In this document: piece after piece, positions 1-64,000 of the stretch
Numbering within the stretch: the stretch's first letter is position 1
Layout of the letters: the number at the start of each line of letters is the position of its first letter
Assembly (NCBI GenBank): GCA_947626935.1
Contig: CANQUD010000003.1
Span: 1-64,000 of the forward strand
Origin: an uncultured Clostridia bacterium
GTDB taxonomy: Bacteria; Bacillota; Clostridia; Christensenellales; Borkfalkiaceae
Direction of reading: 5' to 3'
DNA: 64,000 bases
Made by a program: the position numbers and the translations under genes
Notes under the pieces: generated by a model
Database searches by the model: none
Seen by the model: only the letters and a program-made list of their open reading frames with translations
What the model was told of the DNA's origin: nothing

Positions 1-300
1 CCCTGTCATGAGGGGCAGCTGCGTTATTGGAGCAGCTGCCTCCCCCCCGAAGGGGTAGGCTCTGATACCCTCTCCGTGGGAGAGCTTCCGCTCTTACCCT
101 CTCCGTGGGAGAGGGGTAGGGGTGTGGGTCACCGCATTTCTTGCCCACCCCTTGAGGGGTGGGTGTCCCGAAGGGGCGGAAGGGGTGTCATTCCGAATCG
201 GGACACCCCTCAGCCTCGGCAAGGGCAGCCTCGGCAGCTCCCCCTCAAGGGGGCGCCAAGGGGACTTCCCCTACAGGGGCAGCGAGGGGCGAAATGACGT
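1..300. repeat. Intergenic repeat island 1
   Basis: A mosaic of GC-rich hairpin repeats with no convincing gene. It holds part of a D-type element (about 1-64), two copies of the E-type motif built on CCCTCTCCGTGGGAGAG followed by GGGTGTGGGTCACCG (about 65-134), an F element (140-189) and C-type fragments (about 229-290). Open frames here are short, overlap in several frames and consist of repeat sequence, so they are not called as genes. Confidence 0.8.
140..189 (+). repeat. F-family repeat, copy F1
   Basis: About 50 bp, CTTGCCCACCCCTTGAGGGG followed by TGGGTGTCCCGAAGGGGCGG. The CCCACCCC/GGGGTGGG arms form a hairpin. Near-identical copies are at 24648-24696 and 55654-55702. Inverted copies are at 37069-37117 and inside mnmG at 38672-38717. 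Confidence 0.75.
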
Positions 301-378
301 ATGCGGGGTAAGGCTTTCCCAAACACGAGAATTTCACGCGATTTTGACGGAATCGACAAAACACAAATCGGAATTAAG

Positions 379-407
379 TTGCAGAAACAACATTCTTGTG
401 ATATAAT
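379..407 (+). promoter_or_regulatory. Sigma-A-type promoter for the HtrA-like gene
   Basis: TTGCAG at 379-384 and TATAAT at 402-407, separated by exactly 17 bp. They lie 40 bp upstream of the ATG at 448, and the GAGG ribosome site sits between. Confidence 0.7.
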
Positions 408-447
408 ATGGAAAAATGGCAGAACCTATCAAAGCGAGGTATCTTCT

Positions 448-1776
448 ATGAATAAAAAAATCACGGCGGTCGGGGTCGTCCTCTGTCTCTCCCTCGCGTG
501 CGGACTGGCGGCTTGCGGGCTGTCGGGTTACGGCGAAGCGGACGGCAACTATCCCTACGACATCGCCGCAGAGCAGGGCTTTACGGGCAGTGAAGGCAGC
601 TGGCTCGCGCAGGAGACCGATCATTCGGTCTACTACACGATGTGGCAAGAAGCGGTCGGAGAGGGCTACGGCGGCTCCTACATCGACTTTTTGCAGGCGC
701 TCGACCTCAGCGAGGGCAGCATTCAGCTCCAGCGCTGTCTCCTCTCTACGGTCAACATCGTGACATCGGTGAGCACATCGGCGTCGGCGAGCGCGGGGGC
801 GGGGGTCATTCTCTCCGTCGACAATGTCTCGGGCGACATGGAAATTCTGACGAACTATCACGTCGTCTACAGCAGTTCCGCCCGCAGGATCTGCGATGAG
901 ATCTCCCTCTACCTCTACGGCGGGGAGAACCCGAGCGGAGAGATCTCGGCGACCTATTACGGCGGCTCGGCGAGCGAGGACATCGCGATCCTTCACGTGG
1001 ACGGCAGCGATACGGTGCTCGAATCGGCGGAGAGCGGCGCGAGAAAGTCGCACACGAACGTTTCCGTCGTCGCGGCGAGCGCTGCGCAGGCGGCGGAGAT
1101 CGGCTCCTCGGAGAGCCTCGTCGTCGGCGACAGGGTGTATGCGGTGGGGAACCCCGAAGCGATGGGCATTTCCGCCGTGGAAGGGATCCTCTCGGTGGAC
1201 GCCGAATATGTCCCGATGTCGGCTTTGGACGACTCGGGCGACAGCGTCAACATGCTTGAAATGCGCATCGACGCGCCCGTCAACCACGGCAATTCGGGCG
1301 GCGGACTCTTCAACGCGGCGGGGGAACTCGTCGGGATCGTCAACGCGAGGAGCGAGGATGACGGCGTTGTCGGCATCGGCTACGCCATTCCCATCGACCA
1401 TGCGATCGCGGTCGTGCAGAATATCATCGCAAACGGCGGAACGTACCGCAAAGCGCTCCTCGGGATCACCATTCAGACGGAGAGCAGCCGTTCGGTATAC
1501 GACGAGGAGACGGGCAGGGCGTTCATCTCCGAAAAGCTCGTCATCATCTCCGTGGACGGCGGCACGGCTGCCTACCGCGCGGGGCTGAACATCGGCGACA
1601 CGATCGTCTCCATGACCCTCAACGGCAAGACGGTGCAGGCGACCCGCCAATACAAGATGTCCGAAACGCTCCTCGGCGTCCGAAAGGGGGACACGCTGAC
1701 GGTCGTCGTCTCGAGGAAGGGCGAGGCGGTGACGGTCAACGTGACCTTCGACAGAGATGCATACTTTGTCTCATAG
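448..1776 (+). CDS. HtrA/DegP-like serine protease, lipoprotein, PDZ domain
   Basis: A surface-anchored trypsin-fold protease of 442 residues, probably acting on misfolded or exported proteins outside the membrane. The N-terminus is a lipoprotein signal with a lipobox ending at Cys23 (LAAC). The catalytic triad is readable as His138 in TNYHVV, Asp178 in SEDIAIL and Ser283 in HGNSGGG. A C-terminal PDZ-like domain follows, with GLNIGDTIVSM near residue 380. The frame stays open upstream to 301, but the ATG at 448 has a GAGG site 8-9 bp upstream, starts the signal peptide and lies downstream of a good promoter, so it is preferred. HtrA proteins are usually anchored by a transmembrane helix, so a lipid anchor is less common. 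The family call is firm. The substrate is unknown. Confidence 0.88.
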   Translation: MNKKITAVGVVLCLSLACGLAACGLSGYGEADGNYPYDIAAEQGFTGSEGSWLAQETDHSVYYTMWQEAVGEGYGGSYIDFLQALDLSEGSIQLQRCLLSTVNIVTSVSTSASASAGAGVILSVDNVSGDMEILTNYHVVYSSSARRICDEISLYLYGGENPSGEISATYYGGSASEDIAILHVDGSDTVLESAESGARKSHTNVSVVAASAAQAAEIGSSESLVVGDRVYAVGNPEAMGISAVEGILSVDAEYVPMSALDDSGDSVNMLEMRIDAPVNHGNSGGGLFNAAGELVGIVNARSEDDGVVGIGYAIPIDHAIAVVQNIIANGGTYRKALLGITIQTESSRSVYDEETGRAFISEKLVIISVDGGTAAYRAGLNIGDTIVSMTLNGKTVQATRQYKMSETLLGVRKGDTLTVVVSRKGEAVTVNVTFDRDAYFVS

Positions 1777-1812
1777 AAATCTGGAAAATCTGCAAATATG
1801 TGCCGATTTTCT

Positions 1813-1841
1813 TTGACAAAACGTATATTATGCTGTATAAT
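1813..1841 (+). promoter_or_regulatory. Consensus sigma-A promoter for the CxxC/thioredoxin lipoprotein
   Basis: A perfect TTGACA (1813-1818) and perfect TATAAT (1836-1841) with a 17-bp spacer. The ATG at 1877 follows about 30 bp after the expected transcription start. Expression is likely strong. Confidence 0.82.
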
Positions 1842-1876
1842 CATGTATATTTGAATGAGAAAAAGAGAGGAGATCT

Positions 1877-3439
1877 ATGAAAAATCCATCGAGAAAAGGG
1901 AAGATCTTGCTGCTTGCGGCGCTCCTCTGCGCGGCATTCTCCCTCGGGCTTGCAGCCTGCGGAGAGGAGAGCGGCGGGTCGAACGAGCACGTTCACGAGG
2001 TCACGTCGTGGGAGACGGTCAAGGAAGCGACCTGCACCGAAGAGGGGCAAAAGACGGGCGTATGCACCGTCTGCCAGGAGACCGTGACGGAGACGATCTC
2101 CAAAATTCCGCACACTTATGAGTCCGTTAAGACCATCAAGGAAGCGACCTGCACCGAGGGCGGTCTCGAAGAAGTCAAATGTTCCGTCTGCGGATTCGAC
2201 TCCACGAGAAAGACCGATCCCGCGCACAAGTGGAAGAGGATCGGCATAAACAAGACCCCGGATTGCGAAAATGACGGCGAGATCGTCGTCCAATGCACCG
2301 TCTGCTCCACCGAGGAGACGCAGGTCTGGAAGGCGCTCGGGCACAGCTGGGTGAACGGCGTCGTCACCGAGGCTCCGACCTGCACGGCGGCGGGTTCGCA
2401 GCACAGGAAGTGTTCCCGCGCGGGCTGCGGCAAGGAAGAGGACGTTGCCATTCAGCCCCTCGGACACGACTGGGAGAGCGACTACACCGTCGACGCAAAG
2501 CCCACGTTTGAGAAGGCGGGGTCCCGCTCCGTCCACTGCACCCGCTGCACGGCGACGAAGGACGTCACGGTGATGCCGCAGCTCGGCAGCGAGGCATATC
2601 CCTACAGATTCCGTCTGACCCGCTCCAACGGGCTGCTCATGACGGCTTCAGGCATCAAATATGTCATCAAGAACGAGGACGGCGAGGAAATGGGGAAGGG
2701 GACCTTCCGCAACGGCTCGATCGCCGCATTCCTTCCCCCGCAGAAGTACACGGTGGAACTCACCGACTTGCCCGAGGGCTACGTCGCCGAGACGAGCTAC
2801 CAGACGGGCTACGACGACTTTGCCCCCGACGGGAGCCTGCTCTGCGACATCGCCATCAAGGGAAGCGTCATTTCGGAAGAAGCGTCCCCTTCGACGACGT
2901 ACGGCGTGGGGTCCGTCATGCACGATTTCACCTACACGGATGTCGTGACGGGAGAGGAGCTGAAGCTCTCCGAATTGCTCGAGACAAAGAAGGCTGTCAT
3001 CCTCAATTTTTGGTATGTGGGGTGCGTTTATTGCGGGTATGAGTTCCCCGAATTGCAAGCGCTCTCGCGCGAATACGGGGACGATCTTGCCATCATTTCC
3101 GTCAACGCATCGGCGCGGCTCGCGGCGATCGGACAGATGGGACAGGCGGACAGCAAGACGTCGATCATGCGGTTCGTCAGCGACAACGGATACACCTTCC
3201 ACTTTGTCGAGGATCCGTCGGGCGGCGAGGAGTTGAGCTGGAAATTCGGAGTCAAGGGGACGCCCGTCAACTACTTCATCGACCGCGAGGGGGTCGTCTG
3301 CACGATCGTGGACGGCTATCTCGAGGGACGCAACGAGGAGCGGCTGAAAACGGCGATCGAACAGACGATGTCGATCGCGGACGCGGCGGATCCTTCCGCC
3401 ACTTCCTTGGAAGCGCTTCCCCCCGATAAACGCAAATAA
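1877..3439 (+). CDS. Lipoprotein with a CxxC-repeat ladder and C-terminal TlpA/ResA-like thioredoxin domain
   Basis: A 520-residue lipoprotein (lipobox LAAC, lipidated Cys28; GAGGAGA ribosome site). After the signal come about five imperfect 40-residue repeats of the form C-T-E-x-G-x(4-6)-C-x-x-C, for example CTEEGQKTGVCTVCQ and CTEGGLEEVKCSVCG. A linker of two beta-rich segments follows. The C-terminal domain (about residues 345-500) is thioredoxin-like, with NFWYVGCVYC giving the active-site pair Cys383/Cys386 and GVKGTPVNYFIDREG carrying the cis-proline. CxxC-ladder repeats occur in Bacillota surface proteins, but joining them to a thioredoxin fold is notable. The ladder might be a substrate or electron relay for the redoxin, or might bind metal. 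That is inference. A strong terminator follows at 3460. Confidence 0.8.
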   Translation: MKNPSRKGKILLLAALLCAAFSLGLAACGEESGGSNEHVHEVTSWETVKEATCTEEGQKTGVCTVCQETVTETISKIPHTYESVKTIKEATCTEGGLEEVKCSVCGFDSTRKTDPAHKWKRIGINKTPDCENDGEIVVQCTVCSTEETQVWKALGHSWVNGVVTEAPTCTAAGSQHRKCSRAGCGKEEDVAIQPLGHDWESDYTVDAKPTFEKAGSRSVHCTRCTATKDVTVMPQLGSEAYPYRFRLTRSNGLLMTASGIKYVIKNEDGEEMGKGTFRNGSIAAFLPPQKYTVELTDLPEGYVAETSYQTGYDDFAPDGSLLCDIAIKGSVISEEASPSTTYGVGSVMHDFTYTDVVTGEELKLSELLETKKAVILNFWYVGCVYCGYEFPELQALSREYGDDLAIISVNASARLAAIGQMGQADSKTSIMRFVSDNGYTFHFVEDPSGGEELSWKFGVKGTPVNYFIDREGVVCTIVDGYLEGRNEERLKTAIEQTMSIADAADPSATSLEALPPDKRK

Positions 3440-3459
3440 GTTGCAATTTTTCTTCTTTT

Positions 3460-3487
3460 CTTCCCCCGAAAGGGGGAAGATTTTTTA
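3460..3487 (+). terminator. Rho-independent terminator
   Basis: The stem CTTCCCCC (3460-3467) and GGGGGAAG (3472-3479) with a GAAA tetraloop is followed by a run of T (3481-3486). It ends the lipoprotein gene at 3439. Confidence 0.88.
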
Positions 3488-3646
3488 TTTCGCGCGATTT
3501 CTTTTCTTCGAAAATAAATCCGCGCGAGCGAACTGACACTGTGCATCAATTAGGTCGCTCCGAAAACGTTATATGTACTGACATTAAGCCTACGGTAGTG
3601 TGGCAAATTGGGTGCGCTTTGGCGGGGGAACCCCGCCACGCGCAGT
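3488..3646 (+). repeat. A-family structured repeat, copy A1
   Basis: About 160 bp. Stem 1 uses CGCGCGATTTCTTTT against AAAATAAATCCGCGCG, where other copies use CGAACG against CGTTCG. The shared core reads TGTGCATCAATTAGGTCGCT and then CCGAAAACGTTAT. Stem 2 is GCCTACGGTAGTGTGGC and stem 3 is GGCGGGG/CCCCGCC. It starts in the T-run of the terminator at 3487. Confidence 0.75.
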
Positions 3647-3737
3647 GATTTTAGAATGTCCCCCCCATTCGTCACGGCTGCGCCGTGCCACCTTCCCCCC
3701 AGAGGGGGTCAGGTCTGGGCGAGCCTACCCCTTCGGG

Positions 3738-3843
3738 GTGGAGTGGCGCAATTCTGCTCAACAGCCCAGTGGGCTGTGAGCTGCGCCACGACAGGAGCGC
3801 TGGCAGGCGCGACGGGCTTTGCGGCGGTCCCTGCCGCCCAAAG
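3738..3843 (+). repeat. B-family structured repeat, copy B1
   Basis: The outer stem is GTGGCGCA/TGCGCCAC and the inner stem is ACAGCCC-AGT-GGGCTGT. A second hairpin is CTTTGCGGCGG-tccct-CCGCCCAAAG. The GTGG/CCAC pair replaces GCGG/CCGC of other copies, a compensated change. Confidence 0.75.
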
Positions 3844-3945
3844 AGGCTCCCGCGTAGCGGGTGGTGGGGGGGAACACGCCCCACCCCCTGTCGCGATGCG
3901 ACATCCCCCTCCCACGGAGGGGGTTCATGCCCACCCTCTCCATGG

Positions 3946-4055
3946 GAGGGTGGAGCGGCGCAATTCTGCTCAACAGTCCAGTGGACTGTGAGCTGCGCCG
4001 CGACATGAGGCGTGGCATCGCCGAAGGGCTTTGCGGCGGTCCCTGCCGCCCAAAG
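3946..4055 (+). repeat. B-family structured repeat, copy B2
   Basis: Outer stem GCGGCGCA/TGCGCCGC and inner stem ACAGTCC-AGT-GGACTGT. The T-A pair here replaces the C-G pair of B1, B4 and B5. The middle segment reads GACATGAGGCGTGGCATCGC and the second hairpin is as in B1. Confidence 0.75.
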
Positions 4056-4216
4056 GTAGGGGTGTGGGTCACCGTAGACCGTTCATTCAGAGCGCAGCGA
4101 TGGATCCCGACGAAACAGGCGGAAAGATTGCATTCTATTTGTTAAAGTTATACAAGCTATTATATAAATTTATACATGATGATTGTGTGAAAATCTTAAA
4201 TTTATCCCCAAAACAG

Positions 4217-4247
4217 TTGACAACCGAGCGGGGGAATATGGTAGAAT
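4217..4247 (+). promoter_or_regulatory. Candidate promoter for the GTW-repeat lipoprotein
   Basis: TTGACA at 4217-4222 and TAGAAT at 4242-4247 with a long 19-bp spacer, in an AT-rich stretch. The ATG at 4307 lies about 55 bp further on. The spacer makes this call moderate. Confidence 0.45.
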
Positions 4248-4306
4248 GATTGTATAAGAATTGCATAATAAGTTGTTTCATAAAATTTAGTAAAAAAGGA
4301 GTCAGT

Positions 4307-6619
4307 ATGAAAACCTTGAGAAAACTTTTGATCGCCGTCCTGTCCTCCGCGCTCATCGTGTGCATGGGACTCTTCGTCGCTGCCTGTGACGAAGGGGAGG
4401 AAAAGGAATATGACGGAGCATATTACACCGTCACGGCGGACTTCGATCCCGAAATGGGACTCGTGACGGTCAGCGCTCCCGCGTCCGAACAGGGCTATAA
4501 GAGCGGCGAGAGCGTCACGGTGACGGTCACGGCAAGCGAAGGCTATGCGATCTCCAAAGTGACGGTCAACGGCGCAGCCGCCTCGGGCAGTGGGACGGTC
4601 ACCTTCACCGTGACCGAGAATACCGTCGTCAAAGTGACCTTCAAGGCGACGGGAGAGACCCCTCCGCCGTCCGCAGACAGTTACACGGTCGACCTTCGCG
4701 TCAACAACGAAGAGTACGGCAGCGCAGATCTCTCCGCACCGCAGAGCGGCGACAAGTACGCGGCGGGGGAAGAGGTCACAGTGACGGCGACCCCCAAAAA
4801 GGGCTACCGCGTGCGGCAGGTCGCCGTGAACGGCAAGCCGATCGACCCGAACGCCGAGGGGAAGTATGTGTTCTCTGTCACGGTCAACTCGACGGTCACG
4901 GTCTACTTTGCCGTGGACGACAGCGACCTTCCCGATACGAACATCTCCTTCTCCGCCAGCTGGACGGGGACGTGGATCAGCACGGACGGCGAGCATCGCA
5001 TGTACTTTGCCGAAAACAAGATGAGCCTCGACGGCGTCGGCGTCTCGACCTTCACGGAATCGTCGAACACGGCAGGCGAGGGGTACGACTTCGTCTCGGG
5101 CAGTTCGGAATACTTGCTCACATGGGCGGACGGATACTATTCGATCGGCTACATCCTGCTTCTCCGCGACTACACGGCGCACAAGTCGACGTACTTCATC
5201 GAGAGCACCGTCTTCAACACCCCGCTCTCCATTCTCGAGGACCACTGGGGAACTTGGTATGTGGGCGATGAGGCTACGCTCGTCATCGACGAAACTTCCG
5301 TCATCTATCGGGGCGTGGACATGGACGTCGTCGTCGACATCGGACATCTCGACGCTTCCCTCGACGGGTGGAATTCTCCCATCGACTCCAATGTCTATCT
5401 CCTTCTCGGGGACGATACCTTCTACATCATGCTCTGGTATCCCGACGGGAATTGCCCCGTCATCGGCGACGATTACTTCTCGAGGAACCCCCAATCGGCG
5501 AGCTACACGCCGCCGCGGGACTACCTCGGCACATGGAAGGGCGTCGGTTCGGAGACGAGGGATCTCGTCATCCGCGAGGACGGCGTCACGCTCGGCGGCG
5601 AAGAGGTCGAGTATGGGAGAGGGGAACTCGGTGCGCTCTCCGTCACGGACGGCGGCAAGCAGTACGACGTGCTCTCCTTCGGCGACTTCGCGCTCTACTT
5701 CCGCACCTACTCCTTCAACGAACAGGGACTTCCCATCGGCTGGACCGATTCGATCTTCTTTGTCACAGCAAATCATCCCACCGACCTTTCTCTCCCGACC
5801 GAATACTATGGCACGTGGAAGGCGGCGGGCAGAGATGACCTCGTCATCGGCGCGGACACTCTCAAGTGGGGAGACCTCGACGGCGAAGTCATCGGCAGAA
5901 CGGAACTCGGCGGAGACGTCGAGGGCGGAATTTCTCCCACGTCCGCAGAGGGCAGCGTGCAGGCGGCGGCGGAGACCGAAGGTCCGAGCGGCTATCTCTA
6001 CACGGTCACATTCGGCGACAAAGTCTATCTCATCACGGGCAAAGCGGATTCTCTCCATGTCGAGGGCACGAAGGAAGCGGCGACCTTCACAAAGGGCAGC
6101 GTCATTCCCGCCGAGTTCAAGGGCAACTGGAACGCGGACGGCACCGAGTCGAGTTCGATCGTCGTCACGGACGAGAAGTTCGAACTGGACGGCACGACGT
6201 ATTCTCTCCTTCCGGGGGCATACGGCGTCGGCTACACCTTCACGAAGGACGGCACGCTCTACACCGTCACCCTTCTCGAAGGATATGAGGCGTATGTGCT
6301 CTGCCTCTCCCATACGGAAGAGGGGAGAACGGTGACGGTCTCCTATCTGACAGACCGCGAGATCCCGACCGTCTCGGTCGAAAACAGCGACCTCTACGGG
6401 GAATGGACGGACGGAGAGCAGAGGCTCGCCGTGACCCCGACGCAGGTGACGCTCAACAACCTCGAGGGGACCCTGCTCGGCTATGACGGAGAGTCCGATT
6501 TCTATGTGTTCTATGCAAACGGCACCGTCTATACGATGAAACTCGGCGAGGACGGCACCTCGGTCGCGCTCCGCGTGTTCGGCTCGGAGAGCGTCGGCTC
6601 CACGCTGACCCAAGCGTAA
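4307..6619 (+). CDS. Large lipoprotein: two InlB-B/Big-like repeats plus six ~94-residue GTW repeats
   Basis: A 770-residue lipoprotein (lipobox VAAC, Cys27). Residues 39-113 and 124-203 are two copies of a beta-rich bacterial repeat (GYKSGESVTVTVTASEGY, KYAAGEEVTVTATPKKGY), as in InlB B-type surface repeats. The rest is six tandem units, each opening with G-[TNE]-W, at residues 221, 315, 408, 502, 606 and 698. The spacing is 92-104 residues. Each continues with a short polar turn and a strand such as LVIREDGVTLGGEEV, which resembles lipocalin-like domains that open GTW. The start at 4307 is chosen over 4250 because AAAAAGGAG lies 6-9 bp upstream and the signal peptide begins there. The next gene has a paralogous signal peptide and follows after 26 bp, so the two are probably co-transcribed. 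Function is unknown. Binding outside the cell is a reasonable guess. Confidence 0.78.
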   Translation: MKTLRKLLIAVLSSALIVCMGLFVAACDEGEEKEYDGAYYTVTADFDPEMGLVTVSAPASEQGYKSGESVTVTVTASEGYAISKVTVNGAAASGSGTVTFTVTENTVVKVTFKATGETPPPSADSYTVDLRVNNEEYGSADLSAPQSGDKYAAGEEVTVTATPKKGYRVRQVAVNGKPIDPNAEGKYVFSVTVNSTVTVYFAVDDSDLPDTNISFSASWTGTWISTDGEHRMYFAENKMSLDGVGVSTFTESSNTAGEGYDFVSGSSEYLLTWADGYYSIGYILLLRDYTAHKSTYFIESTVFNTPLSILEDHWGTWYVGDEATLVIDETSVIYRGVDMDVVVDIGHLDASLDGWNSPIDSNVYLLLGDDTFYIMLWYPDGNCPVIGDDYFSRNPQSASYTPPRDYLGTWKGVGSETRDLVIREDGVTLGGEEVEYGRGELGALSVTDGGKQYDVLSFGDFALYFRTYSFNEQGLPIGWTDSIFFVTANHPTDLSLPTEYYGTWKAAGRDDLVIGADTLKWGDLDGEVIGRTELGGDVEGGISPTSAEGSVQAAAETEGPSGYLYTVTFGDKVYLITGKADSLHVEGTKEAATFTKGSVIPAEFKGNWNADGTESSSIVVTDEKFELDGTTYSLLPGAYGVGYTFTKDGTLYTVTLLEGYEAYVLCLSHTEEGRTVTVSYLTDREIPTVSVENSDLYGEWTDGEQRLAVTPTQVTLNNLEGTLLGYDGESDFYVFYANGTVYTMKLGEDGTSVALRVFGSESVGSTLTQA

Positions 6620-6645
6620 GGCATCCGAACGGTTAAGGAGAAATT

Positions 6646-9600
6646 ATGAAATCTTTGAGAAAAGTATTATTGATCCTTTTCAGCGCACTCTTTGCGGTCT
6701 CCGTGGGGCTGTTTGCGGCTTCCTGCGGCGAGGAGAACAGCGGCGGGACGGCGGAGAAAGTCGGCTACACCGTCGAGGTCTATCTCGGCACGAACGGCAG
6801 CTACCAAAAGAGCGACACGGACTCCTTCACGGGAGAGGACGAGGTCGGCAAGCGGGTCACCGTGACGCCGCCCTCGATCGACGGCTATGCCTACAACGCC
6901 GACCATGAGGACGGCGTGGATACCCGTATCCTCTCCGAGAACGAAGCGGAGAATGTGTTCTCGCTCTATTACGACTCCACGGCGCCCGCCGTCGTCTCCT
7001 ACATCGAGTACGCGCCCAACCCGCCAGCGGGGCTTCCGCAGGGCACGGCGGTCCGCGGCTCCGTCCCGAGCACGATCGCCGAGAACGGCGTCGCCAAGGC
7101 GGCGGAGAACGGCTTCTCGATCACGGGCTACCGTTTTGCGGGGTGGAGCAGCCGCGCGGACGGCAATGTGGACTATCAACCGGGCGCAGACGTCTCCGTC
7201 GAGGGCAAACTGACCCTCTACGCCGTCTGGGACAGAGGATATACTGACCGTTTCGGCGGCACGGACTACATCTTCCTGCCGAGAAATGAGCAGGGCGTCG
7301 CCATTCTCTCCCGCGGCGGCGTGGAATTCAGAGGGACGTACACGGGCGATACCTTCACCTTCAAGAACAACAGCGGGGACGTCCTTCTCGAGGGCAGGAC
7401 GTTCGGCACCCAGTTCTGCTACAGACGGGACGACATCGCGGGCACCTTCTACGCGTACAATACTTATTATACTCCCGAAGGCTCGGCGGATCCCCTCAAC
7501 AGGACGGAGACGCTCGTCGTCGACGCGTACGGCAACGCGACGCACACCTATGTGGGCGACAACGGCGTGACGGTGTCGGACACGGGCACGATCATCTATA
7601 ACGAACCCACCGATGAGTACCTCTTCACCGCGGACGTCACGGGAGACGGCTTCGTCTATTCGCTCGGCGTCCTTGCGGGGGAAGACGAATTTGACACTTC
7701 CGACGACATCTACGTCTTTTCCACGACGAACGGCGAGGGCGGGCAGTACTATGAATTCATCACGCCCGACGGCACGAGCGGCAACCTCGGCGGCTCCCAG
7801 ATCGTGCTCGACGGCTACGGCGGATTCCTGCTCGACTATGACTGGCTCACGGGCTACTACAATGTGGAATGGGTGTACGACAACGGCTTCGGCATGTACA
7901 TGTACAGGATCAATGCGATCCTCATCGACGAATTCGGCATCTACGGCGATGCGGGATCGGAGATCGAGATGCACTTCTACACTCTTCCCCTCAACAGCAA
8001 CATCTACGGCTACGTCATGGCGAGAGGGGAACGCGGCACGTACACCCAAGGGGGGATGACCTTGACGCTCGACGGCTTCGGCGTCCTGCCCGACAGCGCC
8101 CTCTACACCGACGGGAGCGGACGGATGATCCACGGCAACTACACGATCTCCGCTTCTCCCCGCCAAACGGGCACCTTCATCGATTTCTCCGAGACGGACG
8201 AACTCGGCGCTCCCACGGGCACGAAGTATACCTTCCTTGTCAACGACGGCTCCTTCACGGAAGTCGATGAGGAAGGAGAGGGCAGCTTCAAGGAATACAT
8301 CTACCTGCACGACGGGGCGCTCGAATTCCAGCCCCTGCTTGTCCTCTACAACGAGAACTACACCGAGGGCGGGGAAGTCCTCGGCAAGAAGGCGGAATAC
8401 TGGTGCTATCCGGATGCCTCAAGCGACACACTCGAGCTTGCGGCGACGGGCTACGTCACCGAAGAGCGCCTCAAGGGCGGCAACAGGGCGGTCATGCGCA
8501 CATGGCACAAGGTCTCCGAGGAGACGGGCTATGAGGACGAGGTCGCGGACAACATCGTCATGCTCCTCGACGAGACCGTCGATGCCAACTACGTCCTCCG
8601 CGACGTCTACTTCACCTTTGAGAAGGACGGAAAGAAGGAATACACCGTCCTCACGGACAGCGAGGGGAGCGGCGCCGAACTCTGGTATCACAATGTCGGC
8701 ACGAACACCCTCGGCTCCCTCTTCATCGACGGGGACGGCAACTGCTATGCGGGCGGCTTCACCGTCGACAGGACCAATTACTACTTCGGAACGGTCGGCT
8801 ACTTCATCTATTACGCGACAGACCTCTCCACGCAGTTCATCTATATGGACCTCGACCTCGACGCTTCGGGCAACCCCGTCTCCTTCACCCTGCTTCCTCC
8901 GAACGGGGCGGAAGAGATCGGCATGCTTCTCGTCACGAACACGGGAACGGTCAATACGGATGCGACCATTCTCCGCAGGGGCAACGATCAGGCGCTCTAT
9001 TCGCCGACGGGCGACTTCGAAAACGCGAATGCCTTCACCCGCGGCGTCCTCGAATATCAAGAGACGACGGACGCGGGCGACGAGGTCTACGCCTTCATCT
9101 CGGATGCGGGCGTCGAGATGTTCCGCTTCATCAATTACTACTATAATTATGTGGAACTGGGCGGCGTGACGAGAGTCCTCGTCTACCATATCTTCAACGA
9201 GAAGGTCCACGGGACGTACAGCGGGGACGGGACCCTCGTCCTCGACGGCTACCGCGGCGCCACCTACACCGATCCTGCGGGCGTCGAACACCTCGGCTAT
9301 TACCGTCTCAGCTCTGACTCCGAAGCGGTCTACTTCGACGGCAGCGACTGGGGAGACAGCCAATATCTCTTCAAGCTCGACGGCAGCACGTTTGAGATGC
9401 TCGACGGGATCTACGGCGCATACGCCTTCAACATCAACGGCGCCGATTACACCTTTACCTTCGACGGGAAGGGGACGGTCACGGCGACCCTCCGCAACCA
9501 GCTGCAGGGCACGGGTCTGTACACCGTGAGCATTCTCCCGAGCGGCACGACGGAACTCGAGATCCTCATCGAACTTCCCGACGGGATCGAGACGTTCATC

Positions 9601-11292
9601 GTCAGAGTCAACGGGAACAGCCTTGTCCGCCGCAGCGGCGAGAGGGCTTCGCAGACCTTCCTCGGGGACGATTTCGGCGTCCTCATCCTCGACGGCTACG
9701 ACAACGTCACCTACTATCATTCGAGCGGATTCTCCGCCGTGACGGGGCATCTGACGTACATCGACAGGGCGGACGGGTTCATTCAGGTCCGCTATGACGT
9801 CAGTCTGACGGACGAATATTTTGTGCTCGACACCGTGCACAGCACCTTCTCCCATCCCGCCTATGCGACCGATCCCTACATCTACTATGCGGAAGATCTG
9901 CACGTCATCGCATTCGGCGCGGACGGGCTTGCGCAGATAGACAACAGCACGGGCTGCTACAACATCGTGAACGGCAAGGCGAAGGTCTATATGATGAACC
10001 CGTCCACGGGCGGCTACAACAAGAGCGAATTCCCCGCTCCCACGGGCGCAGACGTCTACACGACGTCGGACAGAACGTACTATCGCTTCAGGGGACAGGG
10101 CGGCGGATATATCGTCCTGAACGGTAAAGTCACGATCAGCGCAGAGGGGTACGATGACGTCGATGCGACGCTCTCCTTCCGTCTGACCAGCTCCTCCGTG
10201 GACGGCGTCGAGGCAAGATTCGCCGTCGGCGGGCAGACGCACACCCTTCTCCTCACCAATCACTACTGGGATCCTCAAGAAGGCAGGGTCATCATCGGCA
10301 TCGCGCTCTATGACGAGCGGGAATACGCCTACTACCCGATCTCCGTCTCCTACATCCCCGCAGGCATCGAGGGAGTCACGGCGAAGTCCTCCTTCCTCGC
10401 AGAGGGCGGTCTCATCTCCACGAGACTGACCGACTATTCGGACGCCTTGGCGCATGAGACGGACGAGACGAGGAAGATCAGTACCCTTACCGAAAACTAT
10501 GTCGGCTTCGGACCCTATCTTCTGACGGAAAAGTCCCTCTCGGGCGAACTCTACTGCGGCTCGACGACGTTCACCTTCACGAACGCACCCATTCTCGAGA
10601 TCTATTCGAGTCCCGCCGAAAATCTTTACCGCTATCTCGCGAAATTCACCGACAAGACGACGAACAAGCAGTATGCGGTCATCTATGAGAAGGAGATCGA
10701 CGGCTACTACACCCTCTATCAGGTCGTCTACTATGACGAAGTCGAGGGGAACGGGTACACCGTCGGCGTCGGCAGATATTTCTACAGCAACGAGGGCTAC
10801 GAATTCATCGTCGCATACAAGCAGGGCGAATTGAGCAACGTCCAGCTCTTCCAGAACGGCAAGATCATTCCCGCCTTCAACACCGTCGCGAATCCCCGCG
10901 AGAACACCGCGTGGATGATCCCGCAGGACGTCGACGACACCCGCCACGGCTGGTTCTTCTCTGTCACGATGGGAGAGAACGGTCCCACGGCTGTCACCGT
11001 CACGGAGTACAACTTCGTGCAGGGTCTGACGGAAGAGGGGACGGAAGCCGCCTATACGAACTTCTTCATCGACAAGACAGACCCGAGCAAGATCATGCTC
11101 GTCGCGTACATGGCGTATGTGGACGGAACGGTCACGTTCATGGATATCAAGTCGGTGACGCATACGGACGGGACGTACGTCTGGGTCGTCACGGCAATGG
11201 ACGATCAAGTGTACACCGTCACCGTTCAGCTCGGCGACGACGGCAGACCTCTCGAGAACAATAACGGAGACTGGCTCATCGTTGTGACCTAA
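6646..11292 (+). CDS. Giant lipoprotein with MucBP/InlB-like N-terminus and repeated LDGYG beta units
   Basis: 1548 residues, with the start set by AAGGAG 8 bp upstream. The signal peptide (lipobox AASC, Cys27) is nearly the same as that of the preceding gene. Residues about 40-110 look like a MucBP-type unit (GYTVEVYLGTNGSY). Residues about 115-200 are an InlB B-type repeat ending LTLYAVW. The remaining 1300 residues repeat a loose pattern of L-x-L-D-G-Y-G-x-x-T-Y, a short turn and G-x-Y, for example LVLDGYRGATYTD and LILDGYDNVTYYH. The pattern is rich in Tyr, Gly and Asp. No catalytic motif was recognised. It most resembles a large cell-surface binding protein. The frame is intact over 4.6 kb with the same codon style as its neighbours. 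Confidence 0.72.
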   Translation: MKSLRKVLLILFSALFAVSVGLFAASCGEENSGGTAEKVGYTVEVYLGTNGSYQKSDTDSFTGEDEVGKRVTVTPPSIDGYAYNADHEDGVDTRILSENEAENVFSLYYDSTAPAVVSYIEYAPNPPAGLPQGTAVRGSVPSTIAENGVAKAAENGFSITGYRFAGWSSRADGNVDYQPGADVSVEGKLTLYAVWDRGYTDRFGGTDYIFLPRNEQGVAILSRGGVEFRGTYTGDTFTFKNNSGDVLLEGRTFGTQFCYRRDDIAGTFYAYNTYYTPEGSADPLNRTETLVVDAYGNATHTYVGDNGVTVSDTGTIIYNEPTDEYLFTADVTGDGFVYSLGVLAGEDEFDTSDDIYVFSTTNGEGGQYYEFITPDGTSGNLGGSQIVLDGYGGFLLDYDWLTGYYNVEWVYDNGFGMYMYRINAILIDEFGIYGDAGSEIEMHFYTLPLNSNIYGYVMARGERGTYTQGGMTLTLDGFGVLPDSALYTDGSGRMIHGNYTISASPRQTGTFIDFSETDELGAPTGTKYTFLVNDGSFTEVDEEGEGSFKEYIYLHDGALEFQPLLVLYNENYTEGGEVLGKKAEYWCYPDASSDTLELAATGYVTEERLKGGNRAVMRTWHKVSEETGYEDEVADNIVMLLDETVDANYVLRDVYFTFEKDGKKEYTVLTDSEGSGAELWYHNVGTNTLGSLFIDGDGNCYAGGFTVDRTNYYFGTVGYFIYYATDLSTQFIYMDLDLDASGNPVSFTLLPPNGAEEIGMLLVTNTGTVNTDATILRRGNDQALYSPTGDFENANAFTRGVLEYQETTDAGDEVYAFISDAGVEMFRFINYYYNYVELGGVTRVLVYHIFNEKVHGTYSGDGTLVLDGYRGATYTDPAGVEHLGYYRLSSDSEAVYFDGSDWGDSQYLFKLDGSTFEMLDGIYGAYAFNINGADYTFTFDGKGTVTATLRNQLQGTGLYTVSILPSGTTELEILIELPDGIETFIVRVNGNSLVRRSGERASQTFLGDDFGVLILDGYDNVTYYHSSGFSAVTGHLTYIDRADGFIQVRYDVSLTDEYFVLDTVHSTFSHPAYATDPYIYYAEDLHVIAFGADGLAQIDNSTGCYNIVNGKAKVYMMNPSTGGYNKSEFPAPTGADVYTTSDRTYYRFRGQGGGYIVLNGKVTISAEGYDDVDATLSFRLTSSSVDGVEARFAVGGQTHTLLLTNHYWDPQEGRVIIGIALYDEREYAYYPISVSYIPAGIEGVTAKSSFLAEGGLISTRLTDYSDALAHETDETRKISTLTENYVGFGPYLLTEKSLSGELYCGSTTFTFTNAPILEIYSSPAENLYRYLAKFTDKTTNKQYAVIYEKEIDGYYTLYQVVYYDEVEGNGYTVGVGRYFYSNEGYEFIVAYKQGELSNVQLFQNGKIIPAFNTVANPRENTAWMIPQDVDDTRHGWFFSVTMGENGPTAVTVTEYNFVQGLTEEGTEAAYTNFFIDKTDPSKIMLVAYMAYVDGTVTFMDIKSVTHTDGTYVWVVTAMDDQVYTVTVQLGDDGRPLENNNGDWLIVVT

Positions 11293-11302
11293 GGAGAAAA
11301 CT

Positions 11303-12100
11303 ATGAAGCATCGGGTACCGATACGGTTCTGGTACGGCATCTTTCTTGCCGTATTTACCGCAGTGCTCGCAATCGTGCTCATCGTGACGGCGTCATCCAT
11401 CTACTACGCCGATCCCGAAGGAGAACCCTACAGCCGCGCCCTTGTCGGGGAGCGGCTTCTCCCGTTGATCGCGCCCATCGTCCTTTACGTCGTCGCGGTC
11501 ATCGCGGGGGGCGTTCTCTCCTACGTGTTCCCGTCCGAAAGGAAGGACAAGGCGGGACGGGATGTCGCCTATCGCCGTCTCCGCGCCAAACTTCCCCCCC
11601 TCGGGGACGGAGAGGACGACAAAAAATTGAGGACGTTTGAAATTTGGCGGCTCGTCATCTGGGCGGTGTGCGCGGCGTTTTCCCTCGCCGCCGCGATCGT
11701 GACGCTCGTCCTCTTGTGTCGGACGGCAAATTTTTCGGGGATAGATCCCACCGCTGAAATTTTATCGATGCTCCGCATCAGCCTGCCCTTCATCGGGGGT
11801 GCGTTCGGACTCTGCATGGTCGCTTCTCTCTATGAGATCCTGACCTTGAAACCCCGCATGGACTGCGCCGTCCGCATTCTCGCGGCAAGAAGGGGAGAGG
11901 CGGCGGAAGTGTCTCCCGTCGGCGCGGCGGCGGAGCGTGCGCTCGGCGTCGTGCGGTCGGACGCGTTCGTCTGGACGGTCCGCGGCGTCCTTCTCGCTTT
12001 GGGACTTACGCTCCTCATCTTGGGGATCGTGAACGGCGGCGCGGGCGACGTGCTCGGCAAGGCGATCAGAATCTGCTATGAATGCGTCGGGATCGGATAA
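11303..12100 (+). CDS. Five-helix membrane protein with CD1871A-like CxxC tail
   Basis: 265 residues with about five membrane segments (near 9-31, 52-76, 115-138, 155-178 and 226-244). The C-terminal 40 residues (LILGIVNGGAGDVLGKAI, then RICYECVGIG) strongly recall the small CD1871A-family CxxC proteins of clostridia, which end in IC-x-EC-x-GIG. The Cys pair is Cys258/Cys261. Here that unit is fused to a longer membrane domain that I do not recognise. The gene starts 10 bp after the giant lipoprotein (AAGGAG site) and ends 11 bp before the polyferredoxin-TlpA gene. In other clostridia I recall CD1871A proteins lying beside such genes, so a role in moving electrons to extracytoplasmic thiols is inferred. 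Confidence 0.65.
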   Translation: MKHRVPIRFWYGIFLAVFTAVLAIVLIVTASSIYYADPEGEPYSRALVGERLLPLIAPIVLYVVAVIAGGVLSYVFPSERKDKAGRDVAYRRLRAKLPPLGDGEDDKKLRTFEIWRLVIWAVCAAFSLAAAIVTLVLLCRTANFSGIDPTAEILSMLRISLPFIGGAFGLCMVASLYEILTLKPRMDCAVRILAARRGEAAEVSPVGAAAERALGVVRSDAFVWTVRGVLLALGLTLLILGIVNGGAGDVLGKAIRICYECVGIG

Positions 12101-12111
12101 GGGGGGGAGAT

Positions 12112-13824
12112 ATGGAAGAAGAGACAAAGACTCCCGTCCCCGAAGAGACGCAGGAGAAGAAAACAAAGAAAAAGAGCCGCCTTCGGGCGTGGTGGCAAAA
12201 TCATAAGCCCACGAAGCGGCGCATCATCCAGCTCTATGCCGCCCTTCTGACAAACGCCAACATCAAGGGCTTTGCGTCGGGACGGATCTACGGCGGCACA
12301 GCGAAATATGCGTGTGTGCCGGGGTTGAATTGCTATTCCTGCCCCGGGGCGGTCGGGGCATGTCCCTTGGGGTCTCTGCAGAATGCCTTGGCGCAGTCGG
12401 GGACCCGTTTCCCCTTCTATGTATTGGGAATTTTGCTGCTCTTCGGCTTGCTGCTCGCAAGGACGATCTGCGGCTTTCTGTGCCCTTTCGGGCTTGTGCA
12501 GGATCTTCTCTACAAGGTCAAGACGCCCAAACTCAAGAAGAGCCGCTTCACCCGCGTGCTCTCCTATCTGAAGTACGTCGTCCTCGTCGTCTTTGTCTTT
12601 GCGCTGCCGACGATCTACGGCGTATTCGCGCACACGGCGCTCCCCGCATTCTGCAAATATATCTGTCCCGCGGGAACACTGGGCGGGGCGGTTGCGCTCC
12701 TCTCGAATGCGGCGAATGAGGGACTGTTCGCGAGCCTGCACGGGCTGTTCACATGGAAATTCTGCCTCATGGTGGGGATCGTCGTCGCCTGTATCTTCAT
12801 CTACCGTGCTTTCTGCCGATTTTTGTGCCCCCTCGGCGCGATCTACGGCTTCTTCAACCGATTCGCGCTCCTCGGCGTCAAGCTCGACAAGAACAAGTGT
12901 ACCGACTGCGGGCTGTGCACCGCCCACTGCAAGATGGATATTCGCCATGTCGGCGACCACGAATGCATCAACTGCGGCGAGTGCATCGACGTCTGTCCCG
13001 CCAAGGCGATCTCGTGGAAGGGGAGCAAGTTTTTCCTGCATCAGAATGCCGTCTATCCCGTCCCCGCACCCGAGACGGAAGAGCGCCCGATCGGAAGTGT
13101 GCTGTCCGTTTTCCCCGTGACGGGCGGGGAAAATGCCGAACAGGCGGAGACCTTGCCCGAAGCTGTCGGGACGAAGCCCGAAGCTGTCGGTTCGGCTCCG
13201 TCGGCGATCGCGCCGAAGGCTGCTCCGAGTCGGAAAGCGCTCCTGCTCCGCATCGCCGCATGGGTCGCGGCGCTTGCCGTTCTCATCTCCGCGCTCGTCT
13301 ATTTCAACGCCTGCGACCGCAGCAAAGAAGGGGGCACGACCCTCGAAGGCGGGAACAAAATCGGCGACATATGTTACGATTTCTCCCTTCCCTGCTATCT
13401 GAAAGAGGGGACGTTCACCCTCTCCGAACACCGCGGCAAGATCATCGTCATCAACTTCTGGGCGACATGGTGCGGCGGGTGCGTTGCCGAACTTCCCGAC
13501 TTCGAGCGCGTGCAGGAAGAGTATGCGGACGAGGTCGAGATTATCGCCGTCCACAGCGCCGACGTGCAGGAAGATGTCGTCAATTACATCGAGCGTCAGA
13601 TCGACGCAAACGACGGGACGCGCACATGGAGCGACTGGAGCCTGACCTTCGTGCAGGACAGCGGCGATGTGTTGGCGAGCGAGACATACGATCTTCTCGG
13701 CGGCTCGAGCGGCTATCCCATGACCGTCATCGTCGACAGAGAGGGGGTCATCCGTTTCTCGCGCGAAGGCTCCGTCTCCTACAACACGCTCAATTCGACG
13801 ATAAAGCTGCTACTTATGGAATAG
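12112..13824 (+). CDS. NapH-like polytopic 4Fe-4S protein fused to TlpA-type thioredoxin
   Basis: 570 residues. The first part is a membrane polyferredoxin of the NapH/CcoG-related type, with ACVPGLNCYSCPGA and ACPLGSL near the N-terminus, CGFLCPFG and CRFLCPLG at helix ends, and two 4Fe-4S motifs (Cys263, 266, 269, 273 and Cys285, 288, 291, 295). A further membrane helix at about 377-398 leads to an extracytoplasmic TlpA domain (about 420-570) with WATWCGGC (Cys454/Cys457) and GYPMTVIVDREG. The layout suggests electrons from cytoplasmic donors crossing to reduce the outer thioredoxin. The start at 12112 has a GGGGGGAG site. The longer frame from 12082 overlaps the preceding gene. It belongs with the CxxC-tail gene upstream and possibly the redoxin lipoprotein at 1877. 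Confidence 0.83.
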   Translation: MEEETKTPVPEETQEKKTKKKSRLRAWWQNHKPTKRRIIQLYAALLTNANIKGFASGRIYGGTAKYACVPGLNCYSCPGAVGACPLGSLQNALAQSGTRFPFYVLGILLLFGLLLARTICGFLCPFGLVQDLLYKVKTPKLKKSRFTRVLSYLKYVVLVVFVFALPTIYGVFAHTALPAFCKYICPAGTLGGAVALLSNAANEGLFASLHGLFTWKFCLMVGIVVACIFIYRAFCRFLCPLGAIYGFFNRFALLGVKLDKNKCTDCGLCTAHCKMDIRHVGDHECINCGECIDVCPAKAISWKGSKFFLHQNAVYPVPAPETEERPIGSVLSVFPVTGGENAEQAETLPEAVGTKPEAVGSAPSAIAPKAAPSRKALLLRIAAWVAALAVLISALVYFNACDRSKEGGTTLEGGNKIGDICYDFSLPCYLKEGTFTLSEHRGKIIVINFWATWCGGCVAELPDFERVQEEYADEVEIIAVHSADVQEDVVNYIERQIDANDGTRTWSDWSLTFVQDSGDVLASETYDLLGGSSGYPMTVIVDREGVIRFSREGSVSYNTLNSTIKLLLME

Positions 13825-13984
13825 TTTCGAACGATTTCTTTTGCTGCGCAAAAGAAATACGTTCGAGCGAACTGACGTTGTGCATCAATTAAGTCACTCC
13901 GAATACGTTATTTGGATTGACATTAAGGTACCTGTAGGGTACCAAATGGGGTGCGCTTTGGCGGGGAGACCCCGCCACGCGCAG
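13825..13984 (+). repeat. A-family structured repeat, copy A2
   Basis: The simplest copy. Stem 1 is CGAACGATTTCTTTT against AAAAGAAATACGTTCG with loop GCTGCGC. The core is TGTGCATCAATTAAGTCACT, then CCGAATACGTTAT. Stem 2 is GGTACCTGTAGGGTACC and stem 3 is GGCGGGGAGACCCCGCC. Its first base follows the stop codon at 13824. Confidence 0.8.
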
Positions 13985-14065
13985 GGATTGGGAATACGCC
14001 CCACCCCCTGTCGCGATGCGACATCCTCCTCCCACGGAGGGGGGTTCATGCCCACCCTCTCCATG

Positions 14066-14176
14066 GGAGGGTGGAGCGGCGCAATTCTGCTCAACAGTCC
14101 AGTGGACTGTGAGCTGCGCCGCGACATGAGGCGTGGCATCGCCGAAGGGCTTTGCGGCGGTCCCTGCCGCCCAAAG
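14066..14176 (+). repeat. B-family structured repeat, copy B3
   Basis: Matches B2 closely (inner stem ACAGTCC/GGACTGT, outer stem GCGGCGCA/TGCGCCGC, second hairpin ending CCGCCCAAAG). The flanks on both sides are also shared with B2, so the whole block looks duplicated. Confidence 0.75.
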
Positions 14177-14201
14177 GTAGGGGTGTGGGTCACCGCATTC
14201 T

Positions 14202-14350
14202 CTCGCTGCCCCTTTTAGGGGAAGTCCCCGAGCTCGCGAGGGGAAAGGGGTTTTGAAACCCTTCAGTCTCGCTTCGCTCGACAGCTCCCCTAAACCACCC
14301 CGCAAAAATACTTTGTCTTTTTGCGGGGACCCCGAGGGGCGCCAAGGGGG
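14202..14350 (-). repeat. C-family repeat, copy C1, with hairpin H
   Basis: Inverted relative to most C copies: CTCGCTGCCCCTTTTAGGGG at one end and CCGAGGGGCGCC at the other. A 40-bp hairpin (H, about 14294-14333) with stem CCCCGCAAAAA/TTTTTGCGGGG is set into it. The same H is found in C2 and C7. Confidence 0.7.
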
Positions 14351-14404
14351 TACTACGTCATCCCGCCACGTGCAGGGAGTGGCTCTCCGCAATTTCATTC
14401 CAAC

Positions 14405-14434
14405 AAAAAAATCTCCGCCGAGGCGGAGATTTTT
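14405..14434 (-). terminator. Rho-independent terminator, minus strand
   Basis: Stem ATCTCCGCC (14411-14419) and GGCGGAGAT (14422-14430). Read on the minus strand it is followed by TTTTTT (14410-14405). It ends the lipoprotein gene whose stop is at 14452. Confidence 0.85.
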
Positions 14435-14451
14435 GTATATGGGGTCTGATT

Positions 14452-15096
14452 TTAGGAGAGTGTGACGGTAAGGGAGCCGCCTTCCGCAGTCATCTTGTAT
14501 TGATTGTTGTCAAAGGTAAATCCCTCGGGCGGGGTGATGTGCACCTCGTATTCGCCCGCCGCGATCTCGAATACAGCGATGCCCGCATCGTTCGTCCGCG
14601 CCGTGTTGCACATGCCCTTGGGACCGCCGCACAGCTGGACGGTGATGCCCGCCGCGGGGGTATTGTCGGGCTTCATCACCGTGACGGTGTAGGAAACCGT
14701 CTCGCCCGTCTCTGCCGCGGGAAGGATCTCGATGGTCACCGAGGGAGTACTCTCCGTGACCGTTTTCTGCGCATAGACGTACTCGCTCAACATGTCGGCG
14801 ATGCGTTCGACGAGGTCGACGGTATACGAACCCTTGTCAAGCTCGAAGGTCGCCTTGCCGTCCGTGAGTTCGCTCTCCGCCGCGACGGTGCCGTCCGCCT
14901 TGGAGAGCCGCGCCTTGACGCCCGTCAGCAGAATGGGATTGTCCTCGCAGGTGACGGTGACCGTATAGGTAACTTTTCCGTCCTCATTCTTTTCGCCGTT
15001 GTCGCTGTTTTCGCCGCATGCGGCGATCGCGAAGAGCGCGGCTGCCGTGCAGACCGCAAGCAGGATCGCTGAAAATTTTCTGAAAAATGCCTTCAT
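14452..15096 (-). CDS. Small lipoprotein with two carboxypeptidase-regulatory/SpaA-like beta domains
   Basis: 214 residues from the ATG at 15096, which has AAGGAGATC just upstream. An in-frame ATG at 15144 would place 16 extra residues before the signal and is rejected. The lipobox is AIAAC (Cys27). Two beta-sandwich segments follow (about 40-115 and 120-214) of the type with T-N-D-A-G-I-A-V-F-E-I-A-A-G-E-Y, typical of SpaA/carboxypeptidase-regulatory-like domains found in surface proteins. It has its own promoter (15116-15144) and terminator, so it is a single-gene unit downstream of the isc operon. The role is unknown. It is probably structural or adhesive on the cell surface. Confidence 0.75.
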   Translation of the reverse strand: MKAFFRKFSAILLAVCTAAALFAIAACGENSDNGEKNEDGKVTYTVTVTCEDNPILLTGVKARLSKADGTVAAESELTDGKATFELDKGSYTVDLVERIADMLSEYVYAQKTVTESTPSVTIEILPAAETGETVSYTVTVMKPDNTPAAGITVQLCGGPKGMCNTARTNDAGIAVFEIAAGEYEVHITPPEGFTFDNNQYKMTAEGGSLTVTLS

Positions 15097-15115
15097 TGTG
15101 ATCTCCTTTTTCTGC

Positions 15116-15144
15116 ATTATAGCATAAAATGTTCTTTTTTCCAA
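15116..15144 (-). promoter_or_regulatory. Promoter for the small lipoprotein
   Basis: Minus strand: TTGGAA (15144-15139), a 17-bp spacer, TATAAT (15121-15116), with an extended TGC before the -10 element. Confidence 0.75.
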
Positions 15145-15150
15145 ACGATT

Positions 15151-15546
15151 TCACCGCTCCGACAAGAGGTCCTTCAGCGTGAAGCGGGAAAGATATTCAT
15201 GCACCGTCTCGTCAAGTCCTCTCCAGACGGGGAGCGTCGGGCAGGTGTCGGCATGGGGACAGGAGCCGTCCTTGAGACAGCTCGTCACCGAGAAGGAACT
15301 CTCGATCGCCTCGAGGATCTCTGCCAAGGAGTACTCTTGCGGCTCCCGCACGAGCCTGTATCCGCCGTTTTTGCCGCGCGACCCTTCCACAAGCCCCGCC
15401 TTTGCGAGGGCGGTCATGATGTTTTCCGAATATTTATGGGGAATGCCGTTCTGCATCGCGACGTCGCGGAGAGAGGAAAATTCCGTCTTTCCCGCAAGGG
15501 CGAGCATGATGCGGAGCGCGTATTCTCCCCTTGTCGAGACGATCAC
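15151..15546 (-). CDS. Rrf2/IscR-family Fe-S-sensing regulator
   Basis: 131 residues. A winged-helix N-terminal domain (STRGEYALRIMLALA, NGIPHKYSENIMTALAKAGL, SRGKNGGYRLVR) is followed by the ligand motif Cys90-x5-Cys96-x5-Cys102, the same spacing as IscR Cys92/98/104. This points to an Fe-S cluster sensor rather than a CymR type. It starts with GTG, and that codon overlaps the iscU stop in a GTGA 4-bp overlap, so the genes are translationally coupled. The regulator is the last gene of iscS-iscU-rrf2, whereas in many genomes it is the first. It may control its own operon through the inverted repeat at 17214-17230. That control is inferred. Confidence 0.87.
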   Translation of the reverse strand: MIVSTRGEYALRIMLALAGKTEFSSLRDVAMQNGIPHKYSENIMTALAKAGLVEGSRGKNGGYRLVREPQEYSLAEILEAIESSFSVTSCLKDGSCPHADTCPTLPVWRGLDETVHEYLSRFTLKDLLSER

Positions 15547-15983
15547 GATTCGTCCCCGTGTTCGTCATGCCCGTGGTCGAGCGCGGGGAAGTCCTTTTCG
15601 TCATAGGGAATGTTGTGCTTGACATAATAGTCGCGGACAGCTGCCTGCACCGCTTCCTCGGCGAGCACGGAGCAGTGGAGCTTGTGCGCGGGGAGACCGT
15701 CAAGCGCTTCCGTGACGGCTTTGTTGGTCAGAAGCAGGGCTTCCTTGATGGGCTTTCCCTTGATCATCTCCGTCGCCATGGAGCTGGACGCGATGGCGCT
15801 TCCGCAACCGAATGTCTCAAACTTGACGTCCGTCAGAATGCCGTTTTCCACCTTGATGTACATTTTCATGATGTCGCCGCATTTGGCGTTGCCGACTTCG
15901 CCCACGCCGTCGGGATCCTCGATGACGCCGACGTTCCGCGGGTGTCTGAAGTGGTCCATGACCTTTTCGCTGTATAATGACAT
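15543..15983 (-). CDS. iscU: Iron-sulfur cluster scaffold IscU/NifU-N
   Basis: 146 residues, the scaffold on which IscS-derived sulfur and iron form clusters. The three ligand cysteines are Cys35 (AKCGD), Cys60 (TFGCGSAIASS) and Cys104 (KLHCSVLA), with the accessory Asp37. The protein ends with a His/Asp-rich tail (DHGHDEHGDES). AAAAGGAG precedes the ATG. The gene lies 31 bp downstream of iscS and overlaps the regulator gene by 4 bp. In Bacillota this family may also be called NifU-like or SufU. The lack of the SufU zinc-type insertion and the partner IscS favour IscU. Confidence 0.9.
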   Translation of the reverse strand: MSLYSEKVMDHFRHPRNVGVIEDPDGVGEVGNAKCGDIMKMYIKVENGILTDVKFETFGCGSAIASSSMATEMIKGKPIKEALLLTNKAVTEALDGLPAHKLHCSVLAEEAVQAAVRDYYVKHNIPYDEKDFPALDHGHDEHGDES

Positions 15984-16014
15984 GTTGATTCTCCTTTTGA
16001 ATGAAATGGTTCTG

Positions 16015-17208
16015 TTACAAAATGTATTGCCGTTTTCCTTCCTGCAAGTCTCTCCAGACGGGGGACATGTCGCGCAGGTACTGCACGACTTTCGGGACTT
16101 CCCCGATCAGGTAATCGATCTCTTCCTCGGTGTTGTTTTCGTTGATCGTGAGGCGGAGAGACCCGTGCGCCACGTCATGGACTCTGCCGATCGCGAGGAG
16201 CACATGCGAGGGGTCGAGGGACCCCGACGTGCACGCCGAACCCGACGAGGCGGAGATGCCCTTGTCGTCGAGGAGCAGGAGAAGGGATTCCCCCTCGATG
16301 CCCTCGAAACAGAAACTGACATTCCCTGCGAGCCGCTTGACTCTGTCGCCGTTGAGGGCACCGTGGGGGATCTTTTCCAGCCCCGCGATCAGCTTATCAC
16401 GGAGAGCGGTGACCTTTTTCATTGTCTCGGGAAGGGAACCGACGGCTTCCTGCATCGCCACCGTCATGGCGCGGATGGCGGGAAGATCTTCCGTCCCCGC
16501 ACGCTTGCCGCGTTCCTGCGCTCCGCCCTCGATGAGGGAATAGACGGGGGATCCTTGCCTTGCATAGAGGACGCCGATCCCCTTGGGACCGCCGAATTTA
16601 TGGGCGGAGAGGGCGAGATAGTCACAGCCGATCTTTCCGACGTTCACTTCCATGTGCCCGACCGCCTGCACGGCGTCGGTGTGGAAGAGAACTTTCTTCT
16701 CCCTGCACAGCTTTCCGATCTCCTCGACAGGCTGGATCGTGCCGATCTCGTTGTTCGCAAGCATCACGGAGACGAGGCAGACGTTCTCGTCGAGCGCCTC
16801 TTCAAGGTCCTTGACTTTGACGATGCCGTCCGTCCCGACGGGGAGCAGGACAACTTCAAAGCCTTCCTTCTGGAGCTTCTTGAGGGTGTGCAGGACGGCG
16901 TGATGCTCGATGGCGGTGGAGACGATCTTTGTCTTGCCGCGGAGCTTCCCGAGACGGGCGGCGGAGAGAATGGCTTGGTTGTCTGCCTCGCTCCCGCCCG
17001 AGGTGAAGAGGATCTCCTTGGGCTGTGCACCGAGAAGGGAAGCGATCGACGCCCTGCATTCCTCGAGAAGGGACTTCGCTTCCTGCCCCGCAGAGTGCAG
17101 GGAAGAGGGGTTGCCGTAGATCATTTGCGCGGTTTCCGCATAGGCTTTGACGGCGCTGTCGCGCATCTTCGTCGTCGCCGCATTGTCAGCATAAACGTTC
17201 ATAATCAT
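16015..17208 (-). CDS. iscS: Cysteine desulfurase IscS/NifS
   Basis: 397 residues, a PLP enzyme that moves sulfur from cysteine to IscU. The PLP lysine is Lys204 in SAHKFGGPKG and the persulfide cysteine is Cys326 in SSGSACTSGS. EHHAVL and the TDAVQ region are also typical. The length is normal for group I NifS/IscS enzymes. Two starts are possible: ATG at 17208, and ATG at 17202, which is better spaced from the AGGA. It has a consensus promoter at 17231-17259 and a probable operator between promoter and start. It is the first gene of iscS-iscU-rrf2. Confidence 0.92.
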   Translation of the reverse strand: MIMNVYADNAATTKMRDSAVKAYAETAQMIYGNPSSLHSAGQEAKSLLEECRASIASLLGAQPKEILFTSGGSEADNQAILSAARLGKLRGKTKIVSTAIEHHAVLHTLKKLQKEGFEVVLLPVGTDGIVKVKDLEEALDENVCLVSVMLANNEIGTIQPVEEIGKLCREKKVLFHTDAVQAVGHMEVNVGKIGCDYLALSAHKFGGPKGIGVLYARQGSPVYSLIEGGAQERGKRAGTEDLPAIRAMTVAMQEAVGSLPETMKKVTALRDKLIAGLEKIPHGALNGDRVKRLAGNVSFCFEGIEGESLLLLLDDKGISASSGSACTSGSLDPSHVLLAIGRVHDVAHGSLRLTINENNTEEEIDYLIGEVPKVVQYLRDMSPVWRDLQEGKRQYIL

Positions 17209-17213
17209 ATTTC

Positions 17214-17230
17214 CTACTTATTTTGTAGGT
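17214..17230 (-). promoter_or_regulatory. Inverted repeat, candidate Rrf2 operator
   Basis: CCTAC-aaaataa-GTAGG lies directly downstream of the -10 element and across the expected transcription start of iscS. A repressor here would block the operon. Its place in front of an operon that ends in an Rrf2 gene makes that regulator the likely ligand. The second arm also overlaps the iscS ribosome site. Confidence 0.55.
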
Positions 17231-17259
17231 ATTATAGCACAGTGATACGCAAGTGTCAA
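17231..17259 (-). promoter_or_regulatory. Consensus promoter of iscS-iscU-rrf2
   Basis: Minus strand: TTGACA (17259-17254), 17-bp spacer, TATAAT (17236-17231), with TGC just before the -10 element. Confidence 0.85.
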
Positions 17260-17345
17260 GGAAAAAATCAAAAATAAAAAAATGTGGTGAAGATAAGAGC
17301 CTGCCCTCTACGGGGTGGAGAGGGTAGAGCCTACCCCTTCGGGGG

Positions 17346-17505
17346 GGAGTGGCGCAATTCTGCTCAACAGCCCAGTGGGCTGTGAGCTGCGCCGCGACAG
17401 GAGCGCTGGCAGGCGCAGACCGCCCGCATTCTATTTCTTTCGAAGGGCGGCACGAGCGGCATCGCCGCGAAGTACGGGCTTTGCGGCGGTCCCTGCCGCC
17501 CAAAG
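17346..17505 (+). repeat. B-family repeat, copy B4, interrupted
   Basis: Inner stem ACAGCCC/GGGCTGT and final hairpin CTTTGCGGCGG/CCGCCCAAAG are present. The segment between them (about 17408-17474) is replaced by a longer one containing CGCATTCTATTTCTTTCGAA. The two hairpins are kept while the linker varies. Confidence 0.7.
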
Positions 17506-17550
17506 AGGCTCCGCCGAAGGCGGTGGTGGGGGGGATAACGCCTTATTCCT

Positions 17551-17692
17551 CTTGTCGCCCCTCGGGGTCCCCGCAAAAAGACAACGTATTTTTGCGGGGT
17601 GGTTTAGGGGAGATGTCGAGGCGTAGCCGAGACAGAGGGGTTTAACCCCTTTGGCTCACTGCGTTCGCCACTTCCCCTACAGGGGCAGCGAG
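17551..17692 (+). repeat. C-family repeat, copy C2, with hairpin H
   Basis: CTTGTCGCCCCT, then hairpin H (CCCCGCAAAAA/TTTTTGCGGGG), then GGGGAGATGTCGAGGCGTAG and the end AGGGGCAGCGAG. The TGTC/GACA stem around GAGGCGTAGCCGA is kept. Confidence 0.7.
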
Positions 17693-17726
17693 ACCCCCCA
17701 TTCGTCACGGCTTCGCCGTGCCACCT

Positions 17727-17833
17727 GTCTCATGCGGGTAGAGACCCGCATTCGGTCACCGCTCGCACGAGACAATGCGCTCGCTTCTGTCGCAACGCGC
17801 GAAAAGTTCACTGGACTTTTCGCAGAATGCGTT
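17727..17833 (+). repeat. G-family repeat, copy G1
   Basis: About 107 bp with stem GCGGGTAGAGACCCGC, then CGGTCACCGCTCGCACGAGA and AATGCGCTC. A second hairpin is GCGAAAAG-ttcactgga-CTTTTCGC. It sits inside a D element. A second copy is at 44585-44699, where the first stem is ACGGGTAGAGACCCGT. Confidence 0.6.
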
Positions 17834-17913
17834 GCTCCACCCCCGCTGGGGGTCAGGTCTCGCTACCACTTTTAGGGGAAAAGGGTTTCAAGTTACGGCG
17901 GCAGGTCATCATC

Positions 17914-17943
17914 AAAAAAAGAGAGACGTAATGTCTCTCTTTT
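17914..17943 (-). terminator. Rho-independent terminator of rpsF-ssb-rpsR
   Basis: Stem GAGAGAC (17921-17927) and GTCTCTC (17933-17939), followed on the minus strand by seven T (17920-17914). It lies 20 bp after the rpsR stop. Confidence 0.88.
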
Positions 17944-17962
17944 CGATACCCATTGATGTTTT

Positions 17963-18325
17963 TTAGTCTGCCTTGAAGGGGAGCAGGCAAGCGACGCGGG
18001 CGCGTTTGATCGCGAGGGCGACCTCTCTCTGGTGCTTCGCGCAGGTGCCCGTCATGCGGCGGGGCAGGATCTTTCCGCCCTCGCTGATGAACTTCTTCAG
18101 CTTGTTGACTTCCTTGTAGTCGATGGTGCTCTTTTCCTGGCAGAAGAGGCAGACCTTTTTGAAGTTGGGCTTCTTGAAGCCGCGCTTCGCGGGACGGTCG
18201 CCCTTGTCGCGTTCGCGGCGAGGCTCGGTCGTCTCCTTGATCTCCTCCTTGACTTCGGCTTCCGCGGATTCCTCGGTTTCCGCTACGGGTTCTGCGGGAG
18301 TCGTCAGCTCTTCCTTCTCTTCCAT
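17963..18325 (-). CDS. rpsR: Ribosomal protein bS18, extended N-terminus
   Basis: 120 residues. The C-terminal 75 form the bS18 core of the small subunit platform. It is the cysteine-bearing form, with Cys59/Cys62 (KVCLFCQEK) and Cys95/His98 (GTCAKHQ), which could bind zinc. About 45 extra N-terminal residues are rich in Glu, Lys and Thr and probably disordered. They are unusual compared with the normal 75-80 residues. Starting at a later codon would need a ribosome site that is not visible, while AAGGAGAA precedes this ATG. It is the third gene of rpsF-ssb-rpsR. Confidence 0.93.
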
Positions 18326-18358
18326 GATGAATTCTCCTTGATTTTGATTTGGGGGACG

Positions 18359-18793
18359 TCAGAACGGAATGTCTCCGTCGTCGTCGAAAGATTCGAGCGC
18401 GGGCTTCTTCTTTCCCGCGTCGTGCGGTGCGCTCTTTGCAGGCGCGGCGTCATAGAAATCGTCTCCCGCGTTCTGGTTCCTCGAGGTGAGGAATTCGATG
18501 TCCTGCGCGATGATGTCGACAGCCGTGCGGCGGTTTCCTTGATTGTCCTCATAGTTGCGGATCTGAATGCTGCCCGAGACGGCGACTTTGTTGCCCTTCC
18601 TGCAGTATTTTCCGACGTTGTCGGCAAGTCCGCGCCATGCGGTGACGTTGAAGAAGTCCGTCTGTCTCTCGCCGTCTCCGCCCGAATAGCTGCGGTTGAC
18701 GGCAATGCCGAAACGGCACATGGGGATCCCGCTGTTGGTCTCCGACATTTCGGGGTCACGCGTAAGGTTTCCGATCAAAAATACCTTATTCAT
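18359..18793 (-). CDS. ssb: Single-stranded DNA-binding protein
   Basis: 144 residues with an OB fold at about 1-105 (MNKVFLIGNLTRDPE, FFNVTAWRGLADNVGKYCRKG, VSGSIQIRNYED). The flexible tail ends in DDDGDIPF, the acidic tip that recruits repair and replication partners. It lies between rpsF and rpsR, the usual order in Bacillota, and starts 2 bp after the rpsF stop. Confidence 0.96.
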   Translation of the reverse strand: MNKVFLIGNLTRDPEMSETNSGIPMCRFGIAVNRSYSGGDGERQTDFFNVTAWRGLADNVGKYCRKGNKVAVSGSIQIRNYEDNQGNRRTAVDIIAQDIEFLTSRNQNAGDDFYDAAPAKSAPHDAGKKKPALESFDDDGDIPF

Positions 18794-18795
18794 TT

Positions 18796-19086
18796 TTACT
18801 TTTCCTCTTTCTTTGTGATAACGCGGCGGAGCAAGTCGGCGGAAATTCCCGCAACACGGTCAAGCTCCTTGACGACAGCGCCATCGGCGACGAAGGTCAT
18901 GAGGACGAAGAACGCCTCTGTCTTGTACTGAATGGGGTAAGCGAGCTTTTTGACGCCCCATTTGTCGACAGATTCCACGTTTCCGCCCATGGACGCAACG
19001 ATGTCGGTATACTTTTTGAGTTCCGCCTCTTTCGCCTCGTCCTCCAAGTCGCTCTTCAGCAGCATGAGCATCTCGTACTTCTGCAT
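18796..19086 (-). CDS. rpsF: Ribosomal protein bS6
   Basis: 96 residues, small-subunit platform protein that pairs with bS18. Features include MQKYEMLMLLKSDL, KWGVKKLAYPIQYKTEAFFVLM and VAGISADLLRRVITKK. The frame could also begin at a GTG at 19095, but that codon is part of the GGAGGTG ribosome site. The ATG at 19086, 6 bp after that site, is chosen. It is the first gene of the operon, with promoter at 19148-19176 and a short structured leader. Confidence 0.95.
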   Translation of the reverse strand: MQKYEMLMLLKSDLEDEAKEAELKKYTDIVASMGGNVESVDKWGVKKLAYPIQYKTEAFFVLMTFVADGAVVKELDRVAGISADLLRRVITKKEEK

Positions 19087-19141
19087 TTGATTCACCTCCC
19101 GGTCTTATTCGGCGTGCGTTCGGACGCACGCAAGGTTTTGT
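19087..19141 (-). promoter_or_regulatory. rpsF leader with hairpin, candidate S6:S18 autoregulatory site
   Basis: The leader of about 55 nt contains a perfect 8-bp hairpin GCGTGCGT-CCGA-ACGCACGC (19131-19112) followed by CCGAATAAGACCGGGAGG. In several phyla rpsF leaders bind the S6:S18 complex through a stem with a conserved CCG. The CCG copies here fit that idea, but the match to the known motif was not tested. Confidence 0.4.
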
Positions 19142-19147
19142 AGTTTT

Positions 19148-19176
19148 ATTATAGACGTTTTTGAACCGTTCGTCAA
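19148..19176 (-). promoter_or_regulatory. Promoter of rpsF-ssb-rpsR
   Basis: Minus strand: TTGACG (19176-19171), 17-bp spacer, TATAAT (19153-19148). Confidence 0.82.
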
Positions 19177-19237
19177 CACATTTTGAAGGGAAAATTCGAA
19201 GGATTTTGTTTTGCCCGCCGCGCTTACCCTCTCCATG

Positions 19238-19348
19238 GGAGGGTGGAGCGGCGCAATTCTGCTCAACAGCCCAGTGGGCTGTGAGCTGCGCCGCGACATG
19301 AGGCGTGGCATCGCCGAAGGGCTTTGCGGCGGTCCCTGCCGCCCAAAG
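19238..19348 (+). repeat. B-family structured repeat, copy B5
   Basis: Inner stem ACAGCCC/GGGCTGT (like B1 and B4), outer stem GCGGCGCA/TGCGCCGC (like B2 and B3), middle segment GACATGAGGCGTGGCATCGC. It combines states of different copies at the two covarying stems. Confidence 0.75.
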
Positions 19349-19371
19349 AGGGGAGTGGGTCACCGCATTCT

Positions 19372-19475
19372 CTTGTCGCCCCTCACAGGGGAGCTGTCGG
19401 GCGAAGCGAGACTGAAGGGTTTCAAAACCCCTTTCCCCTCGCAAGCTCGGGGACTTCCCCTAATAGGGGCAGCAA
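19372..19475 (+). repeat. C-family repeat, copy C3
   Basis: CTTGTCGCCCCTCACAGGGG, a variant middle stem GTCGGGCGAAGCGAGAC, paired GGGTTTC/CCCCTTT segments, then TCGGGGACTTCCCCTAATAG ending in GGCAGCAAG. It has no H insertion. Confidence 0.7.
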
Positions 19476-19646
19476 GACCTTACCCCCTACGGGGGGAAGG
19501 TGGATTTGCGTCAGCAAAGACGAATGGGGGGGAAGTTGTTGGCATTATCCCCCCCACCACCGCCTACGGCGGAGCCTCCCCCCGCTGGGGGTAGGCTCTC
19601 TTACTCTCTCCATGAGTGTACCGCGGTTTGTTCAAAGCACAAAGAA

Positions 19647-19669
19647 GGACCCGCCGAGAGGGCGGGTCC
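19647..19669 (-). terminator. Probable terminator of the 1211-residue protein gene
   Basis: Stem GGACCCGCC (19647-19655) and GGCGGGTCC (19661-19669). On the minus strand it is followed by TTCTTTG, a weak T-run. It lies just after the stop at 19687. Confidence 0.65.
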
Positions 19670-19686
19670 GAATGGTTGGGATTCGA

Positions 19687-22600
19687 TCAGTGGCTGCCGA
19701 TGGCGGAGATGAGCGTGATCACTTCGTTGATGGTAAGGTCGCTCAAGTTCATCTTATCCTCGCCGAAAGGATACCTCCCGCCCGCGGCTTCGATGATCGT
19801 CTTGATCGGCGTAAGGTCGACATTGGGCTGGCTTTGAATGATCTCGTGAATATACATCTCGTTGAGGGTGAGGTTGTTGATCTTGCCCGCAACGTCCGTG
19901 ACGAGGGAACCCATCTCGGTGATCTTCGTCGTCGCGCCGTCTGTGCCGTCCTCTTTGGTGAGAAGGAGATACCAGACGCCCGCATGGTAGGCGGTGAGCT
20001 GTGTGCCCGAGCCGCTCTTTTCATAGGCGACTTCGACTTCGGAAAGTTCGTGATAGTGACTGCCTTCCACGAAGAGGTGATGTACTTCCGCATACTCGGT
20101 GTAGTAGGGAGCGCCCGTGCCGTTGTCATAGACGTGCGCGTCTTTGGGAAGGTCTGCGCCGTTGAGTTTGTAGACGGCGGGGTATGCCTCGAGGTCGACG
20201 CGGTTGCCGTCCTCATCGGTGTAGTAGAAGTTCTTATCCGCGTCCTGTTCCACATTGCCGTTGTAGGGGACTTGATGTGTAGGGTTGTCGTAGTCGTAGA
20301 TGTAGTACTTCGTCTCTTCCTTGGTGACGGTGACCTTCACCTTTGTCACATACTTGATCGCGCCGCCCTCGAACGTCTTGAGGACCTTGCTCTCGTTGAC
20401 GGGGGTATAGCTGCCCGCGGAACCCGTGTACCAGCCTTCCGTGACGCGCGTATTCGCAGTTTTGAGGCGATAGTACTTCGTGACGGAACTCTTATCGCTG
20501 ACGATCCCCGTGGGCTTTGCGTCGCTCGGGACGGTCTCCGCATACGACCAGATGTCGTCGCCGAACACATCCTCGACGGTGAGGGAGTCGATCGCGCTGC
20601 CGATCGATTTGATCTGCGTGTTCTTGATGGAATTGAGGATCTTGTTGTCGGCGCTGAGGTCGATGACGTCGCCGAGGGTAAGGGTGTCGATGCTCGTCGT
20701 GATCTCGCCGAGGGACATCTCCTTGAGCGCCTGCAGCATCTTGGGCGCACCGTCCCCGATCGAGATGACGTCGCCGAGGGTGAGGCTGTCGATCTTCTCC
20801 TGACTGCTGAGGTCGGAGATGCGCCAGTCCTGCATCGCGTGGAGAATGCCTTGGTCGCTTTCGGACTTGAGGATCTGCCCGATCTTGAGGCGTTCGATGC
20901 GGTTCTGGTTGCCGAGGTCGCCGATCGCCCAGTTCTCCATGGCTTTGAGAATGCCCGAAGCGTCCGAGGTGTCGAGAACGTCCTTGATCTTGAGGCTCTC
21001 GATTTTTTCTTTCTTCTTGATGTCGGCGAGCGTCCAGTCTTCCATGGCATGGATGAGGGGAGAGGTCGCATCTGACGGGTCGAGGAGATCCCCGATCGTG
21101 AGGCTCTCGATCTTGTCTTTATCCTTGAGGTCGTCGAGTGTCCAGTCCGCAAGAGTCTGCATGATCTGCGAGGAATCGCTCGTGACGTTGAGGATGGACC
21201 CGAGCGTGATGCCGTCGAGAAGGGAAGCGTCCTCTTTGGTCAGATCGCCGATCGTCTTTTTGGAATAAAGCTTGCCCGTCGCATCGTTGGGGTCGGGAAG
21301 CATGACGATCTTGTCGTTTTCGATGACATACTTGCCGCCGCCCATGTATTGCTTTTTCCCGTCCGCGGTCGGCTCGGGATCGAGCATGTATTTGCCGTTT
21401 TCATCCTTGAGGTAATTGCCGTCCTCGCCCTTCTTCATCTCGTTGCCGTAGGCAATGGTGCGGAGAATGGAGTCCGAACCGGGCTTGATCCCGAGGAGAG
21501 AGTCGATGTAGAGACCGTTGATGAAATTGGTAGATTCATCGGTGAGATCGCCGAGCGTCGTCGCCGCGTGCCCGGGGAGCATTTCGATGAGTCCGCTCTC
21601 GTTGATCTCGTAATCTTCGCCTTCGGTGCCGTAGCAGAGGGCGTACATCATGGAATTTGAATCCATGTCCGCGACCTTGTCGGCGGTGTTGAGACCGAGC
21701 ATTTCGCCGAGGGGAAGTCCTTTGACGAAGTCCGTCGATTCGTCGATGAGGGTGTTGACGGAAGTTGCCTTGCTCTCGCCCTTCATCTTCAGATAATAGC
21801 AGCCCGCGATGGGATTTCCCTTGTCATCCTTGAGCTGTTCAAAGGTGTAGTCTTCGTTTTCGGTGCCGTAGCAGAGGGTGTAGACCATGGAGCTGTCGCC
21901 CTCGCCCGTCTCGGAGTCGAGCTTGATGTCGATGCCGAGGAAGGAGCCGAGGTCGATGTCGCCGAGAATGTCGAGCATGCCGTTCTCTTCGGAGCCGCTC
22001 TCCTCTCCGCCTTCTTCCGCAGACGTGGGTTGAGGGGAAAGGTCGTCATCTTCCTTGAGGGCGGGGATGAGGTCGGTGATGTTCTTGGGCTTGTTGTCGC
22101 CGAGCATGACGATCGTCTTTGTCGTGTTGCCGTTTTCGTCCTGCGTCTCGCCGATCGTGTAATGCACGCCGAGCTTGCCGTAGCTGAGCGCGTACATGGG
22201 GGCGTTGCTCTTGATCGATTCGGGAGTGACGTCCTTGTCAAGTCCGAGGACGGGTCCGAGTTCGATCTGGGGCAGAAGGTCCTTCTTGACGTACGACCCG
22301 ATCTGACCGAAGGGCTGGTCCTTGATGTCGGCAAGGTCGAGCTTGACGCCGAGTTCCTCGAGATTTTGCTTTACGAGCTGGTCGATGTATGTGTCGATGA
22401 GGGGGGTATACTTGGAGAAGTCGTTGAGGGTGAGATCCCCGGGGCTGCCGCTGAGCCTGTTCATGTCGGCGACGATCTCGTCGTACATCTCAAAGACGGA
22501 CTTGTCGAGATAGTCCGCGCTGATGTACTGTTCCGCCTCGAACCCGAACTGCGCCAGAAGATCCCTCGAGGGACCGCCGAGCAAGATCGCGCCCGCACCG

Positions 22601-23322
22601 ACGACGCCGCCGAGGGCGGCGAAAATTCCCATGAAGAATGCGAGAGAGACGCCGAAAATGCGCCAGAAAAGTCCTCTCGGCTTGTATTTGTTGCGGAGAG
22701 GGATCTCGCCCGCTTCGACGAGTTCCTTCTCCCGTTCGAGCTGCTTTTTGAGGAGTTCTTTCTTCTCCTTGCGGGTCATCTTTTGGGGCTTTTCCTTCTT
22801 GCCGTCCTTCCCCGCGGGTTTTTCGGGCTTTTCGGGCTTTTGCTCCGCGTTCCCGCCCTGTTTCTTGGCGGCTTTCTGCGCGGCGGCGGCTTCCTTCTGC
22901 GCCTTCGCCTGTGCCTCTTTCTGCGCCTTATCCTTGGCTTTTTGGGCGTCCGCCGCTTCCTTCTGTGCCTTCGCCTGCGCCTCTTTCTGCGCACGTTCTT
23001 TGGCTCTCTGCGCGTCCGCGGCTTCCTTCTGCGCCCTGTCCTTGGCTTTTTGGGCTTCGGCGGCTTCTCTCTGCACCTTCGCCTGCGCCTCTTTCTGCGC
23101 ACGTTCCTTGGCTTTCTGCGCGTCCGCGGCTTCCTTCTGCGCCCTGTCCTTGGCTTTTTGGGCTTCGGCGGCTTCTCTCTGCGCCTTCGCCTGCGCCTCT
23201 TTCTGCGCACGTTCCTTCGCCTTCTGCGCTTCGGCGGCTTCCCTTTGCGCCTTCGCCTGAGCTTCCTTCGCCGCTTTGTCCTCGGCGGGTCTCGTCGGTT
23301 TTTGGTTCTTTTCGTCTGCCAT
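19687..23322 (-). CDS. Membrane-anchored giant protein: A/K/E/Q/R helix inside, degenerate LTLGDVI repeats outside
   Basis: 1211 residues. About residues 14-165 are an unbroken Ala/Lys/Glu/Gln/Arg stretch made of a 36-residue period (AQKAKERAQKEA, QAKAQREAAE, AQKAKDRAQKEAAD). It is expected to be one long helix or coiled coil in the cytoplasm. A basic segment precedes a single membrane helix at about 218-250 (WRIFGVSLAFFMGIFAALGG). The outer part has two repeat kinds: longer units such as TLGDLTDESTNFINGLYIDS, then IL-x-TIAYG, and shorter 32-35-residue units such as AMEDWTLADI with KIESLKIKDVLD. These recur at least six times between about 680 and 860. No enzyme motif was seen. Its own promoter and terminator flank it. 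It may be a cell-envelope spacer or scaffold. Confidence 0.72.
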   Translation of the reverse strand: MADEKNQKPTRPAEDKAAKEAQAKAQREAAEAQKAKERAQKEAQAKAQREAAEAQKAKDRAQKEAADAQKAKERAQKEAQAKVQREAAEAQKAKDRAQKEAADAQRAKERAQKEAQAKAQKEAADAQKAKDKAQKEAQAKAQKEAAAAQKAAKKQGGNAEQKPEKPEKPAGKDGKKEKPQKMTRKEKKELLKKQLEREKELVEAGEIPLRNKYKPRGLFWRIFGVSLAFFMGIFAALGGVVGAGAILLGGPSRDLLAQFGFEAEQYISADYLDKSVFEMYDEIVADMNRLSGSPGDLTLNDFSKYTPLIDTYIDQLVKQNLEELGVKLDLADIKDQPFGQIGSYVKKDLLPQIELGPVLGLDKDVTPESIKSNAPMYALSYGKLGVHYTIGETQDENGNTTKTIVMLGDNKPKNITDLIPALKEDDDLSPQPTSAEEGGEESGSEENGMLDILGDIDLGSFLGIDIKLDSETGEGDSSMVYTLCYGTENEDYTFEQLKDDKGNPIAGCYYLKMKGESKATSVNTLIDESTDFVKGLPLGEMLGLNTADKVADMDSNSMMYALCYGTEGEDYEINESGLIEMLPGHAATTLGDLTDESTNFINGLYIDSLLGIKPGSDSILRTIAYGNEMKKGEDGNYLKDENGKYMLDPEPTADGKKQYMGGGKYVIENDKIVMLPDPNDATGKLYSKKTIGDLTKEDASLLDGITLGSILNVTSDSSQIMQTLADWTLDDLKDKDKIESLTIGDLLDPSDATSPLIHAMEDWTLADIKKKEKIESLKIKDVLDTSDASGILKAMENWAIGDLGNQNRIERLKIGQILKSESDQGILHAMQDWRISDLSSQEKIDSLTLGDVISIGDGAPKMLQALKEMSLGEITTSIDTLTLGDVIDLSADNKILNSIKNTQIKSIGSAIDSLTVEDVFGDDIWSYAETVPSDAKPTGIVSDKSSVTKYYRLKTANTRVTEGWYTGSAGSYTPVNESKVLKTFEGGAIKYVTKVKVTVTKEETKYYIYDYDNPTHQVPYNGNVEQDADKNFYYTDEDGNRVDLEAYPAVYKLNGADLPKDAHVYDNGTGAPYYTEYAEVHHLFVEGSHYHELSEVEVAYEKSGSGTQLTAYHAGVWYLLLTKEDGTDGATTKITEMGSLVTDVAGKINNLTLNEMYIHEIIQSQPNVDLTPIKTIIEAAGGRYPFGEDKMNLSDLTINEVITLISAIGSH
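22870..23290 (-). repeat. In-gene 108-bp tandem repeats
   Basis: Near-exact tandem DNA repeats encode the 36-residue helix period of the 1211-residue protein, about three and a half to four units. The high identity, including silent sites, points to recent expansion. Copy number may vary between strains. Confidence 0.75.
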
Positions 23323-23369
23323 GATTTTGCTCCCTCATGAAGATTGTCGGATGAAAATATCCATAGCTA

Positions 23370-23398
23370 ATTATAATACGAACACAAATAAAAAGCAA
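23370..23398 (-). promoter_or_regulatory. Promoter of the 1211-residue protein gene
   Basis: Minus strand: TTGCTT (23398-23393), 17-bp spacer, TATAAT (23375-23370). The ATG is about 45 bp downstream, preceded by GAGGGAG. Confidence 0.65.
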
Positions 23399-23458
23399 GC
23401 GTTTATACGCAGAATTTTGCGGAATTGTACAGCCGCCGAAAGAAAAAAGAGGGGCGGC

Positions 23459-24601
23459 TCAATCGCCGTCCCCCGTGCCGTCTCCGAGTCCCTTGAAGGA
23501 ATCGAGCTTTCTTCCGATGCTGTTCGTCCTCTTTTCGGCGCTCTCCACGCTGTCCTGCGCCTCTTGCAGCTTGCGCCGCGTCTTTTCGAGAAGTTCCGAA
23601 AATTTGGCGAATTCGAGGCGGAATCCCTCGAGCATCTCCCGCAGTTCCCCCGAACGTCTCTCGATGGCTGCCGTGCGGAATCCCGTCTGCAGGGTGTTCA
23701 GAAGAGCGCCCAAATTGGTCGGTCCGCAGGCGATGACCCGCCTCTTGCGGAGAAAGTCCGAAAGCCCCGTCATCTTCGTCACTTCCGCATACAGCCCCTC
23801 GGAAGGAAGATACATGAGCGCAAAATCCGTCGTGACGGGGGGAAGAATGTACTTTTTCGCGATGGAATCGGCTTGCAATTTCACAGCTTTTTCTAAATTT
23901 CGGCGGGAGAGAAGTTCTCCGTCCCTGTCTCCCCGCTCGGAAGCGTCCACGAGCCGTTCGAACTCCTCGACGGGGAACTTGCTGTCGATGGGAAGGAGCA
24001 CCGTCTCGCCGTCGCGGGAGGGGAGAAGGATCGCAAAATCGACCAAGGTGTTGTCGAGCGGGTTGAGCTTGACGCTGCGCCCGTACTGCTCGGGAGAGAG
24101 CATCTGGTCGAGAAGGGCGTCGAGCTGCGCTTCGCCCCACGTGCCGCGGAGCTTGACGTTGGAAAAGACGCGCTTGATGTCGGCGACGTTGCCCGAGAGG
24201 GACTTCATCTCTCCCACGCTCTCGTACATCTTTTCGAGCCGTTCGCCGATCCTGTTGAAGCTGTCGGAGAGCTTTCCGTCGATGGAACTCGTCAGTTTGT
24301 CGTCCACCGTGCGGCGGATGCGCTCGAGATTCTGCGCGTTGGCGTCCACGATGTACTTGAGGTCCTCGGCAAGACGGTTCTGGATGCCCGTGAGCCGCGC
24401 TTCCGTCATGCGGTTGAGATTTTCCGTCGCACGGGCGGTATAGTCGGCGAGGGAAGAGATCTGGTCTATCTTTTGCGTGAGACGGTTGAGGCCCTCCCGC
24501 GAGACGTCGGACGGCTTTCCGCGCCGCACGAGGAGCGCGACGACCGCCGCGAGCGTCGCGACGCATAGAACGAGCATGATTGCAAGCAGTGCGATTTCCA
24601 T
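23459..24601 (-). CDS. rmuC: RmuC-family DNA recombination protein
   Basis: 380 residues. An N-terminal membrane helix (about 4-24) is followed by a coiled coil (about 40-150) and the RmuC nuclease-like core (SNVKLRGTWGEAQL, LDQMLSPEQY, DFAILLPSRDGETVLLPIDSKFP, TTDFALMYLPSEGLYAEV). Family members limit inversions at short repeats, which is of interest in a genome so full of short inverted repeats. The ATG at 24601 follows AAAGGAG. A longer frame to 24655 would borrow repeat sequence (A3/F2) and is rejected. Confidence 0.88.
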   Translation of the reverse strand: MEIALLAIMLVLCVATLAAVVALLVRRGKPSDVSREGLNRLTQKIDQISSLADYTARATENLNRMTEARLTGIQNRLAEDLKYIVDANAQNLERIRRTVDDKLTSSIDGKLSDSFNRIGERLEKMYESVGEMKSLSGNVADIKRVFSNVKLRGTWGEAQLDALLDQMLSPEQYGRSVKLNPLDNTLVDFAILLPSRDGETVLLPIDSKFPVEEFERLVDASERGDRDGELLSRRNLEKAVKLQADSIAKKYILPPVTTDFALMYLPSEGLYAEVTKMTGLSDFLRKRRVIACGPTNLGALLNTLQTGFRTAAIERRSGELREMLEGFRLEFAKFSELLEKTRRKLQEAQDSVESAEKRTNSIGRKLDSFKGLGDGTGDGD

Positions 24602-24616
24602 AAAAACTCCTTTATG

Positions 24617-24942
24617 TTTCGAACGATTTTGTTTATTCGTCCACCCCTTGCCCACCCCTTGAGGGGTGGGTGCCCCGAAGGGGCGGAAGGGGTGTCCTTC
24701 AAAACAAAATACGTTCGAGCGAACTTACATTGTGCATCAATTAAGTCGCTCCGAAAACGTTATATGTACTGACATTAAGCCTACGGTAGTGTGGCGCGTC
24801 GCGACACTGCGCAGTTTGCGCGGCTTTGCGGGAACGCAAAGCCGTCGCCTGAAACGTAGGTCGCTCCTTTTCCAAAAAATCTTGCTTTGCAATATTTTTT
24901 GGATGCCTGTGGCTTTGGCGGGGGAACCTCGCTACGCGCAGT
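24617..24942 (+). repeat. A-family repeat, copy A3, with two nested insertions
   Basis: Stem 1 CGAACGATTTTGTTT/AAACAAAATACGTTCG encloses F2 (24648-24696). After the core and stem 2 (CCTACGGTAGTGTGGC), about 120 bp with its own hairpins, including CCAAAAAATCTTGC/GCAATATTTTTTGG, is inserted at about 24795-24910. Stem 3 (GGCGGGG/CCTCGCC) then resumes. The stem-1-plus-F part is nearly identical to A5. Confidence 0.72.
24648..24696 (+). repeat. F-family repeat, copy F2
   Basis: Sits in the loop of A3 stem 1. Its sequence and both junctions match F3 inside A5. Confidence 0.75.
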
Positions 24943-25107
24943 AATTTGAGAATGTTCCCCCCCATTCGTCACGGCTGCGCCGTGCCACCTTCCCCCCGCT
25001 GGGGGTAAGGTCTCGGCACAGAGCCTACCCCCAGCGGGGGGAGGCTCCCGCGCAGCGGGTGGTGGGGGGGATAATGCCATTCCGCATTTCATACGTCATC
25101 ATAACGC

Positions 25108-26454
25108 TTAAGAGATCAGCTCTTTTGCCTTGCGGAGAAGGTGTTCCCGCTCGTTGCGGCGACCGTCGAGGGCGCAGTCGAGGAGCAGCGCACGGAGCAC
25201 GTCCGCCGTGTCCTTGGGCGGAACGCCGAGCGCTTGGACGTCCAGCCCGTTGACCTTCAGCTCCTTGAGCGTGAAAGGCACCCGTTCCTCTTTCATTTCC
25301 CCGAGGATCCTTCTCCACTTTGCGACGGCGGGCGCCTCGGAGAGGTCGTCCTTGCAAGCCGAGTAGTCCGCCTGCTTGACGGCGAAAAATTCTTCCAAAA
25401 ACGCAGAATATTGCACGATTTCCCGCCTTACCTTGCTCTCTTTCATCTTGAGATCGAGGTCCCGCATGTGCAGTCTGACGAGCCGACACACCCGCTCGGT
25501 GACGGCGGTCGGCGCCTTGAACCGCACGAGAATGTCCCGCGCGATCCTCTCGCCTTCCACTTCATGCCCGTGGTAATTTGCGTAGTGAAGGAAGCAATAG
25601 GGCTTTCCGACGTCATGCAGAAGGGCGGCGAGCCGCACGGACGGGGGGGAATAGAGGAGTGCCCGAAGGGAGTGTTCGAGCACGTCGTGGTCGTGGAAGG
25701 CGGGATTCTGGACCATGCCGTCGCCGAGGGTCAGCTCGGGCAGGATCTCCTCAAGGACTCCGATGTCCTTCAGAATGTGAAAACCGCGATATGGGGCGGT
25801 TTTTTCGCCTCTTTTCTCGTCCGCATGCAGCAAAAGAGTGAGTTCGCCGAAGATGCGTTCTGGGACGATGTCGTTGATGAGTTTTGCGTGCGTCTTTGCC
25901 CCCTCAAGGCATTCCGCATCGGGAGAAAAGCCCGTCTGCGCCGCCTGTCTTGCGAGCCGCAGGAGCCTCAACCCGTCCTCACCGAACACGCGGTCGGACG
26001 GCGCAACGGTGCGCAGGATGTGTTTGCGGATATCGTCCTCTCCGCCGAGGGGATCGACGAATTTTTCGCCGCTTATGTCGTAATAAACGGCATTGCAGCA
26101 GAAATCGCGCCGCCGTGCGTCCACCGCGATGTCGTCCGTGAAGGACACGGAAGCGGGGGCGTGGACGCCCGCCCGATAGGTGTCATGGCGGAAGCGGGTG
26201 AACTCTCCCTCCGCCGTCCCGTCCGAGATCTTCACCGTGCCCGTGCGGGGATAGACCGCGCGGACCTCGAACCCCGCCTTTTTCGCCGCGGAGACAAATT
26301 CCTCTTCCGTGCAGGCGGAGGCAAGATCCCAGTCGGACGACGGGGAGAGGGGAAGCCCGCAGAGGTAGTCCCGCACGCTCCCCCCGATGATATATAAAGA
26401 ATGCTGACAGGCGTCCGCCAGTTTCAAAAAATTTTCGGGCAAACATTCGCGCAT
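25108..26454 (-). CDS. cca: CCA-adding tRNA nucleotidyltransferase with HD domain
   Basis: 448 residues. The head domain has GGSVRD (24-29) and the catalytic DWD (Asp41, Asp43), then RRRDFCCNAVYYD and the tRNA-binding GEDGLRLLRLARQAA. The C-terminal half carries an HD domain (LAALLHDVGKPY) and the tail typical of Bacillota enzymes. It repairs or completes the 3' CCA of tRNAs. The promoter lies so close that transcription should start at or next to the ATG, giving a leaderless message. No ribosome site is visible. It is divergent from the lipid kinase gene. Confidence 0.92.
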   Translation of the reverse strand: MRECLPENFLKLADACQHSLYIIGGSVRDYLCGLPLSPSSDWDLASACTEEEFVSAAKKAGFEVRAVYPRTGTVKISDGTAEGEFTRFRHDTYRAGVHAPASVSFTDDIAVDARRRDFCCNAVYYDISGEKFVDPLGGEDDIRKHILRTVAPSDRVFGEDGLRLLRLARQAAQTGFSPDAECLEGAKTHAKLINDIVPERIFGELTLLLHADEKRGEKTAPYRGFHILKDIGVLEEILPELTLGDGMVQNPAFHDHDVLEHSLRALLYSPPSVRLAALLHDVGKPYCFLHYANYHGHEVEGERIARDILVRFKAPTAVTERVCRLVRLHMRDLDLKMKESKVRREIVQYSAFLEEFFAVKQADYSACKDDLSEAPAVAKWRRILGEMKEERVPFTLKELKVNGLDVQALGVPPKDTADVLRALLLDCALDGRRNEREHLLRKAKELIS

Positions 26455-26460
26455 GGCAAT

Positions 26461-26489
26461 ATTATATCATGCCGCGGGCAGGATGTCAA
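26461..26489 (-). promoter_or_regulatory. Consensus promoter of cca, leaderless layout
   Basis: Minus strand: TTGACA (26489-26484), 17-bp spacer, TATAAT (26466-26461), then only ATTGCC before the ATG at 26454. The expected +1 is the start codon itself. Confidence 0.78.
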
Positions 26490-26524
26490 ACGGAACAAAA
26501 TCGGCGCTTTTTTTCGATTAGCTC

Positions 26525-26553
26525 TTGCAAAAAGCGCGGAAGTATTGTAAGAT
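26525..26553 (+). promoter_or_regulatory. Promoter for the lipid kinase / PP2C pair
   Basis: TTGCAA (26525-26530), 17-bp spacer, TAAGAT (26548-26553). Divergent from the cca promoter. Confidence 0.62.
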
Positions 26554-26577
26554 ATAGGGGAGAGGAATACAAAAGAG

Positions 26578-27441
26578 ATGCTGCATTTGATCGTCAATCC
26601 GAATACGAAGAAGAGCGAAAAGGTCCTTGCCGAGGCGGAAGCCGTGCTTTCCGCCCGCAGCGTGCGGTACGACGTCTACCGTTCCAAGGATAGGGGAGAC
26701 ATCGCACGGGAAGTGCGGAGACTGACTTCCGCGGGGGAGACGACCGTCATCGCCGTCGGCGGAGACGGGACCCTCAACGAGGTCCTGACGGGCATTTCCG
26801 ACCCCGAAAAAGCCGTTTTGGGACTCATTCCCGCGGGAACGGGCAACGACTTCGCCAAGCGTGCGGGCATTCCCTACGGGGCGAAAGCCATCGACCTCTT
26901 TTTGGGCGGAGAGCCGAAGTATACGGACTTTCTCGACTGCGGCGGGGGGAAGCGCAGCCTCAACATCGCGGGACTCGGGATCGACGTCGACATTTTGGAG
27001 CGCATCGAGCGGAAGAAGGCGGCGGGAAAGAAAATGTCCTACTTTTCGAGCCTGCTGCGCTCTCTCATCAAATATAAGCCCGTCAAGATGCAGATTATCG
27101 CGGATGGGGTCGAAAAAAGCTACTTCGTCCTCATCGCCGCGGCATGCAACGGCACCCGGTTCGGCGGCGGGATCCCGATCTGTCCGCCCGCCGTCATCGA
27201 CGACGGAAAGATGGATCTCATCGCCGTCGACTGCCCGAAAAAGATCTTTTTACCCTACTATCTCATCAAATTGAAGCGCGGAAAGCTGCACAAGAACAAG
27301 ATCTATCACCGCGTGCTGTGCGAGGAAGCGCACATTCTCCCGACGGGGACGCAGAGCGTCCAGCTCGACGGGGAACTCTTCGCCGCGACGGAGCTGCACG
27401 TGAAGATCGTGAGCGGCAAACTGCGCATGTATCGAGGCTGA
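26578..27441 (+). CDS. Diacylglycerol/lipid kinase family protein (DagK/YegS type)
   Basis: 287 residues with GGDGT at 61-65 (ATP binding) and GTGNDF at 88-93, the two hallmarks of the DAGK catalytic domain, plus a beta-sandwich C-terminal half with FGGGIPICPPAVIDDGKMDL. Such enzymes phosphorylate diacylglycerol or related lipids at the inner membrane face. The ATG at 26578 has only a weak GAGAGG/AGAG site. The phosphatase gene begins 2 bp after its stop, so the pair is co-transcribed. Confidence 0.87.
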   Translation: MLHLIVNPNTKKSEKVLAEAEAVLSARSVRYDVYRSKDRGDIAREVRRLTSAGETTVIAVGGDGTLNEVLTGISDPEKAVLGLIPAGTGNDFAKRAGIPYGAKAIDLFLGGEPKYTDFLDCGGGKRSLNIAGLGIDVDILERIERKKAAGKKMSYFSSLLRSLIKYKPVKMQIIADGVEKSYFVLIAAACNGTRFGGGIPICPPAVIDDGKMDLIAVDCPKKIFLPYYLIKLKRGKLHKNKIYHRVLCEEAHILPTGTQSVQLDGELFAATELHVKIVSGKLRMYRG

Positions 27442-27442
27442 A

Positions 27443-28495
27443 ATGGGCAACCTGTATAAAGAAATTCTCGAACATATCCCGACGGCGGCGATCGTGTTCA
27501 ACGAGGCGCTGCGGGTCAGATATTGCAACCGCTCCTTCCGCGCCTACTTCGGCGGGAAGGAGCGGGGAACGCTGGCGGACGCCGTCTCGTGCACCGAGGA
27601 AGAGCATTGCGGCAAGGGCGTCAAGTGTGCCTATTGCACACTGCGCGAATTCTTTCAGGATGCCGTGCGGTCGGACAGGATCTCCTTCCGTAAGCTCGTG
27701 TTCCGCAGGGGAAAGGATGCGCTCACCCTCCGCATCAAGGTGACGCCGATGGGGGACGGGGTCTATCTCGGCGTCGCCGACAGCGCGTACGAGACGGAGA
27801 TCGCCCGTGAGATGTCCTCGGCGCAGGACATCCAGCAGCGCCTTCTCCCCGCCGCCAAGAGCGACGCGCCCTATTCCTACATGTACATTCCCTGCCGCGA
27901 GATCGGCGGAGACCTTCCCGACGTCTATGAGACGGATGGGGGGACGATGGGAGTCCTCGCCGACGTCTCGGGGAAGGGGATCTCCGCGGGCATGCTCTCT
28001 GCATTCGTGCGGGCGGGCTGGGACCGCGGCGAAATTTCCCCCGCACGGGCGATCTTGGGACTCAATGCGAAATTTCAGGAGCTGAACCTCGACGAACGGT
28101 CGTACGTCACCGCCGTCGCCGTCCGCATCGGACGGGAAGAGCGGGAACTCGTCTACTGTGCCGCGGGGCACAATGCGCCCATTCTCCTCAAGGGAGCGCA
28201 CGGCATCGACGAGATCGTCATGAAGGCGCCGCCCGTCTCGACGTGGATGCCCGATTTCGGCTATCGGGACGACAAGATCCCCTACGAAAAGGGGGATATC
28301 CTCGTCCTTCTGACGGACGGGGTCATCGAGAGCAGGAGTCCCTCGGGCGAACAGTTCTCCCTCGAGCGGGTGGAAGAGATCCTGCGCTGTTCGGAGAACG
28401 CCCAGCGGTTCATCGAGCGGCTCAAGGCGTCGCTCAAGGAGTTCTGCGGCACCTTCAACGACGACATCACGGCGATCGCGTTCGACCTCTCCTGA
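27443..28495 (+). CDS. PAS-like sensor with Cys4 cluster fused to SpoIIE-type PP2C phosphatase
   Basis: 350 residues. The N-terminal PAS-like domain (about 5-115) contains Cys50, Cys56, Cys62 and Cys65 in SCTEEEHCGKGVKCAYC, a cluster suited to zinc or Fe-S binding. A short helix (AREMSSAQDIQQRLLP) leads to the PP2C domain (about 140-350) with GGDLPDV, LADVSGKGISAGM, CAAGHNAPILL, LTDGVIESRSPSGEQF and DDITAIAF. These supply the metal-binding Asp residues. RsbU/SpoIIE-type phosphatases usually act on anti-sigma-factor antagonists. No anti-sigma or antagonist gene is seen in the window. Start overlap with GAGG in the upstream gene indicates coupling. Confidence 0.85.
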   Translation: MGNLYKEILEHIPTAAIVFNEALRVRYCNRSFRAYFGGKERGTLADAVSCTEEEHCGKGVKCAYCTLREFFQDAVRSDRISFRKLVFRRGKDALTLRIKVTPMGDGVYLGVADSAYETEIAREMSSAQDIQQRLLPAAKSDAPYSYMYIPCREIGGDLPDVYETDGGTMGVLADVSGKGISAGMLSAFVRAGWDRGEISPARAILGLNAKFQELNLDERSYVTAVAVRIGREERELVYCAAGHNAPILLKGAHGIDEIVMKAPPVSTWMPDFGYRDDKIPYEKGDILVLLTDGVIESRSPSGEQFSLERVEEILRCSENAQRFIERLKASLKEFCGTFNDDITAIAFDLS

Positions 28496-28586
28496 AAAAA
28501 GGACCAAAAAGAATGTCGGGACCTTGCAAAACAGCCCGAAAAAATGACAAAACAGACCGTTTTCGGAATTATTTTTTCAAAACTCA

Positions 28587-28615
28587 TTGACAGGTCGCGC
28601 GGACGGGACTAAAAT
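28587..28615 (+). promoter_or_regulatory. Promoter of the beta-glucan locus
   Basis: TTGACA (28587-28592), 17-bp spacer, TAAAAT (28610-28615). The GH16 ATG is at 28671. A longer frame beginning at the TTG of the -35 box is not a real start. Confidence 0.8.
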
Positions 28616-28670
28616 AGAGCCGATGCGGGGCGGAACGTTTGGGGAAGTTCCTCCGCCGCGGGGGGAAAGG

Positions 28671-30050
28671 ATGAAACAAACAAAGAGCGGAACAAAAGCA
28701 CGGAGAGCGAGCGCTGCGGCGGTCGCGCTCCTTTTTCTGCTCTTGACGGCGGGATGCGACATCAATGTCGGCATTCCCGACTTTTCGACGCCGACCCCGA
28801 CCGTCACGGGCGTCACCCTCTTCGTCTCTGCCGCGGAGATCGCGACGGGAGCGCAGTTCAGGCTCTCGACGGCGCCCGCGGGCGAGGACGACTTCTGGGT
28901 CTGTTCCGACGAGGACATCGCCTCGGTGGAAAACGGTCTCGTCACGGGACTCAAGGCGGGAACGGCGGTCGTCACCGTCTCCAACGGCAGGGAGATGCAG
29001 TCGTGCGCTCTGACCGTCAAAGAGGACGCCGTCGGCTTGAAAGTGACGGGTTCGGACGCCAACATCGCCCTCGGGGACACCCTCGTCTTTGAAACGGGAC
29101 TTCCCGACCGCGTCTCGGTGGAGTGGGATACCTCGGAGCCGACCGTCGCGACCCTCGAAGAGGGCGTCTTTACGGGCATTGCGGCGGGGGAGACGACCGT
29201 CTCCGCGGCATATGAGGAATATTCGGACGATTACACCGTCACCGTCTTGGGCGGAGAGGGGGTAAGGCAGCTCCTCTGGGCGGACGAATTTGACGGACAG
29301 ACCCTCGACGGGAGCAAGTGGGAATTCCAGAACGGCGTGCAGGACGTCTACCAAAACGACGGAAAGACCGCATACGGTCCCATGTTCTGGGGGAACAACG
29401 AACTGCAGTACTACACGCGGGACGCCGTCACGCTCGCGGAAGGGGTCATGGAGATCACGGCGGCGGCGAAGGGGGGACTCCCCGACGGCAGGGAATTCAC
29501 TTCGGCGCGGATCGCGACCCGCGACAGGGGTTATTGGACGTACGGCTACTTCGAGGCGCGGATGAAGCTTCCCGAGGGCGCGGGCATGTGGCCCGCCTTC
29601 TGGCTGCTTCCCCAGCCCGAAAGGGGCATGGGCACCCAAAACCGCTACGGCGGCTGGGCGGCGAACGGCGAAATCGACATCATGGAAGCGCGGGGAAGGT
29701 ATCCCTATGAAGTGGGGAACACCGTCCACTTCGGCGGAAACCCGAGCACCTATCTCGCATACGGCGCCAAACTGCAGTCGCCCATCTCCGAATGGCACAC
29801 CTACGGACTGGAATGGCGGAGCGATCATCTCTCATGGTTCGTGGACGGCGTGGAGACGTACAGGGTGAAGAACACCTCGTGGCACACCGATTCGCCGCTC
29901 GGGGCGGGCAACCCCGCGGCGCCCTTCGACCAGCCCTTCTACATCGTCATCAACCTCGCCGTGGGGGGGAACTATGACGGCGGCGTCCGTCCCGACCCTT
30001 CCTTCACGTCCGCCGCGATGGAAGTGGATTACGTCAGAGTGTACGCGTAA
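28671..30050 (+). CDS. GH16 endo-beta-glucanase lipoprotein with two Ig-like domains
   Basis: 459 residues. Lipobox LTAGC (Cys29). Two Big_2-type Ig domains follow (about 44-115 and 117-197, each with SVENGLVTGLKAGTAVVTV or VATLEEGVFTGIAAGETTV). The catalytic domain (about 205-459) contains WNGE-like GEIDIME with nucleophile Glu334, Asp336 and acid/base Glu339. WADEFDG, FEARMKLPEGAGMWPAFWLLP and the final VDYVRVYA are typical of GH16 laminarinases and related beta-1,3 or mixed-linkage glucanases. It probably cuts glucan at the cell surface. The start at 28671 has GGGGGAAAGG upstream. It is the first gene of a three-gene unit with the binding protein and GH3 enzyme. The exact linkage cut cannot be told from sequence alone. 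Confidence 0.9.
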   Translation: MKQTKSGTKARRASAAAVALLFLLLTAGCDINVGIPDFSTPTPTVTGVTLFVSAAEIATGAQFRLSTAPAGEDDFWVCSDEDIASVENGLVTGLKAGTAVVTVSNGREMQSCALTVKEDAVGLKVTGSDANIALGDTLVFETGLPDRVSVEWDTSEPTVATLEEGVFTGIAAGETTVSAAYEEYSDDYTVTVLGGEGVRQLLWADEFDGQTLDGSKWEFQNGVQDVYQNDGKTAYGPMFWGNNELQYYTRDAVTLAEGVMEITAAAKGGLPDGREFTSARIATRDRGYWTYGYFEARMKLPEGAGMWPAFWLLPQPERGMGTQNRYGGWAANGEIDIMEARGRYPYEVGNTVHFGGNPSTYLAYGAKLQSPISEWHTYGLEWRSDHLSWFVDGVETYRVKNTSWHTDSPLGAGNPAAPFDQPFYIVINLAVGGNYDGGVRPDPSFTSAAMEVDYVRVYA

Positions 30051-30108
30051 AGAGAACTCAAAACGGCAGAGAGCCGTTGTTGGATAGAGGAAATCAAGGA
30101 GGAAACTT

Positions 30109-33100
30109 ATGAGACAAAGACTGATGGCAGCCCTGACTGTTCTGTTCGCGCTTGTGCTCGGGCTTGCCGTACTCACTGCCTGCGGAGATTCGGGCAGTTC
30201 GGGCGGATCGGGGGACATCTCCCTCTCGGTGGAGTCCTGCGAACTTGACGTCGGCGAGACGAAACTCATCGTCGCAACGTCCAAGGACGGCGGGAAGGTG
30301 ACGTGGACGACGTCCGACGACAGCATCGTCCATATCGTGACCCAAGTCGCCTCGCGGGGGATCGTCACGGTTCAGGCGATGAAGGACGGCAATGCGACGC
30401 TGACGGCGACCAACGAGGCGGGCAAGTCCGCAACGTGCGCAGTCAAGGTCGAAAAATACACCGTCTCCATCGCAGAGGGGACAAAGGACGTCACGGGCGG
30501 AACGGTGACCGTTCTCCGCAACGGCACCACGCTTGCCTATGAGGGAAAGACGCTCCAAGCCACGATCTACCGCGCGGGCGAGGCGACGGACGAGACAGCC
30601 GTCTGGTCCTCTTCCGACGAGGCGGTCGTCACCGTCGAGAACGGCGTTCTGACGGCGCACGACATCGGCACGGCAGTCATCACCGCGAAGCGCTCCAAGG
30701 GCGTCGCGGAAGCAACGGTGACGGTCGAAGTCAAGTGGGATACGGCGCCGACGGGCTGGTACAAGATCCTGCACGGCGGCGAGACGAACGCGCTCGGCGC
30801 CAATGTCGGCAAATGGACCTGGACGGGCGACGAGGGCTGGGGCGGTTCCACGCCAACTCTCTCGGGGGACGGCTTTGCGGACGGCGGTGCCGAATTCTCC
30901 TTCTCGGGCAACACGGGCTGGAGATGGTACGGCATGCAGCTCTTCTACAAGAACAGCTCCAACCTCGACGGGCACGTCTACAAGGTGACATTCACGCTCA
31001 CTTCCGACGCGGACGGCATGATCACCGTCAACGATTTCGAGTTCGACCTTCAAAAGGGGAAAAATACCATCGAAGCGTACCGTCTCGAGGGGAAGGACAA
31101 CGCATCTGTCTACATCAACATGGCGGTGCATGACAAGATCAGAAACAACATGAAGCCCCGCCGCACGGCGGATTCCACCGATGCGAGCGAAAACTTCGAC
31201 CCGTACCGCGTGGAAGAGGCGAACATGAAGATCGAGGACCTCAAATTCGAGGAAGTCAAACCCACGCAGCTGCTCGCGCCGACATCCTTTGCCCTCAACG
31301 ACGTCACCGTGGACGGCAAGGCGGAGAAGGAGATCGCCGTCACCGATCCCAACCCGACGAAGAGCTTCGAGGGCTATGTCGTCGGATTCTTTGAGGGCGA
31401 TGCGGAAGATCCGAGCTATACGCAGGTCGTCATGAAGCCTTGGGACGAGACGACGGACATTCTCGAGACGATGAAGGTAAAGGACGGCAAGATGCTCCTC
31501 GACACTTCCTATGTGAAGGGCGGGACGTACACCGTCAAGGTCCGCTCGTACACGGACGATCCCCGCTACAGCGACAGCGGCTGGAGCAGCGGCGTCAGCT
31601 GCACCGTCGAAGAGCATGCGATCTCCTACGAACCCGCGCCTTCCTACCGTGCGCTCGACCGCGGCATCGGCAAACTCTACTACTGGTCGGAATGGAACAT
31701 GATCTCGAATGCCAAGTTCGAGAACGGCACCCTTTCCTTCCGCCTCGGGCAGGAGTCCGACTGGTACAGCGACCAGTTCTATTACACGACGAACGAACTT
31801 GTTGACAAGCATCTCTATGAACTGACCTTCAAATTCAAGGGCGTCATCGAGACGGTGGACGCGAGCGGGAATACCGTCGAGACGGTCAGAGACCTCTCGG
31901 GCAAACAGATCGTCGTCAACAGCCAGCGCGTCGACCTCGGCAACGGCGAGCAGACCGTCACGGTCAGATTCTTCTATGAGAAGAACGATCAGGTCCTCGG
32001 GATCCAGCTCGGCAAGCCGAACGACGACTGGAGCGCGACCGTCAAGGGCGCGGGGCTTGACAGCGGCAAATATTACTTCTCCGACATTCAGTTCAAGGAT
32101 TTGAGCGATCCCGAGGCGAACGCTCCGATGTACTACGGCGAACTCCTCGCCGACACGGCGACCGTCACCGACGAACTCGCCTACTGGTACGCCGCAAGCG
32201 GAAAACTCACCTATGTGGAGGAATTCGGCGACTGGATGGCAAACGGCGCCACCATGCACTCGATGAGTTCGACTCCGAACAGCGCGAGCGACACGGGGTA
32301 CAGCTACACCTTCGACTACACGGTCGATCCCATCGAGGGGAGATTCTGCAACTGGATCGTGCGCTTCTTCTACAAGAAGAGCGGGCTTGTCACGAACGGG
32401 GACTATAAACTCACCCTCGTGCTCAACTCGAGCGCGTCGGGCGACGTCATGATCAACGGCACGACGCTCACCCTGCAAGAGGGCGAACATGAGTATCATA
32501 TCTTCTACAAGGAGAGGGCGGGCATGTCCCTCTGGATGAACATGGCGACGGACTACAGCATGATCCTCGACGAGACGCTCACCATCAAGTCGCTCAAGTG
32601 GGAAGAGGGGACGAGGACTCCCCTGACGGCGCCCACGGGGTCCGTCACGGACGGCGTCGTCACCTTCACGAACCCCAACACCGTCGGCGTCGACCACGCC
32701 GAGATCGGTCTCTTCAGCGGCGACAGGCTCGTCTCCACGCAGAAGATCACAAACAACGAAAAGATCGACGACTCCGTGCACATGAACGGGTCGTACACCG
32801 TCAAGCTCCGCCTCTGCGGCACGGACGAGTATGCGGACACCGATTGGGTGACGATCGGCAACTACACCGTGACGGGCGGATTCAACATCGGGCAGGGCAC
32901 GATGTCGGACGCCGTCTCGAATGCGGGCGAATGGTACGTCTGGCTCGATACGCCCGAGCAGGAAGGCTCCGCGGCGATGCTCAATAAGGCAGAGATCGAC
33001 AGGGCGGCAAAGAAACTCACCGTCGGCTACACGACGAGCGGCACCCCTCGGCTCGGCTACAGCGTCCAGCTCTTCTATGAGGACCCGAACGCCGTTACGG

Positions 33101-33849
33101 GCAAGACGTACACTCTCTCCCTCAAGGTGAAGCTCTCCGTCAGCGGGATCATCACGATCAACGACAAGCAGATCACCTTCGTTGCGGGACAGGAACAGGA
33201 CGTCGAGATCGTCTATACCGAAAAGGGCAGGGGCGACGAGGACTGGAACGCGGGCGCTTCCATCAGCATTCAGATGGGCGTCTATCAGGCAACGCCGATC
33301 ATGGCAGCCGAGATCACCCTCTCGGGCTGGTCGATTACGGAACTGACTTCCAACCCCAACGGCGACGAGTATTATCTGACCGAAACGGAGCTGGGAGAAG
33401 GGCAGATCCCCGCCGATTCCACCTTCTACTACTGGTCGGAATGGGATATGATCACGAACGCGACCTTCAACAAAGGCACGGTGTCCTTCCACTACGGCAC
33501 GCAGGGGAACTGGTACAGCGACCAGATCTTCTATAACAGCCTCGCATTCCCCAAGGAAGGGACCTATTCCTTCTCGGTGAAGGTCCATACCACGGTCGCA
33601 GGCATGGTCCGCATCAACGGCAAGCCCGTCACGCTCGAGGTGGGGGACAACACCGTCACGGTCGAAACATGCAACGGCATGTTCTCCATGCAGATGGGTC
33701 TCCCCGTGAATAAGACGGCAGAGGGCGATTACGATTATTCGGATAACCGCAGTTCGTCCACGCTTGCCAATGCCGACATCACCCTGTCCGAATTCAGATG
33801 GACGGCGGCGGACGGCACGGTGTACGGTCTCGACGGAAGGATCTCGTAA
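30109..33849 (+). CDS. Multi-module carbohydrate-binding lipoprotein (Ig domains plus about five CBM-like modules)
   Basis: 1246 residues. Lipobox LTAC (Cys25). Two Big_2-like Ig domains (about 36-115 and 117-205) are followed by about five beta-sandwich modules near residues 212-385, 510-675, 690-830, 925-1080 and 1105-1240. They share a pattern of WY or YYW, then WYSDQ-x-FY or YGMQLFY, then Y-x-L-x-L-K and a G-x-I-x-I-N-D strand. Modules 2 and 5 both open YYWSEW-x-MI. Exposed Trp and Tyr and the strand pattern resemble CBM4/9/22-type modules. No catalytic motif was seen. It starts 58 bp after GH16 with AAGGAGG and probably holds glucan at the surface for GH16 and GH3. Confidence 0.75.
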   Translation: MRQRLMAALTVLFALVLGLAVLTACGDSGSSGGSGDISLSVESCELDVGETKLIVATSKDGGKVTWTTSDDSIVHIVTQVASRGIVTVQAMKDGNATLTATNEAGKSATCAVKVEKYTVSIAEGTKDVTGGTVTVLRNGTTLAYEGKTLQATIYRAGEATDETAVWSSSDEAVVTVENGVLTAHDIGTAVITAKRSKGVAEATVTVEVKWDTAPTGWYKILHGGETNALGANVGKWTWTGDEGWGGSTPTLSGDGFADGGAEFSFSGNTGWRWYGMQLFYKNSSNLDGHVYKVTFTLTSDADGMITVNDFEFDLQKGKNTIEAYRLEGKDNASVYINMAVHDKIRNNMKPRRTADSTDASENFDPYRVEEANMKIEDLKFEEVKPTQLLAPTSFALNDVTVDGKAEKEIAVTDPNPTKSFEGYVVGFFEGDAEDPSYTQVVMKPWDETTDILETMKVKDGKMLLDTSYVKGGTYTVKVRSYTDDPRYSDSGWSSGVSCTVEEHAISYEPAPSYRALDRGIGKLYYWSEWNMISNAKFENGTLSFRLGQESDWYSDQFYYTTNELVDKHLYELTFKFKGVIETVDASGNTVETVRDLSGKQIVVNSQRVDLGNGEQTVTVRFFYEKNDQVLGIQLGKPNDDWSATVKGAGLDSGKYYFSDIQFKDLSDPEANAPMYYGELLADTATVTDELAYWYAASGKLTYVEEFGDWMANGATMHSMSSTPNSASDTGYSYTFDYTVDPIEGRFCNWIVRFFYKKSGLVTNGDYKLTLVLNSSASGDVMINGTTLTLQEGEHEYHIFYKERAGMSLWMNMATDYSMILDETLTIKSLKWEEGTRTPLTAPTGSVTDGVVTFTNPNTVGVDHAEIGLFSGDRLVSTQKITNNEKIDDSVHMNGSYTVKLRLCGTDEYADTDWVTIGNYTVTGGFNIGQGTMSDAVSNAGEWYVWLDTPEQEGSAAMLNKAEIDRAAKKLTVGYTTSGTPRLGYSVQLFYEDPNAVTGKTYTLSLKVKLSVSGIITINDKQITFVAGQEQDVEIVYTEKGRGDEDWNAGASISIQMGVYQATPIMAAEITLSGWSITELTSNPNGDEYYLTETELGEGQIPADSTFYYWSEWDMITNATFNKGTVSFHYGTQGNWYSDQIFYNSLAFPKEGTYSFSVKVHTTVAGMVRINGKPVTLEVGDNTVTVETCNGMFSMQMGLPVNKTAEGDYDYSDNRSSSTLANADITLSEFRWTAADGTVYGLDGRIS

Positions 33850-33917
33850 GATCTCATTCGCTGCGGCGCACTGCGCCGCAGCGTTTCCGCTTTGAAAACA
33901 AGGATCAGGAGGAAAAT

Positions 33918-36900
33918 ATGAAAATCAGATTCGGAGTCAAGCAGATCGTGCTCGCGGCGGTCGCCGCCGTGCTCGTCGGCGTGCTCATCGCGGGGAACAT
34001 CATTCTCAACAACTATGCGCCCATTCTGCACGGCTTCTTCGGCGGATATGCCGCATCGATGGAAGGGACGAGCGCAACGAGCGAGGAATCCGTCTTTGCG
34101 GATCAGGTCATTCAGGACGTCGCCGAGGACAGCATGGTCCTTCTCAAGAACGAAAAGGACGAGGAAGGGAAGCCCTACCTTCCCTATTCCGTCTCGGACA
34201 AGGTCAATCTCTTCGGCTGGGGCGCGACGGACTACGGCTTCCTGCTCGTCGGCGGCGGAAGCGGCGGCACGAACATCACGAAGGAAAAGCCCAACCGCGT
34301 GACGCTGACGGAAGCGTTCAAGGCGCAAGGACTCGAATACAACGAAGAATTGACGAGAGCGTATGTAGATTTTTCCGATTTCGACGCGGACTACCGTTCG
34401 GGCGGCTCCACGGGCGCAGACGTTGAGCTGAGCCTCAAAAATCCCCCCGAGAGCTTCTATACCCAGCAGCTCATGACAAACGCTTTGGCGTATTCAGACA
34501 AGGCGATCGTCGTGCTCTCCCGCTGGGGCGCCGAGAACGGCGGCGGCGAAGAACTCAAGAATATCGGAAAGTACGGCGGCGGCACCTTCCTCGAACTGAC
34601 GGAAGAGGAAAAGGTCATCTTCCGCAAACTTGCGGAGTACGGGTTCACCGTCACCGTCCTTCTCAACACGACCAACCCCCTCGAACTCAAGTTCCTCGAG
34701 GAGTACGACAACATCAAGGCTTGCCTGTATGTCGGGATCCCGGGGCAGTCGGGCTGCATGGCGATCCCCAATCTGCTGTTCGGCTCCAAGATCACCGAAG
34801 ACGGCGAGGTCGAGATCAGCCCTTCGGGACGGCTCAACGACACCTACGCCTACAGCTGGCAGGAAAACAGCCCCAACTACAACAACGTCGGCGTGACGAC
34901 CAACATCGCCTACAAAGAGGGCATCTATGTCGGCTACAAGTGGTACGAGACCGCGGAGGCGGAGGGCTTCTTTGCAGGAAAGGGGACGAGCTATGAGAAC
35001 GTTGTGCAATTTCCCTTTGGCTACGGACTCTCCTATACGACCTTCAAGCAGACCATAAAAGAAGTGACGCATGAGGGAGATAAGGTCTACGACAGCGCCG
35101 AACTCTTGGGCGAGGGCGAATATAAAGTCACCGTCGAAGTGGAGAACACGGGAGAGCATGCGGGCAAGGAAGTCGTGCAGCTCTACTACACCGCTCCTTA
35201 CACCTCGGGCGGGATCGAAAAGGCGAGCATCAATCTCCTCGCATTCGGCAAGACGGGACTTCTGGATCCCGGGCAGAAGGAAGAGGTCGAACTCATCTTC
35301 ACCGCCTACGGCATGGCATCCTACGACGATTACGACAAGAACAAAAACAATTTCAAGGGCTATGAACTCGACAAGGGACTGTACGAAGTCAAGCTCATGC
35401 AGAACGCCCACACGCCCGTTGCGGGGACGGGGAACGAAGTCAAGATCTCCTTCAATTCCACGAACGGGATCACATTCGAGACGGACCCCGTCACGGGGAA
35501 CAAGGTCGAAAATCTCTTCACGGGGGACAACGCCTATGCAGGCGTCCCGATCGACGGCAGCAACGGCGTCAACGGCGGCGTCACCTATCTCTCGAGAGAG
35601 AATGGCTTTGCAAACTACAGCAGCGCGATCACGCCCGTCGGCACGGTGACGCAGCTCGCAACGGATCAGAGGGGTTCGGTCGGCAACAAGAGCGGTTATA
35701 CCTACACGGGGTACGAAACGAAGGCGATCAAGGACGAAGTCGCGACCTATCAATACGGCGCGAACAAGACGCTCACGATCGTCTCCTTGGACGACGAGGA
35801 CGAGTCGGCTCCCACCCTCGCCCAGCTCAACGGTACCGAGCAAGCCGTGTTAAAGACGCAGACATGGCTCCTCGAGGTGCTCTTCGGAGAGGATCGGACT
35901 GCGGCGGAGGAATTCTGGGACCTTCTTCTTAACCAGCTCACCCAGACCGACATCAAGAACCTCATCGGCATGAGCGGATTCAAGACGGTCGCGCTCGAGT
36001 CCATCGGCAAGCCGCTCAACACCGACAAGGACGGTCCCGCGGGCTTCAACAACAACGTCGTCGATGCAAATACGATGACGCCCTTCCCCACTTTCCCCGC
36101 AGAGACCCTCTCGGGCTGCTCGTGGAACACGGAATTGATGTACGAGATCGGGCACGCGCAGGGACTCATCGGCACGTCCATGGGCGTGCAGGGCTGGTAT
36201 GCCCCGGGCGTCAACCTGCACCGTTCTCCCTACAATTCGAGAAACTATGAGTATTACAGCGAGGACGGCAGACTTTCGGGCTATATGGCGGCAAAGACCA
36301 TCGAGGGCGCGAAGGACTACGGCGTGTATTGTTATCTGAAGCACTTCGTGCTCGCCGAGAGCGGACAGAACTCCAACGAGTGGTATGAGTGGATCACGGA
36401 GCAGGCGCTCCGCGAGAACTACTGCAAGCCCTTCGAGATCGCCGTCAAGGTAGGCGGGGCGAACGCCATGATGTCCGCCTTCAACTGCGTCGGCGCCATT
36501 TGGTCAGGCTACAACCATGCGCTCCTGACGACGATGCTCCGCGAGGAGTGGGGCTTCCAAGGCTCCGTCATCACCGACTGGGGGCAGGACTACATGGGCA
36601 ACTACGGCAGAGCGATCAAGGCGGGCAACAACATGTGGCTCCGCAACGAAAGTTCGGCTGCCGACATCAAGTTCGACGGCGCGGGCGAGGAGTATGCCGC
36701 AAGGCAGTCGGCAAGGGGGATCCTCTATACCTATCTCGACACCCTCTACACGTCGGGGCTTGAATCGCAGGCGCCGACGGCAGCGCCCTTCTCGCCGCTC
36801 TTCGTCTCGCTCTGGACGATCGTCGACGTCGTGCTCGTGCTCGGGATCGCGGCATGCGTGCTGTTCTTCTTCTGGTCGCCGAGAAAGAAGCTGCCCGAGG

Positions 36901-37016
36901 GAACGGCTGCTTCCAGACTGAAGGAAGAGATCCCCGAGGAACTTCCCGAGAATTCTCCCGAAGAGAAGAAAGAAGACGCACCCGCCGATGCGCCCAAGGA
37001 CGATTCGGAGAAATAA
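33918..37016 (+). CDS. Permuted GH3 beta-glucosidase, anchored by helices at both ends
   Basis: 1032 residues. Domain order is reversed compared with classic GH3: the alpha/beta sandwich comes first (about 60-385, ending FPFGYGLSYTTF), then an FnIII domain (about 400-490), then the TIM barrel (about 675-935) with DGPAGFNN, YLKHFVLAE and the nucleophile Asp887 in VITDWGQDY. Permuted GH3 enzymes are known from Ruminococcus and Butyrivibrio. Here there is also a membrane helix at the N-terminus (about 8-28) and another at about 958-985, followed by a basic stop-transfer and an acidic Pro/Glu cytoplasmic tail. The enzyme is thus held to the membrane twice. The ATG at 33918 follows AGGAGG. It would release glucose from oligosaccharides made by the GH16. 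Confidence 0.88.
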   Translation: MKIRFGVKQIVLAAVAAVLVGVLIAGNIILNNYAPILHGFFGGYAASMEGTSATSEESVFADQVIQDVAEDSMVLLKNEKDEEGKPYLPYSVSDKVNLFGWGATDYGFLLVGGGSGGTNITKEKPNRVTLTEAFKAQGLEYNEELTRAYVDFSDFDADYRSGGSTGADVELSLKNPPESFYTQQLMTNALAYSDKAIVVLSRWGAENGGGEELKNIGKYGGGTFLELTEEEKVIFRKLAEYGFTVTVLLNTTNPLELKFLEEYDNIKACLYVGIPGQSGCMAIPNLLFGSKITEDGEVEISPSGRLNDTYAYSWQENSPNYNNVGVTTNIAYKEGIYVGYKWYETAEAEGFFAGKGTSYENVVQFPFGYGLSYTTFKQTIKEVTHEGDKVYDSAELLGEGEYKVTVEVENTGEHAGKEVVQLYYTAPYTSGGIEKASINLLAFGKTGLLDPGQKEEVELIFTAYGMASYDDYDKNKNNFKGYELDKGLYEVKLMQNAHTPVAGTGNEVKISFNSTNGITFETDPVTGNKVENLFTGDNAYAGVPIDGSNGVNGGVTYLSRENGFANYSSAITPVGTVTQLATDQRGSVGNKSGYTYTGYETKAIKDEVATYQYGANKTLTIVSLDDEDESAPTLAQLNGTEQAVLKTQTWLLEVLFGEDRTAAEEFWDLLLNQLTQTDIKNLIGMSGFKTVALESIGKPLNTDKDGPAGFNNNVVDANTMTPFPTFPAETLSGCSWNTELMYEIGHAQGLIGTSMGVQGWYAPGVNLHRSPYNSRNYEYYSEDGRLSGYMAAKTIEGAKDYGVYCYLKHFVLAESGQNSNEWYEWITEQALRENYCKPFEIAVKVGGANAMMSAFNCVGAIWSGYNHALLTTMLREEWGFQGSVITDWGQDYMGNYGRAIKAGNNMWLRNESSAADIKFDGAGEEYAARQSARGILYTYLDTLYTSGLESQAPTAAPFSPLFVSLWTIVDVVLVLGIAACVLFFFWSPRKKLPEGTAASRLKEEIPEELPENSPEEKKEDAPADAPKDDSEK

Positions 37017-37022
37017 TGAAAT

Positions 37023-37054
37023 AAAAACAACGGCAGGTACCTGCCGTTGTTTTT
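37023..37054. terminator. Bidirectional terminator
   Basis: The perfect palindrome AAAAACAACGGCAG-GTAC-CTGCCGTTGTTTTT works in both directions. It ends the GH3 operon (+) and backs up termination of mnmG (-) beyond the repeat island. Confidence 0.92.
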
Positions 37055-37057
37055 ATA

Positions 37058-37190
37058 TTGAGTGAATAACACCCCTTCCGTCACTGCGTGACACCCACCC
37101 CTCGAGGGGTGGGCAAGAGGGACCTTGGCTCCCCCTTGAGGGGGAGCTGTCGCCATCGGCGACAGAGGGGGTGTCTCTGTGCGATCGCGT
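37058..37190. repeat. Intergenic repeat island 7
   Basis: An inverted F element (37069-37117) is followed by a C-type part with CTCCCCCTTGAGGGGGAG and the stem CTGTCGCC-at-CGGCGACAG. The stretch 37069-37144 is the closest visible relative of the insertion inside mnmG. Confidence 0.78.
37069..37117 (-). repeat. F-family repeat, copy F4
   Basis: ACACCCCTTCCGTCACTGCG, then TGACACCCACCCCTCGAGGG ending GTGGGCAAG. Read on the minus strand in one frame it gives SCPPLEGWVSRSDGRGV, which compares with ACPPLDGVSRSDGRGV inside MnmG. Confidence 0.8.
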
Positions 37191-37206
37191 CATGCTGCCT
37201 GTGCGC

Positions 37207-39156
37207 TCAATTTCGCAAAGATAAATACACCATGAGGACGGCGATGTCGGCGGGGGAGACCCCCGAGATGCGTTCCGCCTGCCCGAGACTGAGCGGCTTG
37301 ATCTTGTTGAGCTTTTCCCGCGCCTCGAGACGCAGCCCCTCGATCGTTTCGTAGTCGAGGTCGGGCGGAAGGGGCTTCCCTTCCATGCGCCGCGCCTTCT
37401 CCGCTTCCGCCTCCGCCCGCTTGAGGTAGCCCTCGTATCTGATCTCCGTTTCGCAGGAGAGCATGACGTCCTTGGGAAGGTCACGGGGGAGAGAGAAGAC
37501 TTCCGCGATCTCCGAAAGGGGAATGCCGCGGCGGATGAGATCCGCATAGCTGACGCCCGCGGTGAGAGGGGGCTCGCCGTGTTTTCGCACGACCATGTCC
37601 GCGATCCCCTGTTCGGCACGTCCCTTGAGAAGGTCCATGAGTCCGTCCCGCTGTCTTTTGCGGTTTCGGTATACCATGTACCGCCTTTCATCGACAAGCC
37701 CGCAGGCATGTCCGTATTCGGTGAGCCGCAGATCGGCGTTGTCTTGCCGCAGGGAGAGGCGGAATTCCGCCCGCGACGTCATCATGCGATAGGGTTCGTC
37801 CGTGCCCTTCGTGACGAGGTCGTCGAGGAGCACGCCGATGTATGCTTCGTCCCGCCGCAGGACGAGCGGGGGAAGATCTCGCAGCTTGAGCGAGGCGTTA
37901 ATGCCCGCCATGAGTCCCTGCGCCGCCGCTTCCTCATAGCCGCTCGTGCCGTTGATCTGTCCCGCCGTGAAGAGTCCTTCGACGCGCTTATATTCGAGGG
38001 TCGGATAGAGGTCGAGGGAGTCGATGCAGTCGTATTCGATCGCATAGGCATAGCGGACGATGTCGCAGTGTTCGAGTCCCTTGACCGTACGGTACATTTC
38101 TTTCTGCAGATCGTGGGGAAGGGAAGTGGACAGCCCCTGCACGTAGACCTCGGTCGTGTCTGCCCCCTCGGGTTCCAGAAAGAGCTGATGGCGGGGCTTG
38201 TCCGCGAACCGCACGACTTTCGTCTCGATCGAGGGACAGTACCTCGGTCCCGTCGAGGAAATCTGCCCGTTGTAGAGGGGAGCGCGGTCGAGATTTTGAA
38301 GGATGACCTCGTGCGTCCTTTCGTTCGTCCACCCGAGATGGCAGGGCGTCTGCTCTTCGGGGACGGTTTCGTTCAAAAAGGAGAATGGATACGTATTTTC
38401 GCCCGCTTGGACGTCGAGGGCGGAGAAGTCCACCGTCCTTCCGTCGAGACGGGCGGGCGTCCCCGTCTTGAACCGCCTGACGCGAAAGCCGAGGGAGAGA
38501 AGGGACTGCGTGAGCGCGGTCGCCCGCGAGAAGCCGTTCGGACCGCTCTCCGCGACCGTTTCGCCCGTGATCGTCTGCGCGTTGAGATAGACGCCCGTCG
38601 CGACGACGACGGCGCGGCAGGAAAAGATCCCCCCGTACGTCGTCCTGACGCCGACGACGCGAGGGGGAAGAACACCCCTTCCGTCACTGCGCGACACTCC
38701 GTCGAGGGGCGGGCAAGCGGGATCTTGACTCCCCCTTGAGGGGGCGTCATTCAAATTCTCCACCAAGATCTCCGCCGCTTCGCCCTGCACGATGCGAAGA
38801 TTTTTCGTGTGCTCGAGGACGCGCTTCATCTCGGTGTGATACTTGTTCTTATCCACCTGCGCACGGAGAGACTGCACGGCGGCGCCCTTTCCCTCGTTCA
38901 GCATCCGATATTGCAGGGCGCACTTGTCGGCGACGAGACCCATTTCCCCGCCGAGCGCGTCGATCTCACGCACTAAATGCCCCTTCGCCGTACCGCCGAC
39001 GGAGGGGTTGCAGGGCATGAAGCCGATACTGTCGAGATTGAGGGTGAGCATGACGGTCGAACATCCCGTCCGCGCGAGGGCGAGGGCGGCTTCGCACCCC
39101 GCATGTCCCGCGCCGATGACGACGGCGTCAACGCTTCCTTCCGAAAAAGTACGCAT
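37207..39156 (-). CDS. mnmG: tRNA uridine-5-carboxymethylaminomethyl modification enzyme MnmG, with in-frame repeat-derived insert
   Basis: 649 residues. With MnmE it modifies U34 of certain tRNAs using FAD. The dinucleotide fold is VVIGAGHAGCEAALA (13-27). NPSVGGTAKGHLVREIDALGG and the C-terminal region LNKIKPLSLGQAERISGVSPADI are typical. The protein is about 30 residues longer than usual. The excess lies at residues 135-166, between EILVEN and VVGVRTTYGG, and is encoded by an F/C-family repeat (38672-38744) read in frame. Without it the length (about 618) is normal. The rest of the gene looks fully conserved, so the enzyme is probably active. No clear ribosome site precedes the ATG. It lies upstream of a repeat island and next to dnaA, the usual origin-proximal place for this gene. 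Confidence 0.93.
   Translation of the reverse strand: MRTFSEGSVDAVVIGAGHAGCEAALALARTGCSTVMLTLNLDSIGFMPCNPSVGGTAKGHLVREIDALGGEMGLVADKCALQYRMLNEGKGAAVQSLRAQVDKNKYHTEMKRVLEHTKNLRIVQGEAAEILVENLNDAPSRGSQDPACPPLDGVSRSDGRGVLPPRVVGVRTTYGGIFSCRAVVVATGVYLNAQTITGETVAESGPNGFSRATALTQSLLSLGFRVRRFKTGTPARLDGRTVDFSALDVQAGENTYPFSFLNETVPEEQTPCHLGWTNERTHEVILQNLDRAPLYNGQISSTGPRYCPSIETKVVRFADKPRHQLFLEPEGADTTEVYVQGLSTSLPHDLQKEMYRTVKGLEHCDIVRYAYAIEYDCIDSLDLYPTLEYKRVEGLFTAGQINGTSGYEEAAAQGLMAGINASLKLRDLPPLVLRRDEAYIGVLLDDLVTKGTDEPYRMMTSRAEFRLSLRQDNADLRLTEYGHACGLVDERRYMVYRNRKRQRDGLMDLLKGRAEQGIADMVVRKHGEPPLTAGVSYADLIRRGIPLSEIAEVFSLPRDLPKDVMLSCETEIRYEGYLKRAEAEAEKARRMEGKPLPPDLDYETIEGLRLEAREKLNKIKPLSLGQAERISGVSPADIAVLMVYLSLRN
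38659..38750 (-). repeat. F/C-family repeat inserted in the mnmG reading frame (F5)
   Basis: 38672-38744 matches 37069-37144 at roughly 90 percent by eye, with a net 3-bp deletion. It encodes NDAPSRGSQDPACPPLDG, then VSRSDGRGVLPPR. There is no stop and no frameshift. The hairpin arms are weaker than in the intergenic copies (CTCCGTCGAGGGGCGGG instead of CCCACCCCTCGAGGGGTGGG). Confidence 0.9.
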
Positions 39157-39248
39157 AGTCGTTGAAATGAATGATTTTGCCTGTTTTTTGTTTCCCGAGG
39201 GGGGGATGACGTGGATACCCTTGGCTCCCCTCGGGGGTCCCGCTTTCT

Positions 39249-39352
39249 CTTGTCGCCCCTCACAGGGGAGATGTCGAGGCGTAGCCGAGACAGAGGGGTT
39301 TTAACCCCTTTGGCTCACTACGTTCGCCACTTCCCCTAAAAGGGGCAGCGAG
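39249..39352 (+). repeat. C-family repeat, copy C4
   Basis: CTTGTCGCCCCTCACAGGGG, GATGTCGAGGCGTAGCCGAG, then paired AGGGGTTTT/AACCCCTTT and the end AAGGGGCAGCGAG. It has no H insertion. Confidence 0.7.
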
Positions 39353-39469
39353 AGGAAAACTGCGGTGACCCACACCCCTACCCCTCTCCCATGGAGAGGG
39401 TGGACTTGAACCCCCTCCGTGGGAGGGGGATGTCGCAACGCGACAGGGGGTGGGGCGTGTTCTCAATCG

Positions 39470-39629
39470 CTGCGCGTGGCGGGGTCTCCCCGCCAAAGCG
39501 CACCCCATTTGCCACACTACCGTAGGCTTAATGTCCCTACAAATAACGTGTTCGGAGTGACCTAATTGATGAACAACGTTACATCGCTCGCGCGGATTTA
39601 TTTTGCGAAGCAAAAGAAATCGCGCGAAA
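39470..39629 (-). repeat. A-family structured repeat, copy A4
   Basis: Read on the minus strand it begins TTTCGCGCGATTTCTTTTGC, 6 bp after the dnaA stop, with the stem partner GCAAAATAAATCCGCGCGAG. The core is present with a few changes (TTGTTCATCAATTAGGTCAC). Stem 2 is GCCTACGGTAGTGTGGC and stem 3 is GGCGGGGAGACCCCGCC. The A/T-rich first hairpin could help end dnaA transcription. Confidence 0.75.
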
Positions 39630-39635
39630 TTAATT

Positions 39636-40973
39636 TTATTGTTTCAGTACCGCGCTCTTGATGTCGTTGACGTCCTTGGTCGTGGCGTCGGAGACCTTCA
39701 TGAGCGAGGCGATCTTGTCGCGCGAGTAGATGACCGTGGCGTGGTCCCTGCCGCCCATCTCCTTTCCGACGGTGACAAGGGGGAGCGCCAGCATTTCGCA
39801 CATGAGATAGGTGCAGATCTGTCTCGCCCGCACGAGTTCCGCCCGCTTGTTCTTGCCGAGAAGGGCGTCCCGCGAGATCGAGAAGTGTGTGCACGTCGCA
39901 TGGATGATGCTCTCGGGGGTGACGACCGCCGTCTCGTCCACATTGATGGCTTCCTGCAGGGCGGTCGCGGCGAGCTTGAGGGTGATCGGCTCCTCATGCA
40001 GTTTGCTCGCAAAGATGACCGTGTTGAGCCTTCCTTCGAGCGTCCGCACGTTGCTGTCTGAATTTTTCGCGAGGAAATTGAGGACATCGTCGGGCACGAC
40101 ATACTTTTTCTCGAGCGCCTTGCGCTTCAGAATGGCGATCTTCGTTTCGAGGTCGGGCGGCTGGATGTCTGCGATGAGTCCCCCCTCGAAGCGGGTGCGG
40201 AGACGTTCCTCGAGCGTTGTCAGGTCCTTTGCGGGGCAGTCGGAAGAGATGACGATCTGCTTATTCTGCGAGGAAAGTTCGTTGAAGGTATGGAAGAAGG
40301 CTTCCTGTACGCCGTATTTCCCCGCCCAGAACTGGATGTCGTCGATGAGGAGCACGTCCACACCCCTGTAGCGGTTGCGGAAGCGGGATTCCCTGCCTTC
40401 GCCCTTCCTTGCAAGGCTGTCGACAAATTCGTTGAGAAACTGTTCGCTCGTCGTGTATTTGACCTTGAGCGTCGGTCTCTTCTCCTTGAGTTCGTTGACG
40501 ATCGCCTGCATCAGGTGCGTCTTGCCGAGACCCGTTCCGCCGTAGATATAGAGGGGATTGTATTCCGCCCCGGGGTTGTTGGCGACCGACCGCGCCGCCG
40601 CATAGACGAACTTGTTGGACGAACCGACGACGAAGGAGTCGAAGGTATAGCGGTTGTCGACCGTGACGGGGGAGTCCTCAAAGGCGTCGGGCAGGTTGTC
40701 GAGGGTGTATTCCTCGCTCCCGTCCACGACGATGGCAACGTCCGAAAGCCCCACATCGGCGGTCTTGACCGCCTCGCGGATCTGGGAAAGATGATGGGTC
40801 GTCACCGTCTTTGCGACGAGTTCATCCTCCGCCTTCAGGACGAGGGTGCGGTTGACGACGTCCACAGGCTCGAGATTCTCGATGAAGGCGCCGTAGGGGA
40901 TGGGCATGACGAGCTGCTTGATGCGCTCGCGGATCTTCGCCCAAAGATAATCGTACTCTGTTTTTTTTGCCAT
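39636..40973 (-). CDS. dnaA: Chromosomal replication initiator DnaA
   Basis: 445 residues. Domain I is at 1-80, followed by a short linker. The AAA+ domain has Walker A GGTGLGKTH (145-153), Walker B VLLIDDIQF and the arginine-finger region ERLRTRFEGGL. The C-terminal helix-turn-helix has the DnaA signature region VGKEMGGRDHATVIYS, which reads DnaA boxes. GCGAGG precedes the ATG. dnaA is transcribed away from recF, and dnaN is not between them, unlike the usual dnaA-dnaN-recF order. mnmG lies downstream on the same strand. Confidence 0.97.
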   Translation of the reverse strand: MAKKTEYDYLWAKIRERIKQLVMPIPYGAFIENLEPVDVVNRTLVLKAEDELVAKTVTTHHLSQIREAVKTADVGLSDVAIVVDGSEEYTLDNLPDAFEDSPVTVDNRYTFDSFVVGSSNKFVYAAARSVANNPGAEYNPLYIYGGTGLGKTHLMQAIVNELKEKRPTLKVKYTTSEQFLNEFVDSLARKGEGRESRFRNRYRGVDVLLIDDIQFWAGKYGVQEAFFHTFNELSSQNKQIVISSDCPAKDLTTLEERLRTRFEGGLIADIQPPDLETKIAILKRKALEKKYVVPDDVLNFLAKNSDSNVRTLEGRLNTVIFASKLHEEPITLKLAATALQEAINVDETAVVTPESIIHATCTHFSISRDALLGKNKRAELVRARQICTYLMCEMLALPLVTVGKEMGGRDHATVIYSRDKIASLMKVSDATTKDVNDIKSAVLKQ

Positions 40974-41098
40974 TTTATCCTCGCAAATGATTTGAGTTTT
41001 TTCGGGAATTTGATATAATAAGCAAGAGGGGATCTCCCCGTAACTCCATTATAATACAAATTCGCCCGAAAAGAAAGTGATTTTGCGGATAAATCGTC
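40974..41098. other. dnaA-recF divergent gap, candidate origin region
   Basis: 125 bp, AT-rich at both ends, with divergent -10 elements (TATAAT at 41014-41019 on + and at 41053-41048 on -). The hairpin GGGGA-TC-TCCCC is at 41028-41039. There is one near-consensus DnaA box, TTATCCGCA (41092-41084, one mismatch to TTATCCACA), and a weaker TTATCCTCG at 40975-40983. No perfect box was found. Origin status rests mainly on gene polarity around this point. Confidence 0.4.
40992..41019 (+). promoter_or_regulatory. Candidate promoter for recF
   Basis: TTGAGT (40992-40997), 16-bp spacer, TATAAT (41014-41019). The recF ATG is at 41099, so the leader would be about 75 nt. Confidence 0.5.
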
Positions 41099-42181
41099 AT
41101 GGTGATCAAAAAATTGACCTTGCACAACTTCAGAAATTATGAGGATGAGGCCTTTTCCTTCGACGAAGGTCTCAATGTGCTCACAGGCAAGAACGCACAG
41201 GGCAAGACCAACTGCGCCGAGGCAGTCTACTACCTCTGCACGGGGTCCTCGCTGCGCATCCGCCATGACAGACAGCTCATCCGCCACGGCGAAAGCTGCG
41301 CAAGCATTTCCGCGGACGTGAAGAGCCGCTACGGCTCCCTCGCCCTGCGGGCGGATATCTATGAGACCAAACGGGAACTGTTTGTGAACGGAAACAAACT
41401 TTCCCGCGCGGTCGATTTCTTGGGAAACATGAACGCGGTGTTCTTCTCCCCGGGGGAACTCCGCCTCATTCAGGACGGTCCCGACGAGCGGAGACGCTTC
41501 CTGAATTTGAGCATTTCGCAGACGTCGCGGGAGTACTGCACGGCGCTCCTTCGCTACCAGAAGATCCTCGACCAGCGCAACAATCTCCTCAAAAATCACG
41601 ATATATCGATGATTTTGGAGACTTTGCCCGTATGGGACGAGCAGATGAGCCTGTATGCTTCCCGCCTCATTTCGCGCAGACGGGCGTTTTTGAGGCAGCT
41701 CTCTCCCCTTGCGGAAGAGGCGCATGCCTTCCTTACGGACGGGGCGGAACGCCTTACGGTCGGCGCCGAAGAGCGGGAAGAGTCGGAAGAGCAGATCCGC
41801 ACAAGACTGTTAAAGGAATTTGACTATTCGCGGGAGAGAGACCTGCGGCTCGGCTTCACGACGGTGGGACCGCACCGCGACGACGTCAAGATCGCCATTG
41901 ACGGGGAAGAGGCGCGGGGATTTGCCTCGCAGGGACAGGCGCGGACGGCGGCGCTCTCCCTCAAGCTCGCCGAACTCAAGATCTTCGAGACGCTGACGGG
42001 GGAGCCGCCTGTGCTCATTCTCGACGATGTCATGAGCGAACTCGACCTTCCGCGGCGGAAGAAACTCCTTTCCCGCATCAGGGACGTGCAGTGTATCCTC
42101 ACCTGCACGCACGCCGAGCGCGTCCTCTACGGGACGGACTGCAAAAAAATCAGGATCCAAGGGGGGAAGATCGTTCCATGA
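41099..42181 (+). CDS. recF: DNA replication/repair ATPase RecF
   Basis: 360 residues, a loader of RecA at gaps in single-stranded DNA. Walker A is GKNAQGKTN (30-38), the ABC signature region is FASQGQARTAALSLKLAE and Walker B is PVLILDDVMSELD. The N-terminal MVIKKLTLHNFRNYEDEAF is typical. Only a weak ribosome site is visible. Its stop overlaps the next start (ATGA). It is divergent from dnaA with no dnaN in between. Confidence 0.95.
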   Translation: MVIKKLTLHNFRNYEDEAFSFDEGLNVLTGKNAQGKTNCAEAVYYLCTGSSLRIRHDRQLIRHGESCASISADVKSRYGSLALRADIYETKRELFVNGNKLSRAVDFLGNMNAVFFSPGELRLIQDGPDERRRFLNLSISQTSREYCTALLRYQKILDQRNNLLKNHDISMILETLPVWDEQMSLYASRLISRRRAFLRQLSPLAEEAHAFLTDGAERLTVGAEEREESEEQIRTRLLKEFDYSRERDLRLGFTTVGPHRDDVKIAIDGEEARGFASQGQARTAALSLKLAELKIFETLTGEPPVLILDDVMSELDLPRRKKLLSRIRDVQCILTCTHAERVLYGTDCKKIRIQGGKIVP

Positions 42182-42999
42182 GGGCGGACCTGCACATCCA
42201 CACCTACTATTCGGACGGCAGACATTCCCCCGAGGAGATCGCCGCCTTTGCAAAGGGGAACGGCGTCTCCCTCATCGCCGTGACCGACCACGACTCCATG
42301 GACGGCATGGACGAAAAGCGTGCGGCGGCAACGGAGAGGGGACTTCTCTTCGTGAACGGCTGGGAAGTGTCCGCCTATGCGGGCTGCAAGGTGCATGTTC
42401 TCGGCTATTGCTGCCAAAAAACGCACGCTTATGATGCGTTTTTGCAGGAGAGAAAGGAAGGCGCCCTTCTCCGTGCAGCCGATATCCTGAAGAAGGCGAA
42501 CGCCTATCTTCACACCCGCGTGACGGTCGAAGATGCGATCGCCGAGATGGCGGTGAAGGACTCCCCGCTCCACACCATGCACATCGTGCGGGCGGTCGCC
42601 AAGGCGGTGAACGCTTCCCCGACGCAGCTTTACCCCGTCCTCTTCGACGTCGGGAAGCCCGCCTATTCGGAGATCGGCAGACCCTCTCCCTTCGACGCGC
42701 TCGAGGTCATCCATGAGACGGGCGGGATCGCCTCGCTCGCCCACCCGGGGCGCATTCAGATGGGGGAAGAGGAGAAGCTCAAACTCATGGACGCCCTCGT
42801 TGAACGGGGGCTGGACGGAATAGAAACCGTCCATTCGCAGCATACTTTGGAAGAGACGGAGCGCTTTCGGCGCTATGCCGCGGAGCGGGGACTCCTCATG
42901 ACGGGCGGATCGGACTTCCATGCAGACGGTTCTCCGAGAAAGATCGGCGAGCCGCCCTTTGTCCCCGATGAAAGACTCCTGTCGGCGCTCGGTCTTTGA
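42178..42999 (+). CDS. PHP-domain phosphoesterase (RNase AM/YciV-like)
   Basis: 273 residues from the ATG at 42178 that overlaps the recF stop by 4 bp. Metal-binding PHP motifs are DLHIHTYYSDG, VTDHDSMDG, ASLAHPGRI and GGSDFHADG. Members of this subfamily act on short 5'-phosphorylated RNA or 3',5'-nucleoside bisphosphates. The longer frame from 42091 lies inside recF and is rejected. Translational coupling to recF is likely. Confidence 0.87.
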   Translation: MRADLHIHTYYSDGRHSPEEIAAFAKGNGVSLIAVTDHDSMDGMDEKRAAATERGLLFVNGWEVSAYAGCKVHVLGYCCQKTHAYDAFLQERKEGALLRAADILKKANAYLHTRVTVEDAIAEMAVKDSPLHTMHIVRAVAKAVNASPTQLYPVLFDVGKPAYSEIGRPSPFDALEVIHETGGIASLAHPGRIQMGEEEKLKLMDALVERGLDGIETVHSQHTLEETERFRRYAAERGLLMTGGSDFHADGSPRKIGEPPFVPDERLLSALGL

Positions 43000-43008
43000 G
43001 AGGAGCGA

Positions 43009-44229
43009 ATGAAAAAACAAATGATACTCTTTGCGCTCTCTCTTTTGGGGAGCGCTCTTTTTTTGGGCGGCTGGACGTTCGGCAGAGTGAAACAGGGGGT
43101 CGTCGTCGACGGCGTCGAGGTCGGCGGACTCTCCTTCGCGGCGGCGGAACGGGAAGTCCGCCTTCGTCTCCGCTCCGCGCTCCCGCCCTTCATCGTCCGC
43201 ACGGAAGAGGGGGACGAACTGTTCGAGACGGGCTTTACGGACGACCTTGACAGCCTTCTCCGCCACGCAAAGAGGGGGGAAGAGCTGCACGCGAACATCG
43301 CAAGGATCTGGGTGGACGCCGAAGAAGAACTCTCCGCCCTCTGTCAAAGGCACACAATTCCGCCGCAGGACGCGACGCTGTCATTTTCGGCAAGAGGGTT
43401 CGCATATTCCAAGGAAAAAGTTGGAATGGGGTGCGATTTTCAGAGACTTCTCTCCGACGTGACGGAAGCGCTCAACGAGGGTCGGACGGAAGTTTTTCTG
43501 CATACATTCCCCATTTTTCCGAAAGAGACGGAAAAAACTTTGCGTGCGCGTACGCAGGCGCTCGCTTCCTATACAACGTACTATGACGCCGCCAACACGT
43601 CCCGCGCCCACAACATCGCCCTCGCCGCGAGCAGGCTTTCGGGGTCGGCGATCGGTCCCGGGGAAGAGTTCTCCTTCAACGCCGCCGTCGGCAAGCGGAC
43701 GCGCGAAAACGGCTTCGAAGAGGCGAAGGTCATCAGCGGCGGGGAATTCGTGACGGGCGTCGGGGGCGGGGTGTGCCAAACGAGCACGACGCTCATGAAT
43801 GCCGCGCTCCTTGCGGGGTTGAAGGTCACGGAGAGCCGTCCCCACTCCCTTGCGGTCGGCTATGTTCCGCCCTCGCGGGATGCCATGGTCTCCGACGGCT
43901 CCGACCTCAAATTCGTCAACCCGTACGATGTTCCCGTCTATCTTTTGGGACTTGCGGGCGGCGGAAAGGTGCAGTTCACCTTCTACGGTCTCCCCGACGG
44001 CAGGACATACGAGGTCGAGAGCAAGGTGCTGCTGACCGCCGAACCGCCCGCGGAGAAGATCGTGGAAGGGGATGAGGACGGATGGATCCGTGCGCCCAAG
44101 CAGGGGATCGCGAGCGAGAGCTATCTGCTCGTCTATCGGGACGGAACACTGCTCTCCCGCACCCTTCTCCGCCGCGACACCTACGCCGCCGTGCAGGGAA
44201 TACGGCAAGTCAAGAGGGAAGAGGAGTAG
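43009..44229 (+). CDS. VanW family protein, membrane-anchored
   Basis: 406 residues with a membrane helix at about 5-24, about 170 residues of an N-terminal region that includes a peptidoglycan-binding-like part (VDGVEVGGLSFAAAEREVRLRL), and the VanW core at about 205-340 (GEEFSFNAAVGKRT, GGEFVTGVGGGVCQTSTTLMNAAL, HSLAVGYVPP). VanW proteins occur near cell-wall genes and some vancomycin clusters. Their activity is unknown. No other van gene is present, so this is not evidence of resistance. GAGGAG precedes the start, 9 bp after the PHP gene. Confidence 0.87.
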   Translation: MKKQMILFALSLLGSALFLGGWTFGRVKQGVVVDGVEVGGLSFAAAEREVRLRLRSALPPFIVRTEEGDELFETGFTDDLDSLLRHAKRGEELHANIARIWVDAEEELSALCQRHTIPPQDATLSFSARGFAYSKEKVGMGCDFQRLLSDVTEALNEGRTEVFLHTFPIFPKETEKTLRARTQALASYTTYYDAANTSRAHNIALAASRLSGSAIGPGEEFSFNAAVGKRTRENGFEEAKVISGGEFVTGVGGGVCQTSTTLMNAALLAGLKVTESRPHSLAVGYVPPSRDAMVSDGSDLKFVNPYDVPVYLLGLAGGGKVQFTFYGLPDGRTYEVESKVLLTAEPPAEKIVEGDEDGWIRAPKQGIASESYLLVYRDGTLLSRTLLRRDTYAAVQGIRQVKREEE

Positions 44230-44281
44230 GCTCTCATACCCTCTCCATGGGAGGGTGGTAGGGGTGTGGGTCACCGCTTTT

Positions 44282-44390
44282 CTCGTCGCCCCTCACAGGG
44301 GAGATGTCACGAGCAACGCGAGTGACAGAGGGGTTTTGAAACCCCTTTCCCCTCGCAAGCTCGGGGACTTCCCCTAAAAGGGGCAGCGAG
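44282..44390 (+). repeat. C-family repeat, copy C5
   Basis: The middle stem is TGTCAC-gagcaacgcga-GTGACA, where C4 and C6 have TGTC-gaggcgtagccga-GACA. The stem is kept although the sequence differs. The outer CCCCT/AGGGG hairpins are shared. Confidence 0.7.
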
Positions 44391-44497
44391 GGGTACAACT
44401 TCTCCCCGTCCCCCGTACGTCATTCCGAACGCATGTGAGGAATCTCGTCCTTGAGATTTCTCGGCTACGCCTCGAAATGACGTGAATGCAGAGTCCC

Positions 44498-44719
44498 CTT
44501 GTCGCCCCTCACAGGGGAGATGTCGAGGCGTAGCCGAGACAGAGGGGTTTCAAAACCCCTTTCCCCTCGCAAGCTCGGGGACTGTCTCGGACGGGTAGAG
44601 ACCCGTCCTCGGTCACCGTTCGCGCGGGATAATGCGCTCACTCACCGCAAAACGCAGCGCACAGCACACCGTGCTGATGCGCAAGAATTGCGTTTTGCGA
44701 CCCTAAAAGGGGCAGCGAG
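44498..44719 (+). repeat. C-family repeat, copy C6, split by G2
   Basis: The left part matches C4. After TCGGGGACT the element is interrupted by G2 and resumes with CCCTAAAAGGGGCAGCGAG. Confidence 0.68.
44585..44699 (+). repeat. G-family repeat, copy G2
   Basis: Stem ACGGGTAGAGACCCGT, then CGGTCACCGTTCGCGCGGGA and AATGCGCTC. The second hairpin is CGCAAAACGCA/TTGCGTTTTGCG with a GTGC-rich inner part. It resembles G1 with different but self-complementary arms. Confidence 0.6.
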
Positions 44720-44808
44720 ACCTGACGCCCCACTGGGGTAAGCAAATTCCATGGCAACATCGATTTTTAATTTTTCATGTTCAATTTTCAATTTCGATCG
44801 AAAAACGG

Positions 44809-44837
44809 TTGCATTCTTTTCGGAAATCGTATATAAT
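44809..44837 (+). promoter_or_regulatory. Promoter of rplS
   Basis: TTGCAT (44809-44814), 17-bp spacer, TATAAT (44832-44837). Confidence 0.8.
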
Positions 44838-44843
44838 GGCACT

Positions 44844-44905
44844 TGACTTCGGGCGGTCCTCTGCCGAAAGGGGCACGAACGCCGCGTATTACAGGAGGTA
44901 AAGTC
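44844..44905 (+). promoter_or_regulatory. rplS leader, candidate L19 leader RNA
   Basis: About 60 nt between the promoter and ATG with a short hairpin TTCGG/CCGAA (44848-44868) and AGGAGGT at 44893-44899. Many Bacillota have a structured L19 leader that regulates rplS. The resemblance was not tested against the known model. Confidence 0.35.
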
Positions 44906-45247
44906 ATGGGACTCATCGAGCAGATCGAAGCGGAAGGCTTGAAAGAGAATGTCCCCCAGTTCAATGTCGGTGACACCGTCAAGGTCGGCTACCGTATCAT
45001 CGAAGGCGGGAAAGAGCGTATCCAGAACTTCGAAGGCGTCGTCATTGCCAAAAAGGGCGGCAGCATCCGCGAGACCTTCACCGTCCGCCGTCTTTCGTTC
45101 GGCGTCGGCGTCGAGCGCTGCTTCCCGCTCCACTCTCCCAAGGTCGCGTATGTCAACGTGGTGAGAGCGGGCAAAGTCCGCAGAGCAAAGCTGTACTATC
45201 TGCGCGGACGTACGGGCAAGGCTGCCAAGATCAAGGAAAAGAAGTAA
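44906..45247 (+). CDS. rplS: Ribosomal protein bL19
   Basis: 113 residues at the subunit interface of the large subunit. Typical segments are [51 protein letters not shown] and [18 protein letters not shown]. The start at 44906 follows AGGAGGT. A longer frame from 44843 lies in the leader and is rejected. It is a single-gene unit with its own promoter and terminator. In many bacteria rplS follows trmD-rimM-rpsP, which are absent here. Confidence 0.97.
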
Positions 45248-45255
45248 AAAAAATC

Positions 45256-45289
45256 GGGTCTGCCGAAGGTCACGGCGGACCCTTTTTTT
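45256..45289 (+). terminator. Rho-independent terminator of rplS
   Basis: Stem GGGTCTGCCG (45256-45265) and CGGCGGACCC (45273-45282), followed by seven T (45283-45289). Confidence 0.9.
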
Positions 45290-45424
45290 GTCCGTTTCCC
45301 CGAGAGAAGGGGAGTTCGGAGAAGTTGTAAAAAAAATTTGTATAAAATGTCCGAAAAATCATTTACAATTTTAACGCAATCGGTTAGAATAGAAAATACT
45401 AACTTATAATAGGAAATACCTCTT

Positions 45425-47470
45425 ATGAAGAAAATCACCAAAAAGCAATTCAAACTCACCCCGTTCTTCATCGCCTTTCTCGCGATCGCGCTCGTCTTTC
45501 TTGCGGTCGGAATGGGGACGCTCGGCTCCTTTACGACGTACGGCGAGGACTTCGCGCTGAAGGCGCCCGCGCCCGATGCGGACGGGAACATGCGCAACTC
45601 CACCGTCGTGTTCCGTCTCGACTCGAGCGTCACCGAGACCTATCTCGATGAGGACGGCAAAGAGCAGACCCGCTCGGTGAGCCTCACGATGGCGGACGTC
45701 TATCTCTACACGGACGCGATCTACACGAAGCCCGGGACCTCTGCGGAAGTCTCCGTCCAGCGCAGCTCCTCTTCCGATAAGTACTTCGGCGGACAGCTCA
45801 AGGAACAGCTCGGGAATCTCTATACGGACGGGACCGCGGACGCCTCGCAGGAGCAGGCGCTCTATCGCTGGGTGCATCCCTTCAAATTCACGTCGCCTTG
45901 GGCGATCGCGACATGGCAGTATTGGGAACTTTCCGCGACGACGGCAGACATCCGCGTCGCCGAGGTCCTCTTTGTCGGAAAGCCGAGCGACGAGACGAAG
46001 CCGCACAGCGCGGATCGCTATCTCATTCCCGCGCGGGTCGTCTCCGCGACGCCCGACACGGGGGAAACGGCGGAACAGGCAAGGACGAGGGCGGAAGCGC
46101 TCATCGACGCCCAGCCGACGTCCATTCCGACGGATGCCGTCTCTTCCTATGATACTTTCGTCAAGGATGAATACTATTCCCTTCTCACCGTCACCGAGAT
46201 GCGCGTGGGGGACAGCTACACGACGGACATCCACGGACAGGTGACGGGAACCTACCTTGCGGAGAGCGTCTACAATGTGCTCGGCATGGACCTTGTCGCA
46301 TTCGGCACGCTCCTCTTCGGCGTGTCGCCCTTCGGGCTGCGCTTCATGCCCATGCTCTTCTCCTTCGGGATCCTCGTCCTCGGCTTCTTCTTCGTCAAGA
46401 AGATCTTCAAGAGCGACAGGGCGGGCTTCCTCTTCGCGCTCCTCTATGCGCTGTGCGACGTCTCGCTCGCGCTCGGGCATGTCGGAACGCCGCTCACGGC
46501 GGGACTCTTCTTCCTGCTCCTTGCCGCCTATCTCGTCGACTCCTTCTACCGCAGAGGGGTGCCGCACGTCTCCTTCCGTGAACTTGCACCTCTCCTCTTC
46601 GGGGGACTTTCCGCCGCCGCCGCGATCTGCGTCAACGGCGCGATGCTCATCCCCGTCCTCGCCGTCTGCGGTCTGTATGCCGCGGGCATGATCCGTCAGA
46701 AGCGTGCGAACACGTACTACCTCGACAAGGCGATCGAGGCATGCGAAGCCCGGCCCGAGACGGAAGAGGGAAGGGACACGAAGGAAGTCGCAAAGACGGT
46801 GGCAAAGAACCGCTACAGGCTCCTGTCTGCGGGCGTTCTGTTCCCCGTTTCGCTCATTCTCGGAACATTCATCTTCTCGCTCCTCTTCATCCTTCCCGTC
46901 TATTCCCCGCTCGTCAAGCTCTATGACGATCCCGCGGCTTCCACGGCGAATGTGTTCTCGCTCGGCTGGAAGGCGTTTGTCGGCGGATTCGTCGGCGTCA
47001 ACGACCTCGGCGCTACTCCCTCTGCTTGGAATCTCTTCTATCGGCTCTTTGCGGGGACGGGCGAAAGTTTCGCCGTGACCGCTTCCGTCATGAACGGCGT
47101 CGCCGTCGTCTGCGGCTTGTTCGGGATCGGATATGCCGTCTACAAGATCGTCACCTGCTCGATCCATTTCTCCGAACAGGGAAAACAGCTCCGCCGCATC
47201 CTGCCCCTCGTTGCGGGACTTCTCGTCTCCCTCGTCACGGCATCCTTCGGCGGCGGATCCCTCGGATTCGTGTTCCTCGCCTACATCTTCTCCTTCATGC
47301 TCGCCGCCTATGCCGCGGATGACTGCATGAACTGCGAGGGGAAAGTCGGGACGGCTGCAAAGGCGCTGACGATCGCGGCATTGGTGCTCCTTCTCGTGTG
47401 CTTTGCACTGTTTGCGGTGTTCACCTTCTCGGTGCCTCTTCCCGCAACCTTCATGACGAAATTCATCTGA
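45425..47470 (+). CDS. Polytopic membrane protein, PMT/GT-C glycosyltransferase-like
   Basis: 681 residues. A first membrane helix (about 12-34) is followed by a long outer region up to about 270 and then about eight to ten helices. The stretch around DEYYSLLTVTEM, LAESVYNVLGMDLVAFG, GVSPFGLRFMPMLFSFGIL and FLFALLYALCDVSLALGHVG resembles the acceptor and membrane core of PMT/ArnT GT-C transferases, which use lipid-linked sugars. The usual catalytic acidic motif after the first helix is not obvious, so the enzyme role is uncertain. A -10-like TATAAT lies at 45405-45410. comM follows after 33 bp. Confidence 0.55.
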   Translation: MKKITKKQFKLTPFFIAFLAIALVFLAVGMGTLGSFTTYGEDFALKAPAPDADGNMRNSTVVFRLDSSVTETYLDEDGKEQTRSVSLTMADVYLYTDAIYTKPGTSAEVSVQRSSSSDKYFGGQLKEQLGNLYTDGTADASQEQALYRWVHPFKFTSPWAIATWQYWELSATTADIRVAEVLFVGKPSDETKPHSADRYLIPARVVSATPDTGETAEQARTRAEALIDAQPTSIPTDAVSSYDTFVKDEYYSLLTVTEMRVGDSYTTDIHGQVTGTYLAESVYNVLGMDLVAFGTLLFGVSPFGLRFMPMLFSFGILVLGFFFVKKIFKSDRAGFLFALLYALCDVSLALGHVGTPLTAGLFFLLLAAYLVDSFYRRGVPHVSFRELAPLLFGGLSAAAAICVNGAMLIPVLAVCGLYAAGMIRQKRANTYYLDKAIEACEARPETEEGRDTKEVAKTVAKNRYRLLSAGVLFPVSLILGTFIFSLLFILPVYSPLVKLYDDPAASTANVFSLGWKAFVGGFVGVNDLGATPSAWNLFYRLFAGTGESFAVTASVMNGVAVVCGLFGIGYAVYKIVTCSIHFSEQGKQLRRILPLVAGLLVSLVTASFGGGSLGFVFLAYIFSFMLAAYAADDCMNCEGKVGTAAKALTIAALVLLLVCFALFAVFTFSVPLPATFMTKFI

Positions 47471-47503
47471 CAGGATAAAATTTGATTTCAAGGGAGAAAA
47501 AGT

Positions 47504-49024
47504 ATGATCGCAAAAATCATCTGCTATGCGTTGAGCGGACTCGAGGGGATCCCCGTCGAGGTCGAGGCGGATGTCAATAAGGGCGTTCCCTCGTACGACA
47601 TGGTCGGTCTCCCCGACACGGCAGTCAAGGAGAGCAGGGAAAGAGTCCGTTCCGCTCTCAAGAACAGCGGGTTGCTCTTCCCGATGAACAGGATCACGAT
47701 AAACTTTGCCCCCGCGGACCTCAAGAAAGAGGGGGCGGCGTTCGATCTTGCCATCGCCATCAGCCTCCTGAAGGCGAGCGAGCAGCTCCTCGGCGCCGAG
47801 GTCAAGGACATCGTCTTTTTGGGCGAACTTGCCCTCACGGGAGACATCCGTCCCATCAACGGGCTGCTTCCCATTCTGATCTCCGCAAAGTCGCACGGGT
47901 TCACCAAATTCATCATCCCCGAAGGCAATGCGGAGGAAGCGAGATACCTCGGCGGCGCCGAGATCTATCCCGCCGCTTCCCTCGGCGACGTCGTCCGCCA
48001 CCTCGTCGGCATGCAGCCGATCCTGCCCCTCGAGACGAGAATGTTCGTCCCCGGACAGCACAAGAAGAGCACGGCGGACCTCAAATACGTCAAGGGACAG
48101 CCCATCGCCCGCCGCGCCCTCGAGATCGCCGTCGCGGGCGGGCACAACATGCTCATGTCGGGTCCTCCCGGGACGGGCAAGACCATGCTCGCGCGTTGCC
48201 TTCCCACCGTCATGCCCGACCTCACCTTCGACGAAGCGCTCGAGATCACGAAGATCCACTCCGTCGCGGGCGTCTTGGGGGAAGAGGGGATCGTCACCGA
48301 ACGTCCCTTCCGCACCCCGCACCACACGGCGACCACCGTCTCCATGTGCGGCGGCGGAAACAAGATCGTCCACCCCGGTGAAATTTCGCTTGCGCACGGC
48401 GGCGTTCTCTTCTTGGACGAGCTGCCCGAATACAAGCGCTCCACGCTCGAGGCGCTCCGCCAGCCCCTCGAGGACGGCTGTATCACCGTCTCCCGTGCGG
48501 GCGGGACCTTTACCTATCCCGCGCGGTTTATGCTCTGCGCGAGCATGAACCCCTGCCCTTGCGGCAACTACGGCTCCGCCGACAGGATCTGCACCTGCAC
48601 GCCCGCCGAGATCAGACGGTACAGGAGAAAGGTCTCGGGACCTCTCCTCGACAGGATCGACCTTCAGGTGGAAGTCGACAACATTACATACGACGACTTG
48701 ACTTCCGAGGAAGTCAACGAGGACTCCTCCGCCGTCCAGAAGCGGGTCAACGAGGCGAGACAGATCCAGCGCGTCCGCTTCGAGGGAACGCCCATCCACA
48801 CGAACGCCGAGATGGGGGAGAAGGAAATTCAGGAATTCTGCCACCTCACGCGCGAGGGGGACAAGATCCTCCGCGACGCATTCGAGCGCATGAAGCTCTC
48901 CGCGAGAGCCCGCGCCCGCATCATCAAAGTCGCCCGCACGATCGCCGACCTCGACGCCAGCGAGGACATCCTGCCCAAGCACGTGTTCGAAGCGGTGTCC
49001 TACCGTCTGTACGACAAGATCTGA
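47504..49024 (+). CDS. comM: ComM/YifB family AAA+ ATPase (Mg chelatase-like)
   Basis: 506 residues. The N-terminal Lon-like fold (GLPDTAVKESRERVRSALKN, TINFAPADLKKEGAAFDLAIA) is followed by an AAA+ module with Walker A GPPGTGKTM, HHTATTVSMCGGG, the Walker B region VLFLDELPEY and a C-terminal chelatase-like domain with MNPCPCGNYG. Family members act as branch-migration helicases that help incorporate transformed DNA. It stands beside dprA, which fits a recombination or competence role. GGGAG precedes the start. Confidence 0.92.
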   Translation: MIAKIICYALSGLEGIPVEVEADVNKGVPSYDMVGLPDTAVKESRERVRSALKNSGLLFPMNRITINFAPADLKKEGAAFDLAIAISLLKASEQLLGAEVKDIVFLGELALTGDIRPINGLLPILISAKSHGFTKFIIPEGNAEEARYLGGAEIYPAASLGDVVRHLVGMQPILPLETRMFVPGQHKKSTADLKYVKGQPIARRALEIAVAGGHNMLMSGPPGTGKTMLARCLPTVMPDLTFDEALEITKIHSVAGVLGEEGIVTERPFRTPHHTATTVSMCGGGNKIVHPGEISLAHGGVLFLDELPEYKRSTLEALRQPLEDGCITVSRAGGTFTYPARFMLCASMNPCPCGNYGSADRICTCTPAEIRRYRRKVSGPLLDRIDLQVEVDNITYDDLTSEEVNEDSSAVQKRVNEARQIQRVRFEGTPIHTNAEMGEKEIQEFCHLTREGDKILRDAFERMKLSARARARIIKVARTIADLDASEDILPKHVFEAVSYRLYDKI

Positions 49025-49029
49025 CAGCA

Positions 49030-50034
49030 ATGTACTCATCCGAAGAGAAAACGGTCATATACGAAGCGGCTGTATCGGGCAATAACAACCGCGCGGGGCT
49101 TGCCGCCATCCGAAAGGGCGGAGGCTTGCGCGTCCTCTCGAAGGAAGAGGACGACAGGACCGCCGCGTTCCTTTCCATGCTCGAAAAGAAGGGGATCTTC
49201 CTCGTCACCTTTCTCTCGGACGACTATCCCGAATCGCTCAAATATGCCTCCGACCCGCCCCTCGTCCTCTACGGCATGGGGAAGAGGGAACTGCTGCAAA
49301 GGAGAAAGTTCTGCATCGTCGGTTCCCGCATCACCCCTCCGTGGGCGGAAAAGGTGGGAAAACGGCTGTCCGAGGAGATCTCGGAACACTTCACGGTCGT
49401 CACGGGGCTTGCGGAAGGCGGAGACGCCGCCGCGATCGCGGGCGCCCTGCCGCGGGGCAACCTCATCAGCGTGCTCCCGTGCGGCATCGACGGATGTTAT
49501 CCCGCCGCCCACGCCGCCCTCAAGGAGAGGATCGCAAAAGAGGGACTTCTCCTCAGCGAATACCCCCTCGGCACGGGCACGGCGAAGTTCTCCTTCCATG
49601 CGCGGAACAGGATCTTGGCGGGACTTTCGGAGGGCGTCCTCGTCCTCTCGGCGGGGGTGAAGAGCGGAGCGCTCATCACGGCGGGCAAGGCGCTCGATTA
49701 CGGGCGGGACGTGTTCGCCCTTCCCTACAACGTCGGCATCTCGCAGGGAGAAGGCTGCAACGGACTCATCAAGGCAGGCGCCTACCTCGTCACGTCCTCG
49801 GCGGACATCTTCACCGTCTACGGCATCGAGCCGCACAGGACGGAGGAAGCCGCGACGGAGGGGGACGAGAGCAGGATCCTGAAATATCTGCGGGAGCAGG
49901 GCGAGACGCACGTCGCCGCCCTTGCGGAGGCGCTCGGCATGCGCATCTTCGAGGCTTCCGCCGCACTCTCCGCGCTGGAGATTAAGGGGCTTGCCACCAA
50001 GACGGGCGGCAACAAATACAGCGCACTCTCATAA
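49030..50034 (+). CDS. dprA: DNA-processing protein DprA
   Basis: 334 residues. The Rossmann-like core has RKFCIVGSR, VVTGLAEGGDAAAIAGAL, SVLPCGIDGCYPAAH, FHARNRILAGLSEGVLVL and AGKALDYGRDVFALP, followed by a C-terminal winged helix. It loads RecA on incoming single-stranded DNA. The core is normal. The usual GxDxxAH after GLAxG is partly changed here (EGGDAAA). The ATG at 49030 lies 5 bp after the comM stop, so it is read by coupling. The open frame upstream runs inside comM. Confidence 0.93.
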   Translation: MYSSEEKTVIYEAAVSGNNNRAGLAAIRKGGGLRVLSKEEDDRTAAFLSMLEKKGIFLVTFLSDDYPESLKYASDPPLVLYGMGKRELLQRRKFCIVGSRITPPWAEKVGKRLSEEISEHFTVVTGLAEGGDAAAIAGALPRGNLISVLPCGIDGCYPAAHAALKERIAKEGLLLSEYPLGTGTAKFSFHARNRILAGLSEGVLVLSAGVKSGALITAGKALDYGRDVFALPYNVGISQGEGCNGLIKAGAYLVTSSADIFTVYGIEPHRTEEAATEGDESRILKYLREQGETHVAALAEALGMRIFEASAALSALEIKGLATKTGGNKYSALS

Positions 50035-50063
50035 AAAAAGACTTTTTCAAAAAAGGGACTCAT

Positions 50064-52268
50064 ATGGATCTGATCATCGTAGAATCACCCAGCAAGGCAA
50101 AGACAATCTCCAAGTATCTCAAGGGCAAATACCGCGTGGACGCCTCGGGCGGACACATCCGCGACCTTCCCCAAAAGACGCTCGGCGTCTCCGTGGAGAA
50201 GAATTTCGAACCCCGCTATGTGACTTCCCCCGGCAAAGAGGACACGATCAAGCGGCTCACGGAAGAGGCGAGACGGGCGGACAGAGTCTATCTCGCGACC
50301 GACCCCGACCGCGAGGGCGAAGCCATTTCGTGGCATCTGCAGAGCGTTTTGGGACTGCCCGAAGATGGGGAGAACCGCATCGAGTTCAACGAGATCTCTC
50401 CCCGCGCCGTCGAGCACGCCCTGCAGCATCCCCGCCGCATCAACTATAACCTCGTCGATGCGCAGCAGGCGAGGAGAGTTCTGGACCGTCTCGTCGGCTA
50501 CAAGCTCTCTCCCTTGCTCAACAACAAGATCCAGAACGGACTTTCGGCGGGAAGAGTTCAGTCCGTCGCGCTCCGCCTCGTCGTCGAACGGGAGAGGGAG
50601 ATCGCGGCGTTCGTCCCCGAAGAGTACTGGACGATCACCTGCGATCTGCAGGATCTCGCAAAGAAGCACGCGTCCTTCCATGCCGTGCTCGAAAAATACA
50701 ACAACAAGAAGCTCAAGATCACCTGCAAGGAGCAGGCAGATAAGGCGCTCGCGGCGCTGAATGTGGGCAAGTACGTCGTCAGTTCCGTCAAAAAGACGGT
50801 CACGAAGTCCCATGCGCCCGCGCCCTTCACGACGTCCACTCTCCAGCAGGATGCTTCCAATAAACTGGGACTTTCCGCACCCGAGACCATGCTCATGGCG
50901 CAGCACCTCTATGAGGGCATCGACGTCGAGGGAGAGGGGCACATCGCCTTCGTCACCTATATCCGTACGGACTCCACGCGCGTCTCGGCGGAAGCGCAGG
51001 CGGCGGCAAGGGAGTACATCGCCGCCCATTACGGAAAGGAATATCTGCCCGAAAAGCCCAACTTCTACGCTTCCAAGAAGGGAGCGCAGGACGCCCACGA
51101 GGCGATCCGTCCCATCGACCTCGCCCGCACGCCCGAGGCGGTGAAAAAGCTCCTCAACAAGAAGCATTTCAGCGTCTACAAGCTCATCTATGAACGCTTT
51201 ATCGCGTCGCAGATGTCCGAAGCGCTGTACGATTCCGTGCAGGCGGACATCGCGAACGGCAGTTACGAACTCAAGGCGAGCGGCAAGGCGCTCCGCTTTG
51301 CGGGCTTCACCGCCGTCTGGACGGAAGTGAGACCCGAAGGCGCGGAAGAGGAAGCCAAGGGACTTCTGCCCCCGCTCAACGAGGGGGACACGCTCGGCTG
51401 TCTCGCCGTCAAGCCCGAACAGAAATTCACCAAACCCCCCATCCGCTACACGGACGCTTCCCTCGTCAAGGCGATGGAAGATAAGGGCATCGGGCGTCCC
51501 TCGACGTACGCTTCCATCATCTCCGTGCTCAACAAGCGCAAGTATGTGGAGAAGGACGGCAAGTACATGAAGCCGACCGAGATCGCCTATAAGATCACGG
51601 ACATGCTCGTGCATTATTTCACGGACATCATGGACGTCGGCTTTACGGCGGGCATGGAAGAGAGGCTCGACGAGATCGAGGACGGCGGCAAGGACTGGCA
51701 TGCGATCATCGGGGAATTCTATCCCCCCTTCGAGAAACAGCTCCGCCACGCGTCCACGGACGGCGACGAGCTGACGGAGATCCCTTGCCCCAAATGCGGC
51801 AGACCCATGGTCCGCAAGACGGGCAAGTACGGGAAATACCTCGCCTGCAGCGGCTATCCCGCATGCTCCAACATCGTCAGCGAATCGGAAGAGGAGATCT
51901 CCGACACGCCCTGCCCCAAATGCGGCTCTCTCATGGTCGTCAAGAGCGGCAGATACGGCAAGTTCCTCGCCTGCCCCAACTATCCCGACTGCAGATCGAC
52001 GATGCCCTTCGGCGAAAAGAAGGAAGAGGATGTGCTGGAAGGGATCTGTCCCGACTGCGGAAAGCCGACCAAGAAGCTCCGCTCGCGCACGGGCAAACCC
52101 TACTACGGCTGCAGCGGCTACCCCGTCTGCAGGTTCATGAGCTGGGATATGCCCACGGGGGAGAAATGTCCCAAATGCGGCGGACCCATCGTTAAGTCCG
52201 CCCGCGGCGTCGTCAAATGCGCCGACAGGACTTGCGGCTATAAAAAACCGTCGGAGACGGAAAAATGA
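50064..52268 (+). CDS. topA: DNA topoisomerase I (type IA)
   Basis: 734 residues. The Toprim domain has IIVESPSKAKTI and DPDREGEAISWH. The active tyrosine is Tyr299 in FVTYIRTDSTR. Four C-terminal zinc ribbons follow, each opening CPKCG or CPDCG (about 575-735). The fourth is shorter, ending CADRTC. The enzyme relaxes negative supercoils. AAAGGGA precedes the start. Its stop overlaps trmFO in ATGA, the common Bacillota order topA-trmFO. Confidence 0.97.
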   Translation: MDLIIVESPSKAKTISKYLKGKYRVDASGGHIRDLPQKTLGVSVEKNFEPRYVTSPGKEDTIKRLTEEARRADRVYLATDPDREGEAISWHLQSVLGLPEDGENRIEFNEISPRAVEHALQHPRRINYNLVDAQQARRVLDRLVGYKLSPLLNNKIQNGLSAGRVQSVALRLVVEREREIAAFVPEEYWTITCDLQDLAKKHASFHAVLEKYNNKKLKITCKEQADKALAALNVGKYVVSSVKKTVTKSHAPAPFTTSTLQQDASNKLGLSAPETMLMAQHLYEGIDVEGEGHIAFVTYIRTDSTRVSAEAQAAAREYIAAHYGKEYLPEKPNFYASKKGAQDAHEAIRPIDLARTPEAVKKLLNKKHFSVYKLIYERFIASQMSEALYDSVQADIANGSYELKASGKALRFAGFTAVWTEVRPEGAEEEAKGLLPPLNEGDTLGCLAVKPEQKFTKPPIRYTDASLVKAMEDKGIGRPSTYASIISVLNKRKYVEKDGKYMKPTEIAYKITDMLVHYFTDIMDVGFTAGMEERLDEIEDGGKDWHAIIGEFYPPFEKQLRHASTDGDELTEIPCPKCGRPMVRKTGKYGKYLACSGYPACSNIVSESEEEISDTPCPKCGSLMVVKSGRYGKFLACPNYPDCRSTMPFGEKKEEDVLEGICPDCGKPTKKLRSRTGKPYYGCSGYPVCRFMSWDMPTGEKCPKCGGPIVKSARGVVKCADRTCGYKKPSETEK

Positions 52269-53545
52269 TCACGATCGTCGGTGCGGGACTCGCGGGCTGC
52301 GAGGCGGCGCACTATCTTGCAACGAAGGGGGCGGAAGTCGAGCTTATCGACATGAAGCCCCTCAAATTTTCTCCCGCCCATACGAGCGGGGACCTCTGCG
52401 AACTCGTCTGTTCCAATTCCCTCAAGAGCGACGACGTGTTCGGCAACGCCTGCGGACTCCTCAAAGAGGAGATGCGCCTTTTGGGTTCGGTGACGATGGA
52501 GGCGGCGGCAAGGACGCGCGTCCCCGCGGGGGGAGCGCTTGCGGTCGACAGGGAAAAGTTCTCCGCCTATGTCACGGACAAGCTCCGTTCCTTCAAAAAC
52601 GTGCACATATCGTCGAAAGAAGTCACGGACCTTCCCCTTCGGGGCATCGTTGCGACGGGTCCTCTGACGGCGGACGGGCTGGCGGAGAGCATTCGGCGGG
52701 AATACGGCGGGGGACTGCATTTTTTTGACGCTTCCGCACCCATCGTCTCCGCCGACAGCATCGATTTTTCCAAGACCTTCACGCAGGACCGCTACGGGAA
52801 GGGGACGGGGGACTATGTCAACTGCCCGCTCACGCAAGAGGAGTATGAACTGTTCGTGAAGGAACTCGTCGGCGCCGAACGCGCGACGCTGCATGCGTTC
52901 GAGAAGGGGGAGATCTTCGAGGGCTGCATGCCCGTCGAGGTCATGGCGTCCCGCGGGAAGGACACCCTCCGCTTCGGCACTTTCAAGCCCGTGGGACTGG
53001 AGACGGGCGGCGTCCGTCCCTATGCCGTCTTGCAGCTCCGCAGGGAGAATGAGGCGGGCACGAGCTACAACCTCGTCGGCTGTCAGACCAATCTGAAGTT
53101 CGGGGAGCAGAAGCGGGTGTTCTCTCTCATCCCCGCCCTTGCGCATGCCGAATTTTTGCGTTACGGGGTCATGCACCGCAATACCTATCTGCAGTCGCCC
53201 GACATTCTGAACGCCGATTTTTCCGCAAAAAACAACCCCATGTTGTTCTTTGCAGGGCAAATGTCGGGCGTCGAGGGATATGTCGAGAGCGCCGCCTCGG
53301 GTCTCATGGCGGGCATCCATTTCTGGGAAAGATCCAACGGGCGGGAACCTTGCGTTCCGTCCGACTGCACCGTCATCGGTGCGCTCTCCCGCTATATCGC
53401 GGCGCCGAACAGGGACTTCCAGCCCATGAACGCCAACTACGGCGTTTTGCGGGACGTGAAGATCCGCGACAAAAAGGAGAAAAAGCGGCTGCTCGCCGAG
53501 CGTTCTCTCGAAGAAATCAGAGCTTATCGGGAAAAAGTGTTTTAA
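52265..53545 (+). CDS. trmFO: Methylenetetrahydrofolate-tRNA-(uracil-5-)-methyltransferase TrmFO
   Basis: 426 residues, a folate- and FAD-dependent enzyme that makes m5U54 in tRNA. It has the FAD fold ITIVGAGLAGCEAAHYLA, the CSNSLKSDD segment, the conserved FEGCMPVEVMASRG with its catalytic-loop Cys and GQMSGVEGYVESAASGLMAG. It is a paralogue of MnmG. The start overlaps the topA stop by 4 bp. Confidence 0.96.
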   Translation: MITIVGAGLAGCEAAHYLATKGAEVELIDMKPLKFSPAHTSGDLCELVCSNSLKSDDVFGNACGLLKEEMRLLGSVTMEAAARTRVPAGGALAVDREKFSAYVTDKLRSFKNVHISSKEVTDLPLRGIVATGPLTADGLAESIRREYGGGLHFFDASAPIVSADSIDFSKTFTQDRYGKGTGDYVNCPLTQEEYELFVKELVGAERATLHAFEKGEIFEGCMPVEVMASRGKDTLRFGTFKPVGLETGGVRPYAVLQLRRENEAGTSYNLVGCQTNLKFGEQKRVFSLIPALAHAEFLRYGVMHRNTYLQSPDILNADFSAKNNPMLFFAGQMSGVEGYVESAASGLMAGIHFWERSNGREPCVPSDCTVIGALSRYIAAPNRDFQPMNANYGVLRDVKIRDKKEKKRLLAERSLEEIRAYREKVF

Positions 53546-53599
53546 GGAAGGAAAAATCGGGTAAAAAAAATCAAAACCCGATCAATACGGAGAAATTTT

Positions 53600-54133
53600 A
53601 TGGAATTTCATGGAACGACGATCTGCGCTGTCAAGAAGGACGGCGTCACTGCGATCGCGGGGGACGGACAAGTCACCCTCGGCGAGAGCGTGGTATTCAA
53701 AAATTCGGCAGTCAAAGTCCGCCGCATCTACGGCGGCAAGGTCATTCTGGGGTTTGCGGGAAGCGTCACCGACGCGTTCGCCCTCTCCGAGCGGTTCGAG
53801 GGCATGCTCAACAAGTTTGCGGGCAACCTCATGCGCTCGGCGGTGGAGCTTGCGGATCTCTGGCGGAACGACAAGTTCGGCAGAAAGCTCGACGCCATGA
53901 TGATCACGGCGGACAAGGATACGCTCCTGATCCTCTCGGGCACGGGGGAAGTCATCGAACCCGACGAGGGCATCTGCGCCATCGGAAGCGGCGGGAACTA
54001 TGCGCTCGCAGCCGCCCGCGCCCTTGCGCAAAATACGGAATTTTCCGCCGAGGAGATCGCGAAAAAGTCCCTCAAGATCGCCTCGGAGATCTGCGTGTAT
54101 ACGAACGACCATATCATCTGTGAGACGGTTTGA
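53600..54133 (+). CDS. hslV: ATP-dependent protease subunit HslV
   Basis: 177 residues of a proteasome-like peptidase. The N-terminus [11 protein letters not shown] should be processed to expose catalytic Thr6 of the TT pair. [31 protein letters not shown] and [15 protein letters not shown] are typical. CGGAGAA precedes the start, 54 bp after trmFO. It works with HslU, whose gene is separated by an unusual 182-bp spacer. Confidence 0.95.
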
Positions 54134-54303
54134 GCGTGAATTTGCGTCGCAATGCTTTGTCGCACTTGCGCACTCCTCGGTCACGTACGTCTCTGTACGC
54201 TCCCGTCGTCGTTTGCGCGTGCTCCTCGTCTTGCTCGCAACTTCGCACTCAAAATTCGCAACTCCCCACCCAAAGTCCCCCAAAGTCTCTACTTTGAAAT
54301 TCA
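54134..54303. other. Atypical spacer between hslV and hslU
   Basis: About 170 bp with many short self-complementary pieces (GTCACGTACGTCTCTGTACG, GCGCACTCC, TCGCAAC, ACTTTG). It looks like another repeat element, but no second copy was seen in the window. No frame is gene-like and no T-run terminator is present. Confidence 0.5.
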
Positions 54304-54315
54304 TTAGGAGATACC

Positions 54316-55623
<1,308 letters not shown>

Positions 55624-55846
55624 TTTCGAACGATTTTGTTTTTTCGTCCACCCCTTGCCCACCCCTTGAGGGGTGGGTGCCCCGAAGGGGCGGAAGGGGT
55701 GTCCTTCAAAACAAAATACGTTCGAGCGATGTAACGCTGTTCATCAATCGAGTCACTCCGAATACGTTATTTGTATTGACATTAAGGTTCCTGTAGGGTA
55801 CCAAATGGGGTCGCCCACGGCGGAAGTGAATTCCGCCTATGGCAAG
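55624..55846 (+). repeat. A-family repeat, copy A5, with F3 nested
   Basis: Begins on the base after the hslU TGA. Stem 1 is CGAACGATTTTGTTTT/AAAACAAAATACGTTCG around F3. Stem 2 is GGTTCCTGTAGGGTACC. Stem 3 is GGCGGAAGTGAATTCCGCC instead of GGCGGGG/CCCCGCC. Confidence 0.78.
55654..55702 (+). repeat. F-family repeat, copy F3
   Basis: In the loop of A5 stem 1. Identical by eye to F2 in A3, including the flanks TTCGTCCACCC and GGTGTCCTTCAAAACAAAA. Confidence 0.75.
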
Positions 55847-55857
55847 TGATTTATATG

Positions 55858-56070
55858 TTTCGAACGATTTTGTTTTGAAGCTCACATTTTTCTTCGACTC
55901 GACACGTCATTCCGAACGCAGTGAGGAATCTCAAAACAAAATACGTTCGAGCGATGTAACATTGTGCATCAATTAGGTCACTCCGAATACGTTATATGCA
56001 AGGACATTAAGCCTACGGTAGTGTGGCAAATGGGGTCGCCCACGGCGGAAGTGAATTCCGCCTATGGCAA
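55858..56070 (+). repeat. A-family repeat, copy A6, with an I element nested
   Basis: Stem 1 as in A5, but the loop holds CACGTCATTCCGAACGCAGT followed by GAGGAATCTC (I element, also at about 44421). Core TGTGCATCAATTAGGTCACT. Stem 2 is GCCTACGGTAGTGTGGC. Stem 3 is GGCGGAAGTGAATTCCGCC. Confidence 0.78.
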
Positions 56071-56223
56071 GTAATTGGGGAATGCCCCCCCACCACCCGC
56101 TGCGCGGGAGCCTCCCCCCCGAAGGGGTAGGCTCTGTGCCGCCGCCAAGACCTTACCCCCTACGGGGGGGAGGTGGCACGGCGCAGCCGTGACGAATGGG
56201 GGGGATAACGTCATTCCGCATTT

Positions 56224-56371
56224 CCTTGCTGCCCCTCATAGGGGAAGTGCCCCGTAGGGGCAAAGGGGTTTCAAAACCCCTCTGTCACTCGCGTTGCTCG
56301 TGACATCTCCCCTAAACCACCCCGCAAAAATACTTTGTCTTTTTGCGGGGACCCCGAGGGGCGACAAGGGG
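56224..56371 (-). repeat. C-family repeat, copy C7, with hairpin H
   Basis: CTTGCTGCCCCTCATAGGGG, the middle stem TGTCAC-tcgcgttgctc-GTGACA, then H (56315-56356) and CCGAGGGGCGACAAG. H is in the same relative place as in C1 and C2. Confidence 0.7.
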
Positions 56372-56428
56372 ACTCCGTCTCATTCCAAGAACATACTACA
56401 AATTTTCAATTTCTCTGAAGGAGCACAT

Positions 56429-57685
56429 ATGATCAACATTCCCAAGGGGACAAAGGACGCGCTGCCGTCCGAAATCTACAAGTGGCACGCGATCGAGGAC
56501 ACGGCAAAAGCGGTCTCCGACCGTTACGGGTTCCGTGAGATCAGGACGCCCGTCTTTGAGCACACCGAGCTGTTCTCCCGCGGCGTGGGGGACACGACCG
56601 ACGTCGTCACGAAGGAGATGTACACCTTCCTCGACAAGGGCGGCAGGTCCGTGACGCTCCGTCCCGAGGGAACGGCGGGCGTCGCGCGTGCCTTCATCGA
56701 GAACGGACTTGCGGGCGGCGCGATGCCGTTCAAGGTCTACTACCTCATCTCCGCGTTCCGTTACGAGCGTCCGCAGGCGGGGCGACTGCGGGAATTTCAC
56801 CAGTTCGGCGCCGAACTCTATGGGGCGGAAGGTCCCTCGGCGGACGCCGAAGCGATCGCCTTCGCCGACAGATTCTTGCGGGAAGTCGGCGTCGGGAAAG
56901 CCGTCCGCCTTCACATCAACTCCATCGGCTGCCCTATATGCCGTGCGGAATATCAGACTGCTCTCAAGGAGTTTTTCCGACCCCATCTCGATGAAATGTG
57001 CCCCGATTGCAGGAGCCGTTTCGACAAAAATCCCATGCGCATGCTCGATTGCAAGGAAGAGGGGTGCAAGAAATTCACATCGCATGCCCCGCGCATGCTC
57101 GACTACCTCTGCGAGGACTGCCGCACCCATTTCGAGGGCGTCAAAGCGCTTCTGACACGGGCGGGGATCTCCTTCGAGGTGGATCCTTCCATCGTCCGCG
57201 GTCTCGACTATTACAGCCGCACGGTGTTCGAATTCACGAGCGACGCCTTGGGCGCACAGAGTACGGTGCTCGGCGGGGGAAGATACGACACCCTTCTCTC
57301 CCAGCTCGGCGCAAAGCCCACGCCCGCCGTCGGATTCGCCGCGGGGATCGAGCGCCTCATCCTGCTCCTCGACGCCCTCGCCGTCCCTGTTCAAGAGAAA
57401 CATGTCGACTGCTATCTCCTCGGCATGGACCCGTCGTCCCGCGAAAAGGCATTTTTGCTCGCGGAAGAGTTGCGGAGCGGGGGACTTTCCTGCGAGACGG
57501 ACCTCATGGACCGCTCCGTCAAGGCGCAATTCAAGTATGCGGACAAGCTCGGCGCGAGGTTCGTCGCCGTCTTGGGCGAACAGGAGCTGCAAGAGGGGTG
57601 CGCCGAGGTCAAGGACATGCAAAATTCCACGTCCGAACGCGTAAGATTCGACGGCTTGGCACAATATATCAAGGGGAGAAACTGA
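56429..57685 (+). CDS. hisS: Histidyl-tRNA synthetase
   Basis: 418 residues. Class II motifs are TPVFEHTELFSRGVGDTTDVV (motif 1 region), FRYERPQAGRLREFHQFGAELYG (motif 2) and GFAAGIERLILLL (motif 3), plus the histidine-site GLDYYSRTVFE. The insertion domain (about 172-240) has four Cys pairs (CPIC, CPDC, CKEEGC, CEDC), as in many clostridial enzymes, and may bind zinc. GAAGGAG sets the start at 56429. The upstream extension to 56294 is repeat sequence. No T-box was seen. trxA follows after 1 bp. Confidence 0.96.
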   Translation: MINIPKGTKDALPSEIYKWHAIEDTAKAVSDRYGFREIRTPVFEHTELFSRGVGDTTDVVTKEMYTFLDKGGRSVTLRPEGTAGVARAFIENGLAGGAMPFKVYYLISAFRYERPQAGRLREFHQFGAELYGAEGPSADAEAIAFADRFLREVGVGKAVRLHINSIGCPICRAEYQTALKEFFRPHLDEMCPDCRSRFDKNPMRMLDCKEEGCKKFTSHAPRMLDYLCEDCRTHFEGVKALLTRAGISFEVDPSIVRGLDYYSRTVFEFTSDALGAQSTVLGGGRYDTLLSQLGAKPTPAVGFAAGIERLILLLDALAVPVQEKHVDCYLLGMDPSSREKAFLLAEELRSGGLSCETDLMDRSVKAQFKYADKLGARFVAVLGEQELQEGCAEVKDMQNSTSERVRFDGLAQYIKGRN

Positions 57686-57686
57686 C

Positions 57687-58004
57687 ATGGTGAAAGAAAT
57701 AAGCGGACAGGAGCTGGACAGGCTCGTCTCCGAAGAAAAAAAGACAGTCATCTGCGATTTTTGGGCAAGCTGGTGCGGTCCCTGCCGCATGCTTTCGCCC
57801 ATTCTCGCGTCGCTCAGCGAGGAATACGGGGACAGGGCGGAGTTTGTCAAGGTCAACGTGGACGACAACGGCGACCTCGCGGCGTCCCTCGGCATCTTCT
57901 CCATTCCCGACGTCTACCTCTTTGAGGACGGCGAAGTCAAGGCGCACAGCGTCGGCTTCCTGCCCGAGGAGCAGCTGCGCGAATGGCTCGAAGAGAATCT
58001 TTGA
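57687..58004 (+). CDS. trxA: Thioredoxin
   Basis: 105 residues, cytoplasmic, with WASWCGPCRM (Cys30/Cys33). The cis-Pro loop reads FSIPDVYLFEDG where most thioredoxins have P-T-x-x-x-F. Otherwise it is of standard length. It is co-transcribed with hisS (1-bp gap). It might feed electrons toward the membrane redox proteins, but nothing in the context shows that. Confidence 0.93.
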   Translation: MVKEISGQELDRLVSEEKKTVICDFWASWCGPCRMLSPILASLSEEYGDRAEFVKVNVDDNGDLAASLGIFSIPDVYLFEDGEVKAHSVGFLPEEQLREWLEENL

Positions 58005-58020
58005 GTCCGACATCAAAAAG

Positions 58021-58050
58021 AAAAAACCGTCACATATGTGACGGTTTTTT
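58021..58050. terminator. Bidirectional terminator
   Basis: The perfect palindrome AAAAAACCGTCACAT/ATGTGACGGTTTTTT lies between convergent trxA (+) and the lipoprotein gene (-) and serves both. Confidence 0.93.
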
Positions 58051-58067
58051 GATATTTTCAGGGAATT

Positions 58068-59042
58068 TCAGCCGTTGAAGGTCGCCTTTTTGAGGGTGTA
58101 CGTCATCGTGCCGAGATTGTACATGACGGGATTCTCAAAGGAGAGGAGCACGCTCCGATAGCGGTACGTCGATTCATCCGTCCGCGCCGCATAGAGGAAT
58201 TTGCGGGAAGGACCCGAGTGGGAAGAGGCGTACGTGCAGGTGAACTGGATGGCGTCGAGCGTCGTCTCCACCTTTTCGTCCCCGAGCGTGAAGCTGACGG
58301 CGGTCGTCTGGGCTTCCGCCGCGGTGTTGACGCTGACGGCTTGCTGGGTCTGCGGGTCGACCGTCTCAAAGGCATAGTTCGTGTTCGATGCGGAGAGGCT
58401 GAGTCCGCGCAGCCCCATGACGATCTGCTCGTTGTCGAGGACGGAATAGTCGTTGTCGAGTTCGATCTTCCCTTCCGTCGTCCTCTTGTGCGCTTCGGGC
58501 AGGGTAATGTCGAGCTTGTACTCGACTTCCGAGACGTCGGTCGCGTAATTCATGTCATAGGTGAACACGTACGGCGTGGACCATTCGTCCGAACCCTGTT
58601 CGGAGTAGGGGACGGTCGCATGCACGGTCTTTTGGCTCTTGAGGGGGCGGAATCCCTCGCTCGTGCGGGTGAACCAGACGTCCGATTCCATGGAATCGTC
58701 AAACGCCTCGCCGCGCTCGGAGCCGCGCTCGTAATATCCCGAGATGTCAAATCTGCTGTGGAAATGGTACGCCTGCACCGTTTCGCTCTCGGTCGAATAG
58801 TTTTCTGCGGTGAGCGTCGTCACATAGCTTCCCGTTCCGTAATTGACGCGCACGCCGTCGTCCGTCTCCGCGGGGCGGAAGGTCACTTCATATACGAGCG
58901 TCTCATCTTTCCCCAAGACGTTTTCCACGGTATTGTCCTGATACCAATTCGGCGAAAAGCCGAGCTTCATCGACCCGCCGCACCCGACGAGGAGCGCAAA
59001 GGGGGCGAGGAGCGGGAGCCATAAAAGGCGTTTCTTCTTCAT
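58068..59042 (-). CDS. Lipoprotein of unknown function
   Basis: 324 residues from the ATG at 59042, which has GGAGGAA upstream. A longer frame to 59084 lies in the promoter region. The lipobox is LVGC (Cys21). The rest is beta-rich with many Tyr, Thr and Ser and no recognised motif (NVLGKDETLVYEVTF, YVTTLTAENYSTESETVQAYHF, RYRSVLLSFENPVMYNLG). It may be a DUF-type outer-surface protein. It is monocistronic and convergent with hisS-trxA. Confidence 0.75.
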   Translation of the reverse strand: MKKKRLLWLPLLAPFALLVGCGGSMKLGFSPNWYQDNTVENVLGKDETLVYEVTFRPAETDDGVRVNYGTGSYVTTLTAENYSTESETVQAYHFHSRFDISGYYERGSERGEAFDDSMESDVWFTRTSEGFRPLKSQKTVHATVPYSEQGSDEWSTPYVFTYDMNYATDVSEVEYKLDITLPEAHKRTTEGKIELDNDYSVLDNEQIVMGLRGLSLSASNTNYAFETVDPQTQQAVSVNTAAEAQTTAVSFTLGDEKVETTLDAIQFTCTYASSHSGPSRKFLYAARTDESTYRYRSVLLSFENPVMYNLGTMTYTLKKATFNG

Positions 59043-59072
59043 GCCGATTCCTCCATAGCCTGATTTACCGCT

Positions 59073-59101
59073 ATTATAGCACATTTTTTTTCATTTGTAA
59101 A
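59073..59101 (-). promoter_or_regulatory. Promoter of the unknown lipoprotein
   Basis: Minus strand: TTTACA (59101-59096), 17-bp spacer, TATAAT (59078-59073), with TGC before the -10 element. Confidence 0.72.
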
Positions 59102-59140
59102 AATAAAACGGTGAAATATGCCGAAATTTTCCGCAGAGTA

Positions 59141-59149
59141 TGCTATAAT
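59141..59149 (+). promoter_or_regulatory. Extended -10 promoter for addB-addA
   Basis: TGCTATAAT (59141-59149), a TGn-extended -10 with no good -35. The addB ATG is 30 bp downstream. Confidence 0.5.
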
Positions 59150-59178
59150 AAAAGAAAAAATTTCTTTCAGGTGAAGGA

Positions 59179-62100
59179 ATGACGAACATCATCGGCGCGA
59201 AAACCCTCCGCGACGCCCTCTCGGAGCTTGAGAAGCTCATTCAAAGCGGGGAAGAACGGGGAGAGCGCATCACCGTCTTTTGCGAGGACAAACTGACCCT
59301 CTTGGCGGAGCGGGCAGCCGTTTCGCATGCAAGGGGAACTTTTTTGACGGAAGTCACGACGTTCGCCCGCTTTCTCAAGGGGGAAGGACCCATCTTGAGC
59401 AAGCAGGGGTCTGTCATGGCGGTCTCTTCCATTCTGTCCGAATACGCTTCCTCGCTCAAATGCTTTAAGAAGAGCGCGGCGCAGGCGGTCTACGAGACGA
59501 TCGCCCAGCTCCTCTCTTCCCGTGCCGATGCGGAGATGCTGAAGATGAGCGCCGAGGAGACGGAAGGAATGCTCTCGGGCAAGCTCTCCGACCTCTCCTT
59601 CGTGCTCGGAAAGTATGAAGAATTTCTCAAGGAACGGGGACTCTTCGACGAAAACGGCTATCTTGCGCTCCTGCCCGAAAAGATCGGGGAGACGGCGCGG
59701 GGCAGGCACATCGTCTTTTTCGCTTTCCCTTCCTTCACCCGTCAGGCGATGGAAGGGGTGCGGGCGGCGCTCCTCAACGGCGGGCAGGTGACGGGGATCT
59801 TCCTTGCGGGAGAGGGCGGCGCCTACACGAACGAGGCGATCGACGCCTTCACGCATGCCGCAAGGGAACTCGGACCCGTTCAGACCGTCACGGCGGAGAG
59901 CAGTCTCGAAGGGGACGCCGCTTTCCTCGCCGCGGGACTCTTCTCTCCCGAAGTCTACGGGAAGGAGAAGGAAACGCGGGAGCACATCCATCTCTTCCGC
60001 GCCTCCGACGAGGGGGACGAGCTGGAACGGGTGTGCGCTCTCATCAAGATGCATGCCGCCGAGGGGCTTCGCTACCGCGACTTCGCCGTGCTCCTTTCCG
60101 ACCGTGACAGATTTCTCCCCGCGGAGCGCATGTTCTCCGACTACGGCATTCCCTTCTTCTCGGACAGAAAGCGTCCCTTCTCCGAACATCCCTTCTGCCG
60201 CTTTGCGCTCGACATTCTCTCCTGCGTCCATGACGGCGGGCAGCCCGATTCGGTGGACGCCGTCCTCTCTTCCGTCTATTTCGGACATGCGGACGACTAT
60301 CGCAATTATCTCCTGAAATTCGGCGGCTTCCGCGGGGCGGTGAACCGCGAGATCAAGGACGGCGACGCGCTCAAGGGATACGACAGGGCGTCCCTTACGG
60401 AAAAGCGGGACAAGCTCCGCGCATGTCTTGCCCTCTTCCCGCGGGAAGGAAAGGGCAAGAAGTTCGTCGAAGGGATCAAGTCCCTCTATGAACTTGTCGG
60501 GGGAGACAAGGTCACGGACACCCTTGCGGAGAAGTTCGAGGGGGCGGAGCGGGAGTTTCTCGACGTCACGCCCCTCACTGCGATCCTCGACGAGACGGAA
60601 GCGCTTGCGGGGGAAGAGAGATTTACCGCCCGCGAGTTCATGAATGTCTTTGAGAGCGGACTCTCGGCGCTCGAGATCGCGATGATCCCGCAGTCTGCCG
60701 ACGCCGTCTTTTTGGGGGACGCCACGGAGAGCAAGTTCGACACCGTTCCCGTCCTCTTCTGCCTCGGGGCGGACGAGTCGCTCCCCCGCACTTCCAACGA
60801 TACAGCCGTCATCACCGACAGCGAGATCAAGCGGTTAAAGACCCTCTCCGTCGAGATCGAACCGCAGATCGACGTCGTCAACCGCCGTGCAAAGGAGAGC
60901 CTCTATCTCAACCTCTGCTCCTTCGGGCAGGAGCTTTATGTCGGCTGTCCCCTGCGCATCAAGGGGGAAGAGGCGCGGCGCGGAGAGGCGTATCTGCACA
61001 TCGAGCGCATGGTCAAGGAAAGTTCTCTTCCGCGGTACGGCGTCTCCATGTGCTGCGAGCGCGGACCCGCGTTCCGCACTCTCTTGCGGCTTCGGCAGCA
61101 GATCGCGGACGGCAGAGGGGACAGGGAGAGCAAAATTTCCGAAGAGTTCTGTTCCCTCAAGCGCATGCTCGAGGAGAAAGAGGGGGAAGAGACGGTCTCC
61201 CGTCTCCTCTACGGCGGGAAGAAGGAGAGAGGGGAACACCTCAAGGATCTCCTCTTCCGCGGACAGATCTCCCCGAGCCTTCTCGAGAGCTACTTCAGCT
61301 GTCCCTATCGGAGCTTTGCGGAGCACGGACTCAAGATCCGCGAGCGGGAAGAGCGCAGCGCTCTCTACACCGACACGGGGTCCTTCGTGCATGCCGTGCT
61401 CGAACAGGTCGCCCCGCAGTTCAACGACCTCGAGAGCGAAGAGGCGTGCAAAACGCTCGCCGAGAGGACAGCGCGGGACCTTCTCTCCTCTCCTCGCTAC
61501 GCCTTTTTGACGGACACGGGCGCGGGAGCGTACACGGGGGAGCGCCTCGTCAAGGAATGCGGCGCCGTGACGGCGGCATGTTACCGCCAGCTGCGCTTTT
61601 CGTCCTTCCGCGTGCTCTCCACCGAGGAAGAAATTTCCCTTCCCGCCATCGGGCTGAAGGGCAGGACGGACCGCATCGACGTCTCGGACGGATATGTCCG
61701 CATCATCGACTACAAGACGGGGGACATCGACGACAGGGCGGGCGCCTACTACACGGGCAGAAAGCTGCAGCTCGAACTCTATCTCCTCGCCGCCTCGGAG
61801 GGAAAGACCCCCGCGGGCGCCTTCTACTTCCCCGCACAGGAGACCTTCACGGCAGAGGGGGAGGAACCCTTCCGCATGAAGGGATTCTTCGTCAAGGACG
61901 ACGAGGTCCTCTCCCGCATGGACGCCCTGCGCACCGAGGGGAAGAGCACCTTCTTCGAGGGGGGCGGAAGGTCGGAAAAGGGACTTCCGCAGGAAGATTT
62001 CAACGATTTCCTCAACTATGCGCTCCTCGTCTCGGGGAAGGCGATCGGCGAGATGACGGAAGGCAATCTTGCGCCGTCCCCCTACGACGGGGCGTGCGAC

Positions 62101-62211
62101 TACTGTAAATTCAAGGGAATGTGCGGATTTTCGGGGGAGACGAGGAAGGAATCTTCCGTCTCCTGCGCACAGATCGCCGCCGTCGTCAAGGCGGAAAGGG
62201 GGGAAGAATGA
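59179..62211 (+). CDS. addB: ATP-dependent helicase/nuclease AddB
   Basis: 1010 residues, the second nuclease subunit of the AddAB double-strand-break resection machine. The C-terminal RecB-like nuclease has GRTDRIDVSDGYVRIIDYKTG (Asp844, Lys846). The four cysteines of the Fe-S staple are Cys708 (YFSCPYRSF) and Cys973, Cys976, Cys982 (CDYCKFKGMC). The helicase-like N-terminal half has no Walker A motif at the usual place, so this copy may not bind ATP there, unlike Bacillus AddB. CAGGTGAAGG precedes the start. The stop overlaps addA (ATGA). Confidence 0.9.
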   Translation: MTNIIGAKTLRDALSELEKLIQSGEERGERITVFCEDKLTLLAERAAVSHARGTFLTEVTTFARFLKGEGPILSKQGSVMAVSSILSEYASSLKCFKKSAAQAVYETIAQLLSSRADAEMLKMSAEETEGMLSGKLSDLSFVLGKYEEFLKERGLFDENGYLALLPEKIGETARGRHIVFFAFPSFTRQAMEGVRAALLNGGQVTGIFLAGEGGAYTNEAIDAFTHAARELGPVQTVTAESSLEGDAAFLAAGLFSPEVYGKEKETREHIHLFRASDEGDELERVCALIKMHAAEGLRYRDFAVLLSDRDRFLPAERMFSDYGIPFFSDRKRPFSEHPFCRFALDILSCVHDGGQPDSVDAVLSSVYFGHADDYRNYLLKFGGFRGAVNREIKDGDALKGYDRASLTEKRDKLRACLALFPREGKGKKFVEGIKSLYELVGGDKVTDTLAEKFEGAEREFLDVTPLTAILDETEALAGEERFTAREFMNVFESGLSALEIAMIPQSADAVFLGDATESKFDTVPVLFCLGADESLPRTSNDTAVITDSEIKRLKTLSVEIEPQIDVVNRRAKESLYLNLCSFGQELYVGCPLRIKGEEARRGEAYLHIERMVKESSLPRYGVSMCCERGPAFRTLLRLRQQIADGRGDRESKISEEFCSLKRMLEEKEGEETVSRLLYGGKKERGEHLKDLLFRGQISPSLLESYFSCPYRSFAEHGLKIREREERSALYTDTGSFVHAVLEQVAPQFNDLESEEACKTLAERTARDLLSSPRYAFLTDTGAGAYTGERLVKECGAVTAACYRQLRFSSFRVLSTEEEISLPAIGLKGRTDRIDVSDGYVRIIDYKTGDIDDRAGAYYTGRKLQLELYLLAASEGKTPAGAFYFPAQETFTAEGEEPFRMKGFFVKDDEVLSRMDALRTEGKSTFFEGGGRSEKGLPQEDFNDFLNYALLVSGKAIGEMTEGNLAPSPYDGACDYCKFKGMCGFSGETRKESSVSCAQIAAVVKAERGEE

Positions 62212-64000
62212 CCTTCACGAACGAACAACAGGCTGCGATCGACAGACGCGGCAAGGTCATCGTCTCCGCGGCGGCGGGGAGCGGAAAGACGGCAGTCATG
62301 ATCGAACGGCTCGTCTCCCTCATTCTCTCGGGGACGGACGTCCGTCAGGTGCTCGCGCTCACCTTTACAAACAAGGCGGCGGCGCAGATGCGGGACAGGC
62401 TCCGCACGGCGCTCTCCGAGCGGCTCGTCTCTTCCGAAGGCGCGGAGCGGGAACGCCTCAAGGAACAGCTCTCTGCCCTGCCCCTTGCCGAGATCGGCAC
62501 CATTCACGCCTTTTGCGGCAGGCTCGTGCGGACGGACTTCTTCCTCTGCGACGCCGACGCTTCCTTCCGCATCATCTCCCCCGACGACGCCGAGGGGGCG
62601 ACCCTCAAGAGCCGCGCCGCCGAGATCGTGTTCGAAGAGGCGTACGAAAGGGGGGATGAGGACTTTTTGTCCCTGCTCTCCGTCTACTTCCGCAAGAAGA
62701 AGGATACCCGCCTCAAGAGCATCGTGACGGGACTCTATTCCGCCGTCCGCGAGCAGATCGGCTACAGGGAAATGCTCGAAAACATTCCCCCGAAATTCGA
62801 CGACGCCTGCGCATTTTTGGCATATGGGTACCAAAAAACGCTGGACTTCCTCATGGAAAATCTCGAGGGCATGCGGGAATATTTTGCCGAAAACAAGCGG
62901 GCTGCCGCCGTCCTCAACGACGTCGTCGCGGCATGCTCCGCCCTTTCGGGAAAGACCCTCTTTCTCATGCGCGAGGCGGCGCTCTCTCCCCTCAAGATCG
63001 GCACCATGCCGCCCATGACCAAGGCGGAAGGGGAAACGCTCCGCCGTCTCCGCTTTCTCTCGGGCGCGAGCAAGAAGATCAAGGAGATCTATACGGAACT
63101 GCGCGAATTTGCCCCCGAGGAGACGGAACGGGAGCGGAACGCACAGGCGGAGAGCACTGCGCGGGCGATCGCGTCCCTCGTTCTCCGCTTCGACGAGCAA
63201 TATACGCTCCTGAAAAGGGACGCAAACGTGCTCGACTACAACGACCTCGAGCATCTTGCCCTCAAGGTCCTCTCGGACGGGGAAGCCCTCGCCGCCCTCA
63301 AGTCCCGCTTCACCCATATCTTTGTGGACGAATATCAGGACGTCAACCGCGTGCAGGAACGCATTCTTTCCCTGCTCTCGGGGGAGGAAGTGTTCCTCGT
63401 CGGGGACAGCAAGCAGGCGATCTACGGCTTCCGCGGCAGCAATTCTGCATTTTTCGAGGAAAAGAGAAGGGCATTCCGCGCGGACGGGGGAGACTTGTCC
63501 CTCGATCGGAACTTCCGCTCGGCGGAAAACGTCCTCTCCGCCGTCAACCGCGTGTTCTCCGCCATAGACCCCCGCTATGCGCCCATGGTCGGCGGCGACC
63601 GCTACGACGGCGACCGCGGCGAAGTGAAATTTCACAGGATCGAGCGGGAAAAGACAGAGGAACCCCCGCGCGGCGTCTATTCCGTTCTCAACGGCAGAGA
63701 AGAGAAAAAAATCGACGAAATCGCGGCATATGTTGCGGATCTCATCGAGGAAGAGGTCTCCTCGACTTTCCGCGACGCCGACAAAAAGGACGAAAAAATT
63801 CGGAAAGTGGAGTTTTCAGACATCGCCGTGCTCGTCAGGAAGCACTCGGGTGGCATGGAGAAGATCGTGCGTGAACTCAACCGCCGCGACATTCCCGTCT
63901 CGTCCGCTTCCGCCGTCAACATCTGCGACTTTGCGGAAGCGCGGCTCCTCATCGACTGGCTTTCCCTCATCGACAACGCCGAGCAGGACGCTCCGCTCGG
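62208..64000 (+). CDS. addA: ATP-dependent helicase/nuclease AddA, N-terminal part (cut by window end)
   Basis: 597 codons are present and the frame is open to the last base. UvrD/Rep-type helicase motifs: TNEQQAAIDRRGKVIVSAAAG with Walker A AAAGSGKT (21-28), ALTFTNKAAAQMRDRL (Ia), IGTIHAFCGRLVR, YNDLEHLAL, VDEYQDVN (II), VGDSKQAIYGFRGS (III) and LDRNFRSAENVL (IV). The C-terminal helicase motifs and nuclease domain lie beyond the window. It is translated in coupling with addB. Confidence 0.95.
   Translation, partial: MTFTNEQQAAIDRRGKVIVSAAAGSGKTAVMIERLVSLILSGTDVRQVLALTFTNKAAAQMRDRLRTALSERLVSSEGAERERLKEQLSALPLAEIGTIHAFCGRLVRTDFFLCDADASFRIISPDDAEGATLKSRAAEIVFEEAYERGDEDFLSLLSVYFRKKKDTRLKSIVTGLYSAVREQIGYREMLENIPPKFDDACAFLAYGYQKTLDFLMENLEGMREYFAENKRAAAVLNDVVAACSALSGKTLFLMREAALSPLKIGTMPPMTKAEGETLRRLRFLSGASKKIKEIYTELREFAPEETERERNAQAESTARAIASLVLRFDEQYTLLKRDANVLDYNDLEHLALKVLSDGEALAALKSRFTHIFVDEYQDVNRVQERILSLLSGEEVFLVGDSKQAIYGFRGSNSAFFEEKRRAFRADGGDLSLDRNFRSAENVLSAVNRVFSAIDPRYAPMVGGDRYDGDRGEVKFHRIEREKTEEPPRGVYSVLNGREEKKIDEIAAYVADLIEEEVSSTFRDADKKDEKIRKVEFSDIAVLVRKHSGGMEKIVRELNRRDIPVSSASAVNICDFAEARLLIDWLSLIDNAEQDAPL

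Follow-up and report, generated by a model that had tools for sequence, protein, structure and literature searches.

Intergenic hairpin islands in an uncultured Clostridia bacterium and DUF559 nuclease genes as candidate partners in their spread

Results

The focal island and its neighbours

The window, a 64,000-nucleotide stretch of contig C3, belongs to a MAG of 1.675 Mb in 55 contigs that is 93.7% complete; its closest named relatives, judged by the DUF559 protein described below, are gut Clostridia, uncultured MAGs whose isolate names start with 'Lapin'. The focal island (17285-17905) is a mosaic of modules recognised by genome-wide BLAST and by self-BLAST of the window, with 102 BLAST matches in its own 1.675-Mb genome, the top non-self ones at 90-96% identity. 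It lies between an aminotransferase class-V gene (16015-17202, minus strand), on whose promoter it borders, and the 3' end of an S18 gene (17963-18325, minus strand); both genes were identified by Pfam. The promoter, a sigma-70-like TTGACA-17-TATAAT with 12/12 matches (17231-17259, minus strand), adjoins the island and is kept upstream of the aminotransferase gene in congeners. A terminator-like hairpin 3' of the S18 gene (17913-17944, minus strand) was found by eye and was not picked up by a consensus scan, and an Rfam search of the window gave no matches to known RNA families.

Within the island lies an R unit (17551-17692), seen in the sequence as two inverted modules arranged tail to tail, with the junction GGGGTTT-AACCCC at 17640-17649 and an extra hairpin in the left arm; it is the gene-less version of a junction that holds a DUF559 gene in contig C14. 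To its left is a module (17327-17416, plus strand) in which the GCGCAATTCTGCTCAACAG hairpin block comes after the hairpin GAGCCTACCCC..GGGGGAG, a member of direct-repeat family D5, which has five copies in the window. To its right is an inverted module tail with the second hairpin CCCCCCATTCGTCACGGCTTCGCCGTGCCACCT (17694-17727, minus strand; family D13). Among congeners with the same S18 neighbour, L180 is without the island and has a gap of 159 bp, and L173 and L174 have unrelated sequence, so that the conserved presence at operon ends expected of a boundary element is not seen at this site; these genomes are too diverged for the empty site to be placed to the base.

Other islands of the window

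Self-BLAST of the window recovers all ten of the islands that the earlier note had described, the first as ~38-289, the focal one as ~17317-17877 and the shortest as ~37021-37152. The island at the window start (1-290) contains an M module (140-188) and its inverted partner. M modules are also present at 24647-24695 in the island at 24617-25090, where the module lies inside the loop of a longer palindromic repeat, at 55654-55702 in the island at 55624-56379, and in both orientations in a short island in a convergent gap (37021-37177). The islands at 19226-19599 and 39235-39633 each have an R unit, and the one at 44222-44739 has two. The remaining islands are at 3484-4074 and, in a convergent gap, at 13822-14434.

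The longer palindromic repeat, TTCGAACGATTTTGTTTT..AAAACAAAATACGTTCGAGCGA, is found at 3484-3620, 13822-13960, 24617-24800, 55624-55790 and 55849-56010; its loop holds an M module at 24647 and at 55654, and different sequence in the remaining copies. It seems to be a family separate from the modules. CGTC-type repeats, CGTCATTCCGAACGC..GAGGAATCTC, lie within islands at 44440-44520 and ~55905-55940 and resemble CGTC-tagged REPs (PMC3733652). A 1211-aa ORF (19687-23322, minus strand) contains 42/66-nt tandem repeats at 22847-23264 and has no Pfam match.

Anatomy of the modules

Modules start with a C-rich/G-rich hairpin (hairpin 1), in most cases followed by another (hairpin 2), and end in a G-rich tail in which the 3' arm of hairpin 1 recurs. 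R and M modules are exemplified by CTTGTCGCCCCTCACAGGGGAGATGTCGAGGCGTAGCCGAGACAGAGGGGTTT and CTTGCCCACCCCTTGAGGGGTGGGTGCCCCGAAGGGGCGGAAGGGGTGT respectively, and each is predicted to fold into two hairpins as single-stranded DNA. They are arranged either as tail-to-tail inverted pairs, with short centres such as GGGGTTT-AACCCC and GGGGTGTCATTCCGAATCGGGACACCCC, or as single halves; judged by eye, a GTAG tag at the hairpin foot is not constant in R or M modules. Hairpin 2 is swapped among otherwise identical M modules with its pairing kept (CCCCGAAGGGG, GGCTCGCCGCTTTGCGGCGAGAC, GGCACGTGCAAAGCGCGTGAC and TCACGCAGTGA).

A stem test on 22 hairpin-2 variants gave a value only slightly higher than in shuffled sequence (4.64 versus 3.93), in part because many stems are interrupted by a symmetric GA/GA internal mismatch. 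This mismatch is common to several R hairpin-2 stems that are otherwise unrelated (e.g. 17613-17638 in the window), and a GNA triloop is frequent in R-type hairpin 2. Together they might form a recognition feature for a Vsr-like enzyme, and the frequency of GNA triloops around DUF559 genes (19%, versus 8% in shuffled sequence) is no more than suggestive of recognition of single-stranded DNA.

Genomic distribution of the islands

Counts were made across 25 contigs totalling 1.07 Mb, with genes called by a hexamer model, repeats defined as having at least three other copies, and islands as at least 60 bp of repeat. The repeat share of this 1.07 Mb is 0.7% in coding and 29% in non-coding DNA. Islands prefer 3'-3' gaps, being present in 23 of 73 convergent gaps, 53 of 597 codirectional gaps and 10 of 71 divergent gaps. 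Generic hairpin-plus-tail modules number 117, compared with 15 in block-shuffled sequence, and there are 42 R-type half modules.

The earlier note had proposed that islands account for nearly all non-coding DNA longer than 300 bp and that they lie between operons and almost never inside them. The first statement describes the window well, with islands in all eight of its full gaps of at least 300 bp, but is weaker genome-wide (74/137, 54%). As for the second, 53 of the 86 islands are in codirectional gaps; with the repeat removed 26% of these gaps would be 50 bp or shorter (58% of codirectional gaps without an island are that short), and 'almost never' is therefore too strong. 'Boundary' describes the position of the islands, not a demonstrated function. 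That position fits insertion into tolerated DNA between terminator and promoter, and the most likely reading is that islands lie between transcription units because insertions are tolerated there. An assembly artefact was considered and rejected: some contigs end in islands, yet most islands are internal, and the link between hairpins and DUF559 recurs in other assemblies, closed E. coli records among them.

DUF559 genes at module junctions

The earlier note took the islands to look like non-autonomous elements mobilised from elsewhere or like a boundary system in the spirit of REP/BIME arrays, and named RAYT, IS200/IS605-type or other enzymes as ones to look for. Dispersed palindromes of high copy number, extragenic and in inverted pairs as REPs are, are indeed what is present, but a RAYT or IS200/IS605 enzyme is not supported: a search of the whole 1.675-Mb genome for Y1_Tnp (PF01797), the domain of RAYT and IS200/IS605 proteins, gave no matches. 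A nuclease gene flanked by these modules was found elsewhere in the genome, however, in the form of three DUF559 genes (PF04480, YcjD/Vsr-like) scoring 103-118 bits, above the Pfam cut-off. All three are inside islands, each flanked on both sides by modules and placed where two inverted modules meet: the C14 gene is in an R junction (AGGGGTTTcaaATG...TAAACCCCTCTGTC), the C6 gene in an M junction (GGAAGGGGTGTcatatTG...TGAtacaACACCCCCTCA), and the C45 gene between GGGTGGGTCACCTTATT and AATAAGGTGACCCAC. Their start and stop codons are within or near the module tails, and junctions without DUF559 have a short centre in place of the gene, so that gene-bearing and gene-less R and M junctions have inverted ends in common, as in MITEs. 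Only 5 of 755 other genes in this genome have a repeat within 90 bp on both sides, and those recognisable by sequence are housekeeping-like genes between two islands. The putative active-site residues E24, D51, E62, D64 and H68 are at least 99% conserved in 80 DUF559 proteins, and a relative with a solved structure (3hrl) is named endonuclease-like.

DUF559 flanks in other genomes

DUF559 loci were scored for a C-rich hairpin with a stem of at least 8 within 90 bp of the gene, using neighbouring ORFs as controls. At 54 loci from many phyla and from the Borkfalkiaceae, hairpins lie upstream of 81% of the genes, downstream of 69% and on both sides of 56%, compared with 10%, 13% and 2% of 190 control ORFs (Fisher p=1.7e-19 for both sides). 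A held-out class-level sample of Clostridia, scored with thresholds unchanged, gave 89% upstream, 56% downstream and 56% on both sides for 27 loci, and 9%, 11% and 2% for 46 controls (p=1.5e-7). In many Clostridia the right-hand module supplies the last codons of DUF559 (..SLSQLR*), as it does C-terminal codons in Rhodanobacter. Plasmid genes of Azospirillum, Sinorhizobium meliloti, Sphingobium, Pseudanabaena and Picosynechococcus have the same layout with other sequences; the plasmid sample count leaves out two Deinococcus loci and Methylobacterium, for which the wrong ORF was placed.

Repetition of the flanks within 10 kb shows no significant excess at DUF559 genes over control flanks (p=0.18). 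Module density does not differ significantly with DUF559 presence among 24 family genomes (p=0.24), as compared with a narrow module finder and 13-100 kb sampled per genome. Five or six of ten module-bearing congeners are without a clear DUF559 gene, and a protein search for overlooked copies in G117, G042, G099, G105, G066 and G009 gave nothing convincing.

Rhodanobacter, E. coli ycjD and TMECO repeats

The TMECO 'intrastrand triplex' motif, CCCTCNCCC-N3-6-GGGNGAGGG-N3-GGGNGAGGG, has 3610 copies in 262 proteobacterial genomes, and hairpin repeats of this type, common across bacterial genomes, have been connected with instability between strains (PMC4666352). That study reports no connection with mobile elements and nowhere names DUF559, Vsr or an endonuclease (PMC4666352), and in the open-access literature we found no paper joining DUF559 or ycjD to hairpin repeats. 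The Rhodanobacter DUF559 gene is enclosed by 43-nt inverted ends that are 93% complementary, and the end sequence has ~20 dispersed copies; the two ends at locus L115 match the TMECO motif once 2-5 bases are allowed in the last spacer. No locus in the genome of the window fits the exact TMECO pattern, even with that relaxation.

In E. coli K-12, ycjD belongs to the DUF559 family, and it is separated from fabI by a perfect TMECO. In strain A_5 a second, inverted TMECO overlaps the 3' end of ycjD, with the stop codon in its loop. This right-hand copy is intact in A_5 (L191, 1884-1918) and a shortened relic in K-12 (L188, 5408-5440), so the element end varies within the species. Strains A25 and NADC 5570 (L189 and L190) have a TetR/RND efflux cluster after fabI, not ycjD and TMECO. 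Strains without ycjD beside fabI were therefore rejected as a clean empty site, as this cluster occupies it.

Movement and inheritance

Two 488-bp copies of a hairpin-tail-ORF-tail unit (L096 and L097) are 98.8% identical and lie at different places in one genome, as expected of a mobile element; the identity starts at the left hairpin. M modules likewise are in the loop of some copies of the longer palindromic repeat and absent from others. One DUF559 site is common to three congeners (L053, L129 and L142); as with RAYT genes, this points to stable inheritance rather than to recent movement.

Discussion

We favour, with moderate confidence, the reading that the modules derive from small mobile elements with a DUF559 nuclease as their sole gene, being either the ends of such elements or copies that have lost the gene by internal deletion. 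The DUF559 elements are best read as the autonomous partners and the modules as their REP/MITE-like derivatives, and the islands most likely as accumulations of this system, with the Vsr-like DUF559 nuclease as its candidate enzyme. The nuclease would recognise the folded module on a single strand and nick or cut at its edge, after which host repair or template switching would place a copy of the unit at another intergenic site that is single-stranded or broken. PD-(D/E)XK nucleases cut DNA but are not known to join it on their own, and this copying step is therefore an inference. Gene-less pairs and half modules would be served in trans by the same enzyme and would accumulate wherever the DNA between transcription units is dispensable, which would produce the mosaic islands, and the gene itself could stay at one place, like a domesticated RAYT.

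The exact placement of the gene in the junction of inverted pairs would also be expected of a homing parasite, in which case modules spread by other means and DUF559 cuts gene-less pairs and is copied into them by repair. Vsr-like homing endonucleases exist, gene-less pairs far outnumber gene copies, and modules are still present in congeners that have no clear DUF559 gene. However, the coding sequence extends into the modules, and genes from different phyla come with different module sequences; this is more in keeping with element ends than with a target. Such a parasite would also not explain how the modules themselves spread, and we consider this account unlikely. Still less probable is that DUF559 is a passenger, one gene among many to survive by chance in insertion-tolerant islands, and takes no part in the spread of the modules. 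The islands are tolerated insertion sites with other mobile families inside them, and the co-occurrence of modules and DUF559 at the genome level is weak, but the gene keeps its position and orientation at the junction in many phyla even though the sequences differ, and few other genes show such a layout.

The transcriptional boundary role raised in the earlier note, with islands kept for ending or insulating transcription between operons, would account for the convergent-gap enrichment (23/73) and for a focal island between a terminator-like hairpin and a promoter. Against it, the hairpins are without T-tracts, the S18 gene already has its own terminator-like hairpin, congeners have no island (the 159-bp gap of L180) or unrelated sequence at the focal site, a quarter of the codirectional islands are in operon-like gaps, and the position by itself is explained by insertion tolerance; we regard such a role as very improbable. 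Mobilisation by RAYT or IS200/IS605 enzymes, as with classical REPs, is hardly credible even with Y1 transposases in 45 of 121 family members, given that this genome has no Y1 gene, that only G009, G066 and G084 among module-bearing same-genus genomes have one, and that the gene found with module ends is DUF559.

A broader form of the favoured reading, that DUF559/YcjD genes are trans-phylum minimal mobile elements (a Vsr-like PD-(D/E)XK nuclease with folded C/G/G ends) and the source of several orphan repeat families, namely the clostridial hairpin islands, proteobacterial TMECO and cyanobacterial C-run/G-run repeats, seems to us evenly balanced between true and false. Hairpin repeats without a RAYT have no known enzyme, and DUF559 is a candidate that carries their end sequences. 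If the reading is true, it would give a role to a large family of so far unassigned function, and REP-like systems would have arisen with an unrelated nuclease too. The presence of ycjD in E. coli K-12 makes repeat spread directly testable in a laboratory strain.

Comparison with known systems

The REP/BIME and RAYT 'REPtrons' (PMC8266576, PMC3733652) are the system of high-copy extragenic palindromes, often in inverted pairs, that the modules recall; they too lie mostly between convergent and codirectional genes, and include one repeat-flanked enzyme gene, sometimes at a fixed site, as at DUF559 loci. They differ in having a HuH Y1 transposase where a Vsr-like PD-(D/E)XK nuclease is present here, and in that the modules here comprise two hairpins and a G-rich tail with a further copy of the first hairpin's 3' arm. 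CGTC-tagged REPs (PMC3733652) are likewise dispersed palindromes without a known transposase and have lookalikes in the islands, but differ from the modules in sequence. TMECO (PMC4666352) shares with the modules the order C-arm, G-arm and G-tail, an intergenic location, inverted pairs and instability between strains, and copies of the exact type flank the Rhodanobacter DUF559 gene and are present at E. coli ycjD; the window modules nevertheless fall outside the exact pattern, and PMC4666352 names no enzyme.

MITEs resemble the modules as gene-less units that share inverted ends with a gene-bearing copy, but no DDE transposase is seen with them here, and lone half modules are common. Vsr-like homing endonucleases are similar to DUF559 in having a related nuclease fold and in being stand-alone selfish genes; they reside inside conserved genes or introns, whereas DUF559 lies in intergenic hairpin arrays with inverted ends.
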